From contig JAHLKG010000004.1 of assembly GCA_025526995.1 (NCBI GenBank), positions 496,001 through 560,000 on the forward strand: 64,000 nt of DNA, in the 5' to 3' direction. The notes under the pieces are model-generated. The model did no database searches, had not been told where the DNA came from, and worked only from the letters and a program-made list of their open reading frames with translations. This DNA is from Powellomyces hirtus. Lineage: Eukaryota > Chytridiomycota > Chytridiomycetes > Spizellomycetales > Powellomycetaceae. Below, one piece after another: positions 1 through 64,000 of this stretch (position 1 is its first letter; every line of letters starts with the position of its first letter). A program made the translations under genes and the position numbers.

Positions 1-41
1 TACACCCCCTGTCCGAGCAATCGATCCGCGATGATGGGACT

Positions 42-1366
42 TTACTCATTCGGGAGCTCCGTCATGGACGCTTTCGTCATTGGCGTGATGGTGCTGTCGT
101 AGTGCTTGATGCACATGCTTTCGCGATGGTATTTGAATGCCGGGGCCGGTAAAGGCTTCGTAAGTGAGTCGGCTACCATTTCAGCGGTGGGTAAGTACTC
201 CAGATGAATCTCCTTGTCGATGTGATCACGAATGAAGTGATGTCGAATGTCGATGTGCTTGGTACGGGCGTGATGCACGGGATTCATTGCCAACGAGATG
301 CATGACTGATTGTCTTCGTAGATCGTTGTAGGTCGAGCATTTTCGTCGAGATATTCGGGGATTTGGAGTTCTTGCAGAAGTGAGCGAAGCCAAATTGTCT
401 CTTGAGTGGCGAAGGAAAGTGCCATGTATTCAGCTTCGGTAGATGAGAGAGCAACGGTGGGTTGGCGCTTCGAAGCCCAAGTAACGGGGCCCGCATTTCC
501 AATGTAGAAAAGGTAGCCAGTGATTGACCGTCGATCAATGATGTTGTTTCCCCAATCGGCATCGCTGTAGCCGCGAAGGGTGACGTTATTTCCGCCGATG
601 CAGAGGCTGTAATCTGATGTTCCCCGTAGGTAGCGAAGAACGCGCTTTGCAGCTTGCAGATGTTGAGGCGAAGGGTTGCTTGCAAAGCGAGAAAGCATAC
701 TGACTGCGACAGCGATGTCAGGACGCATGCATATCATCAGGTACATGAGAGAACCAACGATTTCGCGATATTCTCCCTCTTGCGGGTTAGGTGAAGTCTT
801 TGTATTTTCGACTTCGCAGGGTTCAAGCTTGGTCTGGTCCATCGGAGTGTTGACGGGCTTGCAATCTTGCATACCAAAGCGCTCGAGGATGTCATTTACA
901 TATGACTCTTGATCGAGGTAGATGACGTGCCTTGAGTAGTCGCGTCGAACTCTCATTCCCAGGTAGTGGTTGACTTCGCCTAGGTCTGTCATGTTGAACT
1001 CGTTGTGCAGGGATGTCTTAATTGACGAGATTTCCAATTCGGTCTTTGCGAAAATGAGGAGATCGTCGACGTAGACGGAGATGTACCGCGATGAGTCACT
1101 TTCAGGTAGAGTTCTGATGTAGATGGCATTGTCATTTGCCAGGTGCTTGAATCCCAAAGAAGTCAGTTCTTTGTGAAGTAGGGAGTACCATTCGCGCGGG
1201 GCTTGTTTCAGACCGTAAAGGGCCTTTCGGAGTCGAAGGATGGTCCCAGGCGGAAAGCCAGAGCCTTCAGGAGCATAGATTAGGATGGTCTCGGTAACGA
1301 TCCCATTCAGGAATGCGGTTACTACATCCATTTGATGGCATTTCAAGCCTAGACTGGCGGCAAGAG
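42..1366 (-). CDS. A1 polyprotein, C-terminal part: RT second half and RNase H
   Basis: C-terminal part of the A1 Copia polyprotein, cut from its N-terminal part by B1. Reading leftward from 1366 it holds the RT palm and fingers: the QMDVVTAFLNG block, the KALYGLKQAPREWY block, the catalytic YVDDLLIFAK motif and an intact YLGMRVRRDYS segment. RNase H follows, with SDADWG, SSTEAEYMAL, YEDNQSC and the TKHIDIRHHF block, ending at a TAA at 42-44. Any start inside the B1 LTR is an artefact; the real start is at 11099. Together the two A1 parts would give about 1623 residues. Confidence 0.92.
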
Positions 1367-1607
1367 TGTTAGCACGTACAGACTCTGTCATCGAGTCACA
1401 ACTGCGCCATCGCAGGGCGTATTACGCGATCACGTGAGCCCACGTGATCAAACTCCGATATAAGTAGTTTTCCTTCCATACTTAATATATCGGTGGGGAC
1501 TTTTCTCTTTTTCTCCAGTAGAGCGGGATTAAGATACTTCGTTGTTCTGCTCAGTCAACTACCCTAAAGCTTCCTCAACTATCTACTCAGATACTCTCAG
1601 ACCAACA
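1367..1607 (+). repeat. B1 5' LTR
   Basis: A 241-bp LTR, TGTTAG...CCAACA. It holds a palindrome of two 9-bp arms (GATCACGTG and its complement, spacer AGCC) at 1428-1449 with two CACGTG boxes, and a TATA-like GATATAAG at about 1457-1464, the probable core promoter. Confidence 0.93.
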
Positions 1608-1622
1608 GGTTATGAGCCCTGA
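1608..1622 (+). promoter_or_regulatory. B1 primer binding site (half-tRNA type), includes gag ATG
   Basis: GGTTATGAGCCCTGA directly after the LTR is the complement of the anticodon stem-loop of an initiator-Met-type tRNA (anticodon CAU), not of a tRNA 3' end. Drosophila copia is known to prime from such an internal tRNA-iMet site. The ATG at 1612, the complement of the CAU anticodon, is also the first ATG of the gag frame. Confidence 0.8.
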
Positions 1623-2394
1623 AATGGTAGGCAACGAAACGAGCCCCCGGTACACTCGTAGTATGTTAAGACGCCTAACGGGTCGGCAGACCCCAGGGTC
1701 CAATACGCTACAACGAGCCGTAGAACGTGCCGCTAAGAAGAGCGCACGAGTGCCTGGTGAATGGACATCACCAGACAATGGAGGGAAATCTGCCGGTGAC
1801 GATACACTGGCAGAGCCAACGCCTTTGAGCGTCAACGCCAACGAGGGCGACGATGCACTGGAAGGGCGTACCCGAAACATCGACCGACAAGATGTCAAGG
1901 TCGATACCCGTCCCCTATCAAGCAGTACAGATGATCACAGAACGATCAACTACAGTACTCCAGCGGCATTCCCAAGTGGGGAATCAGCGAACACCGTGCA
2001 TGTCCGCCCGCGTGAGGCGGACGTGGATAGGATAGATAGGCTGGAGAATTCTCTAGCCCAACTAACGGAAATGCTCCAAATGAAATGGCGCATGGATCAG
2101 GATGTGAATATCCCGGTCAACCCTCAAGTACGTACGGCGCAACGGCACGTACGCACACCATCACCCACTTGCAACGACGGGTTCGCTGCACCGTGGACAG
2201 AGTACAATCAGGAGATTGGAGCTCAACAGGACTACCAACGTTCTCCATTCGAACGCCGCCCTACATCACCGACATTGAGCATACACAGCGTGACGACCAA
2301 AATCGTCGACAGTCGAGGTGCGAAGGCTTTCGTGGATGGAACGCTGAAAGATATTGGATCTTACAACGGGGAAGCCAATATGGCCAAACTTTGA
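1612..2394 (+). pseudogene. gag: B1 gag, N-terminal part, ended by a nonsense codon
   Basis: First 260 residues of the Copia-B polyprotein, starting MSPEMVGNE from the ATG in the primer binding site (a second in-frame ATG lies 12 bases on). The part before the conserved gag domain is polar and probably disordered, with a short amphipathic stretch (RIDRLENSLAQLTEMLQMK) that could form a coiled coil. The frame stops at TGA 2392-2394, where B3 has CGA (Arg), a C-to-T change at CpG. After the stop the same frame continues into the gag core, so this is a late lesion in one copy, not a normal gene end. Confidence 0.85.
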
Positions 2395-3792
2395 ACGTTC
2401 ATCGACAAGATTGAGACAGTTGTGAAGTACGAAATGGTTCCGCCCGAGTTTCTCATAGATTTTGTGGCTACGAAACTCACAGGATGGGCATACACTTGGT
2501 GGCAGTCGCTCTCACCAAATAAAAGGAACGAAATTACGACGTGGCATGACTTTGAAGACGTTGATTCAAGCAGAACCAACACCGGTCTTAGGTCCGCCCT
2601 TCTGGCGCGGTTTGCGCCACGAAACCACACTAGGGATTCGCTGCAGAAATTACGGGAATTGCGTCCCAAAGGCCGCATGGATGAGTACATCACTCAGTTC
2701 AACATGCTGGCATTTTCTCTGCCGAAAACACCGGATTACTTCCTTCAGGATTACTTCATTAACGCGCTAACACCAGACCTTGCGGCCTTGGTTCAGGCTA
2801 ATGAAGAAAACATAACTGATTTGAGCAGTTTACAGGCCGCTGCATCCAGGATCGCCGCCAACATGGCTAAGAAGCCTAGCGGGACCTCAACGGATACGCG
2901 ACCAGGTGCCGCACACACTGACGCCTCTAAGAAACAAAAGGGTGGCAAGAACCACGGGGAGAAGTCAACGAACGGCAAGAAGGACAAGGAATCCACTCCA
3001 TCAAACAAAGGCCAACCATCCAAGTCGGGTTGTTGGGCCTGTGGAGACCCTAAACACCGAACACAGGAGTGCGAAGTGTTAAAGAAGTTCAAATCCGAGA
3101 TGGAAAAGAACAAGACGAAGCAGTTGTCTGATGGTGCTGTTAGCACAAATGCTGTGGAAGCATTACACGTCTGGGTCCGCCAAGAACAACCGTATGAAGC
3201 CCTCATCGACTCTGGCGCTACGGACCACATGACACCTCACAAAGCGACCTTAGATCACTCAACCGTGTACAGTGATGTCAGAGCTGTTATGCTTGCTGAC
3301 AAAACATCACTACCCTCTACAGTTCGAGGTACGGTACGAGTAGAAGTTAGCGACTATCCGAATCCGCTCGAGTTGGGCGGAGTCCTGCATGTGCCAGGAT
3401 TACGACGAGATCTCGTATCGGTAGCGAAATGCAACGATCAAGGCATTGACGTGCTCTTCAAATCGAATGGAGACGTCATTTTCACGCGAGACGGCAAAGA
3501 AATCGCCAAAGGCGTACGCCGCAACAACGCGTATTACCTGCAAGGTACGCTGCTATCTGAAAGTCTGTGGTCAGATTCAGAAGCATGCACTGTCGAAGTC
3601 TCTCCTACACTCGCTCATGCTTGTCTTGGACACGTTGGCAAACACGTCCTGGAGAAGATGGCATCAGTTACGGACGGTTGGTCCGTAGTGGGGGATCTAA
3701 GCGACTTCAAATATTGTGAAGCCTGCGTGCTAGGAAAAGCCGCTCGTCTTCCATTCTCCCTTGGTAATGTTGAAAACCAGGGAGATCTGTGA
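2395..3792 (+). pseudogene. B1 gag core, zinc knuckle, protease and pre-integrase domain
   Basis: Continuation of the Copia-B frame after the nonsense codon. It holds the retrotransposon gag core (WAYTWWQSL, RFAPRNHTRD, YITQFNMLAF), a lysine-rich linker, a CCHC zinc knuckle (CWACGDPKHRTQEC, near 3034-3075), the aspartic protease motif IDSGATDHM near 3210, and the pre-integrase HHCC-type domain (ARLGH-equivalent HACLGHVGKH, then CEACVLGKAARLPF). The frame is lost at an AAAA run (3773-3776) where B3 has AAA, giving a stop at 3792 just before the integrase core. B2 and B4 have the same extra A. Confidence 0.88.
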
Positions 3793-6700
3793 GCTGATTC
3801 ATTCAGACCTACAGGGACCATTTCGTATCCCTGGTTATGAAGGATCACGCTATTCGCTGGAGTTCATTGAACACACATCCAGATATGTGACTGTTTTCCC
3901 TATTCCTTCAAAGGATTCAGCAGTCATACTCGAAAAGTTTCTCATCTACAAGGCTTGGATTGAGAAACAGACTGACCGACAAATCAAGATTCTATGTACG
4001 GATCGAGGCACCGAATACTTTGGCGAGGTTCTACAGTACCTATTGAAAAATGGTATCACTCATCAAACGTCCGCGGCCTATTCGAGTCAGCAAAATGGGA
4101 TTGCTGAACAATGGCATCGCACAGCGCTGGACAGGGTCCGTGCCACCTTTGCGGATACAAAACTACCCCGAAGGTTCTGGCCTGCTCTACTGGTAGCGGC
4201 TGGTTACATCTATTCCCTTACATACAAGCGCATCAACAAGAAGACGCCGCATGAAATCTTTTTTGGCCGGCGTCCTGATGTCGCCCATCTTTGGCGTATC
4301 GGTTGCGTGGCGTATTCCGTTCTAACAAGCAAAGGACGCGATAAAATGGGAAATCGAGCAAAGAAGGCTTACTTAGTAGGCTATGCTCAACCCTCAGGTA
4401 CCAAGGGGTATCTGGTTGGGGATCCTATCACTGACAAGGTCGAAGTGTCACGAGACGTGATCTTCAAAGAAGACTTGGGACTCGAACCCAAATATCAGCA
4501 GGATCCAGCACATCTTGACCTTCTAGATGAGGAGAGTCAGGAGGATGACGTCAAATACACCGTGGAGGCGATTATCGACGAGCGCCGCAATAAGGCGCAC
4601 ACAAAGGAGTACTTGGTTAAGTGGGAGGGATATCAAGAACCTACGTGGGAGTCCCGACTTTCACTACTCGATACTACCGCATTGGATGACTGGGAGAATC
4701 GAGTCGCCGCGTACAATGTCGGCACACGACGAAATGACCCCATTGCTGCATACGCCGCCCGCGCGCGGACTCAGGCAATGATCAACGAAGACGCCATGAC
4801 ATGGAAGCAAGCGATGAAAACCCCTCAGAAGGAGGAATTTCTTAAGGCTGCACGCATCGAGTACCAATCCCTGGTCAACAACGGCACATGGGAGCTCACC
4901 AAGCGTCCATGTAACAAGCGCGTGATCGGCACAACATGGGTCTTTCGAACGAAGGTCAATCCCGATGGCACCTTTAACAAGTTCAAAGCCAGAGCAGTGG
5001 CTCAAGGCTTCTCTCAACAACCCGGTCGCGACTTTGGTGATACATACTCACCGACGCTACCATTCACAGCGCTACACCTCTTCTTGGCGTATTGTGTTCA
5101 GCACGGGCTGGACATCCACAGTATGGACGCTGTTACCACCTTCCTTAACAGTGATATTGATAAGGATATCTATATCGAGCAGTTTGAGGGATTCGAAGAC
5201 CCGGATCACCCCAAAGGCGATTGGGTCCTGAAGCTACTGAAAGCTCTCTACGGCCTGAAGCAATCACCTCTTCTTTGGTATGAGACCTTGAAGACTGCAC
5301 TGTTAAAGCTCGGCTACGAAGCGGTTTCTGTATGCCCGTGTATCTTTTTCAAGTACGCGACAGACGACCGTACACCTCCGTCGAACGACAACTTGATCCT
5401 TATTATGGTCTTTGTCGACGACCTGCTGATTGCAGCGAAGGATCAGGAGATTCTGGCGAACAGCAAAATGGAGCTACATTCGAAGTTCAAGTTTACGGAA
5501 CAAGGTCGCGTAACCAGTCACCTTGGTCTCGTCTACAAATATGACTTCGACTCTCCTGTTCGTACCCTCAAAATCTCAAATGTCAAGTACATTGACGACG
5601 CTCTTGAACAATTCGGCATGAGCGACTGCCATCCTGTCTCCACTCCGTACGCCGTGTCAGCGCGTAACCAACAACCGGAGGATTCGACCCCATTCACGAA
5701 TCTGAAAATGTATCAGGAAGCAGTGGGGGTCCTCACTTGGGCCTCCATCACATGGCGATGGGATATCGCCACTGCAGTCGGTTACGTTGCGCGCCGCGTC
5801 GCCGCACCTACCAACTCCGACTGGAACAATGTTAAGCGCATTTTCCGCTATTTAAAGGGTACCCGCGATTATGCCCTCAAGTTTACATCCGAACGAAATG
5901 ATCCGCGTGGCCTACGCGTATTCACGGATGCGGATTATGCAGGAGAACTCACCGACCGGACGTCCACTACAGGTATTTTGGCCCTCTACAATGGGTTTCC
6001 TGTTCTGTGGAAAAGCAGCAAGCAGAAGTGCACCGCCCAAAGTACGACCGAAGCGGAGTATATAGCTGCCAGTACCGGTCACAACAAAGCCAAATGGCTA
6101 CGCCAACTTTTGGCGGAAGTTTTGGGACCTCAACCGGATTACAAATCTCGACCGGTCCCTCTCCATGTCGATAATCAGAGCGCCGGGGCCTTGATTCAGT
6201 CTAAGGCTATCAACCAACGCACCAAACACATCGACGTTCGGTACCACGCTATACGCGATTCGTTCGCGAAGCAAATTATCGAAATCATCGACACCAATAC
6301 GGACGATCAACTGGCGGACATCTTTACGAAGCCTTTTCCCACTGTGAAACATAAGGACACTGTCCTGAGGATTACGAATGGGACTCATATATTTGATGAG
6401 AGAATACGCAATGAGGGCGCGTCTACGGAAGCACACCGAGCTCAAGTGTTACTCGCTGAATGTCAGGAGAATTACTCACAACACTGGCTTACCTTGGCTA
6501 CTACACCGCAACTGCGGAACCCAAAGCAATGCCTCCCAAGGAGGATGGGCCTGCCCCTCCTCCATCATCCTCATCGCTTGAGGGTGAGCGTCGGCTTGAA
6601 GAACCCGATGGTCCCTCCAACTCCTCGGCTGCCCCCTCCTCCTCCTCCTCTTCCTCATCATTATATGGAGCTTCACGCTCCAGGATGTCCCACATCCTCT

Positions 6701-7144
6701 TCACCTCCGCTGCAGACTTCTTGTCCGCAGCCCTCTTCTTCGCCTGGGCCGTATCCTTGCCCTTCCCAACCGCCAGCTTCCGGCTCCGCCGGTCCTCTAG
6801 TATGGACCTCAGTCCATCAAGCGTCCCGGTCGCCCGTGCGCGACCCAGAGGCGTACCAGACCTCGCCCGGTCTTTTACCCAGTCTTTCGCCTGCTCGATG
6901 TGACGTTCAAGGACCCCTTGACGGTCCTTCCGGTGGAACTGTCGGGCATGCGCTGCCGACATCGTTCGAATCTCCGCTCGGGACAACCCCGCAGCGGGTG
7001 CGCCTCCCTGTGGCGCAGAGGGCACCACTGACGACGGCACAGCAGGAGCTGTGGTCGTCGCAGGAGCGGTTACCGGCGGTCCTGTCTTTCTCGCCGTCTG
7101 CTTCGCTTTGCCCGAACCTGACAACTACACCGGCACATAATTAG
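3770..7144 (+). pseudogene. pol: B1 integrase, chromodomain, RT and RNase H
   Basis: The rest of the Copia-B polyprotein in the frame entered after the extra A. Integrase core: IHSDLQGPF, CTDRGTEYF and NGIAEQWHR give the D, D, E triad with 34 residues between the last two. A chromodomain follows (YTVEAIIDERR...KEYLVKWEGY...TWES, about 4557-4720), then RT with FVDDLLIAAK near 5411-5440, and RNase H (FTDADYAGEL, STTEAEYIAAS, HVDNQSAGAL, RTKHIDVRYH). After TKPFP the sense frame runs on for some 250 codons, becoming Pro/Ser-rich and low in complexity, where an antisense frame is also open. No further stop before 7142-7144. Confidence 0.9.
6501..7124 (-). CDS. B1 antisense reading frame at the 3' end of Copia-B
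   Basis: An open frame of 207 codons antisense to the tail of pol; its first ATG is at 6962-6960, leaving about 153 codons. A TAG lies just upstream of the non-ATG beginning, so an unspliced product would start at 6962. The predicted product has a basic, helix-prone segment (RQFHRKDRQGVLERHIEQAK), a Lys/Arg-rich stretch, the segment KKSAAEVKRMWDILEREAP and a run of seven or more Glu, then a Ser/Asp/Gly tail. No known domain is recognised. The same frame is recognisable in B3 and B4. The sense frame here is Pro/Ser-rich, so either strand might be the coding one. Function unknown. Confidence 0.45.
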   Translation of the reverse strand: MSGSGKAKQTARKTGPPVTAPATTTAPAVPSSVVPSAPQGGAPAAGLSRAEIRTMSAAHARQFHRKDRQGVLERHIEQAKDWVKDRARSGTPLGRARATGTLDGLRSILEDRRSRKLAVGKGKDTAQAKKRAADKKSAAEVKRMWDILEREAPYNDEEEEEEEGAAEELEGPSGSSSRRSPSSDEDDGGGAGPSSLGGIALGSAVAV

Positions 7145-7307
7145 AAACGTACGCCTCATTGGCGCGGATCTCATAGACGTACCCTGGCCATTCCTCGTAT
7201 CTTTAAAAATGAAATAAATGGGGGTGTTTGGGGGTGTGTGCGGGGCTGTGTAGTAAAAGTAGATAGAGCAACTCTCTCACTGCCAGACTGACAGGTCTGA
7301 GTGGGGG
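7145..7307 (+). promoter_or_regulatory. B1 3' untranslated region and polypurine tract
   Basis: No gene. It holds a possible poly(A) signal AATAAA-like segment (ATGAAATAAATGG near 7207-7219), a G-rich stretch with three runs of four or five G at about 7219-7247, and a final GTGGGGG tract touching the 3' LTR, the expected plus-strand primer site. Confidence 0.6.
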
Positions 7308-7547
7308 TGTTAGCACGTACAGACTCTGTCATCGAGTCACAACTGCGCCATCGCAGGGCGTATCACGCGATCACGTGAGCCCACGTGATCAACTCCAATA
7401 TAAGTAGTTTTCCTTCCATACTTAATATATCGGCGGGGACTTTTCTCTTTTTCTCCAGTAGAGCGGGATTAAGATACTTCGTTGTTCTGCTCAGTCAACT
7501 ACCCTAAAGCTTCCTCAACTATCTACTCAGATACTCTCAGACCAACA
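7308..7547 (+). repeat. B1 3' LTR
   Basis: 240-bp LTR, TGTTAG...CCAACA. It differs from the 5' copy by three transitions and one missing A. Followed by target duplication GAGAG (7548-7552). Confidence 0.93.
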
Positions 7548-10500
7548 GAGAGCGAGGAGGACGCGTTGGGTGGCTATCTTGGCAACCGGAGCGTAGGTTT
7601 CGTTATAGTCGATACCGTAGCGTTGTTTGAAGCCTTTCACTACAAGCCGGGCCTTGTATCGTTGGGGTTGACCATTCAGGTCTTGCTTGATCTTGAATAC
7701 CCATTTGGTGCGGATGGGCCGTTGATTGTGCGGTAAGGATTTGGGGTTAATGACTTCCCATGTATCATTGGTATGAAGAGACTTCAGTTCGGCATTTATG
7801 GCCTCGGTCCACTTCGGCGCGTCGTCTGATGAGAGCGCTTGTTTGTAGGTTTGGGGTTCTTCGGTACTTGCAGCTGAAAGAGCGCTCGCCGTCTTTTCGT
7901 TGATGTAGTCAGCGAAGACCGTCAAATGATTGACATTTTCGAGCGGTTCCCATGTATTGTCTTCGTCTTCGAATCCTAGCCATTTGCAGAGGAATTCGGG
8001 GCCTTCCGGGCCATCACGTGAGTCGAGAATCTCTTCGACTTTGTAGAGTTCTTCGGGCGGAATGTAGTCTTTCGCGAGTTCGAGTGCTGAGATTTCGTCG
8101 AACGTTACATTGCGAGAAATGACTATTTCTTGACGGTTGTCATCCCAACAGCGGTAAGCGCCGTCAAATTCGTAACCGATGAGTTTGAGACGGGTGGCGC
8201 GCGGTGCCAACTTTGAGACTTGTTTTCTCTTGACGAGATGCACGAAGGCATCGGCCCAAATCACACGAAGGTGAGAAAGTGAGGGCTCTTCGCCGTTGAG
8301 CCGTTCGTACGGCGAAATGTTGTTATTGGACTTGTGGGGTAGGCGATTCCGTAAGTAGACTGATGTAGCCGCTAACTCGGTCCAGAGTTGTTTCGGGATG
8401 CCGTATGAGTGTTCCAATGAACGAATGGTGTCGAACAGGGTGAGGTTGAACCTTTCAGCTACACTGTTGGACTGTGGGGAATCTGCAGCGGTGAGTTCGT
8501 GCAGGATGCCCTTTTTCGAAATGAATTCTTTCAGATCGTGATTGACAAACTCCCCCCCTCGATCGGAATGAAGTCGTCTGACCCTTTCGTTGGTCTGTTT
8601 TTCGATGAAATTGATGAATTCAATCAATTTTGCAGTAGATTCGCTCTTCGTCTTCAAGAAGAAGATCCATGTGAAGCGTGAATAGTCATCAATCACAACA
8701 AGGGCATATTTCTCATCGCCAACCGCGGGTATGTGCGGACCGTTCAGGTCGAAATGTAGGCGATCGAGTGGCGTCTTGGACCGTGTCATCGTACCGTTGA
8801 ATGGTGAGCGCTTGTGCTTACCAACCTCGCAACCTTTGCAGACTTCGTTGGTCATTGGGAGCTTGAGTTGCTTCATGATGTGAGTGCCAGGATGGCCCAA
8901 TCGGTGATGCCAGAGGGTTCCTTTGTTGACAGGAGAAGAGGGACCAGAACCAGCCCCAGAAGAAGCCGCCGAAACAGCGGCGGCGGCGGCATCGGCGGAT
9001 GGTGCCCCCGAGGGGGCACCATCCTCGGCATCATCCGATGCCTTTGGGGCGGCCGGCCCCCCACCACAGCACCCACAACTCTCACTCTCCAGTGGGGGGC
9101 TGGCCAGCCCCAAATTGGGGCGGCCAGCCCCCTCACTGGAGAGTATGGGGCCGGCTGGCCCCCCATTTGGGGCGGCCGGCCCCTCCGACGTGGCTTGGAT
9201 CGAAGTAGAACGCGTGACCGAGATGCCGGTAGCGTCTGTTGACAGGTTGAGCGCTTGAATCGATGTATCGGACGCGTGTGTTGGTACATTGGACGCGTTT
9301 GTCCATTTTGTCAATTCGGTAGATGTATTTTTCGACGCGTGTGTTGGTACATTGGACGCGTTTGTCCTTGAGCGAGTTTGAGTAGCGAAAGCCATCGGAG
9401 TTGGCGAGATGTGATACATTCCTCGAACAAGAGGTATGGTGATGTCATTCGTAGTGCCCTTGCAGTCTTGAATGACGGCGCTCTCATCTTCAAAGGTGAC
9501 TCTCTTTCCATCTTTGGCGAGAGCGGAGACCGAGATGAGAGTTTTGGCGAGTTTCGGAACGTAGAGAACATCAGTGAGAGGTACATCTCCATCTGGAAGC
9601 TTCAAGATAGCGTTCCCTTTCGCTTCGGCATCGAGAAAGGCGTTGTTTCCAAATCTGACGCGCGTTGAGTGCTCTTCGTAGGATTCGAGAATGGAAATGT
9701 CATTCGTCATGTGCTGTGAGCAGCCCGAATCCAGGTAAGCCAATGTAGTGGCGTTATGTGCTTCTGCAATGTTGGCATTAGCAGCGGGTTTTAAGGCTTC
9801 GACTGCCTTGGCTTTGAGGGGACAATTGAATGGGGTATGTTCATTCGAATTGCATAACCAACAGGGGAAGTTCTGTCTCTTCTTCGAGTCTGTGGTCTTC
9901 TTCGCGTCGGTCTTCTTGTGACCTGAGCCGTCTTTCTTTGAAGGTTGGGCTTCGAGCGCGATGTTTTGGCTCTTCTTGGCGAAACGATTGTTGTTTTGGT
10001 TACTCTTGTTACTTCCATTATCCAGACGCTTGGCAGCTGCCATGAGGCCATGGAGATCCTTGAAACTTTGAGTTCTGACGAGCTCTGCATGATGTTCATT
10101 CATTCCGCGAAGGTAGAACCACTTGTAGATTTCGAACGGCACCTTCAAGGGGATTTGACTTGTAATCTTCGTGAATGAGGTATTGTACTGCGAGATGGAA
10201 TGACTTCCTTGTCGGAGTCTTTCAAGTTGAGTGAGCAAAGTTTCTTCGTGATCTGTTGGTTGGTAACGCGAGAGGAAAGGAGGCTTGAAGGATTCCCAAT
10301 CTGTGATGGACTCCACCATCCCTTGTTCGGCATCTTTCTGGTGATTACGATACCATTGTTTTGCTTCGCCAGAGAGCTTCGTGAAGATGAATGAGAGTTG
10401 TTCTTCTTCAGATACAGGTTTTAGGCGAAAGACTAGAGTAAGTTGATCGACGAAGTCAGCGAGTTTTGAGAGATTTCCCATCCCGTCGAATGTAGATACT

Positions 10501-11099
10501 GCATCGATCGCAGATTTGAAGTATGCGAATGATGTACGTTGTGCGTCGCGATCATCGCTCTTTCTGCTGCTTGTAGTTGTTGTGCTCTCCGTTGGGGAAG
10601 ACGGATGAAAGTGAGGGGCAACTGGGGCTTCAACTTCGCCGTGAGTAATGTGTTGATGTAGAAAAGGGTACTCAAGGCCCGCTTTTGGGCTTCTCATCGG
10701 TGAAACGGCCATAGGATGACCACCGATATGAGGCTTTTCGTACTTCTCGGGTTGTTGATGGGAAGTTGATGTAGCGAGAGGGTTTGAACTAGTCAATAAA
10801 GTCCCCTCCAACCTGTCCATCCGATGGTCGAGCTTTTCGTCGATTTCCATCTTGAACCTCTGCAGAATTTCCATGACAATGTCAGTCGGTACTTCGGACG
10901 GTACTATTGCCGAGTCTGCATGAATTTCTCCATGATTCATCTCATCCACATCGGCATCTGCATCGTGGGAATCATGGTAGATCGAGGCATCGATATTAAC
11001 GTCTTCTTCAGCGTCAGGACCCCGTTGGGCTTCTTGTGTGGCTTGACGGGCTTGTTGGCGGGTCTGCACTCCTTGAATGGGAGATCTTGCAGTAGGCAT
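7548..11099 (-). CDS. A1 polyprotein, N-terminal part: gag, protease, integrase, chromodomain, start of RT
   Basis: N-terminal 1184 codons of the A1 Copia-A polyprotein, from ATG at 11099-11097 to the B1 insertion point. In order: an acidic N-terminal region, the gag core ([29 protein letters not shown]), the zinc knuckle [14 protein letters not shown], protease LDSGCSQHM, a repetitive GC-rich linker, the pre-integrase [12 protein letters not shown]...[11 protein letters not shown], the integrase triad ([22 protein letters not shown]), a chromodomain ([20 protein letters not shown] and on to the TWEP block), and RT up to ATQRVLLAL. No internal stop or frameshift is seen. It was a full open frame before B1 landed. 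Confidence 0.93.
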
Positions 11100-11199
11100 C
11101 TTGACGGTGTGCTCGGTACTTTCTTGGCACTTGAATTTCGACGGAAGACTTGTAGTTTACAGGTTTTACGAAGGGAGAATGATTCGAATTCGACCGGTC

Positions 11200-11214
11200 T
11201 CAGGGCTCATAACC
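11200..11214 (-). promoter_or_regulatory. A1 primer binding site
   Basis: On the minus strand, GGTTATGAGCCCTGA touches the 5' LTR: the same initiator-Met anticodon-arm complement as in Copia-B. Here its ATG opens only a 14-codon upstream frame and gag starts about 100 bases further on. Confidence 0.78.
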
Positions 11215-11570
11215 TATTGGAGATATCGGCGTTTCCAGTACTTTATCGGAAATGCAGAAGATTGGCCGAATTCGATGTGGCCTCCAGTATACCTCGTAAA
11301 GGGGAGTTACAGAGCTCTTCTGTGATGCAATTGACGATGTAGCGATATCAGATGCACGGAGATGTAATGTATTTCTTGTCTTAAAGTCTTATCGGTAATG
11401 TCTCGCTTCGAGCGTTCTAATCTACTTTTTCTCCAATCACGTGATCACACGTGATCCAATTCAGCTCTTAGCGTTACCAGTATGGTGGTCACGCGTTCTA
11501 GTCAGAGAATCCAAGTAAGGATCTAATGTAAGGACCAAACGTTGAGTACGCAAGTCTCAACATTCCAATA
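11215..11570 (-). repeat. A1 5' LTR
   Basis: 356-bp LTR bounded by TATTGGA and TCCAATA inverted ends. It is about 10 bp shorter than the LTRs of A2-A4 owing to small deletions. Beyond it the sequence is the B2 RNase H region, beginning AGACT. Confidence 0.92.
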
Positions 11571-13352
11571 AGACTGAATCAAGGCCCCGGCGCTCTGATT
11601 ATCGACATGTAGAGGGACCGGTCGAGATTTGTAGTCCGGTTGAGGTCCCAAAACTTCCGCCAAGAGTTGGCGTAGCCATTTGGCTTCATTGTGGCCGGTG
11701 CTGGCAGCTATATACTCCGCTTCGGTCGTACTTTGGATGGTGCACTTCTGCTTGCTGCTTTTCCACAGAACAGGAAACCCATTGTAAAGGGCCAAAATAC
11801 CTGTAGTGGACGTCCGGTCGGTGAGTTCTCCTGCATAATCCGCATCCGTGAATACGCGTAGGCCACGCGGATCATTTCGTTCGGATGTGAACTTGAGGGC
11901 ATAATCGCGAGTACCCTTCAAATAGCGGAAAATGCGTTTAACATTGTTCCAGTCGGAGTTGGTAGGTGCGGCGACGCGGCGCGCAACGTAACCGACTGCA
12001 GTGGCGATATCCCATCGCCATGTGATGGAGGCCCAAGTGAGGACCCCCACTGCTTCCTGATACATTTTGAGATTTGTGAATGGTGTCGAATCCTCCGGTT
12101 GTTGGTTACGCGCTGACACGGTGTACGGAGTGGAGACAGGATGGCAGTCGCTCATGCCGAATTCTTCGAGAGCGTCGTCGATGTACTTGACATTTGAGAC
12201 TTCGAGGGTACGAACAGGAGAGTCGAAGTCATATTTGTAGACGAGACCAAGGTGACTGGTTACGCGACCTTGTTCCGTAAACTTGAACTTCGAATGTAAC
12301 TCCATTTTGCTGTTCGCCAGAATCTCCGGATCCTTCGCTGCAATAAGCAGGTCGTCGACGAAGACGAGAATAAGGACCAAGTTGTCGTTCGACGGAGGTG
12401 TACGGTCGTCTGTCGCGTACTTGAAAAAGATACACGGGCATACAGAAACCGCTTCGTAGCCGAGCTTCAACAGTGCAGTCTTCAAGGTCTCATACCAAAG
12501 AAGAGGTGATTGCTTCAGGCCGTAGAGAGCTTTCAGTAGCTTCAGGACCCAATCGCCTTTGGGGTGATCCGGATCTTCGAATCCCTCAAACTGCTCGATA
12601 TAGATATCCTTATCAATATCACTGTTAAGGAAGGCAGTAACAGCGTCCATACTGTGGATGTCCAGCCCGTGCTGGACACAATACGCCAAGAAGAGGCGTA
12701 GCGCTGTGAATGGTAGCGTCGGTGAGTATGTATCACCAAAGTCGCGACCGGGTTGTTGAGAAAAGCCTTGAGCCACTGCTCTGGCTTTGAACTTGTTAAA
12801 GGTGCCATCGGGATTGACCTTCGTTCGAAAGACCCATGTTGTTCCGATCACGCGCTTGTGACGTGGGCGCTTAGTGAGCTCCCATGTACCGTTCTCGACC
12901 AGGGATTGGTACTCGATGCGTGCAGCCTTAAGAAATTCCTCCTTCTGAGGGGTTTTCATCGCTTGCTTCCATGTCATGGCGTCTTCGTTGATCGTTGCCT
13001 GAGTCCGCGCGCGGGCGGCGTATGCAGCGATGGGGTCATTTCGTCGTGTGCCGACATCATACGTGGCTACTCGATTCTCCCAGTCATCCAATGCGGTAGT
13101 ATCGAGTAGTGAAAGTCGGGACTCCCAAGTAGGTTCTTGATATCCCTCCCACTTAACCAAGTACTCTTTTGTGTGCACCTTACTGCGGCGCTTGTCGATA
13201 ATCACCTCCACGGTGTATTCGAGGTCATCCTCCTGACTCTCCTCATCCAGAAGGTCAAGATGTGCTGGATCCTGTTGATATTTGGGTTCGAGTCCCAAGT
13301 CTTCTTTGAAGATCACGTCTCGTGACACTTCGACCTTGTCAGTAACAGGATC
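11571..13352 (-). pseudogene. pol: B2 pol fragment: end of integrase, chromodomain, RT, RNase H
   Basis: Left visible piece of minus-strand Copia-B copy B2, between A1 and B3. Read from 13352 leftward it begins in the integrase C-terminal region (DPVTDKVEVSRDV), passes through the chromodomain (YTVEVIIDKRR...YLVKWEGY), then RT (FVDDLLIAAK) and RNase H up to HVDNQSAGALIQS, where A1 interrupts it. No stop is seen in the piece. The remainder of RNase H and the 3' LTR lie beyond the left edge. Confidence 0.9.
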
Positions 13353-13594
13353 TGTTAGCACGTACAGACTCTGTCATCGAGTCACAACTGCGCCATCGCA
13401 GGGCGTATTACGCGATCATGTGAGCCCACGTGATCAAACTCCGATATAAGTAGTTTTCCTTCCATACTTAATATATCGGTGGGGACTTTTCTCTTTTTCT
13501 CCAAATAGAGCGGGATTAAGTTACTTCGTTGTTCTGCTCAGTCAACTACCCTAAAGCTTCCTCAATTATCTACTCAGATACTCTCAGACCAACA
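13353..13594 (+). repeat. B3 5' LTR
   Basis: 242-bp LTR, TGTTAG...CCAACA, with the paired CACGTG palindrome; the first arm here carries a change (CATGTG). Followed directly by the primer binding site. Confidence 0.93.
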
Positions 13595-13609
13595 GGTTAT
13601 GAGCCCTGA
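13595..13609 (+). promoter_or_regulatory. B3 primer binding site with embedded gag ATG
   Basis: GGTTATGAGCCCTGA next to the LTR; the ATG at 13599 starts the 1762-residue frame. Confidence 0.8.
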
Positions 13610-15289
13610 AATGGTAGGCAACGAAACGAGCCCCCGGTACACTCGTAGTATGTTAAGACGCCTAATGGGTCGGCAGACCCCAGGGTCCAATACGCTACAA
13701 CGAGCCGTAGAACGTGCCGCTAAGAAGAGCGCACGAGTGCCTGGTGAATGGACATCACCAGACAATGGAGGGAAATCTGCCGGTAACGATACACTGGCAG
13801 AGCCAACGCCTTTGAGCGTCAACGCCAACGAGGGCGACGACGCATTGGAAGGGCGTACCCGAAACATCGACCGACGCGATGGCAAGGTCGATACCCGTCC
13901 CCTATCAAGCAGTACAGATGATCACAGAACGATCAACTACAGTACTCCAGCGGCATTCCCAAGTGGGGAATCAGCGAACACCGTGCATGTCCGCCCGCGT
14001 GAGGCGGACGTGGATAGGATAGATAGGCTGGAGAATTCTCTAGCCCAACTAACGGAAATGCTCCAAATGAAATGGCGCATGGATCAGGATGTGAACATCC
14101 CGGTCAACCCTCAGGTACGTACGGCGCAACGGCGCGTATGCACACCATCACCCACTCGCAACGACGGGTTCGCTGCACCGTGGACAGAGTACAATCAGGA
14201 GATTGGAGCTCAACAGGAATACCAACGTTCTCCATTCGAATGCCGCCCTACATCACCGACATCGAGCATACACAGCGTGACGACCAAAATCGTCGACAGT
14301 CGAGGTGCGAAGGCTTTCGTGGATGGAACGCTGAAAGATATTGGATCTTACAACGGGGAAGCCAATATGGTCAAACTTCGAACGTTCATCGACAAGATTG
14401 AGACGGTTGTGAAGTACGAAATGGTTCCGCCCGAGTTTCTCGTGGATTTTGTGGCTACGAAACTCACAGGATGGGCATACACTTGGTGGCAGTCGCTCTC
14501 ACCAAATAAAAGGAACGCAATTACGACGTGGCATGACTTTGAAGACGTTGATTCAGGAAGAACCAACACCGGTCTCAGGTCCGCCCTTCTGGCGCGGTTC
14601 GCGCCACGAAACCACACTAGGGATTCGCTGCAGAAATTACGGGAATTGCGTCCCAAAGGCCGTATGGATGAGTACATCACTCAGTTTAACATGCTGGCAT
14701 TTTCTCTGCCGAAAACACCGGCTTACGTCCTTCAGGATTACTTCATCAACGCGCTAACACCAGACTTTGCGGCCTTGGTTCAGGCTAATGAAGAAAACAT
14801 AACTGATTTGAGCAGTTTACAGGCCGCTGCATCCAGGATCGCCGCCAACATGGCTAAGAAACCTAGCGGGACCTCAACGGATACGCGACCAGGTGCCGCA
14901 CACACTGATGCCTCTAAGAAACAAAAGGGTGGTAAGAACCACGGGGAGAAGTCAACGAATGGCAAGAAGGACAAGGAATCTACTCCATCAAACAAAGGCC
15001 AAACCCAAAAGTCGGGTTGTTGGGCCTGTGGAGACCCTAAACACCGAACACAGGAGTGCGAAGTGTTAAAGAAGTTCAAATCCGAGATGGAGAAGAACAA
15101 GACGAAGCAGTCGTCTGATGGTGCTGTTAGCACAAATGCTGTGGAAGCATTACACGTCTGGGTCCACCAAGAACAACCGTATGAAGCCCTCATCGACTCT
15201 GGCGCTACGGACCACATGACACCTCACAAAGCGACCTTGGATCACTCAACCGTGTACAGTGATGTCAGAGCTGTTATGCTTGCTGACAA
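13599..15289 (+). CDS. B3 polyprotein, first part: gag, zinc knuckle, protease
   Basis: Residues 1 to about 564 of the Copia-B polyprotein, starting in the primer binding site. A polar N-terminal region is followed by the gag core (about residues 240-430), a lysine-rich linker, the CCHC zinc knuckle at about 474-487, and the protease active site IDSGATDHM with its catalytic Asp at residue 533. No stop is present: the CGA that is TGA in B1 is intact here. A2 interrupts the frame at GACAA, in the protease domain shortly after the DSG motif. The gag domain packages the RNA and the protease cuts the polyprotein. Confidence 0.93.
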
Positions 15290-15656
15290 TATTGGAATGT
15301 TGAGACTTGCGTACTCAACGTTTGGTCCTTACATTAGATCCTTACTTGGATTCTCCGACTAGAACGCGTGACCATCATACCGGTAACGCTAAGAGCTGAA
15401 TTGGATCACGTGTGATCACGTGATTGGAGAAAAAGTAGATTAGAACGCTCGAAGCGAGACATTACCGATAAGACTTTAAGACATAAAAATACATTCACAT
15501 ACATTACATCTCTGTGCATCTGACAACGCTACATCGTCATCTGCATCACAGAAGAGCTCTGTAAACCCCCTTTACGAAGTATACTGGAGGCCACATCGAA
15601 TTCGGCCAATCCTCTGCAATTCCGATAAAGTACTGGAAGTGCCGATATCTCCAATA
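15290..15656 (+). repeat. A2 5' LTR
   Basis: 367-bp LTR with TATTGGA/TCCAATA ends. Two overlapping GATCACGTG units lie at 15404-15424, giving two CACGTG boxes. A TAAGACATAAAAATAC segment near 15476-15491 is the best TATA-like candidate. Confidence 0.94.
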
Positions 15657-15671
15657 GGTTATGAGCCCTGA
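15657..15671 (+). promoter_or_regulatory. A2 primer binding site and short upstream frame
   Basis: GGTTATGAGCCCTGA. Its ATG (15661) opens a 14-codon frame ending at TAA 15703-15705, about 65 bases before the gag ATG at 15771. In Copia-B the same ATG is the gag start. Confidence 0.78.
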
Positions 15672-15770
15672 GACCGGTCGAATTCGAATCATTCTCCCTT
15701 CGTAAAACCTGCAAACTACAAGTCTTCCGTCAAATTCAAGTGCCAAGAAAGTACCGAGCACACCGTCAAG

Positions 15771-18700
15771 ATGCCTACTGCAAGATCTCCCATTCAAGGA
15801 GTGCAGACCCGCCAACAAGCCCGTCAAGCCACACGAGAAGCCCAACGGGGTCCTGACGCTGAAGAAGACGTTAATATCGATGCCTCGATCTACCATGATT
15901 CCCACGATGCAGATGCCGATGTGGATGAGATGAATCATGGAGAAATTCATGCAGACTCGGCGATAGTACCGTCCGAAGTACCGACTGACATTGTCATGGA
16001 AATTCTGCAGAGGTTCAAGATGGAAATCGACGAAAAGCTCGACCATCGGATGGACAGGTTGGAGAGGACTTTATTGACTAGTTCAAACCCTCTCGCTACA
16101 TCAACTTCCCATCAACAACCCGAGAAGTACAAAAAGCCTCATATCGGTGGTCATCCTATGGCCGTTTCACCGATGAGAAGCCCAAAAGCGGGCCTTGAGT
16201 ACCCTTTTCTACATCAACACATTACTCACGGCGAAGTTGAAGCCCCAGTTGCCCCTCACTTTCGTCCATCTTCCCCAACGGAAAGCACAACAACTACGAG
16301 CAGCAGAAAGAGCGATGACCGTGACGCACAACGTACATCATTCGCATACTTCAAATCTGCGATCGATGCAGTAACTACATTCGACGGGACGGGAAATCTC
16401 TCAAAACTCACCGACTTCATTGATCAGCTTACTCTAGTCTTTCGCCTAAAACCTGTATCTGAAGAAGAACAACTCTCATTCATCTTCACGAAGCTCTCTG
16501 GCGAAGCAAAACAATGGTATCGTAATCATCAGAAAGATGCCGAACAAGGGATGGTGGAGCCCATCACGGATTGGGAATCCTTCAAGCCTCCCTTCCTCTC
16601 GCGTTACCAACCAACCGATCACGAAGAAACTTTGCTCACTCAACTTGAAAGACTCCGACAAGGAAGTCATTCCATCTCGCAGTACAATACCTCATTCACG
16701 AAGATCACAAGTCAAATCCCCTTGAAGGTGCCGTTCGAAATCTACAAGTGGTTTTACCTTCGCGGAATGAATGAGCGTCATGCAGAGCTCGTCAGAACTC
16801 AAAGTTTCAAGGATCTCCATGGCCTCATGGCAGCTGCCAAGCGTCTGGATAACGGAAGTAACAAGAGTAACCAAAACAACCGTTTCGCCAAGAAGAGCGA
16901 AAACATCGCGCTCGAAGCCCAACCTTCAAAGAAAGACGGCTCAAGTCACAAGAAGACCGACGCGAAGAAGACCACAGACTCGAAGAAGAGACAGAACTTC
17001 CCCTGTTGGTTATGCAATTCGAATGAACATACCCCATTCAATTGTCCCCTCAAAGCCAAGACAGTCGAAGCCTTAAAACCCGCTGCTAATGCCAACATTG
17101 CAGAAGCACATAACGCCACTACATTGGCTTACCTGGATTCGGGCTGCTCACAGCACATGACGAATGACATTTCCATTCTCGAATCCTACGAAGAGCACTC
17201 AACGCGCGTCAGATTTGGAAACAACGCCTTTCTCGATGCCGAAGCGAAAGGGGACGCTATCTTGAAGCTTCCCGATGGAGATGTACCCCTCACAGATGTT
17301 CTCTACGTTCCGAAGCTCGCCAAGACTCTCATCTCGGTCTCCGCACTCGCCAAAGATGGAAAGAGAGTCACCTTTGAAGATGAGAGCGCTATCATTCAAG
17401 ACTGCAATGGCACTACGAACGATATCACCATACCTCTCGTTCGAGGAATGTATCACATCTCGCCAACTCCGATGGCTTTCGCTACTCAAACTCGCTCAAG
17501 GACACACGCGTCCAATGTACCGACACACGCGTCGAAAAATACATCTACCGAATTGACAAAATGGACAAACGCGTCCAATGTACCGACACACGCGTCCGAT
17601 ACATCGATTCAAGCACTCAACCTGTCGACAGACGCTACCGGTATGGCGGTCACGCGTTCTACCCCGCTCCAAGCCACGTCGGAGGGGCCGGCTGCCCCGA
17701 ATGGGGGGCCAGCCGGCCCCATACTCTCCAGTGAGGGGGCTGGCCGCCCCAATTTGGGGCTGGCCAGCCCCCCACTGGAGAGTGAGAGTTGTGGGTGCTG
17801 TGGTGGGGGGCCGGCCGCCCCAAAGGCATCGGATGATGCCGAGGATGGTGCCCCCTTGGGGGCACCATCCGCCGATGCCACCGCCGCCGCTGCTTCGGCG
17901 GCTTCTTCTGGTGCTGGTTCTGGTCCCTCTTCTCCTGTCAACGAAGGAACCCTCTGGCATCACCGATTGGGCCATCCTGGCACTCACATCATGAAACAAC
18001 TCAAGCTCCCAATGACCAACGAAGTCTGCAAGGGTTGCGAGTTTGGTAAGCACAAGCGCTCACCATTCAACGGTACGATGACACGGTCCAAGACGCCACT
18101 CGATCGCCTACATTTCGACCTGAACGGTCCGCACATACCCGCGGTTGGCGATGAGAAATATGCCCTCGTTGTGATCGATGACTATTCACGCTTCACATGG
18201 ATCTTCTTCTTGAAGACGAAGAGCGAATCTACTGCAAAATTGATTGAATTCATCAATTTCATCGAAAAACAGACCAACGAAAGGGTCAGACGACTTCATT
18301 CCGATCGAGGGGGGGAGTGTGTCAATCACGATCTGAAAGAATTCATTTCGAAAAAGGGCATCCTGCACAAACTCACCGCTGCAGATTCCCCACAGTCTAA
18401 CAGTGTAGCTGAAAGGTTCAACCTCACCCTGTTCGACACCATTCGTTCATTGGAACACTCATACGGCATCCCGAAACAACTCTGGACCGAGTTAGCGGCT
18501 ACATCAGTCTACTTACGGAATCGCCTACCCCACAAGTCCAATAACACCATTTCGCCGTACGAACGGCTCAACGGTGAAGAGCCCTCACTTTCTCACCTTC
18601 GTGTGATTTGGGCCGATGCCTTCATGCATCTCGTCAAGAGAAAACAAGTCTCAAAGTTGGCACCGCGCGCCACACGTCTCAAACTCATCGGTTACGAATT

Positions 18701-19781
18701 TGACGGCGCTTACCGCTGTTGGGATGACAACCGTCAAGAAATAGTCATTTCTCGCGATGTAATGTTCGACGAAAACTCAGCACTCGAACTCGCGAAAGAC
18801 TACATTCCGCCCGAAGAACTCTACGAAGTCGAAGAGATTCTCGACTCACGTGATGGCCCGGAAGGCCCCGAATTCCTCTGCAAATGGCTAGGATTCGAAG
18901 ACGAAGATAATACATGGGAACCGCTCGAAAATGTCAATCATTTGACAGTCTTCGCTGACTACATCAACGAGAAAACGGCGAGCGCTCTTTCGGCTGCAAG
19001 TACCGAAGAACCCCAAACTTACAAACAAGCGCTCTCATCAGACGACGCGCCGAAATGGACCGAGGCCATAAATGCCGAATTGAAGTCCCTTCATACCAAT
19101 GAAACATGGGAAGTCATTAACCCCAAATCCTTACCACACAATCAACGGCCCATCCGCACTAAATGGGTATTCAAGATTAAGCGAGACCTGAATGGTCAAC
19201 CCCAACGATACAAGGCCCGGCTTGTAGTGAAAGGCTTCAAACAACGCTACGGCATCGACTACAACGAAGCCTACGCTCCGGTTGCCAAGATTGCTACCCA
19301 ACGCGTCCTTCTCGCTCTCGCCGCCAGTCTAGGCTTGAAATGCCATCAAATGGATGTAGTAACCGCATTCCTGAATGGGATTGTTACCGAGACCATCCTA
19401 ATCTATGCCCCTGAAGGCTCTGGCTTTCCGCCCGGGACCATCCTTCGACTCCGAAAGGCCCTTTACGGTCTGAAACAAGCCCCGCGCGAATGGTACTCCC
19501 TACTTCACAAAGAACTGACTTCTTTGGGATTCAAGCGCCTGGCAAATGACAATGCCGTCTACATCAGAACTCTACCTGAAAGTGACTCATCGCAGTACAT
19601 CTCCGTCTACGTCGACGATCTCCTCATTTTTGCAAAGACCGAATCGGAAATCTCGTCAATCGAGACATCCCTGCACAACGAGTTCAACATGACAGACCTA
19701 GGCGAAGTCAACCACTACCTGGAAATGAGAGTCCGATGTGATTACTCACAGCACGTCATCTACCTCGATCAAGAGTCATAG
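15771..19781 (+). CDS. A2 polyprotein: gag, protease, integrase, chromodomain, RT
   Basis: 1336 residues. Gag core at about 200-370; zinc knuckle 412-425; protease DSG at 456-458; a repetitive, GC-rich linker at about 580-725 (two [11 protein letters not shown] units, then Gly/Pro/Ala-rich); pre-integrase HHCC from 729; integrase triad D783, D845, E881 with 35 residues between the last two; chromodomain at about 1018-1068; RT from about 1105 with YVDD at 1280-1283. Oddities: GGEF beside the second Asp is GGEC, and the YLG motif after the palm is YLE, shared with A3 and A4. The frame stops at TAG 19779-19781, made by the 8-bp duplication, so RNase H is left in another frame. Confidence 0.95.
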   Translation: MPTARSPIQGVQTRQQARQATREAQRGPDAEEDVNIDASIYHDSHDADADVDEMNHGEIHADSAIVPSEVPTDIVMEILQRFKMEIDEKLDHRMDRLERTLLTSSNPLATSTSHQQPEKYKKPHIGGHPMAVSPMRSPKAGLEYPFLHQHITHGEVEAPVAPHFRPSSPTESTTTTSSRKSDDRDAQRTSFAYFKSAIDAVTTFDGTGNLSKLTDFIDQLTLVFRLKPVSEEEQLSFIFTKLSGEAKQWYRNHQKDAEQGMVEPITDWESFKPPFLSRYQPTDHEETLLTQLERLRQGSHSISQYNTSFTKITSQIPLKVPFEIYKWFYLRGMNERHAELVRTQSFKDLHGLMAAAKRLDNGSNKSNQNNRFAKKSENIALEAQPSKKDGSSHKKTDAKKTTDSKKRQNFPCWLCNSNEHTPFNCPLKAKTVEALKPAANANIAEAHNATTLAYLDSGCSQHMTNDISILESYEEHSTRVRFGNNAFLDAEAKGDAILKLPDGDVPLTDVLYVPKLAKTLISVSALAKDGKRVTFEDESAIIQDCNGTTNDITIPLVRGMYHISPTPMAFATQTRSRTHASNVPTHASKNTSTELTKWTNASNVPTHASDTSIQALNLSTDATGMAVTRSTPLQATSEGPAAPNGGPAGPILSSEGAGRPNLGLASPPLESESCGCCGGGPAAPKASDDAEDGAPLGAPSADATAAAASAASSGAGSGPSSPVNEGTLWHHRLGHPGTHIMKQLKLPMTNEVCKGCEFGKHKRSPFNGTMTRSKTPLDRLHFDLNGPHIPAVGDEKYALVVIDDYSRFTWIFFLKTKSESTAKLIEFINFIEKQTNERVRRLHSDRGGECVNHDLKEFISKKGILHKLTAADSPQSNSVAERFNLTLFDTIRSLEHSYGIPKQLWTELAATSVYLRNRLPHKSNNTISPYERLNGEEPSLSHLRVIWADAFMHLVKRKQVSKLAPRATRLKLIGYEFDGAYRCWDDNRQEIVISRDVMFDENSALELAKDYIPPEELYEVEEILDSRDGPEGPEFLCKWLGFEDEDNTWEPLENVNHLTVFADYINEKTASALSAASTEEPQTYKQALSSDDAPKWTEAINAELKSLHTNETWEVINPKSLPHNQRPIRTKWVFKIKRDLNGQPQRYKARLVVKGFKQRYGIDYNEAYAPVAKIATQRVLLALAASLGLKCHQMDVVTAFLNGIVTETILIYAPEGSGFPPGTILRLRKALYGLKQAPREWYSLLHKELTSLGFKRLANDNAVYIRTLPESDSSQYISVYVDDLLIFAKTESEISSIETSLHNEFNMTDLGEVNHYLEMRVRCDYSQHVIYLDQES

Positions 19782-20647
19782 AGTCATATGTAAATGACAT
19801 TCTCGAGTACTTTGGTATACAAGACTGCAAGCCCGTCAATACCCCAATGGACCAGACCAAGCTCGAACCCTACGAAGTCGAAAATACAAAGACTTCACCT
19901 AACCCGCAAGAAGGAGAATATCGCGAAATCGTTGGTTCTCTCATGTACCTGATGATATGCACGCGTCCTGACATCGCTGTCGCAGTCAGTATGCTTTCTC
20001 GCTTCGCAAGCAATCCTTTGCCTCAACATCTGCAAGCTGCAAAGCGCGTTCTTCGCTACCTACGGGGAACATCAGATTACAGCCTCTGCATTGGCGGAAA
20101 TAACGTCACCCTTCACGGCTACAGCGATGCCGATTGGGGAAACAACATCATTGATCGACGGTCAATCACTGGCTACCTTTTCTACATTGGAAATGCGGGC
20201 CCTGTTACTTGGGCTTCGAAGCGCCAACCCACCGTTGCTCTCTCATCTACCGAAGCTGAATACATGGCACTTTCCTTCGCCACTCAAGAGACAATTTGGC
20301 TTCGCTCACTTCTGCAAGAACTCCAAATCCCCGAATATCTCGACGAAAATGCTCCACCTACAACGATCTACGAAGACAATCAGTCATGCATCTCGTTGGC
20401 AATGAATCCCGTGCATCACGCCCGTACCAAGCACATCGACATTCGACATCACTTCATTCGTGATCACATCGACAAGGAGATTCATCTGGAGTACTTACCC
20501 ACCGCTGAAATGGTAGCCGACTCACTTACGAAGCCTTTACCGGCCCCGGCATTCAAATACCATCGCGAAAGCATGTGCATCAAGCACTACGACAGCACCA
20601 TCACGCCAATGACGAAAGCGTCCATGACGGAGCTCCCGAATGAGTAA
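19782..20647 (+). CDS. A2 RT C-terminus and RNase H in a separate frame
   Basis: The rest of the Copia-A polyprotein, displaced by the 8-bp duplication; the first ATG in this frame is at 19847, giving 266 residues. RNase H motifs: SDADWG, SSTEAEYMAL, YEDNQSC, TKHIDIRHHF, ending at TAA 20645-20647. It might be made by re-initiation or ribosomal slippage or not at all; no recoding signal is evident. The sequence has no other lesion, and A4 has an identical predicted protein. Confidence 0.85.
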
Positions 20648-20686
20648 AATCCCATCATCGCGGATCGATTGCTCGGACAGGGGGTG

Positions 20687-21053
20687 TATTGGAATGTTGA
20701 GACTTGCGTACTCAACGTTTGGTCCTTACATTAGATCCTTACTTGGATTCTCCGACTAGAACGCGTGACCGTCATACCGGTAACGCTAAGAGCTGAATTG
20801 GATCACGTGTGATCACGTGATTGGAGAAAAAGTAGATTAGAACGCTCAAAGCGAGACATTACCGATAAGACTTTAAGACATAAAAATACATTCACATACA
20901 TTACATCTCTGTGCATCTGACAACGCTACATCGTCATCTGCATCACAGAAGAGCTCTGTAAACCCCCTTTACGAAGTATACTGGAGGCCACATCGAATTC
21001 GGCCAATCCTCTGCAATTCCGATAAAGTACTGGAAGTGCCGATATCTCCAATA
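20687..21053 (+). repeat. A2 3' LTR
   Basis: 367 bp, two substitutions from the 5' copy. Preceded by the GACAGGGGGTG polypurine tract at about 20677-20686. Confidence 0.94.
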
Positions 21054-21058
21054 GACAA

Positions 21059-24000
21059 AACATCACTACCCTCTACAGTTCGAGGTACGGTACGAGTAGA
21101 AGTTAACGACTATCCGAATCCGCTCGAGTTGGGCGGAGTCCTGCATGTGCCAGGATTACGACGAGATCTCGTATCGGTAGCAAAATGCAACGATCAAGGC
21201 GTTGACGTGCTCTTCAAGTCGAATGGAGACGTCATTTTCACGCGAGACGGCAAAGATATCGCCAAAGGCGTACGCCGCAACAACGCGTATTACCTGCAAG
21301 GTACGCTGCTGTCTGAAAGTCTATGGACGGATTCAGAAGCATGCACTGTTGAAGTATCTCCTACACTCGCTCATGCTCGTCTTGGACACGTTGGCAAACA
21401 CGTCCTTGAGAAGATGGCATCGGTTACGGACGGTTGGTCCGTAGTGGGGGATCTAAGCGACTTCAAAGATTGTGAAGCCTGCGTGTTAGGAAAAGCCGCT
21501 CGTCTTCCATTCTCCCTTGGTAACGTTGAAACCAGGGAGATCTGCGAGCTGATTCATTCAGACCTACAAGGACCATTTCGCATCCCTGGTTACGAAGGAT
21601 CACGCTATTCGCTGGAGTTCATTGAACACGCATCCAGATACGTGACTGTTTCCCCTATTCCTTCAAAGGATTCAGCAGTCATACTCGACAAGTTTCTCAT
21701 TTACAAGGCGTGGATTGAGAAACAGACTGACCGACAAATCAAGATCCTACGCACGGATCGAGGCACCGAATACTTTGGCGAGGTTCTAGAGTACCTATTG
21801 CAAAATGGTATCACTCATCAAAAGTCCGCGGCCTATTCGAGTCAGCAAAACGGGATTGCCGAACGATGGCATCGCACGGCGCTGGACAGGGTCCGCGCCA
21901 CCTTCGCGGGTACGAAACTACCTCGAAGATTCTGGCCTGCTTTACTGGTAGCGGCTGGATACATCTATTCCCTTACGTACAACCGCATCAACAAGAAGAC
22001 GCCGCATGAAATACTGTTTGGCCGGCGTCCTGATGTTGCCCATCTTAGGCGTATCGGTTGGGTGGCGTATTCCGTTCTAACAAGCAAAGGACGCGATAAA
22101 ATGGGAAATCGAGCAAAGAAAGCTTACTTGGTAGGCTATGCTCAACCCTCAGGTACCAAGGGGTATCTGGTTTGGGATCCTATCACTGACAAGGTCGAAG
22201 TGTCACGAGACGTGATCTTCAAAGAAGACTTGGGACTCGAACCCAAATATCAGCAGGATCCAGCACATCTTGACCTCCTAGATGAGGAGAGTCAGGAGGA
22301 CGACGTCGAATACACCGTGGAGGCGATTATCAACGAGCGCCGCAGTAAGGTGCACACAAAGGAGTACTTGGTTAAGTGGGAGGGATATCAAGAACCTACG
22401 TGGGAGTCCCGACTTTCACTACTCGATACTACCGCATTGGATGACTGGGAAAATCGAGTAGCCACGTACGATGTCGGCACACGTCGAAATGACCCCATTG
22501 CTGCATACGCCGCCCGCGCGCGGACTCAAGCAACGATCAACAAAGACGCCATGACATGGAAGCAAGCGATGAAAACACCTCAGAAGGAGGAATTTCTCAA
22601 GGCTGCACGCATCGAGTACCAATCCCTGGTCGACAACGGCACATGGGAGCTCACCAAGCGTCCACGTAACAAGCGCGTGATCGGCACAACATGGGTCTTT
22701 CGAACGAAGGTCAATCCCGATGGCACCTTTAACAAGTTTAAAGCCAGAGCAGTGGCTCAAGGCTTCTCTCAACAACCCGGTCGCGACTTTGGTGATACAT
22801 ACTCACCGACGCTACCATTCACTGCGCTACGCCTCTTCTTGGCATATTGTGTCCAGCACGGGCTGGACATCCACAGTATGGACGCTGTCACCGCCTTCCT
22901 TAACAGTGATATTGATAAGGATATCTATATCGAGCAGTTTGAGGGATTCGAAGATCCGGATCACCCCAAAGGCAAATGGGTCCTGAAGCTACTGAAAGCT
23001 CTCTACGGCCTGAAGCAATCACCTCTTCTTTGGTATGAGACCTTGAAGACTACACTGTTGAAGCTCGGCTACGAAGCGGTTTCTGTATGCCTGTGTATCT
23101 TTTTCAAGTACGCGACAGACGACCGTACACCTTCGTCGAACGATAACTTGGTCCTTATTCTCGTCTTCGTTGACGACCTGCTGATTGCAGCGAAGGATTC
23201 GGAGATACTGGCGAACAGCAAAATGGAGCTACATTCGAAGTTCAAGTTTACGGAACAAGGTCGCGTAACCAGTCACCTTGGTCTCGTCTACAAATATGAC
23301 TTCGACTCTCCTGTTCGTACCCTCAAAGTCTCAAATGTCAAGTACATCGACGACGCTCTCGAAGAATTCGGCATGAGCGACTGCCATCCTGTCTCCACTC
23401 CGTACACCGTGTCAGCGCGTAACCAACAACCGGAGGATTCGACACCATTCACAAATCTCAAAATGTATCAGGAAGCAGTGGGGGTCCTCACTTGGGCCTC
23501 CATCACATGGCGATGGGATATCGCCACTGCAGTCGGTTACGTTGCGCGCCGCGTGGCCGCACCTACCAACTCCGACTGGAACAATGTTAAGCGCATTTTC
23601 CGCTATTTGAAGGGTACCCGCGATTATGCCCTCAAGTTTACATCCGAACGAAATGACCCGCGTGGCCTACTCGTATTCACGGATGCGGATTATGCAGGAG
23701 AACTCACCGACTGGACGTCCACTACAGGTATTTTGGCCCTTTACAATGGGTTTCCTGTTCTGTGGAAAAGCAGCAAGCAGAAGTGCACCGCCCAAAGTAC
23801 GACCGAAGCGGAGTATATAGCTGCCAGTACCAGCCACAACGAAGCCAAATGGCTACGCCAACTCTTGGCGGAAGTCTTGGGACCTCAACCGGATTACAAA
23901 TCTCGACCGGTCCCTCTCCATGTCGATAATCAGAGCGCTGGGGCCTTGATTCAATCTAAGGCTATCAACCAACGCACCAAACACATCGACGATCGGTACC

Positions 24001-24656
24001 ACGCTATACGCGATTCGTTCGCGAAGCAAATTATCGAAATCATCGACACCAATACGGACGATCAACTGGCGGACATCTTTACGAAGCCTTTTCCCACTGT
24101 GAAACATAAGGACACTGTCCTGAGGATTACGAACGGGACTCATATATTTGATGAACGAATACGCAATGAGGGCGCGTCTACGGAAGCAGACCGAGCTCAA
24201 GTGTTACTCGCTGAATGTCAGGAGAATTACTCACAACACTGGCTTACCTTGGCATCTACACCGCAATTGGGGAACCCGAAGCAATGCCTCCCAAGGAGGA
24301 TGGGCCTGCCCCTCCTCCATCATCCTCATCGCTTGAGGGTGAGCGTCGGCTTGAAGAACCCGATGGTCCCTCCAACTCCTCGGCTGCCCCCTCCTCCTCC
24401 TCTTCCTCATCATTATATGGAGCTTCACGCTCCAGGATGTCCCACATCCTCTTCACCTCCGCTGCAGACTTCTTGTCCGCAAGTCCTCTTCTTTGCCTGG
24501 GCCGTATCCTTGCCCTTCCCAACCGCCAGTTTCCGGCTCCGCCGGTCCTCTAGTATGGACCTCAGTCCATCAAGCGTCCCGGTCGCCCGTGCGCGACCCA
24601 GAGGCGTACCAGACCTCGCCCGGTCTTTCACCCGGTCTTTCGCCTGCTCGATGTGA
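21059..24656 (+). CDS. pol: B3 polyprotein, second part: pre-integrase to RNase H
   Basis: Residues about 564-1762 of Copia-B, resuming after A2. Pre-integrase motif LAHARLGHVGKH and CEACVLGKAARLPF; the junction with integrase keeps three A (21529-21531) and so stays in frame. Integrase triad D732, D797, E832; chromodomain at about 982-1035 (YTVEAIINERR, KEYLVKWEGY, TWES); RT with FVDDLLIAAK, Asp pair near 1269; RNase H with FTDADYAGEL, STTEAEYIAAS, HVDNQSAGAL and RTKHIDDRYH (Asp where other copies have Val). A Pro/Ser-rich tail of about 190 residues overlaps an antisense frame. Confidence 0.93.
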
Positions 24657-24877
24657 CGTTCCAGGACCCCTTGACGGTCCTTATGGTGGAACTGTCGGGC
24701 ATGCGCTGCCGACATCGTTCGAATCTCCGCTCGGGACAACCCCGCAGCGGGTGCGCCTCCCTGTGGCGCAGAGGGCACCACTGACGACGGCACAGCAGGA
24801 GCTGTGGTTGTCGCAGGAGCGGTTACCGGCGGTCCCGTCTTTCTCCCTGTCTGCTTCGCTTTGCCCGACCCTGACAA
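24256..24877 (-). pseudogene. B3 antisense reading frame, frameshifted
   Basis: Homologue of the B1 antisense frame (6501-7124), read leftward from 24877 with its first conserved ATG at about 24715. It is split into two frames (24877-24425 and 24522-24256) by an extra base near 24482, where B1 reads GCAGCCCTC and B3 GCAAGTCCTC. Basic helical segment, Lys-rich stretch, Glu run and Ser/Asp tail are all recognisable. Function unknown. Confidence 0.4.
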
Positions 24878-25058
24878 CTACACCGGCACATAGTTAGAGC
24901 TTACGCCTCATTTGCGCGGATCTCATAGACGTACCCTAGCCATTCCTCGTATTCTCAAAGTGTAATAAATGGGGGTGTTTGGGGGTGTGCGCGGGGCTGT
25001 GTAGTAAAAGTAGATAGAGCAACTCTCTCACTGCCAGACTGACAGGTCTGAGTGGGGG
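24878..25058 (+). promoter_or_regulatory. B3 3' untranslated region and polypurine tract
   Basis: No gene. An AATAAA at about 24963-24969, G-rich runs just after it, and a GTGGGGG tract against the 3' LTR, as in B1. Confidence 0.6.
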
Positions 25059-25298
25059 TGTTAGCACGTACAGACTCTGTCATCGAGTCACAACTGCGCC
25101 ATCGCAGGGCGTATCACGCGATCACGTGAACCCACGTGATCAACTCCGATATAAGTAGTTTTCCTTCCATACTTAATATATCGGTGGGGACTTTTCTCTT
25201 TTTCTCCAATAGAGCGGGATTAAGTTACTTCGTTGTTCTGCTCAGTCAACTACCCTAAAGCTTCCTCAATTATCTACTCAGATACTCTCAGACCAACA
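25059..25298 (+). repeat. B3 3' LTR
   Basis: 240 bp, TGTTAG...CCAACA, followed by the GGATC duplication. Confidence 0.93.
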
Positions 25299-25963
25299 GG
25301 ATCCCATACCAGATACCCCTTGGTACCTGAGGGTTGAGCATAGCCTACCAAGTAAGCCTTCTTTGCTCGATTTCCCATTTTATCGCGTCCTTTGCTTGTT
25401 AGAACGGAATACGCCACGCAACCGATACGCCGAAGATGGGCGACATCAGGACGCCGGCCAAAAAAGATTTCATGCGGCGTCTTCTTGTTGATGCGGTTGT
25501 ATGTAAGGGAATAGATGTAACCAGCCGCTACCAGTAGAGCAGGCCAGAACCTTCGGGGTAGTTTCGTATCCGCGAAGGTGGCACGGACCCTGTCCAGCGC
25601 TGTGCGATGCCATTGTTCAGCAATCCCATTTTGCTGACTCGAATAGGCCGCGGACGTTTGATGAGTGATACCATTTTTCAATAGGTACTGTAGAACCTCG
25701 CCAAAGTATTCGGTGCCTCGATCCGTACATAGAATCTTGATTTGTCGGTCAGTCTGTTTCTCAATCCAAGCCTTGTAGATGAGAAACTTTTCGAGTATGA
25801 CTGCTGAATCCTTTGAAGGAATAGGGAAAACAGTCACATATCTGGATGTGTGTTCAATGAACTCCAGCGAATAGCGTGATCCTTCATAACCAGGGATACG
25901 AAATGGTCCCTGTAGGTCTGAATGAATCAGCTCACAGATCTCCCTGGTTTTCAACATTACCAA
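25299..25963 (-). pseudogene. B2 integrase core
   Basis: Minus-strand integrase piece of B2, from the frame entered after the extra A (TTTT on the plus strand at 25948-25951) down to the B3 insertion. Visible: IHSDLQGPF, CTDRGTEYF and NGIAEQWHR triad motifs, and the LVGYAQPSGTKGYLVWDP block that continues at 13352 beyond B3. Confidence 0.88.
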
Positions 25964-26800
25964 GGGAGAATGGAAGACGAGCGGCTTTTCCTAGCACGCA
26001 GGCTTCACAATATTTGAAGTCGCTTAGATCCCCCACTACGGACCAACCGTCCGTAACCGATGCCATCTTCTCCAGGACGTGTTTGCCAACGTGTCCAAGA
26101 CGAGCATGAGCGAGTGTAGGAGAGACTTCGACAGTGCATGCTTCTGAATCTGACCACAGACTTTCAGACAGCAGCGTACCTTGCAGGTAATACGCGTTGT
26201 TGCGGCGTACGCCTTTGGCGATATCTTTGCCGTCTCGCGTGAATATGACGTCTCCATTCGACTTGAAGAGCACGTCAACGCCTTGATCATTGCATTTCGC
26301 TACCGATACGAGATCTCGTCGTAATCCTGGCACATGCAGGACTCCGCCCAATTCGAGCGGATTCGGATAGTCGTTAACTTCTACTCGTACCATACCTCGA
26401 ACTGTAGAGGGTAGTGATGTTCTGTCAGCAAGCATAACAGCTCTGACATCACTGTACACAGTTGAGTGATCCAAGGTCGCTTTGTGAGGTGTCATGTGGT
26501 CCGTAGCGCCAGAGTCAATGAGGGCTTCATACGGTTGTTCTTGGCGGACCCAGACGTGTAATGCTTCCACAGCATTTGTGCTAACAGCACCATCAGACGA
26601 CTGCTTCGTCTTGTTCTTCTCCATCTCGGATTTGAACTTCTTTAACACTTCGCACTCCTGTGTTCGGTGTTTAGGATCTCCACAGGCCCAACAACCCGAC
26701 TTTTGGGTTTGGCCTTTGTTTGATGGAGTAGATTCCTTGTCCTTCTTGCCGTTCGTTGACTTATCCCCGTGGTTCTTGCCACCCTTTTGTTTCTTAGAGG
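25932..26800 (-). pseudogene. B2 zinc knuckle, protease and pre-integrase domain
   Basis: Second B2 coding piece: a zinc knuckle remnant, protease IDSGATDHM near 26520-26494, and pre-integrase HARLGHVGKH with CEACVLGKAARL. It is out of frame with gag because of a 22-bp deletion at 26800/26801 and out of frame with the integrase core because of the shared extra A. Confidence 0.85.
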
Positions 26801-28090
26801 CCGCGTATCTGTTGTGGTCCCGCTAGGTTTCTTAGCCATGTTGGCGGCAATCCTGGATGCAGCGGCCTGTAAACTGCTCAAATCAGTTATGTTTTCTTCA
26901 TTAGCCTGAACCAAGGCCGCAAGGTCTGGTGTTAGCGCGTTGATGAAGTAATCCTGAAGGATGTAAACCGGTGTCTTCAGCAGAGAAAATGCCAGCATGT
27001 TAAACTGAGTGATGTACTCATCCATGCGGCCTTTGGGACGCAATTCCCGTAATTTCTGCAGCAAATCCCTAGTGTGGTTTCGTGGCGCGAACCGCACCAG
27101 AAGGGCGGACCTAGGACCGGTGTTGGTTCTGCCTGAATCAACGTCTTCAAAGTCATGCCACGTTGTAATTTCGTTCCTTTTATTTGGTGAGAGCGACTGC
27201 CACCAAGTGTATGCCCATCCTGTGAGTTTCGTAGCCACAAAATCTACAAGAAACTCGGGCGGAACCATTTCGTACTTCACAACTGTCTCACTCTTGTCGA
27301 TGAACGTTCGAAGTTTGACCATATTGGCTTCCCCGTTATAAGATCCAATATCTTTCAGCGTCCCATCCACGAACGCCTTCGCACCTCGACTGTCGACGAT
27401 TTTGGTCGTCACGCTGTGTATGCTCGATGTCGGTGATGTAGGGCGGCGTTCGAATGGAGAACGTTGGTATTCCTGTTGAGCTCCAATCTCCTGATTGTAC
27501 TCTGTCCACGGTGCAGCGAACCCGTCGTTGCGAGTGGGTGATGGTGTGCGTACGCGCCGTTGCGCCATACGCACCTGAGGGTTGATCGGGACGTTCACAT
27601 CCTGATCCATGCGCCATTTCATTTGGAGCATTTCCGTTAGTTGGGCTAGAGAATTCTCAAGCCGATCTATCCTATCCACGTCCGCCTCACGCGGGCGGAC
27701 ATGCACGGTGTTCGCTGATTCCCCACTTAGGAATGCCGCTGGAGTACTGTAGTTGATCGTTCTGTGATCATCTGTACTGCTTGATAGGGGACGGGTATCG
27801 ACCTTGCCATCGCGTCGGTCGATGTTTCGGGTACGCCCTTCCAATGCGTCGTCGCCCTCGTTGGCGTCAACACTCACAGGCGTTGGCTCTGCCAGTGTAT
27901 CGTCACCAGCAGATTTCCCTCCATTGTCTGGTGATGTCCATTCACCAGGCACTCGTGCGCTTTTCTTTGTGGCACGTTCTACGGCTCGTTGTAGCATATT
28001 GGACCCTGGGGTCTGTCGACCCGTTAGGCGTCTTAACATACTACGAGTGTACCGGGTGCTTGTTTCGTTGCCTACCATTTCAGGGCTCAT
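26801..28090 (-). pseudogene. gag: B2 gag
   Basis: About 430 residues of gag from ATG 28090-28088 inside the primer binding site. Same order as B3: polar region, RIDRLENSLAQLTEM helix, WAYTWWQSL core, ALTPDLAALVQANEEN. Frame lost at the 22-bp deletion after the DTRP segment. Confidence 0.86.
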
Positions 28091-28094
28091 AACC
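28080..28094 (-). promoter_or_regulatory. B2 primer binding site with embedded gag ATG
   Basis: Minus strand GGTTATGAGCCCTGA beside the LTR, containing the gag ATG. Confidence 0.78.
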
Positions 28095-28334
28095 TGTTGG
28101 TCTGAGAGTATCTGGGTAGATAGTTGAGGAAGCTTTCAGGGTAGTTGACTGAGCAGAACAACGAAGTAACTTAATCCCGCTCTATTGGAGAAGAAGAGAA
28201 AAGTCCCACCGATATTTTAAGTATGGAAGGAAAACTACTTATATCGGAGTTGATCACGTGGGTTCACGTGATCGCGTGATACGCCCTGCGATGGCGCAGT
28301 TGTGACTCGATGACAGAGTCTGTACGTGCTAACA
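28095..28334 (-). repeat. B2 5' LTR
   Basis: 240-bp minus-strand Copia-B LTR with the paired CACGTG palindrome. The next base begins GATTC and gypsy pol sequence of element D. Confidence 0.93.
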
Positions 28335-29182
28335 GATTCCGACCACGCATCTTTCAACAATTGCTCATTCCCAACGGTCTACGACGTAAGGCGATTGAGT
28401 CATGCCACGATGACCTACTAGCTGGACACCTGGGGAGAGACGGAAGACTTCAGAAGGTGCAAGAGTCTTACTGGTGGCCAGGCTGGCATTCAGATGTAGT
28501 CAACCACGTCAAGTCATGTGCGAAATGTTTAGAACACAAACCATTACCAAAGAACCGAGTAGGACCATTAATGCCAATCATTGTCAACGACCCATGGGAG
28601 AAGATTGGTATAGACATCATTGGGAAGCTACCAACAACTGCAAGAGGCAACAACTACATCGTCATACTGATGAACTACATGACTAAGTGGGTTGAAGCCT
28701 TTGCGGTCCCCCACATCACGGCGAATCGCGTGTCAGGACGGCTAGTAGAGGATGTATTCTGTCGCTTCGGCATACCAGGAAGCATCGTCACTGACAGAGG
28801 GCAACCCTTTATCAGCGACTTGCAACATCGAATCCTGAGTCTGCTCACGGCGCACCCCGCTTTCACCTCGCTGTACCACCCAGAAGCCAGTGGTTTGACA
28901 GAACAGTTCAACGGTACACTGGTAAGAATGCTGCAAACGTACATGAATAAATACTCACACGACAATTGGGACACGCAATTACCATACAACCTGCTTGCTT
29001 ACCACACGGCTATGCACCAATCCACACACGAGTCCCCTTTCTTTCTCATGTTTGGACAGGACCCCCAGCTGCCAAAGGACCTACTACACCCACTGACAAC
29101 CTGGAAGAAGCACCAACAAGCATTGAGATGTGCGACTACAGAGTGGAAACGCAGTTTCGATTACAAAAAGCCTGGGCGCTAG
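28335..29182 (+). pseudogene. D integrase: zinc finger and catalytic core
   Basis: Gypsy integrase without its upstream part. HHCC zinc finger (HDDLLAGHLG, then CAKCLEHKP), core with GIDIIGKLP, IVTDRGQPF and GLTEQFNGTL giving D, D, E, then THESPFFLMFGQDPQ. The frame moves by one between about 29080 and 29110, after which the integrase C-terminal part continues in another frame. An ATG at 28310 lies inside the B2 LTR and is not a real start. Confidence 0.87.
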
Positions 29183-29880
29183 CAAGAGAAAACATTAAGA
29201 ATGCCGAAAAGACACAGAAGACCTGGTACAACAGGGTCTCTCACATGAAGGACTACGGTTTCCGCATCAGTGACAAAGTGTGGCCTGCCGTACCGCAATT
29301 CACCAAGTCTGCTCGAAAAGAGAATGAAACAGCAGTGGAAAAAATGGCAGTCAAATGGACTGGTCTGCACCGCATTATATCCTGCAACGGACCAACCTTT
29401 AAACTACTGGAAACCCTCAGCCCTACCGAAGTAATCTAACGCCAGGCCCACGCACGCAGACTACGATATTGGACTGAAAGGCGACCTGTCGATTCCAACG
29501 AAATCCCCTCACTAACGCAACAGGAGATCCTCGAGGAAGAACTCAAACTTGCAGAGACAGCCAACAAATTAACCTGCCAACCATTCAGACCGAAAGCGTG
29601 CGGGACTTCTCAAGAACTGACCTGCCGCAGAATTGACCTGGACGAAGATTCCAACCACAAAATTGACAAACTCGAAGGGGAGAACGCATACGAAGTCGAG
29701 AAGATCTTAAACCACCAAGACACTAAAGATGGCCGGGAGTTTCTTGTGAAGTGGAAATACTGGCCGGCAAAGCACAACACCTGGAAGACACAGGAGAACT
29801 TACAACGCACTCCTGAGGCCATACAAGCCTACAAAATGACGGTAGCATGGCCGGTTCCTGCCCACAAGCCCCGCGGGTAG
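29100..29880 (+). pseudogene. D integrase C-terminal region and chromodomain
   Basis: Continues the integrase in the next frame: RLQKAWALARENIKNAEK, KVWPAVPQ-like segment, WTGLHRIISCNGPTFKLLE (GPY/F-like), an in-frame TAA at 29437-29439, then a linker rich in Glu and Leu and a C-terminal chromodomain (YEVEKILNHQ, REFLVKWKYW, NTWKTQENL, about 29689-29805). Pol ends at TAG 29878-29880. Chromodomains of fungal gypsy elements bind methylated histone H3 and guide integration. Confidence 0.85.
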
Positions 29881-29894
29881 CGGCATCCTCTTCC

Positions 29895-29908
29895 AAAAAG
29901 GGGGGAGG
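29895..29908 (+). repeat. First D polypurine tract (internal copy)
   Basis: AAAAAGGGGGGAGG, 15 bases after the end of pol, identical over 14 bases to the tract that touches the 3' LTR at 32054-32067. In an ordinary gypsy element the LTR would start here. Confidence 0.65.
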
Positions 29909-30311
29909 GGGAACGGCACAAAAATAGGATTCCGAACGTCAGTCCACAACGGCCAAGGGAGAACAGAAGCGATTTCAAAGGAAACAAACAAACAGTATAG
30001 TCCCAGTGGCGACTGGGACACCACAAAATGGGAGTGACAGACGCAAAAGTCCACAAACAATGTGCCGCTGATAGTGGCTAAAAGGCGACTGAGAAGCAGC
30101 GATAAACGGAAAAAGCCGTATCCGCCAAACCGTTGAGCCGAACGAAGCAACCAAACACTGATAAACTCGGGCCAGGAATCAGATGGTAAAAGGAGAAGCA
30201 TAACTCCTGCCTGCTCACACAAAAATCTCCGGCAGTAAAGAGAAGACTCGCTTACAGCGCACGCATAGCAACTCAAAAACAACTACCTGACACCAAACTT
30301 AGCAACAAGCA
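29909..30311 (+). other. D spacer between pol and extra genes
   Basis: About 400 bases, A-rich in places, with no gene I can support. It ends in a plausible leader just before the ATG at 30312. Confidence 0.5.
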
Positions 30312-30962
30312 ATGTCAGCACCAACGGACCCCTGGGGAGGCACAGGCAGCTGTGCAATTGCCCGAAGTTCACAATACCTCACAAGCACCGAAAGAAGCCT
30401 CAGGTCTGGGACAGTCAGAGCAAGAACATCCTTAAGCTCCATATTCCCTGGCCTAGCAGAAACTACGATACAAGCAGGACCCTCCATGCGACTTCCCCGG
30501 CGAGCAAAAAACAGGACATCCACTGGCATATCCCCGCTAGAACAGGATCTCATCGACATGACCGGACCGGCTTTCCCGCACAACAACAAATTCTGCTTCT
30601 GCAAGAGAATAGAAGACCTAGATGTTTACGGACCAATGATTGAATGCGACAACCCGGATTGCGACCGGAAATAGTTCCACATGATTTGCATTGACATTGA
30701 TGTTGACAAACAGGATCTGGAGTACATACAATGGTTCTGCCCCGTGTGTGACTGCCTCAGGGAACTTGGCATTCAAACCACGAGCTCAGCTGGCAGAGTA
30801 GGAACAGTGACCCTCTCGCCCCCACCACCGCTTCTGTGGCCAGTGCCTACAATCATCACTACGGGACAAAGAGACACCCCCTGGATGGCAATACACCGTC
30901 CGAAATGGTCAAATGCATTTGCAACCTGGTTTGACACCATAGCCGCCCCCAACGCCATATGA
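30312..30962 (+). pseudogene. D extra frame 1: PHD finger protein
   Basis: Starts ATGTCAGCA at 30312. After about 90 polar residues comes a PHD zinc finger: CFC, then CDNPDC, FHMIC and WFCPVC give the Cys4-His-Cys3 order (30594-30770). An in-frame TAG at 30672-30674 sits where PHD fingers have the conserved Trp before Phe-His, so it is probably a TGG-to-TAG change. A TGA at 30960-30962 ends the visible piece; the frame then continues open to about 31105. PHD fingers read the H3 tail. It lies just upstream of the dioxygenase frame and may have been one protein with it. Confidence 0.72.
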
Positions 30963-31089
30963 TTCCGGGGTCCCCCACCCGCTGATGAGCGGTGCCAAAT
31001 GGAGAAAGAGGCGATTGCACCCATGGAACGTCGGAAGTACCTGCAATTCTACCTAGTGGACAGCGACGCATGGATAGAAGACACCCCTC

Positions 31090-32073
31090 TTGTTCTTTAT
31101 TAGGGACCCCACAGTAGGCGCGACCAAGCACATGGACGACTACATGACCCGTGTCTATGACAATCTCTACTACACGAACCTGACAATGATGGATACCAGG
31201 ATGGCCATGAAGAATGCCTGCGACACGAAAACGGGTGCCATCCTCCACGCTGGAGCCTGGGTCTCGCAGGGCTCAATGTCACGCTTGCCTGTCATTCCAA
31301 ACATCGCAGCAGCCGGATCCTTCTTATGGGACCATGCCAAGATGGCGAACGAGCAGTGTGGCCTCTACGCACGCATGGCAGCCATCAAGGACAACATCCA
31401 CAGTACAAACTGGCGACACTGGATTGCAGATGCTCCCAAACAAATCCGTGATGCCATGCTCACCCCCAACGCACCCGGGAACCTCATGACGAACAACTTC
31501 AACGCAATTTCCGGCTCCCACTTTGATGTCAACAACCACAAGTGGGCTATCATGGCGGTCCACGGTAACTTCACTCCCGGGCACAGTGGCGACCTCATCC
31601 TCCCCAACCAAGAGATTAGGGTGCACACCCGTCCTGGAGACATAGTCATTGCCCGGTTCGAACGAATGCGACACAAAGTGACCCGGTTGGAATTGCCCCG
31701 TGAGGAACGGTACACTTAAGTCGTATCTGAGCAGGAGACATTTTACAAAGCCCATGATACCGGGTATCGCCTCAGGCAATGGGAAGGACCTCGAATGCTA
31801 TGGCCCATTGGCGGCATCCAGACTCCGGCCGCTGATGGCTCAATGCAACTTCCAAAGGCCGTCCCCAAGATGCACAAAATCCACCGGAGTAACATCTTTC
31901 CTCCCAGGCCCGCGCCCGAGGAAATGAAGTTGAGTGAGCGACCCACAATTGAAAGAGCTAGATGCGGAAAGAAACATTTTTACAACCGTGCCAAGCACTA
32001 TGGCAGACTGAATTCTTACAGCACTAGACATGGGACTTGGTTGCAGGAAGGTCAAAAAGGGGGGAGGATGTGA
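31090..32073 (+). pseudogene. D extra frame 2: TET/JBP-like 2-oxoglutarate/Fe(II) dioxygenase
   Basis: A 327-codon frame broken by one TAA (31717-31719). The core reads SGSHFDVNNHKWAIMAVHG, then GDLILP, RPGDIVIARF and RHKVTRLELPREER. This fits the double-stranded beta-helix oxygenase pattern: HxD (His about 144, Asp 146), a distal His about 195, and an Arg 9 or 12 residues later for 2-oxoglutarate. The block order resembles fungal TET/JBP enzymes, which oxidise 5-methylcytosine or thymine; an AlkB- or P4H-like enzyme is the alternative. The visible start is not ATG; the PHD frame reads into it with a one-base shift near 31085. The end overlaps the first bases of the 3' LTR. Confidence 0.62.
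32054..32068 (+). promoter_or_regulatory. Second D polypurine tract, next to 3' LTR
   Basis: AAAAAGGGGGGAGGA directly before the LTR; the plus-strand primer site of the element. Confidence 0.8.
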
Positions 32074-32480
32074 AAGGGACGGTACTTAAGGGTCCTTTAG
32101 TTAGTTAGTTAGTTAAGTACACGTGTTTTGTATCACTCTCATGCATGATGCCAGATGTACAGAGACTGGATGGCACATGCCGTATTCTCTGCTATGGCAA
32201 TGCATGAGTATATAAACGGGTGAAGAACAGAGTTGTATGCACCCCCATTACTGTGGTACACTGGAGGACAATTCTCCTAGGTCTATATGCAGAGGCCTGT
32301 AGTCTAGTACTAAGGATAGAGGTATTCATACAGAGCAGCACTTCTACTCTTGCCCTTAGCACTAGGCAAACTAGCACACCCCAGCACATAGCCGAACTCA
32401 CCTGAAAGCCACGTCGGTACCCAAGGCGCCATATAGCGTATATTATGCCTATAACCCCACCCGACCAGCACCCTTTCACA
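32069..32480 (+). repeat. D 3' LTR
   Basis: 412 bp with perfect 10-bp inverted ends TGTGAAAGGG and CCCTTTCACA. ACACGTGT at 32119-32126 and a clear TATA box (TATATAAAC at 32209-32217). Four TTAG units in tandem at about 32097-32114. Confidence 0.9.
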
Positions 32481-33416
32481 CGTTCCAATGATCGACTGAT
32501 ATTCCTTGATTCCTGATGCGTCAAGAGCGTCGGCTCCATCGTTCGCATTTAGATGTAAGTTTGGGTCCATCGGGATGTGATGCAGCCGCACGCCGTTAAG
32601 GTTAAACTTGTCGATCATGTCTTTGATGTACTTCTGTTGGCTGACAGTGATGCAGCGCTTTGACCGGTCGCGCGTAATCTAAAGACCGAGAAGGGAGGAG
32701 ATCTCCCCAATGTCCTCCATCTTGAAGCGTTCAGCAAGCGCGGACTTGAGAGCGGACAGGTCATTGAGGTCTGATGCAAAAATTGTGAGATCATCCACGT
32801 AGACAGCAACAATCAGAATCTTTGTGTTGTCAGTCCGCTTGATGTAGAGCGCGGTGTCAAATTCTGATACTGAAAACCCGAGCTGTTAAAGGAAGGAGTC
32901 AAGAACCTTGTTCCATAGGCGCGACGATTGTTTAAGGCCGTAAAGGGAACGGCGTAGTTTGACGATGTCGTCCGCGACGCCGGCTGGAAGCCGCATCCAG
33001 ATCTTTACATTGAGATCTCCGTTGAGAAATGTGGTGATTACATCCATCTAATGGACATGAAGGTCGAGCTTAGCGGCAAGCACGAGTAGCACCTGCAAGG
33101 TGTTAAACTTGATGACGGGTGCATACGTTTTGTTGAAGTCAACGCCTTCACGCTGCGCAAAGCCTCAGGCGATGAGGCGGGCTTTGAACTTCTTGATAGA
33201 GCCATCGGCATTGTGTTTGACTTTGAAAACCCATTTAGAATCAACAAGATGAATGCCGGACGGTGTTTGCATGGTATCCGTGTCCCACGTCTTGTTGGTG
33301 CAGTGAGATGAAAGTTTGGCATCGATTGCTTTTTTCCACTCTTTCGTGTACGGCGAGTTGACCGCCGCCTGGTAAGTGACGGGCTCGTTGATATCAGTGC
33401 TGCATGCGGCATGCAA
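32481..33416 (-). pseudogene. Copia-C reverse transcriptase, decayed
   Basis: RT read leftward from 33416: KEWKKAIDAKLSS, DSKWVFKVKHNADGSIKKFKARL, TYAPVIKFNT, then a TAG, FLNGDLNVKIW, RRSLYGLKQSSRLW, YVDDLTIFASD near 32800-32770, and KEYQSIIGTCER where D interrupts. Several in-frame stops; RNase H would lie beyond D, off the left edge. Confidence 0.82.
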
Positions 33417-33458
33417 TTCGGCAATTACGGATGTGCCGTCATCTTCGACTCCGGTGAA

Positions 33459-33728
33459 TCACGTCAGGGCCTCTGAATCCTTGATGTTGTTGAGAGGTTC
33501 CCATGTTGGTTTGTTGTAGCCAAGCCGCTTGACCAGGAATTCCTCTCCTCCCTCACCGTTGCAAAAGAGTAAGATGCGCTCAACCACGTATTTGGGGATG
33601 GTGTCGCTCTGAGCAACAGGGCTGATGTAATCAGTCTCATTTATTGTGACGTCTCGTGCGTCAATGATCGAATCCGTCGATGCATTGTAAAGGCGATAGT
33701 TGCTTTGTTTAGTAGAGTGGTATTCCAC
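33459..33728 (-). pseudogene. Copia-C chromodomain
   Basis: Segment between integrase and RT: IDARDVTINETDYISP (integrase C-terminal motif), then KYVVERILLFCNGEGGEEFL, VKRLGYNKPTWEPLNNI, a recognisable chromodomain. This is the third copia family here with the same arrangement. Confidence 0.78.
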
Positions 33729-34280
33729 TAGTCAGAATGGTCCGACAGCGCAAGCTCCGAGCCTGCAGTGTGTGGGACGGTGCACAGGTTGATGCATATA
33801 GGTCTCGCTCTAGATGGTGCAGAGGTTCGATACATTGGCAGGGGTCCCAAACCAACGTTGGTATGGGGTCTCTCCGTTGAGAGATGTTGATGGCGTCCGT
33901 TGACGCATATAGTTGACAGCCATAGCGAGCTCTCCCCAAAGTTTGAAAGGAGCCCAGCTGTCATGAAGAACCGCTCGGACCTGGTCCATGAGCATACGGT
34001 TGAACCGTTCAGCAATGCCATTTTGCTGAGAGGAGTACGGGTGAGTAGGGTTTAACGTGATCCCATTGGTGAGCAGCTCATCCTGTAGGGAATAGTATTC
34101 ACTGCCGTTATTGTAGCGCAGCTCCTTGAACTTGAAGTCGAGATGACGTTCAGCATACGCGCGATAGTTTTGCCAATAATTGATGGTTTGATCTTCGGTC
34201 TTGAGGAGGTAGATGACGGAATACCGTGTGTATTGGTCAGGGTTAGGGAGAGAAGATTGGCGCCCATGTCAAGAATATCC
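33729..34280 (-). pseudogene. Copia-C integrase core, decayed
   Basis: Frameshifted integrase: NNGSEYYSLQDELLTNGI, SSQQNGIAERFNRMLMDQ and GELAMAVNYMRQRTP are readable in pieces. The second catalytic Asp position reads Asn (RYNNGSEY), and a frameshift follows near 33800. Confidence 0.72.
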
Positions 34281-34697
34281 TAGTGTATGCGATCCAGTGG
34301 TTTGGTTGCAGGTCAAGAGTTTTGCCCATTGAAGGGCAGCTGGGTGGATTTACCAAGGGAGCAGCCAGAGCACAATGCGTCCTCTGGTTTGATGTTGTTT
34401 GGCAGATCAAGAGAATAGATCAGATTTGCAGCTTGAAGCGCTTGTTGTCCGATGTGCCCAAAGCGTTGATGCCATAGTTTATAGACATTGCAGTCCTTTG
34501 TTTTGCAGCTTTGGTCGCAAAGGCAGCGGCGGTGGTTACAACATAGCCATGATAAATGGCAGGTTTCCGTTGTGGCAGAGCAGCAGGATAACGCGGCCGT
34601 CCTTTAAAATAGAGGAACTGTTGGTCGAGAATGTGATTTCATAACCCTCCTGGTTTAAGGGCAATGTGGAAACCAGGTCGCGGCTCGCTTCAGGTAC
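34281..34697 (-). pseudogene. Copia-C region between protease and integrase
   Basis: Should hold the pre-integrase domain. Only scattered copia-like words are seen in broken frames; no continuous gene can be supported. Confidence 0.4.
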
Positions 34698-34916
34698 TTA
34701 GAGCACGTCAATGCAGACTATAGCTTCGTCCATGTTGTTATTGCTGATAACGAGCGTGCCTGCTTGACAAACAATGAGGTTTTTGCCGTTTGTGACGCTG
34801 ATTTGAACTGCTGGGATGGGTCGCAGGTCGGTGAGAAGGATAGCGTCCTTGATGATGTGATGCGATGCGCAAGAGTCCAGAGCAATTGAATGCGAGGATC
34901 TGTAGTTAGTTGCCAA
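34698..34916 (-). pseudogene. Copia-C protease
   Basis: Reads SIALDSCASHHIIKDAILLTD, the copia aspartic protease with Cys in place of the Gly of the DSG triad, followed by VTNGKNLIVCQAGTLVI. It is one frame off from gag. Confidence 0.78.
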
Positions 34917-34965
34917 AACGAGGTTTGCTTTGGCAGTGGGTTCTTGCTGATGTTGTTTGAGGAGC

Positions 34966-35831
34966 TCACGTGCGTCCTTTCATTTTCGGGCAGTCCTTCA
35001 TCCAATGACCGGTTTGTTCACAGAGGAGACAGGGAGACCCTGGAACTGAGAGACAACATTGTTTTTTCCATGATTTTCGATGCATGTGTTCATTGGCATT
35101 GGCTTCCGGGTTGCGGTGCATCACATGAGCCTCAACGTGAGACTCGGTTTTGGACACATGGGCGCCCCGTTCTGAGGTAAGCTGTTCCTGACGAATTGCA
35201 GCTTCCTGCATGACTTCCAGATCCAAGAGATCCTTCGAGATGATGGCCAAGTAGATAGGACGTTTGACTCCCTTGAGATAGCGGTGTTCGATCTCTCCTT
35301 TGTCCATGTCAGAGATCGGCATGACAAGCTTGTTAAACGTATTGTTGTATGCAATAACCATCGTGGTTTGCAAGAGATCATCCAGCTTATCACGGATCAT
35401 CGAACTGAATGCTGGTGGTGGGAACCTCAGGTGTAGCGTTGTTTTGAGATGGTTCCATGTTCTAGGGGCAGTCCCCTGGCTTTCCTGGGTCCTCCACCAG
35501 ATGTGAGCGGTGGATGTGAGTTTGCTTACCGCCATTTTTGCTTCGAGAAGTGGTGGAAGGTATGCAACCTCAAAGAAGTCGTCCAGTTTTGCAATGCATT
35601 TGAGAAGTAGTTGCGGACTACTCATATTGCCATCGAAGTTGGGAACCTGCTTAAGAAGCTCCTTTGCGATGGGATTCATTGAGGGCAAAGCGGGAGTGGA
35701 ATTCTCCAACGAACGAGAGGGTGGGTGGTCTTTTGGGAAGGCCTGAGAGTTTGCAGCGGCGGCCGTCTGCATTTGCATTTGTGCAAAAGTGGAAATCATC
35801 TTTTCCATCATCTCTGGTTGGGATTCAGCTG
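34966..35831 (-). pseudogene. gag: Copia-C gag, C-terminal part
   Basis: Gag core (FDGNMSSPQLLLKCIAKLDDF, AHIWWRTQESQG, LRFPPPAFSSMIRDKLDDLLQ) and a zinc knuckle CLLCEQTGHWMKDC near 35035-34990. It joins in frame with the N-terminal piece at 47775-48036 when B4 and its duplication (11943 bp) are removed. The first residues of the apparent frame to the right come from the B4 LTR. Confidence 0.83.
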
Positions 35832-36093
35832 TGTTGGTCTGAGAGTATCTGGGTAGATAGTTGAGGAAGCTTTCAGGGTAGTTGACTAGGCAAAACAACG
35901 AAGTAGCTTAATCCCGCTCTATTGGAGAAAAAGAGAAAAGGTCCCTCCGATATATTAAGTATGGAAGGAAAACTACTTATATCGGAGTTGATCACGTGGT
36001 TTGCACGTGATCGCGTGACTCATCATAGTGGCGTAGCATACGCCCTGCGATGGCGCAGTTGTGACTCGATGACAGAGTCTGTACACGCCAACA
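35832..36093 (-). repeat. B4 3' LTR
   Basis: 262 bp, TGTTGG...CCAACA in plus orientation. It holds a CACGTG pair and about 20 extra bases before the conserved CATACGCCC segment. Confidence 0.93.
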
Positions 36094-36263
36094 CCCCCAC
36101 TCAGACCTGGCAGTCTGTCAGTGAGAGAGTTGCTCTATCTACTTTTACTACACACACCCACGGACACACCCCACACACCCCATTTATTACATTGTTAAGA
36201 ATACGAGGAATGGCCAAGGTACGTCGATGAGATCTGCGCAAATGAGGCGTAAGCTCTAACTAT
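36094..36263 (-). promoter_or_regulatory. B4 3' untranslated region and polypurine tract
   Basis: Minus-strand equivalent of the B1 3' region: polypurine tract (CCCCCAC on plus) at 36094-36100, C-rich (G-rich on the sense strand) segment and TTTATTACA, the complement of a possible poly(A) signal. No gene. Confidence 0.55.
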
Positions 36264-36941
36264 GTGCCGGTGGAGTTGTCAGGTTCGGGCAAGAAGAAGA
36301 AGATGACAGCGAGAAAAACGGCACCGCCGGCAACTGCTCCTGCGGCGACCACGGCTCCGGCTGTGCCATCGGCAGTGGTGCCCTCTGCGCCATTGGGAGG
36401 CGCACCCGCTGCGGGGTTGTCCCGAGCGGAGATTCGAACAATGTCGGCGGCGTATGCCCGACAGTTCTACCGCAAGGACCATCAAGAGGTCCTTGAACGC
36501 CATATCTAGCAAGCGAAAGACCGGGTGAAGGACCGGTCGAGATCTGGTATGCCTCTTGGTCGCGCACGGGTGACCGGGATGCTTGATGGACTGAGATCCG
36601 TGCTAGAGGACCGGCAGGACTGGAAGATGGCTGTTGGGAAGGGCAAGGGTAAAGCCCAGGCAAAGAAGAAGGCTGCAGACAAGAAGTCAGCAGCGGAGGT
36701 GAAGAGGATGTGGGACATCCTGGAGCGGGAGGCTCCCTATAATGATGAGGAAGAGGAGGAGGAGGAGGGGGAAGCCGAGGAGTTGGAGGGATCACCGATC
36801 TCTCCAAGCCGACGCTCACCCTCAAGCGATGAGGATGATGGAGGAGGGGCAGGGCCATCCTCCTGGGGGGGGCATGGGTTCGGGTTCCGCAATTGCGGTG
36901 TAGATGCCAAGGTAAGCCAGTGTTGTGAGGAATTCTCCTGA
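36264..36941 (+). pseudogene. B4 antisense reading frame
   Basis: Homologue of the B1 antisense frame, here on the plus strand. An ATG at 36303 precedes the conserved TARKTAPPATAP segment. The frame runs to a TAG at 36507-36509 (Gln or Glu codon region in B1, where the sequence reads HIEQAK), then continues in the same register to 36941. Conserved blocks: AEIRTMSAAYARQFYRKD, KKSAAEVKRMWDILEREAP, a Glu run, SRRSPSSDEDDGGG. Blocks are kept although B4 is clearly diverged from B1. Function unknown. Confidence 0.45.
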
Positions 36942-36949
36942 CATTCAGC

Positions 36950-38672
36950 GAGTAACACTTGGGCTCGGTGTGCTTCCGTAGGCACGCCCTCATTGCGTAT
37001 TCTCTCATCAAATATATGAGTCCCGTTCGTAATCTTCAGGACAGTGTCCTTATGTTTGACAGCTGGAAAAGGCTTTGTAAAGATGTCTGCCAATTGATCT
37101 TCCGTATTGGTGTCGATGATTTCGATAATTTGCTTCGCGAACAAATCGTCTATAGCGTGGTACCGAACGTCAATGTGCTTGGTGCGCTGGTTGATAGCCT
37201 TAGACTGAATCAAGGCCCCGGCGCTCTGATTATCGACATGGAGAGGGACCGGTCGAGATTTGAAATCCAGTTGAGGTCCCAAAACTTCCGCCAAGAGTTG
37301 GCGTAGCCATTTGGCTTTGTTGTGACCGGTACTGGCAGCTATATACTCCGCTTTGGTTGTACTTTGGGCGGTGCACTTCTGCTTGCTGCTTTTCCACAGA
37401 ACAGGAAACCCATTGTAAAGGGCCAAAATACCTGTAGTGGACTTCCGGTCGGTGAGTTCTCCTGCATAATCCACATCCGTGAATACGCGTAGGCCACGCG
37501 GATCATTTCTTTCGGATGTAAACTTGAGGGCATAATTGCGGGTACCCTTCAAATAGCGGAAAATGCGCTTAACATTGTTCCAGTCGGAGTTGGTAGGTGT
37601 GACCACGCGTCGCGCAACGTAACCGACTGCAGTGGCGATATCCCATCGCCATGTGATGGAGGCCCAAGTGAGGACCCCCACTGCTTCCTGATACATTTTG
37701 AGATTCGTGAATGGTGTCGAATCCTCCGGTTGTTGGTTACGCGCTGACATGGCGTACGGAGTGGAGACAGGATGGCAGTCGCTCATGCCGAATTGTTTGA
37801 GAGCGTCGTCGATGTACTTGACATTTGAGACTTCGAGGGTACGAACAGGAGAGTCGAAGTCATATTTGTAGACGAGACCAAGGTGACTGGTTACGCGACC
37901 TTGTTCCGTAAACTTGAACTTCGAATGTAGCTCCATTTTGCTCTTTGCCAGAATCTCCGGATCCTTCGCTGCAATGAGCAGGTCGTCGACGAAGACAAGA
38001 ATAAGGACCAAGTTGTCGTTCGACAGAGGTGTATGGTCGTCTGTCGCGTACTTGAAAAAGATACATGGGCATACAGAAACCGCTTCGTAGCCGAGCTTTA
38101 ACAGTGCAGTCCTCAAGGTCTCATACCAAAGAAGAGGTGATTGCTTCAGGCTGTAGAGAGCTTTCAGTAGCTTCAGGACCCAATCGCCTTTGGGGTGATC
38201 CGGATCTTCGAATCCCTCAAACTGCTCGATATAGATATCCTTATCAATATCACTGTTAAGGAAGGTGGTAACAGCGTCCATACTGTGGATGTCCAGCCCG
38301 TGCTGAACACAATATGCCAAGAAGAGGTGTAGCGCTGAATGGTAGCGTAGGTGAGTATGTATCACCAAAGTCGCGACCGGGTTGTTGAGAGAAGCCTTGA
38401 GCCACTGCTCTGGCTTTGAACTTGTTAAAGGTGCCATCGGGATTGACCTTTGTTCGAAAGACCCATGTTGTTCCAATCACGCGCTTGTTACGAGGACGCT
38501 TGGTGAGCTCCCATGTACCATTGTCGACCAGGGATTGGTACTCAATGCGTGCAGCCTTGAGAAATTCCTCCTTCTGAGGGGTTTTCATCGCTTGCTTCCA
38601 TGTCATGGCGTCATCGTTGATCGTTGCTTGAGTCCGCGCGCAGGCGGCGTATGCAGCGATGGGGTCATTTCG
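36950..38672 (-). pseudogene. pol: B4 RT and RNase H
   Basis: RT from KQAMKTPQKEEFLKAARIEY through RTKWVFRTK-type block, QSMDAV-equivalent HSMDAVTTFLNS, KALYSLKQSPLLWY, FVDDLLIAAKDPE, then RNase H with FTDVDYAGEL (Ala to Val), STTKAEYIAAS (Glu to Lys in the conserved TEAEY), HVDNQSAGAL and RTKHIDVRYH. A 2-bp deletion near 38337 splits the frame inside RT. The changed TEAEY Glu would harm RNase H. Confidence 0.86.
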
Positions 38673-39641
38673 TCATGTGCCAACATCGTACGCGGCTACT
38701 CGATTCTCCCAGTCATCCAATGCTGTAGTGTCGAGTAGTGAAAGTCGGGACTCCCAGGTAGGTTCTTGATATCCCTCCCACTTAACCAAGTACTCTTTTG
38801 TGTGCACCTTACTGCAGTGCTCGTCGATAATCGCCTCCACGGCATATTCGACGTCATCCTCCTGACTCTCCTCATCTAGAAGATCAAGATGTGCTGGATC
38901 CTGCTGATATTTGGGTTCGAGTCCCAAGTCTTCTTTGAAGATCACATCTCGTGACACTTTGACCTTGTCAGTAACAGGATCCCATACCAGATACCCCTTG
39001 GCACCTGTGGGTTGAGCATAGCCTACCAAGTAAGCCTTCTTTGCTCGATTCCCCATTTTATCTCGTCCTTTGCTAGTTAGAACAGAATACGCCACGCAAC
39101 CAATACGCCGAAGATGGGCGACATCAGGACGCCGGCCAAAAAAGATTTCATGCGGCGTCTTCTTGTTGATGCGGTTGTATGTAAGGGAATAGATGTAACC
39201 AGCCGCTACCAGTAGAGCAGGCCAGAACCTTCGGGGTAGTTTCGTATCTGCGAAGGTGCCACGGACCCTGTCCAGCGCTGTGCGATGCCATTGTTCAGCA
39301 ATCCCATTTTGCTGACTCGAATAGGCCGCGGACGTTTGATGAGTGATACCATTTTTCAATAGGTACTGTAGAACCTCGCCAAAGTATTCGGTGCCTCGAT
39401 CCGTACGTAGAATCTTGATTTGTCGGTCAGTCTGTTTCTCAATCCAAGCCTTGTAGATGAGAAACTTTTCGAGTATGACTGCTGAATCCTTTGAAGGAAT
39501 AGGGAAAACAGTCACATATCTGGATGTGTGTTCAATGAACTCCAGCGAATAGCGTGATCCTTCATAACCAGGGATACGAAATGGTCCCTGTAGGTCTGAA
39601 TGAATCAGCTCACAGATCTCCCTGGTTTTCAACATTACCAA
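38673..39641 (-). pseudogene. B4 integrase and chromodomain
   Basis: Integrase triad motifs (IHSDLQGPF, RTDRGTEYF, NGIAEQWHR) and chromodomain (YAVEAIIDEHC, KEYLVKWEGY, TWES). Ends at TGA (38675-38673), CGA in the other copies. It begins after the extra A at 39626-39629. Confidence 0.88.
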
Positions 39642-40236
39642 GGGAGAATGGAAGACGAGCGGCTTTTCCTAGCACGCAGGCTTCACAATATTTGAAGTCA
39701 CTTAGATCCCCCACTATGGACCAACCGTCCGTAACCGATGCCATCTTCTCCAGGACGTGTTTGCCAACGTGTCCAAGACGAGCATGGGCGAGTGTAGGAG
39801 AGACTTCAACCGTGCATACTTCTGAATCTGACCACAGACTTTCAGACAGTAGCGTACCTTGCAGGTAATATGTGTTGTTGCGGCGTACGCCTTTGGCGAT
39901 ATCTTTGCCGTCTCGCATGAAAATGACATCTCCATTCGATTTGAAGAGCACATCAACGCCTTGATCGTTACATTTCGCTACCGATACGAGATCTCGTCGT
40001 AATCCTGGCACATGCAGGACTCCGCCCAACTCGAGCGGATTCGGATAGTCGTTAACTTCTACTCGTACCGTACCTCGAACTGTAGAGGCTAGTGATGTTT
40101 TGTCAGCAAGCATAACAGCTCTGACATCACTGTACACGGTTGAGTGATCCAAGGTCTCTTTGTGAGGTGTCATGTGGTCCGTAGCGCCAGAGTCGATGAG
40201 GGCTTCATACGGTTTTTCTTGGTGGACCCAGACATG
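39610..40236 (-). pseudogene. B4 protease end and pre-integrase domain
   Basis: IDSGATDHMTPHKETLDHS, then LADKTSLASTVRGTV, LHVPGLRRDLVSV, AHARLGHVGKH and CEACVLGKAARL. Preceded by a TAA at 40239-40237 and followed by the shared frameshift. Confidence 0.84.
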
Positions 40237-40635
40237 TTATGCTTCCACAGCATTTGTCCTAACAGCACCATCAGACAACTGCTTCGTCTTGTTCTTCTCC
40301 ATCTCGGATTTGAACTTCTTTAACACTTCGCACTCCTGTGTTCGGTGTTTAGGGTCTCCACAGGCCCAACAACCCGACTTTTGGGTTTGGCCTTTGTTTG
40401 ATGGAGTAGATTCCTTGTCCTTCTTGCCGTTCGTTGACTTCTCCCCGTGGGTCTTGCCACCCTTTTGTTTCTTAGAGGCGTCAGTGTGTGCGGCACCTGG
40501 TCGCGTATCCGTTGTGGTCCCGCTAGGTTTCTTAGCCATGTTGGCGGCGATCCTGGATGTAGCGGCCTGTAAACTGCTCAAATCAGTTATGTTTTCTTCA
40601 TTAGCCTGAACCAAGGCTGCAAGGTCTGGTGTTAG
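40237..40635 (-). pseudogene. gag: B4 gag C-terminus and zinc knuckle
   Basis: LVQANEENITDLSSLQAATS, a lysine-rich linker and the zinc knuckle CWACGDPKHRTQEC. In frame with the N-terminal gag at 46344-47503 once A3 and its duplication (5713 bp) are removed. Ends at a TAA in VEALHVWV. Confidence 0.84.
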
Positions 40636-41001
40636 TATTGGAATGTTGAGACTTGCATACTCAACGTTTGGTCCTTACATTAGATCCTTACTTGGATTCT
40701 CCGACTAGAACGCGTGACTGTCATACCGGTAACGCTAAGAGCTGAATTGGATCACGTGTGATCACGTGATTGGAGAAAAAGTAGATTAGAACGCTCGAAG
40801 CGAGACATTACCGATAAGACTTTAAGACATAAACTACATTCACATACATTACATCTCCGTGCATCTGACAACACTACATCGTCAACTGCATCTCAGAAGA
40901 GCTCTGTAACCCCCCTTTACGAAGTATACTGGAGGCCACATCGAATTCGGCCAATCCTCTGCATTTCCGATAAAGTACTGGAAACGCCGATATCTCCAAT
41001 A
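40636..41001 (+). repeat. A3 5' LTR
   Basis: 366 bp, TATTGGA/TCCAATA ends, paired CACGTG boxes. Confidence 0.94.
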
Positions 41002-41016
41002 GGTTATGAGCCCTGA
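41002..41016 (+). promoter_or_regulatory. A3 primer binding site
   Basis: GGTTATGAGCCCTGA with the same 14-codon upstream frame as A2. Confidence 0.77.
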
Positions 41017-41115
41017 GACCGGTCGAATTCGAATCATTCTCCCTTCGTAAAACCTGTAAACTACAAGTCTTCCGTCAAATTCAAGTGCCAAGAAAGTACC
41101 GAGCACACCGTCAAG

Positions 41116-42228
41116 ATGCCTACTGCAAGATCTCCCATTCTAGGAGTGCAGACCCGCCAACAAGCCCGTCAAGCCACACGAGAAGCCCAACGGGGTCCTG
41201 ACGCTGAAGAAGACGTTAATATCGATGCCTCGATCTATCATGACTCCCACGACGCAGATGCCGATGTGGATGAGATGAATCATGGAGAAATTCATGCGGA
41301 CTCGGCGATAGTACCGTCTGAAGTACCGACTGACATTGTCATGGAAATTCTGCAGAGGTTCAAGATGGAAATCGACGAAAAGCTCGACCATCGGATGGAC
41401 AGGTTGGAGAGGACTTTATTGACTAGTTCAAACCCTCTCGCTACATCAACTTCCCATCAACAACCTGAGAAGTACGAAAAGCCTCATATCGGTGGTCATC
41501 CTACGGCCGTTTCACCGATGAGAAGCCCAAAAGCGGGCCTTGAGTACCCTTTTCTACATCAACACATTACTCACGGCGAAGTTGAAGCCCCAGTTGCCCC
41601 TCACTTTCGTCCGTCTTCCCCAACGGAGAGCACAACAACTACGAGCAGCAGAAAGAGCGATGATCGAGACGCACAACGTACATCATTCGCATACTTCAAA
41701 TCTGCGATCGATGCAGTATCTACATTCGACGGGACGGGAAATCTCTCAAAACTCGCCGACTTCATCGATCAACTTACTCTAGTCTTTCGCCTAAAACCTG
41801 TATCTGAAGAAGAACAACTCTCATTCATCTTCACGAAGCTCTCTGGCGAAGCAAAACAATGGTATCGTAATCACCAGAAAGATGCCGAACAAGGGATGGT
41901 GGAGCCCATCACGGATTGGGAATCCTTCAAGCCTCCCTTCCTCTCGCGTTACCAACCAAGCGATCACGAAGAAACTTTGCTCACTCAACTTGAAAGACTC
42001 CAACAAGGAAGTCATTCCATCTCGCAGTACAATACCTCATTCACGAAGATTACAAGTCAAATCCCCTTGAAGGTGCCGTTCGAAATCTACAAGTGGTTTT
42101 ACCTTCGCGGAATGAATGAACATCATGCAGAGCTCGTCAGAACTCAAAGTTTCAAGGATCTCCATGGCCTCATGGCAGCTGCCAAGCATCTGGATAACGG
42201 AAGTAACAAGAGTAACCAAAATAACTGA
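41116..42228 (+). pseudogene. gag: A3 gag, ended by TGA
   Basis: 370 residues from [10 protein letters not shown] through the gag core. The frame stops at TGA 42226-42228 where A4 reads CGA, a C-to-T change at CpG, just before the zinc knuckle region. Otherwise very close to A4. Confidence 0.88.
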
Positions 42229-45075
42229 TTCGCCAAGAAGAGCGAAAACATCGCGCTCGAAGCCCAACCTTCAAAGAAAGATGGCTCAGGTCACAAGAAG
42301 ACCGACGCGAAGAAGACCACAGACTCGAAGAAGAGACAGAACTTCCCCTGTTGGTTATGCAATTCGAATGAACATACCCCATTCAATTGTCCCCTCAAAG
42401 CCAAGGCAGTCGAAGCCTTAAAACCCGCTGCTAATGCCAACATTGCAGAAGCACATAACGCCACTACATTGGCTTACCTGGATTCGAGCTGCTCACAGCA
42501 CATGACGAATGACATTTCCATTCTCGAATCCTACGAAGAGCACTCAACGCGCGTCAGATTTGGAAACAACGCCTTTCTCGATGCCGAAGCAAAAGGGAAC
42601 GCTATCTTGAAGCTTCCAGATGGAGATGTACCTCTCACTGATGTTCTCTACGTTCCGAAACTCGCCAAAACTCTCATCTCGGTCTCCGCTCTCGCCAAAG
42701 ATGGAAAGAGAGTCACCTTTGAAGATGAGAGCGCCGTCATTCAAGACTGCAATGGCACTACGAATGACATCACCATACCTCTTGTTCGAGGAATGTATCA
42801 CATCTCGCCAACTCCGATGGCTTTCGCTACTCAAACTCGCTCAAGGACAAACGCGTCCAATGTACCGACACACGCGTCGAAAAATACATCTACCGAATTG
42901 ACAAAATGGACAAACGCGTCCAATGTACCGACACACGCGTCCGATACATCGATTCAAGCGCTCAACCTGTCGACAGACGCTACCGGCATCTCGGTCACGC
43001 GTTCTACTTCGATCCAAGCCACGTCGGAGGGGCCGGCCGCCCCAAATGGGGGGCCAGCCGGCCCCATACTCTCCAGTGAGAGTTGTGGGTGCTGTGGTGG
43101 GGGGCCGGCCGCCCCAAAGGCATCGGATGATGCCGAGGATGGTGCCCCCTCGGGGGCACCATCCGCCGATGCCGCCGCCGCCGCTGTTTCGGCGGCTTCT
43201 TCTGGGGCTGGTTCTGGTCCCTCTTCTCCTGTCAACGAAGGAACCCTCTGGCATCACCGATTGGGCCATCCTGGCACTCACATCATGAAGCAACTCAAGC
43301 TCCCAATGACCAACGAAGTCTGCAAAGGTTGCGAGTTTGGTAAGCACAAGCGCTCACCATTCAACGGTACGATGACACGGTCCAAGACGCCACTCGATCG
43401 CCTACATTTCGACCTGAACGGTCCGCACATACCCGCGGTTGGCGATGAGAAATATGCCCTCGTTGTGATCGATGACTATTCACGCTTCACATGGATCTTC
43501 TTCTTGAAGACAAAGAGCGAATCTACTGCAAAATTGATTGAATTCATCAATTTCATCGAAAAACAGACCAACGAAAGGGTCAGACGACTTCATTCCGATC
43601 GAGGGGGGGAGTTTGTCAATCACGATCTGAAAGAATTCATTTCGAAAAAGGGCATCCTGCACAAACTCACCGCTGCAGATTCCCCACAGTCCAACAGTGT
43701 AGCTGAAAGGTTCAACCTCACCCTGTTCGACACCATTCGTTCATTGGAACACTCATACGGCATCCCGAAACAACTCTGGACCGAGTTAGCGGCTACATCA
43801 GTCTACTTACGGAATCGCCTACCCCACAAGTCCAATAACAACATTTCGCCGTACGAACGGCTCAATGGCGAAGAGCCCTCACTTTCTCACCTTCGTGTGA
43901 TTTGGGCCGATGCCTTCGTGCATCTCGTCAAGAGAAAACAAGTCGCAAAGTTGGCACCGCGCGCCACACGTCTCAAACTCATCGGTTACGAATTTGACGG
44001 CGCTTACCGCTGTTGGGATGACAACCGTCAAGAAATAGTCATTTCTCGCGATGTAACGTTCGACGAAATCTCAGCACTCGAACTCGCGAAAGACTACATT
44101 CCGCCCGAAGAACTCTACGAAGTCGAAGAGATTCTCGACTCACGTGATGGCCCGGAAGGCCCTGAATTCCTCTGCAAATGGCTAGGATTCGAAGACGAAG
44201 ATAATACATGGGAACCGCTCGAAAATGTCAATCATTTGACAGTCTTCGCTGACTACATCAACGAGAAGACGGCGATCGCTCTTTCGGCTGCAAGTACCGA
44301 AGAACCCCAAACCTACAAACAAGCGCTCTCATCAGACGACGCGCCGAAGTGGACCGAGGCCATAAATGCTGAATTGAAGTCCCTTCATACCAATGAAACA
44401 TGGGAAGTCATTAACCCCAAATCCTTATCGCACAATCAACGGCCCATCCGCACTAAATGGGTATTCAAGATTAAGCGAGACCTGAATGGTCAACCCCAAC
44501 GATACAAGGCCCGGCTTGTAGTGAAAGGCTTCGAACAACGCTACGGCATCGACTACAATGAAACCTACGCTCCGGTTGCCAAGATAGCTATCCAACGCGT
44601 CCTTCTCGCTCTCGCCGCCAGTCTAGGCTTGAAATGCCATCAAATGGATGTAGTAACCGCATTCCTGAATGGGATTGTTACCGAGACCATCCTAATCTAC
44701 GCACCTGAAGGCTCTGGCTTTCCGCCCGGGACCATCCTTCGACTCCGAAAGGCCCTCTACGGTCTGAAACAAGCCCCGCGCGAATGGTACTCCCTACTTC
44801 ACAAAGAACTGACTTCTTTGGGATTCAAGCGCCTGGCAAATGACAATGCCGTCTACATCAGAACTCTACCTGAAAGTGACTCATCGCAGTACATCTCCGT
44901 CTACGTCGACGATCTCCTCATTTTTGCAAAGACCGAATCGGAAATCTCGTCAATCGAGACATCCCTGCACAACGAGTTCAACATGACAGACCTAGGCGAA
45001 GTCAACCACTACCTGGAAATGAGAGTCCGATGTGATTACTCACAGCACGTCATCTACCTCGATCAAGAGTCATAG
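42229..45075 (+). pseudogene. pol: A3 zinc knuckle, protease, integrase, chromodomain, RT
   Basis: Continues in the same frame after the gag stop. Zinc knuckle [14 protein letters not shown]; protease LDSSCSQHM (Gly of DSG replaced by Ser at about 42485-42487, expected to damage the active site); linker short by 17 residues; pre-integrase [10 protein letters not shown]; integrase triad ([22 protein letters not shown]); chromodomain [13 protein letters not shown] with YVDD. Ends at the TAG made by the shared duplication. Confidence 0.88.
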
Positions 45076-45938
45076 AGTCATATGTAAATGACATTCTCGA
45101 GTACTTTGGTATACAAGACTGCAAGCCCGTCAATACCCCAATGGACCAGACCAAGCTCGAACCCTACGAAGTCGAAAATACAAAGACTTCACCTAACCCG
45201 CAAGAAGGAGAATATCGCGAAATCGTTGGTTCTCTCATGTACCTGATGATATGCACGCGTCCTGACATCGCTGTCGCAGTCAGTATGCTTTCTCGCTTCG
45301 CAAGCAACCCTTCGCCTCAACATCTGCAAGCTGCAAAGCGCGTTCTTCGCTACCTACGGGGAACATCAGATTACAGCCTCTGCATCGGCGGAAATAACGT
45401 CACCCTTCACGGCTACAGCGATGCCGATTGGGGAAACAACATCATTGATCGACGGTCAATCACTGGCTACCTTTTCTACATTGGAAATGCGGGCCCTGTT
45501 ACTTGGGCTTCGAAGCGCCAACCCACCGTTGCTCTCTCATCTACCGAAGCTGAATACATGGCACTTTCATTCGCCACTCAAGAGACAATCTGGATTTGCT
45601 CACTTCTGCAAGAACTCCAAATCCCCGAATATCTCGATGAGAATGCTCGACCTACAACGATCTACGAAGACAATCAGTCATGCATCTCGTTGGCAATGAA
45701 TCCCGTGCATCACGCCCGTACCAAGCACATCGACATTCGACATCACTTCATTCGTGATCACATCGACAAGGATCATCTGGAGTACTTACCCACCGCTGAA
45801 ATGGTAGCCGACTCACTTACGAAGCCTTTACCGGCCCCGGCATTCAAATACCATCGTGAAAGCATGTGCATCAAGCACTGCGACAGCACCATCACGCCAA
45901 TGACGAAAGCGTCCATGACGGAGCTCCCGAATGAGTAA
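45076..45938 (+). pseudogene. A3 RNase H in a separate frame
   Basis: RT C-terminus and RNase H after the 8-bp duplication; first ATG at 45141 gives 265 residues. SDADWG, SSTEAEYMAL and YEDNQSC are intact; a 3-bp deletion shortens HIDKEIHLEYL to HIDKDHLEYL. Confidence 0.84.
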
Positions 45939-45977
45939 AATCCCATCATCGCGGATCGATTGCTCGGACAGGGGGTG

Positions 45978-46343
45978 TATTGGAATGTTGAGACTTGCGT
46001 ACTCAACGTTTGGTCCTTACATTAGATCCTTACTTGGATTCTCTGACTAGAACGCGTGACCATCATACCGGTAACGCTAAGAGCTGAATTGGATCACGTG
46101 TGATCACGTGATTGGAGAAAAAGTAGATTAGAACGCTCGAAGCGAGACATTACCGATAAGACTTTAAGACATAAAATACATTCACATACATTACATCTCC
46201 GTGCATCTGACAACGCTACATCGTCAACTGCATCTCAGAAGAGCTCTGTAACCCCCCTTTACGAAGTATACTGGAGGCCACATCGAATTCGGCCAATCCT
46301 CTGCATTTCCGATAAAGTACTGGAAACGCCGATATCTCCAATA
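45978..46343 (+). repeat. A3 3' LTR
   Basis: 366 bp, followed by GTTAG duplication and B4 gag. Confidence 0.94.
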
Positions 46344-47503
46344 GTTAGCGCGTTAATGAAGTAATCCTGAAGGACGTAATCCGGTGTCTTTGGCGGAGAA
46401 AATGCCAGCTTGTTAAACTGAGTGATGTATTCATCCATGCGGCCTTTGGGACGCAATTCCCGTAACTTCTGCAGCGAATCTCTTGTGTGGTTTCGTGGCG
46501 CGAAACGCACCAGAAGGGCGGACCTAAGACCGGTGTTGGTTCTACCTGAATCAACGTCTTCAAAATCATGCCACGTCGTAATTTCGTTTCTTTTACTTGG
46601 GAAGAGCGACTGCCACCAAGTGTATGCCCATCCTGTGAGTTTCGCAGCCACAAAATCTACGAGAAACTCGGGCGGAACCATATCATACTTCACAACTGTC
46701 TCAATCTTGTTGATGAACGTTCGAAGTTTGACCATATTGGATTCTCCATTGTAGGACCCAATATCTTTCAGCGTCCCATCCACGAACGCCTTCGCACCTC
46801 GACTGTCAACGATTTTGGTCGTCACGCTGTGTATGCTCGATGTCGGTGATGTAGGGCAGCGTTCGAATGGAGAACGTTGGTATTCCTGTTGAGCTCCAAT
46901 CTCCTGATTGTACTCTGTCCACGGTGCAGCGAACCCGTCGTTGCGAGTGGGTGATGGTGTGCGTACGCGCCATTGCGCCGTACGTACCTGAGGGGTGATC
47001 GGGATGTTCACATCCTGATCCATGCGCCACTTCATTTGGAGCATTTCCGTTAGTTGGGCTAGAGAATTCTCAAGCTGATCTATCCTATCCATGTCCGCCC
47101 CATGCGGGCGGACATGCACGGTGTTCACTGATTCCCCACTTGGGAATGCCACTGGAGTACTGTAGTTGATCGTTCTGTGATCATCCGTACTGCTTGATAG
47201 GGGACGGGTTTCGACCTTGACATCTTGTCGGTCGATGTTTCGGGTACGCCCTTCCAATGCGTCTTTGCCCTCGTTGGCGTCGACACTCAAAGGCGTTGGC
47301 TCTGCCAGTGTATCATTACCGGCAGAGTTCCCTCCATTGCTTGGTGATGTCCATTCACCAGGCACTCGTGCGCTTTCCTTAGCGGCATGATCTACGGCTT
47401 GCTGTTGTGTATTGGACCCTGGGGTCCGTCGACCCGCTAGACATCTTAACATACTACAAGTGTACCGGGGGTTCATTTCGTTGCCTACCATTCCAGGGCT
47501 CAT
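46344..47503 (-). pseudogene. gag: B4 gag, N-terminal part
   Basis: From ATG 47503-47501 in the primer binding site: MSPGMVGNEMNPRYT, RIDQLENSLAQLTEM helix, GWAYTWWQSL core, ending at YFINALT where A3 interrupts. No stop in this part. Confidence 0.87.
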
Positions 47504-47507
47504 AACC
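47493..47507 (-). promoter_or_regulatory. B4 primer binding site with embedded gag ATG
   Basis: Minus strand GGTTATGAGCCCTGG: one mismatch to the other Copia-B copies at its last base, and again containing the gag ATG. Confidence 0.75.
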
Positions 47508-47769
47508 TGTTGGTCTGAGAGTATCTGGGTAGATAGTTGAGGAAGCTTTCAGGGTAGTTGACTAGGCAAAACAATGAAGTAACTTAATCCCGCTCTATTG
47601 GAGAAAAAGAGAAAAGGTCCCTCCGATATATTAAGCATGGAAGGAAAACTACTTATATCGGAGTTGATCACGTGGTTTGCACGTGATCGCGTGACTCATC
47701 GTAGTGGCGCAGCATACGCCCTGCGATGGCACAGTTGTGACTCGATGACAGAGTCTGTACACACCAACA
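47508..47769 (-). repeat. B4 5' LTR
   Basis: 262 bp; seven transitions and no other change from the 3' copy. Confidence 0.93.
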
Positions 47770-47774
47770 AGCTG

Positions 47775-48036
47775 CAAGGTGCTCAGACTCCCTTTGTGAC
47801 TCAGCGGCGAGTCGCTGCAATTCCAGCAGCATGCGTTCCTGCATTTCGGCAATAATGCGTTGGGATTCCAACAGCGCCTTCTCCAGATATGCCTTAGTGA
47901 CGACCTTGTCATCAGGTCAAGTGGCTCGACCCTTGTCATCCTCACTGTGAGGACCCTCATCTGCAGAATCCTGCATCAGCACAGGGGCAGTGTTTGTTCT
48001 GGACCTGGTCCGAATGGGGCTACGGGACAATGGCAT
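47775..48036 (-). pseudogene. gag: Copia-C gag, N-terminal part
   Basis: Starts at ATG 48036-48034 (MPLSRSPIRTRSRTN, resembling the MPTARSPI start of Copia-A). An in-frame TGA lies at 47919-47917; then AYLEKALLESQRIIAEMQER, a likely coiled coil, up to the B4 insertion. Continues in frame at 35831. Confidence 0.78.
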
Positions 48037-48105
48037 GATTGAGTATTGAACAACAAGAAGAGGGATACAGGATGCTTGTTGTTTTAAGCGTTGAGCAGGC
48101 TATCA

Positions 48106-48120
48106 GGGCCGCTCATAACC
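48106..48120 (-). promoter_or_regulatory. Copia-C primer binding site
   Basis: Minus strand GGTTATGAGCGGCCC next to the LTR. The first 10 bases match the Copia-A and -B sites; a GGC then interrupts before CCTGA. Confidence 0.6.
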
Positions 48121-48384
48121 TGTTATGCATAGGTCCGGTTAAGGTGTAGTACAACAGAAGGAAGCTAGCTCGACACTCTCTATGACAATGGTACTTTGTA
48201 TTGTGTGGTTGTTAAGTCTGAACGGTGGGTAAAAGAAGATCTATGCTAAGAAGAAGAAAAAGTGGCTGTGCAAGCTATCTGAGCATACGCGGTTAGATGG
48301 ATTATGGAGTGCGCGGCAGAGGTGGCATGGAGTCTTGGGGCGCTGTCGATTTGACAGGTTTGTCTCACAAATCGAAACTCAACA
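48121..48384 (-). repeat. Copia-C 5' LTR (outer edge uncertain)
   Basis: Begins TGTTATGC in plus orientation at 48121. The outer edge is a guess at ACTCAACA (48377-48384), giving TGTT/AACA ends. The partner LTR is outside the window, so this cannot be verified here. Confidence 0.35.
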
Positions 48385-48995
48385 TGTTCTTGGGGAGTTT
48401 TGTAGGCTTTCCCACCCTTGTGGACCATGGAAACAGTTTTCTGCAATCTAGTTCCTCTAATTGGACTGTGTGGGCCAGCTTCAGTGCTGGGGCTGTAGCT
48501 TTCCTCGTGGAATTACTTCCTTAAGCAGTGCCTGCTGTGTCAGCCAGTTGTTGAGGCTGTTGGGTTCGGTAAGGAATACTTCTCGTACTGGTTCTACTGC
48601 AAAGTCACGGTTTTCAGAATCTATCCACCCGAGTAGCTGTTGCTTGCGAGGTTAACAACTGGGGATAGCCAGGTGCCATTCCAGGTTGGTTTCACCTGGT
48701 TGGGGCACCAAATGCCGCTATTCTGCATGCTCTTACTGCTGGTGACAAGGTAGCATTTTGTTGGGACTCATCTCTTGTTCAGGCCTGGCCGCAATGTGCA
48801 TGACATGGTGAGCTGGTAGGTAAGCTTCTTCCTCTGCCACGGAAACTGGGGATGCAAATGCTGCTGTAATGATGGGTACCATCTGTGGTGAATTTCCCAA
48901 ATACGGTTTTCATAGGTGTCTTCCTTTGTGGGCTGTCAGGCTTGCTATCATATTCCAGTACGTTGAATTCAGGTCTAATTTGGTCTTGTATTCTT
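48385..48995 (-). other. Decayed sequence left of remnant G protease
   Basis: About 600 bases with short minus-strand frames only. It is probably the continuation of remnant G pol but no motif could be named. Confidence 0.3.
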
Positions 48996-49260
48996 TCAGG
49001 CTGGGTATCTGATAGGGACGGGTCTGCAGGGGCCACAAACAATACTGAATCGCATTTTTTGTGGTTGGATGCCTTGGATATTAATTTCTAGATCCAGATA
49101 GATGTGTTCTGTAGCTTTGCCAGAACCAATTCCTGTTATGTTGCTTGTGTGTTGCCATACATGCACTGGGGTCCTTACTTGGAGGACTTTAAAGAAACTG
49201 TCTGAGATGCAATTGATAGTGGCGGCCAGGTCTGCAGTTAGTCCATCCATTTCAATTCCA
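48996..49260 (-). pseudogene. Remnant G, protease-like segment
   Basis: Reads DGLTADLAATINCISDSFFK, then TPVHVWQHTSNITGIGSGKA and YLDLEINIQG. The spacing and hydrophobic pattern resemble a gypsy retropepsin (DSGAS-N-ISxxF type), but the catalytic triplet is not intact. Low confidence. Confidence 0.35.
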
Positions 49261-50449
49261 TGTATTTTGCCATATATTTAGGCAACTGTGAACATCATGT
49301 GCTTGAGATCGTTGTTGACATGTGCGTTGTCTTGTTTTTTTTGTCAGCTCCGGCAATGTATGCCTCAGCCCAGCCTTGCTTTCATTTGCTGTTTTTGTCT
49401 GTGCAGAAGCATCCTCAGCTTTCACAATCCATGTCATTTCATCATATTGTTTGCGCCATCTGTGAGGGCAATGTCCAATCAGCTCTCTCCTTCCATTCTT
49501 GTATGGTTGTGACCGATTGAGGAAGCTTCTTGTGACAGGAGTGTTGTCCAAGTCAGTATACAATGACAAGGTTAGCGACAGCTCATCGGTTCCTCTCAAG
49601 TGCCACACAGCATTGGGAATCCCTTCCCTGTCTGCTGGTCGCATTCTTGGTTTCGAGGTGTCAAAGCCAGTCTTCTTTCTGTTTCCTTGTTGTGTATTAG
49701 CATCTGTGGCACCCTCTCCTGTTTGTGTAGTTGGTCATGCTAAGATGGCACTGGGTGCAGTTGCAAGTGATGGTGTGCAGTTCGTACCTTGGCTGTGTCA
49801 GCTGGAATCGTTTGCCAGATTTCAATGATCTCATTGAAGGGGATGCATGATGCTTGGGTTATTCCAATGTAGCAGTCTTCAGGAGATATGCAAGATACTG
49901 TGAGTGGCCTGTGGTGGTTTTGGGACCATGCACGCTGTGATTCGGTTATGAACCATTGTTGTGCTTTGACTTCTCCTGATATCCTCCAGGCCCCAATGTA
50001 GGGCCATGCGGGTTTGTTGATAATGCCGGAGCCATCAGCTCAGGTGCCTCATCAGGTGAAAAGTACGCCTGAATGCCTTAGCAATTTCGGGTAGTCGCCG
50101 CACATTCTGAGTAGTTGTTGGTACCAGAGGGAATTTTTTCATACAGGTGTGATCAAAGTCATGGTAGCGCCGTCGACACTCACATTGGCGAGGACTTGCA
50201 GTGTGAGTTCCCATGGCGGGTTAGCCCAACAGTTTTTGGTGCTCCAGTTGTGTGTGAATGCATTCTGACAAACAGCTGAGGAATCATTGTAGACAATTGT
50301 GCAGTAGCAGTAGACTAAGCAGTTGTGTGTTGTGGCAGACAGGTTAATCGTGTGACCTTGTGGGCCTCCCCACCGTCCCATGTTGGGTTGGTCAAAAACG
50401 TTGGGGTGCAATTGCCAATCGTTATGGTTGTCGGAGGCAATGTAGGCTT
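49261..50449 (-). pseudogene. Remnant G, gag-like region
   Basis: Broken minus-strand frames between the putative LTR and the protease-like segment. Readable parts include a 75-80 residue Cys-containing frame at 50370-50139 with several NxS/T sites, a stretch ISGEVKAQQWFITESQRAW near 49990-49930, and PQSVTTIQEWKERADWTL near 49520-49465, which resembles the end of a gypsy gag. No domain can be named with confidence. Confidence 0.35.
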
Positions 50450-50804
50450 TGTTGAATAGGTATGATCAGGAAGTTCAGCAATGTGTTGATTGTGTGTGGA
50501 AACTGCCTTTTCATTGAGAGGGAGGGGCCAGGGATTACTGGCCTTTTATAGAAGACTATCTGTACACTGCCAAGGAAGCCAAGTCCCTTGGCATGGCTTG
50601 GCAGACCCAGGCTGAGCAGTGCTAAGCAATGCTGAGTTCTCTGTGGGTACGCTGAGGCTGTTCTGGCATTGCCGAGATCCTTGGCAGAGGCTCAACTCAA
50701 ACAACACAGCCTCAGGATGTAACCTGCCACAACTCGGTCAGCTGTGGCTCCATCTAACTAAAACAAGCCTCACTGGCTGCCGCACAACCCGGGCTATTGA
50801 ACAC
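50450..50804 (-). repeat. Putative LTR of remnant G
   Basis: 355 bp between TGTTGAATAG and CTATTGAACA, which are inverted repeats with one mismatch over 10 bases. A minus-strand TATA box CTATAAAAGG at 50551-50542 fits a promoter driving the region to the left. No partner LTR is in the window. Confidence 0.45.
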
Positions 50805-50877
50805 CGTCCACAGTCTGGGGATTGGGCACCTACAGGCAAAGGTACAGACTCCAACACATTCCTTGCTTGTACCATTT

Positions 50878-51567
50878 TCAGACCTTGTCAAGTAGATTGT
50901 CAAATGTAATTGTCACTTTGTCCCAGCATTTGCCTTTGACCAGGATGGACTTCATAGATGGCTTCTGGTGACACTCCAGGAAGGTGTATTTCTTTTCTTG
51001 GTCATTCAACTGTGATACCCTCGGCAATGCCTTGTTCAAGGGCCGGAGTGGGATGACAAAGGCTCTGGACATCTCTTGCAGCTTCTTCTTTAGCGTGAGT
51101 ACTGCCATATGTCGGTCCATGCTTGTCTGCTTGGTGCCAAACCAGACCATGAGTTCTTTAAAGAAATCATCAAATGTCTTGTAACGGTCGACTACCGAGT
51201 ATGACCAGGTGAGCATGGTGCAGGTGAAATGCTTGTGAGAGAGATACTTGCGTGCATTGTCCATGTTGGTAAGACAGCCTTGGTGCACAGCCATTTCAAC
51301 TTCTCCACGCAGGCGGGAGCAGAATTCTTGCACATCCACTTCTTTGCCATCCAGCTTTTTGTTATTGGGTAGTTCTAGCATCCAGAGGACTTGAGAGAGG
51401 TCTCTCACAAAGCTCTGGTTCTTTACAGGTTGCATTGTACTGGTAGTTTGAGTATGGAAAATGTACGGTATGTTGGTGTCATCGTTCAAGAACTCGGGAT
51501 GCTGAGCGGGTGTGTGGAAGATATCAGTTTTTTTGTTGTAGGTTGCTGCAGTCTGTCTAGTAGGCAT
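50878..51567 (-). pseudogene. gag: Remnant H, retrotransposon gag-like protein
   Basis: Open frame of 229 codons (the ATG at the start is at or near 51567). It holds DVQEFCSRLRGEVEMAVHQG, FDDFFKELMVWFGTKQ, AVLTLKKKLQEMSRAF and EKKYTFLECHQKPSM, the helix pattern of a retrotransposon gag. No zinc knuckle is seen; the frame ends at TGA near 50878. The family was not identified. Confidence 0.5.
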
Positions 51568-51689
51568 GCTAGGGTCTGCCTAGACTGTCCTTGTGCAGCA
51601 GGAAATGCTCCAGGTAGTTCAGCGTGAGTTTTCAGCCATTTGGTGACCAATGCAAAGCCATCATAATTGCTGATGTGAGTGTTTCCGCT
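51568..51689. other. Unassigned junction between H and A5
   Basis: Short stretch with nothing identifiable. Similarity to Copia-A starts at about 51690. Confidence 0.4.
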
Positions 51690-51870
51690 TTCGATCTTTT
51701 CATGTCGGGGATGGGAAGTTCATGTAATGAGAGGATTTGACATCTTCAAAAGGTTCTTCTCCAGCTCCTCCATCCAATGGTCGTGAAACCTTTGCAAAAT
51801 GTGAAAGACTACATCCGTCTGTGGTCCGGACAGTTCTCTTGCCGGTTGGGTGTGCATTTCTCTAGGATTC
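51690..51870 (-). pseudogene. A5 gag fragment, left of A4
   Basis: Minus-strand piece of a diverged Copia-A relative, similar to the 10745-10925 part of A1 gag (GATGGGAAGTT, TCCATCC-ATGGTCG, TTTGCAAAAT) but with many changes and indels. A4 splits it at GATTC. Confidence 0.7.
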
Positions 51871-52236
51871 TATTGGAATGTTGAGACTTGCGTACTCAAC
51901 GTTTGGTCCTTACATTAGATCCTTACTTGGATTCTCCGACTAGAACACGTGACCGTCATACCGGTAACGCTAAGAGCTGAATTGGATCACGTGTGATCAC
52001 GTGATTGGAGAAAAAGTAGATTAGAACGCTCGAAGCGAGACATTACCGATAAGACTTTAAGACATAAAATACATTCACATACATTACATCTCCGTGCATC
52101 TGACAACGCTACATCGTCAACTGCATCTCAGAAGAGCTCTGTAACCCCCCTTTATGAAGTATACTGGAGGCCACATCGAATTCGGCCAATCCTCTGCATT
52201 GCCGATAAAGTACTGGAAACGCCGATATCTCCAATA
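51871..52236 (+). repeat. A4 5' LTR
   Basis: 366 bp, TATTGGA/TCCAATA ends, paired CACGTG boxes. Confidence 0.94.
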
Positions 52237-52251
52237 GGTTATGAGCCCTGA
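52237..52251 (+). promoter_or_regulatory. A4 primer binding site
   Basis: GGTTATGAGCCCTGA; its ATG opens the same 14-codon upstream frame as in A2. Confidence 0.77.
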
Positions 52252-52350
52252 GACCGGTCGAATTCGAATCATTCTCCCTTCGTAAAACCTGTAAACTACA
52301 AGTCTTCCGTCAAATTCAAGTGCCAAGAAAGTACCGAGCACACCGTCAAG

Positions 52351-55300
52351 ATGCCTACTGCAAGATCTCCCATTCTAGGAGTGCAGACCCGCCAACAAGC
52401 CCGTCAAGCCACACGAGAAGCCCAACGGGGTCCTGAGGCTGAAGAAGACGTTAATATCGATGCCTCGATCTATCATGATTCCCACGACGCAGATGCCGAT
52501 GTGGATGAGATGAATCATGGAGAAATTCATGCAGACTCGGCGATAGTACCGTCCGAAGTACCGACTGACATTGTCATGGAAATTCTGCAGAGGTTCAAGA
52601 TGGAAATCGACGAAAAGCTCGACCATCGGATGGACAGGTTGGAGAGGACTTTATTGACTAGTTCAAACCCTCTCGCTACATCAACTTCCCATCAACAACC
52701 CAAGAAGTACGAAAAGCCTCATATCGGTGGTCATCCTACGGCCGTTTCACCGATGAGAAGCCCAAAAGCGGGCCTTGAGTACCCTTTTCTACATCAACAC
52801 ATTACTCACGGCGAAGTTGAAGCCCCAGTTGCCCCTCACTTTCGTCCGTCTTCCCCAACGGAGAGCACAACAAGTACGAGCAGCAGAAAGAGCGATGATC
52901 GAGACGCACAACGTACATCATTCGCATACTTCAAATCTGCGACCGATGCAGTATCTACATTCGACGGGACGGGAAATCTCTCAAAACTCGCCGACTTCAT
53001 CGATCAACTTACTCTAGTCTTTCGCCTAAAACCTGTATCTGAAGAAGAACAACTCTCATTCATCTTCACGAAGCTCTCTGGCGAAGCAAAACAATGGTAT
53101 CGTAATCACCAGAAAGATGCCGAACAAGGGATGGTGGAGCCCATCACGGATTGGGAATCCTTCAAGCCTCCCTTCCTCTCGCGTTACCAACCAAGCGATC
53201 ACAAAGAAACTTTGCTCACTCAACTTGAAAGACTCCGACAAGGAAGTCATTCCATCTCGCAGTACAATACCTCATTCACGAAGATTACAAGTCAAATCCC
53301 CTTGAAGGTGCCGTTCGAAATCTACAAGTGGTTTTACCTTCGCGGAATGAATGAACATCATGCAGAGCTCGTCAGAACTCAAAGTTTCAAGGATCTCCAT
53401 GGCCTCATGGCAGCTGCCAAGCGTCTGGATAACGGAAGTAACAAGAGTAACCAAAATAACCGATTCGCCAAGAAGAGCGAAAACATCGCGCTCGAAGCCC
53501 AACCTTCAAAGAAAGACGGCTCAGGTCACAAGAAGACCGACGCGAAGAAGACCACAGACTCGAAGAAGAGACAGAACTTCCCCTGTTGGTTATGCAATTC
53601 GAATGAACATACCCCATTCAATTGTCCCCTCAAAGCCAAGGCAGTCGAAGCATTAAAACCCGCTGCTAATGCCAACATTGCAGAAGCACATAACGCCACT
53701 ACATTGGCTTACCTGGATTCGGGCTGCTCACAGCACATGACGAATGACATTTCCATTCTCGAATCCTACGAAGAGCACTCAACGCGCGTCAGATTTGGAA
53801 ACAACGCCTTTCTCGATGCCGAAGCGAAAGGGAACGCTATCTTGAAGCTTCCAGATGGAGATGTACCTCTCACTGATGTTCTCTACGTTCCGAAACTCGC
53901 CAAAACTCTCATCTCGGTCTCCGCTCTCGCCAAAGATGGAAAGAGAGTCACCTTTGAAGATGAGAGCGCCGTCATTCAAGACTGCAATGGCACTACGAAT
54001 GACATCACCATACCTCTTGTTCGAGGAATGTATCACATCTCGCCAACTCCGATGGCTTTCGCTACTCAAACTCGCTCAAGGACAAACGCGTCCAATGTAC
54101 CGACACACGCGTCGAAAAATACATCTACCGAATTGACAAAATGGACAAACGCGTCCAATGTACCGACACACGCGTCCGATACATCGATTCAAGCGCTCAA
54201 CCTGTCGACAGACGCTACCGGCATCTCGGTCACGCGTTCTACTTCGATCCAAGCCACGTCGGAGGGGCCGGCCGCCCCAAATGGGGGGCCAGCCGGCCCC
54301 ATACTCTCCAGTGAGGGGGCTGGCCGCCCCAATTTGGGGCTGGCCAGCCCCCCACTGGAGAGTGAGAGTTGTGGGTGCTGTGGTGGGGGGCCGGCCGCCC
54401 CAAAGGCATCGGATGATGCCGAGGATGGTGCCCCCTCGGGGGCACCATCCGCCGATGCCGCCGCCGCCGCTGTTTCGGCGGCTTCTTCTGGGGCTGGTTC
54501 TGGTCCCTCTTCTCCTGTCAACGAAGGAACCCTCTGGCATCACCGATTGGGCCATCCTGGCACTCACATCATGAAGCAACTCAAGCTCCCAATGACCAAC
54601 GAAGTCTGCAAAGGTTGCGAGTTTGGTAAGCACAAGCGCTCACCATTCAACGGTACGATGACACGGTCCAAGACGCCACTCGATCGCCTACATTTCGACC
54701 TGAACGGTCCGCACATACCCGCGGTTGGTGATGAGAAATATGCCCTCGTTGTGATCGATGACTATTCACGCTTCACATGGATCTTCTTCTTGAAGACAAC
54801 GAGCGAATCTACTGCAAAATTGATTGAATTCATCAATTTCATCGAAAAACAGACCAACAAAAGGGTCAGACGACTTCATTCCGATCGAGGGGGGGAGTTT
54901 GTCAATCACGATCTGAAAGAATTCATTTCGAAAAAGGGCATCCTGCACGAACTCACCGCTGCAGATTCCCCACAGTCCAACAGTGTAGCTGAAAGGTTCA
55001 ACCTCACCCTGTTCGACACCATTCGTTCATTGGAACACTCATACGGCATCCCGAAACAACTCTGGACCGAGTTAGCGGCTACATCAGTCTACTTACGAAA
55101 TCGCCTACCCCACAAGTCCAATAACAACATTTCGCCGTACGAACGGCTCAACGGCGAAGAGCCCTCACTTTCTCACCTTCGTGTGATTTGGGCCGATGCC
55201 TTCGTGCATCTCGTCAAGAGAAAACAAGTCTCAAAGTTGGCACCGCGCGCCACACGTCTCAAACTCATCGGTTACAAATTTGACGGCGCTTACCGCTGTT

Positions 55301-56361
55301 GGGATGACAACCGTCAAGAAATAGTCATTTCTCGCAATGTAACGTTCGACGAAATCTCAGCACTCGAACTCGCAAAAGACTACATTCCGCCCGAAGAACT
55401 CTACGAAGTCGAAGAGATTCTCGACTCACGTGATGGCCCGGAAGGCCCCGAATTCCTCTGCAAATGGCTAGGATTCGAAGACGAAGATAATACATGGGAA
55501 CCGCTCGAAAATGTCAATCATTTGACAGTCTTCGCTGACTACATCAACGAGAAGACGGCGATCGCTCTTTCGGCTGCAAGTACCAAAGAACCCCAAACCT
55601 ACAAACAAGCGCTCTCATCAGACGACGCGCCGAAGTGGACCGAGGCCATAAATGCTGAATTGAAGTCCCTTCATACCAATGAAACATGGGAAGTCATTAA
55701 CCCCAAATCCTTATCGCACAATCAACGGCCCATCCGCACTAAATGGGTATTCAAGATTAAGCGAGACCTGAATGGTCAACCCCAACGATACAAGGCCCGG
55801 CTTGTAGTGAAAGGCTTTGAACAACGCTACGGCATCGACTACAACAAAACCTACGCTCCGGTTGCCAAGATAGCTACCCAACGCGTCCTTCTCGCTCTCG
55901 CCGCCAGTCTAGGCTTGAAATGCCATCAAATGGATGTAGTAACCGCATTCCTGAATGGGATTGTTACCGAGACCATCCTAATCTACGCACCTGAAGGCTC
56001 TGGCTTTCCGCCTGGGACCATCCTTCGACTCCGAAAGGCCCTCTATGGTCTGAAACAAGCCCCGTGCGAATGGTACTCCCTACTTCACAAAGAACTGACT
56101 TCTTTGGGATTCAAGCGCCTGGCAAATGACAATGCCGTCTACATCAGAACTCTACCTGAAAGTGACTCATCGCAGTACATCTCCGTCTACGTCGACGATC
56201 TCCTCATTTTTGCAAAGACCGAATCGGAAATCTCGTCAATCGAGACATCCCTGCACAACGAGTTCAACATGACAGACCTAGGCGAAGTCAACCACTACCT
56301 GGAAATGAGAGTCCGATGTGATTACTCACAGCACGTCATCTACCTCGATCAAGAGTCATAG
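52351..56361 (+). CDS. A4 polyprotein: gag, protease, integrase, chromodomain, RT
   Basis: 1336 residues, same length and domain positions as A2: zinc knuckle about 412-425, DSG about 456, integrase D/D/E about 783, 845 and 881 with the normal GGEF, chromodomain about 1018-1068, YVDD about 1280. Copy-specific changes include QAPCEWYS for QAPREWYS in RT. It keeps the full GC-rich linker that is shortened in A3. It ends at the TAG made by the 8-bp duplication. Confidence 0.95.
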   Translation: MPTARSPILGVQTRQQARQATREAQRGPEAEEDVNIDASIYHDSHDADADVDEMNHGEIHADSAIVPSEVPTDIVMEILQRFKMEIDEKLDHRMDRLERTLLTSSNPLATSTSHQQPKKYEKPHIGGHPTAVSPMRSPKAGLEYPFLHQHITHGEVEAPVAPHFRPSSPTESTTSTSSRKSDDRDAQRTSFAYFKSATDAVSTFDGTGNLSKLADFIDQLTLVFRLKPVSEEEQLSFIFTKLSGEAKQWYRNHQKDAEQGMVEPITDWESFKPPFLSRYQPSDHKETLLTQLERLRQGSHSISQYNTSFTKITSQIPLKVPFEIYKWFYLRGMNEHHAELVRTQSFKDLHGLMAAAKRLDNGSNKSNQNNRFAKKSENIALEAQPSKKDGSGHKKTDAKKTTDSKKRQNFPCWLCNSNEHTPFNCPLKAKAVEALKPAANANIAEAHNATTLAYLDSGCSQHMTNDISILESYEEHSTRVRFGNNAFLDAEAKGNAILKLPDGDVPLTDVLYVPKLAKTLISVSALAKDGKRVTFEDESAVIQDCNGTTNDITIPLVRGMYHISPTPMAFATQTRSRTNASNVPTHASKNTSTELTKWTNASNVPTHASDTSIQALNLSTDATGISVTRSTSIQATSEGPAAPNGGPAGPILSSEGAGRPNLGLASPPLESESCGCCGGGPAAPKASDDAEDGAPSGAPSADAAAAAVSAASSGAGSGPSSPVNEGTLWHHRLGHPGTHIMKQLKLPMTNEVCKGCEFGKHKRSPFNGTMTRSKTPLDRLHFDLNGPHIPAVGDEKYALVVIDDYSRFTWIFFLKTTSESTAKLIEFINFIEKQTNKRVRRLHSDRGGEFVNHDLKEFISKKGILHELTAADSPQSNSVAERFNLTLFDTIRSLEHSYGIPKQLWTELAATSVYLRNRLPHKSNNNISPYERLNGEEPSLSHLRVIWADAFVHLVKRKQVSKLAPRATRLKLIGYKFDGAYRCWDDNRQEIVISRNVTFDEISALELAKDYIPPEELYEVEEILDSRDGPEGPEFLCKWLGFEDEDNTWEPLENVNHLTVFADYINEKTAIALSAASTKEPQTYKQALSSDDAPKWTEAINAELKSLHTNETWEVINPKSLSHNQRPIRTKWVFKIKRDLNGQPQRYKARLVVKGFEQRYGIDYNKTYAPVAKIATQRVLLALAASLGLKCHQMDVVTAFLNGIVTETILIYAPEGSGFPPGTILRLRKALYGLKQAPCEWYSLLHKELTSLGFKRLANDNAVYIRTLPESDSSQYISVYVDDLLIFAKTESEISSIETSLHNEFNMTDLGEVNHYLEMRVRCDYSQHVIYLDQES

Positions 56362-57227
56362 AGTCATATGTAAATGACATTCTCGAGTACTTTGGTATAC
56401 AAGACTGCAAGCCCGTCAATACCCCAATGGACCAGACCAAGCTCGAACCCTACGAAGTCGAAAATACAAAGACTTCACCTAACCCGCAAGAAGGAGAATA
56501 TCGCGAAATCGTTGGTTCTCTCATGTACCTGATGATATGCACGCGTCCTGACATCGCTGTCGCAGTCAGTATGCTTTCTCGCTTCGCAAGCAATCCTTTG
56601 CCTCAACATCTGCAAGCTGCAAAGCGCGTTCTTCGCTACCTACGGGGAACATCAGATTACAGCCTCTGCATTGGCGGAAATAACGTCACCCTTCACGGCT
56701 ACAGCGATGCCGATTGGGGAAACAACATCATTGATCGACGGTCAATCACTGGCTACCTTTTCTACATTGGAAATGCGGGCCCTGTTACTTGGGCTTCGAA
56801 GCGCCAACCCACCGTTGCTCTCTCATCTACCGAAGCTGAATACATGGCACTTTCCTTCGCCACTCAAGAGACAATTTGGCTTCGCTCACTTCTGCAAGAA
56901 CTCCAAATCCCCGAATATCTCGACGAAAATGCTCCACCTACAACGATCTACGAAGACAATCAGTCATGCATCTCGTTGGCAATGAATCCCGTGCATCACG
57001 CCCGTACCAAGCACATCGACATTCGACATCACTTCATTCGTGATCACATCGACAAGGAGATTCATCTGGAGTACTTACCCACCGCTGAAATGGTAGCCGA
57101 CTCACTTACGAAGCCTTTACCGGCCCCGGCATTCAAATACCATCGCGAAAGCATGTGCATCAAGCACTACGACAGCACCATCACGCCAATGACGAAAGCG
57201 TCCATGACGGAGCTCCCGAATGAGTAA
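56362..57227 (+). CDS. A4 RT C-terminus and RNase H in a separate frame
   Basis: First ATG 56427, 266 residues, predicted protein identical to that of A2. SDADWG, SSTEAEYMAL, YEDNQSC and TKHIDIRHHF are all present, ending at TAA. Its good state despite the displaced frame is notable. Confidence 0.86.
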
Positions 57228-57266
57228 AATCCCATCATCGCGGATCGATTGCTCGGACAGGGGGTG

Positions 57267-57632
57267 TATTGGAATGTTGAGACTTGCGTACTCAACGTTT
57301 GGTCCTTACATTAGATCCTTACTTGGATTCTCCGACTAGAACGCGTGACCGTCATACCGGTAACGCTAAGAGCTGAATTGGATCACGTGTGATCACGTGA
57401 TTGGAGAAAAAGTAGATTAGAACGCTCGAAGCGAGACATTACCGATAAGACTTTAAGACATAAAATACATTCACATACATTACATCTCCGTGCATCTGAC
57501 AACGCTACATCGTCAACTGCATCTCAGAAGAGCTCTGTAACCCCCCTTTACGAAGTATACTGGAGGCCACATCGAATTCGGCCAATCCTCTGCATTTCCG
57601 ATAAAGTACTGGAAACGCCGATATCTCCAATA
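57267..57632 (+). repeat. A4 3' LTR
   Basis: 366 bp, preceded by GACAGGGGGTG and followed by GATTC. Confidence 0.94.
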
Positions 57633-57915
57633 GATTCATCCCATCCAAAACGGCATTTTCATTGGGGGAATTGTGGTAGACTCGCGCTTCATTGTTAACG
57701 TCTCCTTCAATGTGAAAACCCCGTTCAGCTTCTTGTGTGGCTTTACGGGCTTGTTGGCAGGTTTCCACTCCTTGAACGTGATATCCCGCAGTTGGCATCT
57801 CGACGGTGTGCTCGGTACTTTCTCAGTACTTGAGGTTGATGAACGACTTTTAGTTTCCAGTTTTTAGGAAGGGAGATTGTTTCTAATTTGACCCATGTTC
57901 TCAGAGCTCATGACC
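57633..57915 (-). pseudogene. A5 gag start and leader
   Basis: Minus strand: MPTAGYHVQGVETCQQARKA from ATG 57798-57796, clearly related to the Copia-A start, then the leader and a degraded primer binding site GGTCATGAGCTCTGA (57915-57901). Confidence 0.78.
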
Positions 57916-58188
57916 TATTGGAGATAACGGTGTTTCCAGTACTCTATCAGAAACGCAGAAGATTGGCTTAGTTTTGAAAGTTCTGCTTGTTTTGCCTTTG
58001 TTGGGGGGTTTACAGAGCCCTTCCGTGATGCAGATGACAATGTAACATTGTCAGATGCATGGAGATGTATGAATGTGAATGTATAAACCATGTCTTACAT
58101 CTGATCAAGAACATTTCACTTGTGGAGTGAAACTATCTACTTTCCCTTCAATCACATCATTACACATGATCCAGTTCAGCTCTTTGCA
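57916..58188 (-). repeat. A5 LTR, truncated
   Basis: Diverged Copia-A LTR starting TATTGGAGATAACGG in plus orientation. It stops short near 58188, where gypsy RT sequence (F) begins without the TCCAATA-type end or a target duplication. Both CACGTG boxes have decayed. Confidence 0.78.
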
Positions 58189-58542
58189 CTGATCTCATAC
58201 CTCAACGATATTCTCATATTCAGCACTGACACGAATTCGCACATTCAGCACGTTGACGAGGTCCTCAAGACCTTGGCGGAACATCGCCTTCACATCAAAC
58301 CCAGTAAATGTCAATGGGCTGTTGACAAAGTCGAGTTCTGCGGCCACCGAGTCGGCAAGGATGGCCTGACTATCGCCCCCTCCAAGGTGACCACGGTCCG
58401 GGAACGACCTCGCCTGACCAACTCCCTGGAGCTCCTTAGCTTCATGGGCCTCGTCAACTACGTCAAGGAATACATCCCCAAGTATGCACAGATTGCCCTA
58501 CCACTAACGAACTTGCAATCTGGCAACCGCCCATGGCAGTGG
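58189..58542 (+). pseudogene. Gypsy-F fragment: part of RT
   Basis: About 350 bases closely similar to Gypsy-E RT at about 61390-61741. The catalytic YLDD reads YLND here (AAC for GAC), which would abolish RT activity. HVDEVLKTLAEHRLHIKPSK, FCGHRVGKDGL and FMGLVNYVKEYIP follow. Truncated on the left at A5 and interrupted on the right by Gypsy-E at PWQW. Confidence 0.86.
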
Positions 58543-58817
58543 TGTAATGAGGCGTGGCTCACCAGCCTAAGCCTAGACACGCGTCGGGAAGGGCCCCGCG
58601 CGAGATGGATGCTAGCGTCAGCATCCCGAAGGGTACTAGACCTCAGGGATGGCCACGGATGGCCATCACGTGACCAGGGCCGCTCCGCGGCCTAGAAGAA
58701 AAGAAGGAATGCTCCGACGAGGGCGCATTCAGGACTTAGTGGTCTTACAGTAGAATGAGAGATAGGGAACTCCCGAATAGAAGACTAGACTCTGGCAACG
58801 GACCTAGTATTATTACA
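58543..58817 (+). repeat. E 5' LTR
   Basis: 275 bp, TGTAAT...ATTACA. TCACGTGA at 58666-58673 and GC-rich inverted repeats around it. Confidence 0.88.
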
Positions 58818-58833
58818 TGGTAGCACCACCCCG
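58818..58833 (+). promoter_or_regulatory. E primer binding site
   Basis: TGGTAGCACCACCCCG directly after the LTR: the TGG start fits the CCA end of a tRNA, the usual gypsy priming mode and unlike the half-tRNA sites of the copia families. The tRNA was not identified. Confidence 0.65.
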
Positions 58834-58845
58834 TAGACGACAACA

Positions 58846-60777
58846 ATGGCACGTAGCACCAGGAACAGCCCAATGGCAGTAGGAGAACCCGAAGTCGACA
58901 CACCGACCGACAACCCCGTCGCAATGTTAGCTGCACAATTGGCGGAGACCCAACACCTACTGCAGGAACAGATCGCAATGGGAGAGGCCCGCTTCGAAGC
59001 CCTTCTCTCAAGGATTCCGACTCCAGCCCAACCAGCGGTTGCAACACCGCACGTCGACATCATCCTGGCGGAAGAAAACCGTGCACGAATGCAAGCTGAG
59101 AAGGAACGCCGCGAGAACCTTCGCAAGCAGTTGACACACTTCGACGGAAAAGGGAACAGTGAAGAAATGGTGTCGAAGGTCGATGAGTTCTTGAAGGTCC
59201 ACACGCGCTACCTTGAGGCAACCGACTTCAGGACGGACCACCGGGACGTCGACCACATCTCGGGGTACCTCAAGGAAACCGCCGACGAATGGTGGCAAAT
59301 GCTCAGAGATGCCGGCGACCAGCCCACGACATTGGAAGAATTCACGAGGGTCCTCCGCATCCGCTTCTACCCCGCCAACTTACAAAACACCGCAGAAGCA
59401 AAGATGAAGCGGTTGGTTTTCACCAATAGCATATCGGAGTATATCGCCAAGTTCAATACCCTTTGGGCCCAGATCGCGACACTCGACGACAAGGAGCGGC
59501 TTACCCCAAGGCAAGAACGTGACTATTTCTTGACGGGATTCTCGACCAACCATGTCGGCCAACGCATTCGGGACCACTGCTATGCCGCAATCACGAGGAA
59601 TAATGGCGCCGAGATCCCGATCACCGAGCTACAGAACGAAGCTCTACTATGCTACAGGATTCGAGGCTATGCGGACGATGTCGCGCGGGTAACCCCCGAC
59701 GGGAGGAGACGTCAGTACGCTGCAGTCCAGCCGGCCCAGGTACATCAAGGGAACTATCAAGCACGAGAAAGGGGACGCCACACCCCCTATGGCTCAGGTC
59801 GTCCCACACACGGTATGGATAACTACCAAGGGATTTCACACCGTGAGCGCACCATCTACGACGAACCCCGTGAGCGCAACGAATGTTTCAACTGCGGGGG
59901 CAAAGGGCATTACGCCCGTGGGTGCTCAGCAAGTAAAGGTAAAACCGGTGAGCATAGGACGTTCGCCGCCCCTGTAGAGATCACTGAAGGGTCCGGAGAC
60001 GAGGCGGCCAGCGACGGGGGCTCAGTCAACAGCTCGGATTTTCGCCCAACCCCGGATGCAAGACAAGATCCCCACGGACCGACCGGGACCCCGCATTCAC
60101 AGGAAGACATTTGTGGTCCACGGGAAGGTACAAGGGCACTTTGCCCGCATCCTAATCGATACCGGATGCAACACCCTGATCATCAGCGACACTTGGGCCG
60201 CCAAACACGGCCTCCGGACCTACACCTCTCCAACTCCGCTGGAGGTCCGGTGGGGCGACAGAGCGGGAAACTACGGGGCAACAAAGATGACCTGTGGGGA
60301 CCTCTCGGTGTTCACCGAGGAGAAGATCACCTACCGGGAGGATACCGTACCGTTTGTGGTCACGCCGATCAGGGTCGATGCCATACTGGGCTTGCCATTC
60401 ATATTGGGGCTGGACGTCCGAGGGCTTTTCGACCAAGAGGGCTTTCCAACGATGACGTTCTACCACGACGGCCAGACCCTCAGCCTTCGAGCCAAATCGA
60501 CCAACCGCCACTGGGAAGCACCGTCCGCGTGCGCCGCCCGCCTACTCTCCCCACGAGAGGTACGGCCCCGCAGATTCCAGCCGGCGAAGCCAGCACTCAA
60601 TGCAGAGGGAATCTACACAGCCAAGCAATGGAAACGCTTGATGAAGAAGGGCGAGATCACTGGAGTCTTCGAGGTACACATTGTAGATGCGATTCTAGTC
60701 GCAGAGGCTCAATTTGTACGGACGGTCGACGCCAAGAAAAGGGCAATCTTGGAGGAACGATGCCACACCAACACTGA
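58846..60777 (+). CDS. gag: E gag (functional part to about 60055)
   Basis: Starts MARSTRNSPMAVGEPEVD, 28 bases after the LTR. A coiled-coil-like region (residues about 25-100), then the gag core (LKETADEWWQMLRDAGD, RIRFYPANLQNTAEAKMKRL, EYIAKFNTLWAQI, YFLTGFSTNHVGQRIRDH) and a zinc knuckle CFNCGGKGHYARGC from about residue 347. The frame stays open to 60777 but after about 60050 the pol frame carries the recognisable protein, so the tail of this frame is probably not meaningful. Gag packages the element RNA. Confidence 0.88.
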   Translation: MARSTRNSPMAVGEPEVDTPTDNPVAMLAAQLAETQHLLQEQIAMGEARFEALLSRIPTPAQPAVATPHVDIILAEENRARMQAEKERRENLRKQLTHFDGKGNSEEMVSKVDEFLKVHTRYLEATDFRTDHRDVDHISGYLKETADEWWQMLRDAGDQPTTLEEFTRVLRIRFYPANLQNTAEAKMKRLVFTNSISEYIAKFNTLWAQIATLDDKERLTPRQERDYFLTGFSTNHVGQRIRDHCYAAITRNNGAEIPITELQNEALLCYRIRGYADDVARVTPDGRRRQYAAVQPAQVHQGNYQARERGRHTPYGSGRPTHGMDNYQGISHRERTIYDEPRERNECFNCGGKGHYARGCSASKGKTGEHRTFAAPVEITEGSGDEAASDGGSVNSSDFRPTPDARQDPHGPTGTPHSQEDICGPREGTRALCPHPNRYRMQHPDHQRHLGRQTRPPDLHLSNSAGGPVGRQSGKLRGNKDDLWGPLGVHRGEDHLPGGYRTVCGHADQGRCHTGLAIHIGAGRPRAFRPRGLSNDDVLPRRPDPQPSSQIDQPPLGSTVRVRRPPTLPTRGTAPQIPAGEASTQCRGNLHSQAMETLDEEGRDHWSLRGTHCRCDSSRRGSICTDGRRQEKGNLGGTMPHQH

Positions 60778-62440
60778 AGCCAAGGCGGCAGATCAGGAAG
60801 ACCCGCTAGAGGCGCTGGCAGCCGACCATCCACTCCGACTGACCCTAGAGAAATACGTCACGACGCTATTCACCGAGCAGTCAGGCATGCCTCCGGACCG
60901 CGGCGAGGACAATTTCACCATTCGGCTCAAACCCGGCTCGAAGCCCGTGATGCAGCCACTCCGGCATTTGAGCCCTGACGAACTGGACGAGCTCGGCCAG
61001 CAGATGCAGCGTTTAATGGACAAGGGTTGGATCTCACACTCTCGCAGTCCGTGGGGCGCGGCCGTCCTATTTGCCCCAAAGAAGGACGGCGGCCTACGCT
61101 GCTGCATTGACTACCGGGCACTGAACAAGATGACTCACAAGGATGCCACGCCACTTCCGAACCTCTCGGAGCTGCGCGACAGGCTTGTCAACATGCGGGT
61201 ATTCACCGCGATCGACATCCGCGACGCGTACCACTGCATCATGATCCGACCGGAAGATAGGGAGAAAACAGCGTTCCGAACACGTTTTGGACATTTCGAA
61301 TACAATGTTCTACCTTTCGGCTTAACTAATGCACCTGCTACATTCCAGCGACTAACCAACAAGCTCTTGGGCGACAAGTACGACGCCTACGTGATCTCGT
61401 ACCTCGACGATATTCTCATATTCAGCACCGACATGAGTTCGCACATTCAGCACGTCGACGAGGTCCTCAAGACCTTGACGGAACATCGCCTCCACGTCAA
61501 ACCCAGCAAATGTCAATGGGCGGTTGACGAAGTCGAGTTCTGCGGCCACCGAGTTGGCAAGGATGGCCTGAGTATCGCCCCCTCCAAAGTGACTGCAGTC
61601 CAAGAACGACCTCGCCCGACCAACTCCCTGGAGCTCCTTAGCTTCATGGGCCTCGTCAACTATGTCAAGGAATACATCCCCGAGTATGCACAGATTGCCC
61701 TACCCCTAACGAACCTGCAATCCGGCAACCGCCCATGGCAGTGCGGTGACGAGGAAGATCGAGCGTTCAATCGCTTAAAGGAATTATGCTCCTCGGCACC
61801 CACCCTAGCGTACTTCGACCCGGCGCTCGACACCTACTTGTTCACGGACGCATCGGGCTACGCCTACGGCGGATGGCTGGCGCAACCGGCCAAAGGGGAT
61901 TTCCCTTACCCTCACCCACTACCAACCATCAAATCGGGCTTAGCCAACCTCCCGCAACTTCGCCCGGTGACATACTACTCCCGCAAGATGCAACCCGCCG
62001 AGACTCGATACCCCGTGCATGAACAAGAACTACTGGGATTAGTCAAATCCATACGCGCCAACCACCATTACCTCATCGGCCGCCCATTCCGCGCGTTTGT
62101 TGACCACAAATCCCTGATCTACCTCCAGGAACAACCCCACCTGTCACGTCGCCAAGCAGGCTGGGTCGAGTTTCTCCAACAGTTCGATTTCTCAGTGGAA
62201 TACCTCCCCGGCACATGGAATTCGATCGCCGACTTCCTCAGTCGCGACCCGACTTACGCCCCCAAGTGTGCAACCTGCCAGGCCAAGATCGACGTGGTCA
62301 CCGCCATTGTGCAGACGGAGAAGCCCGTCCCGACGCACATGCCGACCGATGCGGACTGGACCCAAGCGCTCGCATCGGATGATTTCGGCCAAAACATCCT
62401 ACTAACCATCAACAGTCCACCGGAGAACCTATACCATCCA
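60056..62440 (+). CDS. pol: E pol: protease, RT, RNase H
   Basis: In the +1 frame relative to gag, overlapping it from 59978. Protease with LIDTGCNTLIIS (Asp about residue 35), linker, RT from about residue 270 (KKDGGLRCCIDYRALNKMT, FTAIDIRDAYHCI, YLDDILIFSTD at 449-452), connection domain and RNase H (YLFTDASGYAYGGWLAQ, EQELLGLVKSI, VDHKSLIYLQEQ, QFDFSVEYLPGTWN, ADFLSRDP). No stop in this stretch. The frame is lost near 62440, after ENLYHPC, so the last residues to 62581 are off-frame. Confidence 0.92.
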
Positions 62441-62444
62441 TGCA

Positions 62445-63892
62445 TGGTATGTCCCCGACAGCCTACGGGGGCCACTTCTTCAGATCCATCACGACTCCCT
62501 CGCGAACGGCGGCCACTCCGGTGTCCAACGGACGCTCGCCAAACTTCTGGAGTCATACTATTGGCCTCACATGGAGCGTGATGTGTACCAATATGTCCGC
62601 ACTTGCCCTACATGCCAACGTCACAAGCGCGCCGCACCGATCGGCTTCCTCCGCAGCTTACCGATCCCCGACGCTCGTTGGCAACAAATCGGCATGGATA
62701 TATTCTTCCCCACGTCAGGCTCTAAGGGGGGGGGGAACCTCGGGTAGAGCCCGACGTGACGAAGAACCCTTCGCACCACACCGGCGAGAGACTGACCAAG
62801 ACGGCGGACACCGTACTCCTCATCGTTGACTACCTTTCATGCCGCGTGATACTTCTACCTACTAACACATGTGCTACAGCTCCGGAGATGGCCCAACTCT
62901 TTCTAGAACAGGCATTCCGCCACACGGGATTACCCCACACCATCGTGAGGGATCGGGACCCCAAGTGGCTAGCAGAATTCTGGCGGTACCTTATGCGGGC
63001 ACTCGACGTCAAGCAGGAACTTTCGTCGGCACGACATCAGCAGACCGACGGCAAGGCGGAGAATGCCATCAAGACGGTCAAGGGAATCATGGGCCCCTTT
63101 CTTGACTATGCCGGCTCCAACTGGAAGAGTTTACTCCCCACCCTCGAGTACAACTACAACCGAACGCCGCAGACGTCGACGGGACTATCCCCTTTCGAGA
63201 TTGACCTAGGCCGCGTCCCCCGAGTACCGAACCAATGGGTAGCACCTAACCCCGGAGAGATGATAAGACAATCGGCACGAACCGCCGTGGAGAGACGGAT
63301 TAAGGAATTCGCCGACGTGAGTCGCATCGTGCAGCAACGGCTCCGAGACGCACAGGACCAGCAGGCAAAATACTACGACCGCAAGAAGCACACGGAAGCA
63401 TACCGAGAGGGTGACAAGGTCTTACTTCATCATGAGGGTATCGCGATTACCAGCGTCACCACAAGGAACAAAAAGCTGGCTGAACAATGGATTGGGCCAT
63501 TCACAATACGCGGCAAGGGCCCGCATCCTGACACCTACGAGCTCGAACTACCCAAGGAGTTCACCGGGTTGCACCCAGTCTTTCATGTCAGCATTCTGAG
63601 ACGTTACCATGACCCGGGCGGTGCCCCGTACAGACAGGTCACAGCCCCGCCTGAGCCCGAGAAGGACGAAGACGGTCAGGAGACCTACCAAGTGGACAAG
63701 ATCCTAAATGCCAGATGGCACAGGAACACCGAGCAGTTCTTAATCAAGTGGACAGGTTACGACAACACCCAGAACACGTGGGAGCCTTACGCACATGTGA
63801 AGGGAACGACCGCACTGGAAGAATGGCTCAGGGAGCACCCCGGAGGGGACCGCAGCAAAAGGCTAGCGGCCAGACGACGTAAGAGAACCTAG
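62445..63892 (+). pseudogene. E integrase and chromodomain, two frame breaks
   Basis: Integrase zinc finger HHDSLANGGHSG and CPTCQRHKR in one frame (62445-62747), first catalytic Asp in QIGMDIFFPTSG; then a G10 tract (62726-62735) shifts the frame. From about 62756: DYLSCRVILLPT, second Asp in IVRDRDPKWLAEF, Glu in TDGKAENAIKTV, GPY/F-type WIGPFTIRGKGPHPDTYEL, HVSILRRYHDP, and a chromodomain (YQVDKILNARWHRNTEQFLI, KWTGYDNTQNTWEPYAHV; about 63683-63830). Ends at TAG 63890-63892 with a basic tail. Confidence 0.9.
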
Positions 63893-64000
63893 ATAGCAAG
63901 CTGTACCGTAAATTAACAAGAGATATGCTACCTGAGGTAGAGGACATCATAGTGCGAGATACCGGCATCATGAGACGATGGCCGAAGGCTGCTGGGCGGC
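63893..64000 (+). other. E sequence after pol
   Basis: 108 bases after the chromodomain. No polypurine tract or LTR is reached before the window ends. Confidence 0.6.

What the first reader, a model, noticed from the sequence alone, without database searches (positions are those of the whole stretch)
30312..32073. A gypsy retrotransposon carries a PHD finger and a TET/JBP-like dioxygenase between pol and its 3' LTR
Seen: within Gypsy-D, after the chromodomain and before the 3' LTR, one frame has a Cys4-His-Cys3 PHD pattern and the next has HxD, GDL, PGDIV and a distal His followed by Arg, the beta-helix oxygenase pattern. Known: fungi have expanded TET/JBP families linked with KDZ DNA transposons, and TET/JBP enzymes oxidise modified bases. 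Inference: here the cargo belongs to an LTR retrotransposon and could counter DNA methylation silencing at new copies, with the PHD finger and the pol chromodomain both reading histone marks. This copy is broken (TAG in the PHD, TAA in the oxygenase, one frame shift).
Basis: partly seen in the sequence, partly recalled or inferred. Interest (0 to 1): 0.9.

Follow-up and report, generated by a model that had tools for sequence, protein, structure and literature searches.

The report
Retrotransposon carrying a DNA-demethylase-like gene
A fungal jumping gene of the retrovirus-like (LTR) kind carries an extra, selectively maintained gene that joins a histone-reading PHD finger to an iron-dependent oxygenase resembling the enzymes that erase DNA methylation, which would be a new way for such elements to fight silencing if the activity is confirmed.

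Summary
The anatomy is real. Between chromodomain and 3' LTR of this Ty3/Gypsy chromovirus lies an extra gene. The window copy is broken; another copy (C1) has it as one open 563-aa frame, in an element with two LTRs (98.4% alike) and a 4-5 bp target duplication. At 9 of 15 places cargo is followed by an LTR. It is under purifying selection: dN/dS 0.18, like integrase (0.14); wrong frames 1.0-1.5. The PHD passes Pfam's cut-off. The second domain is very probably a 2OG-Fe(II) oxygenase: its catalytic residues are kept in a 44%-identical metagenome relative and align with a cyanophage 2OG oxygenase and NgTet1. TET/JBP is the likeliest subfamily, unproven: both AlphaFold models failed, Tet_JBP scores far below cut-off (NgTet1 gets no hit either), prolyl hydroxylases come close. 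Old copies are CpG-depleted, so the host probably methylates this family. The same element has a Dam-like domain. A 2025 paper found no retrotransposon encoding TET/JBP.

The parts
28331..29436 (+). End of pol: integrase zinc-binding domain (H2C2 68.7 bits) and core (rve 24.2 bits, below its cut-off of 32.6); broken; cut on the 5' side by a Copia-like repeat
29440..29880 (+). Chromodomain frame at the end of pol (PF00385, 64.5 bits)
29895..29913 (+). First polypurine tract, just after pol; shares 14 bases with the tract before the 3' LTR
30312..30674 (+). Cargo, first piece: ATG, N-terminal part and first half of the PHD finger; ends at TAG 30672-30674
30594..30749 (+). PHD finger (by position against C1 residues 98-149)
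30675..30962 (+). Cargo, second piece: second half of PHD and linker; ends at TGA 30960-30962
30963..31103 (+). Cargo, third piece: linker; ends at TAG 31101-31103; the frame changes to the next piece near here
31078..31719 (+). Cargo, fourth piece: 2OG-Fe(II) oxygenase domain; HxD 31519-31527, distal His 31672-31674, Arg 31708-31710; ends at TAA 31717-31719
31720..32073 (+). Cargo, C-terminal tail; the window copy has no stop where C1 has one, and runs into the LTR
32054..32068 (+). Polypurine tract next to the 3' LTR
32069..32480 (+). 3' LTR, TGTGAAAGGG to CCCTTTCACA
48531..51652 (-). Old fragment of the same element family (72-75% to the C1 copy): gag part and the Dam-like frame

Best explanation
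The cargo is a stable third gene of a Ty3/Gypsy chromovirus, in the place where retroviruses carry env. It encodes a PHD finger joined to a 2OG-Fe(II) oxygenase that is most likely TET/JBP-like. Shown: position, open frame in one copy, selection, PHD, catalytic-residue pattern, homology to 2OG oxygenases. Inferred: the protein enters the nucleus, the ING-like PHD docks it on histone H3 tails, and the oxygenase oxidises 5-methylcytosine (or 6-methyladenine) on new or silenced copies, so that they stay expressed and lose fewer CpGs. The element also encodes a Dam-like methyltransferase domain, so it may both write and erase base marks.
Confidence: 0.55

Rival explanations
1. The cargo is real and is a 2OG-Fe(II) oxygenase with a PHD finger, but the enzyme is a protein hydroxylase or demethylase (2OG-FeII_Oxy_3 / prolyl-hydroxylase-like) that acts on histones, capsid or silencing proteins.
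For: The nearest relative found by alignment score, a cyanophage protein, is PF13640 at 48.8 bits and Tet_JBP only at 20.5; prolyl 4-hydroxylase 6iuq is next after NgTet1 in the PDB list, E 0.0071; the phage protein also matches prolyl 3-hydroxylase 1, E 0.014, next to NgTet1 at 0.011. PHD fingers commonly sit in histone-modifying enzymes (recalled).
Against: PF13640 does not appear for P0001, P0002 or the core piece at E up to 10, whereas Tet_JBP does for P0002. NgTet1 ranks above the hydroxylases, though narrowly. A Lys binds 2OG in collagen-type prolyl hydroxylases (recalled); here it is Arg.
Confidence: 0.22
2. AlkB-like nucleic-acid demethylase, as in orchid Gypsy elements, acting on element RNA (m6A) or damaged bases.
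For: A Gypsy-encoded 2OG oxygenase with m6A demethylase activity exists in Phalaenopsis (PMC9289625, abstract and passages).
Against: No AlkB family appears in Pfam or in the PDB lists. The orchid ORF was nested with AlkBH5 homologues. I did no direct comparison with an AlkB sequence.
Confidence: 0.08
3. The oxygenase fold is right but the domain is catalytically dead, a mere binding module.
For: Most matches in the genome are pieces or hold stops; the C28/C8 copies have HFN instead of HFD.
Against: Metal and 2OG ligands are kept in P0001 and P0002 despite 44% identity, and selection is as strong on the oxygenase as on integrase. The C28 locus is CpG-depleted, so old.
Confidence: 0.08
4. Chance insertion of a host gene into one copy that was then duplicated.
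For: The window copy, C4:605669 and C35 share over 1 kb of flank and are one insertion event duplicated.
Against: Similarity of the C1, C11, C2, C14, C29 and C6 copies to the window ends at the LTR end, so they sit elsewhere; cargo is followed by an LTR there and at C15 and C28/C8. No full-length host homologue was seen in the genome; one PHD-only match (C5:557923, 35%) was not read. The C7 copy that lacks cargo has another repeat inserted at that point.
Confidence: 0.01

Closest known systems
[quoted passage not shown] Kojima 2025, PMC12730594)
   Same: A mobile element in a fungus with a TET/JBP-like oxygenase gene as cargo, thought to counter methylation silencing
   Different: Carrier is an LTR retrotransposon; [quoted passage not shown]). 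'PHD' does not occur in its text. The sequence here is too far for Pfam
Orchid Ty3/Gypsy elements with an AlkB m6A demethylase ORF (PMC9289625)
   Same: Gypsy element with an extra ORF, 565 aa, holding a 2OG oxygenase
   Different: AlkBH5-like, plant Tat/Ogre lineage; 'PHD' and 'TET' do not occur in its text (abstract and passages)
Retrotransposons with cytosine methyltransferases or Dam-like domains (PMC5890265, PMC3783388)
   Same: Retroelement with a base-modifying enzyme; Dam is known in DIRS, Dnmt3 in a charophyte Gypsy
   Different: Here a Dam-like domain sits between gag and RT of a chromovirus and an oxygenase is added (passages)
Extra ORF3 genes of bdelloid LTR retrotransposons (GDSL esterase, DEDDy exonuclease; PMC5408684)
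   Same: Captured gene in the env position
   Different: Other enzymes (passages)
PHD domains in ORF1 of Jockey/CR1 LINEs (PMC4120745)
   Same: PHD in a retroelement
   Different: Non-LTR; seen only as a search listing with term counts and one reference title

Membership tests
Ty3/Gypsy chromovirus | LTRs, TSD, gag-PR-RT-RH-INT order, chromodomain after integrase | tested here: met
   C1 copy: LTRs 98.4% alike and 4-5 bp TSD; zinc knuckle, RVT_1, RNaseH, H2C2/rve, Chromo in that order. Protease only read by eye from a D-T-A motif
PHD finger | C4HC3 zinc-binding pattern above the Pfam cut-off | tested here: met
   25.4 bits, cut-off 24, in P0001; 22.0 bits in P0002, below cut-off; png2 E 2.7e-10 and ING4 in the PDB
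2OG-Fe(II) oxygenase superfamily | HxD...H metal triad and 2OG-binding Arg | tested here: met
   Near-equal spacing in P0001 and P0002; aligned with cyanophage 2OG oxygenase; HxD and distal His with NgTet1
2OG-Fe(II) oxygenase superfamily | Double-stranded beta-helix fold | tested here: inconclusive
   AlphaFold2 pLDDT 31.4 and 34.6, shallow alignments; no fold search was run on such models
TET/JBP | Pfam PF12851 above cut-off | tested here: inconclusive
   P0002 12.9 bits against 34.9, P0001 no hit; but the genuine TET enzyme NgTet1 gets no PF12851 hit either
TET/JBP | Closer to TET/JBP than to other 2OG oxygenases | tested here: inconclusive
   NgTet1 first, P4H 1.3 bits behind, and only with a phage protein in the profile; element-only profiles find nothing
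TET/JBP | Oxidation of 5mC, T or 6mA in DNA | not testable with these tools
   Needs an enzyme assay
AlkB | Match to the AlkB-type Pfam family (PF13532) | tested here: inconclusive
   No match at E up to 10 for P0001, core or P0002, but such models can miss remote members, as NgTet1 shows for Tet_JBP
2OG-FeII_Oxy_3 / P4H | PF13640 match | tested here: inconclusive
   No match for P0001, core or P0002; weak P4H hits in a mixed profile
Dam-like N6-adenine methyltransferase | PF05869 above cut-off and NPPW/DPPY motif | tested here: inconclusive
   24.8 and 27.0 bits, cut-off 28.1; NPPW kept in an old copy but the DLFA stretch is not, dN/dS 0.12; no relevant PDB hit

The most novel reading that the evidence does not exclude
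An LTR retrotransposon that carries a base-modification kit of its own: a Dam-like methyltransferase in its gag-pol part, two chromatin readers (integrase chromodomain and PHD) and a TET/JBP-type eraser in the env position, used to manage the methylation state of its own copies.
Probability: 0.35. Interest if true: 0.88.

Novelty: new variant of a known kind. Interest (0 to 1): 0.74.

Why it matters
TET/JBP cargo was known in many DNA transposons and Helitrons, and its absence from retrotransposons was discussed as something to explain (PMC12730594, section 4.2). A chromovirus with such a gene, kept by selection, would break that rule and give a natural test of whether oxidation of methylated bases helps a copy-and-paste element. 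The family has young and old copies in one genome with measurable CpG loss, so its effect on silencing and mutation can be studied directly. The Dam-like domain in the same element raises the question of adenine marks, since CcTet acts on 5mC and 6mA (PMC11040006, abstract start in a listing and passages).

Tried and rejected
Structure: two AlphaFold2 jobs, first on the 563-aa protein with 9 rows, then on residues 195-488 with 15 rows; both unusable, so no fold search was made. Homologues: three searches of 5.8 billion proteins gave nothing or only P0002 (one search scored only the 7995 candidates sharing most words); a viral-contig scan gave none. PF12851 in the own genome: no match, but the control genomes did not ring either. 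NCBIfam: none. The idea that all near-identical copies are independent insertions was rejected, because three share flanks. A clean cargo-less copy was sought: C7 has another repeat inserted at that point and C17 is rearranged, so none was found. TCG-specific hypermutation as reported for rusts was tested and not seen: all four NCG contexts 0.28-0.31. My first CpG count (37-61% of CpG pairs changed) counts both strands of a pair, so it must not be set against the one-base figures; the fair comparison is. Host identity: 15 Zn_clus matches point to a fungus; the hydrophobin search was uninformative; the rRNA search did not complete.

Full report
What is there. The window is C4:496001-560000 of an unnamed 29.3-Mb genome, probably fungal (15 Zn_clus matches; that this family is fungal is recalled). 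From about 28331 to 32480 lies the 3' part of a Ty3/Gypsy chromovirus: integrase, chromodomain, an extra gene, a polypurine tract and a 412-bp LTR. Its 5' part is cut off by a repeat that I call Copia-like from pol motifs read by eye; no profile was run on it. The extra gene is broken here by TAG, TGA, a frame change and TAA.

Other copies. A DNA search finds 21 stretches in the genome, a protein search with the C1 protein 41; both are lower bounds. The window copy, C35 and C4:605669 share more than 1 kb beyond the LTR and are copies of one insertion. The C1 copy (88% in this region) has the gene as one open frame of 563 aa, downstream of an open integrase-chromodomain frame; other parts of its pol are broken. 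It has LTRs at C1:1828595-1829024 and 1838712-1839141, 98.4% identical over 430 bases, and lies between CTAC (or ACTAC) repeats within a Copia-like sequence; the unoccupied form of that site is readable by eye in the window near 28126-28165. Cargo sequence lies at 15 places held as loci, if the window type and C28/C8 are each counted once; at 9 of the 15 an LTR follows on the same strand (C1, C11, window type, C2:916k, C14, C29:47k, C6, C15, C28/C8; about 0.1 kb after the cargo or its last recognisable part, about 0.6 kb in C14), and at 6 no LTR lies within the roughly 1.5 kb held. Of ten integrase-chromodomain matches of 63% identity or more that reach query residue 340, eight are followed on the same strand by cargo (three of the eight are the duplicated insertion); C17 is rearranged and C7 has another repeat inserted at that point.

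Selection. Nei-Gojobori counts between window and C1 give dN/dS 0.18 over 553 codons, 0.05 in the PHD (58 codons), 0.12 in the oxygenase (225 codons), 0.14 in integrase-chromodomain (357 codons); the wrong frames of cargo and integrase give 1.03-1.50. Against C28, C17 and C15 the right frame gives 0.15-0.25, wrong frames 0.82-1.36; against C11 the right frame gives 0.20, the wrong frames 0.68 and 1.43. No confidence limits were computed. So the gene was kept for its protein during the life of the family.

The PHD finger. P0001 passes the Pfam cut-off and its best solved relatives are png2 and ING proteins. ING PHD fingers bind H3K4me3 (recalled); the aromatic, Met and Trp positions of that pocket look kept (recalled pattern, read), but binding was not tested.

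A second base-modifying domain. In C1, a 566-aa frame between the zinc-knuckle gag frame and RT matches Pfam Dam (24.8 bits, cut-off 28.1; 27.0 bits in the genome search) with an NPPW motif. Against an old copy in the window (within 48531-51652) the frame has dN/dS 0.18 (434 codons), the Dam part 0.12 (122 codons), wrong frames 0.85 and 1.16; the old copy keeps NPPW, not DLFA. A PDB search with the frame found no methyltransferase. Dam domains are known in DIRS elements (PMC3783388, PMC5890265 passages); a review speaks of Dam- and Dcm-encoding elements of Gypsy and DIRS clades together (PMC6338049 passage), so I do not claim that Dam in Gypsy is new.

The setting. From C1 to seven other copies pooled, C became T at 28-31% of C in NCG contexts and 9-15% in the twelve other contexts, a two- to three-fold excess, alike in all four NCG. 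CpG observed/expected is 0.33-0.54 in five old loci (flanks included) and 0.82-0.98 in the C1 loci and the window. This is what CpG methylation followed by deamination would give, and C5-methylase domains are in the genome (14 matches; one place is the virus-like locus on C30). It suggests pressure on the family, not that the oxygenase relieves it.

Mechanism, most likely. Shown: the gene and its retention. Inferred: the protein is made from the full or a spliced RNA, enters the nucleus, the PHD brings it to histone H3 tails, and the oxygenase oxidises methylated bases on element DNA. The two polypurine tracts that flank the gene (29895 and 32054) suggest that it was gained between an old tract and the LTR; this is a guess.

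Literature. Kojima 2025 (PMC12730594; [quoted passage not shown] A 2026 review, in the passages I saw, cites that paper for transposon-encoded TET/JBP (PMC13297926). Orchid Gypsy elements carry AlkB (PMC9289625, abstract and passages). The survey of fungal LTR elements PMC3248453 holds none of the words PHD, oxygenase or methyltransferase (term search). My ten searches of the paper library (top rows only where more were found) listed no paper on a TET/JBP or PHD-oxygenase gene in an LTR retrotransposon; most subscription papers are not held, so this is no proof of priority.

Noticed in passing
G000:C30:119000-127000 (L061): A virus-like or Polinton-like locus: PrimPol (85.9 bits), a 698-aa frame with C5-methylase (125.8 bits) plus a Dam-like domain (23.5 bits, below cut-off), integrase with chromodomain, and a weak capsid match (PF16903, E 0.022).
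   Followed up: partly
G000:C13:797799-798638 and C50:20464-21303: Two equal-scoring C5-methylase matches, each in a 736-aa frame; not read.
   Followed up: no
G000:C28:7659-23564 and C8:384955-392420: Cargo copies with a spacing of about 6.64 kb, as if in tandem arrays shared by two contigs; one extra copy 1.8 kb away on C28.
   Followed up: no
window 29895-29913 and 32054-32068: Two similar polypurine tracts flank the cargo; the C1 copy has the first one in part.
   Followed up: partly
window 30594-30749: Synonymous divergence to C1 is much higher in the PHD (dS 0.82) than in the other parts of the cargo (0.20-0.36), perhaps a recombination patch.
   Followed up: no
G000:C7:126700-129700 (L068): An element copy in which another repeat of the window lies where the cargo should be.
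   Followed up: yes
G000:C5:557923-558087: A PHD-only match (35%) in a 326-aa open frame, perhaps a host PHD gene; not read.
   Followed up: no
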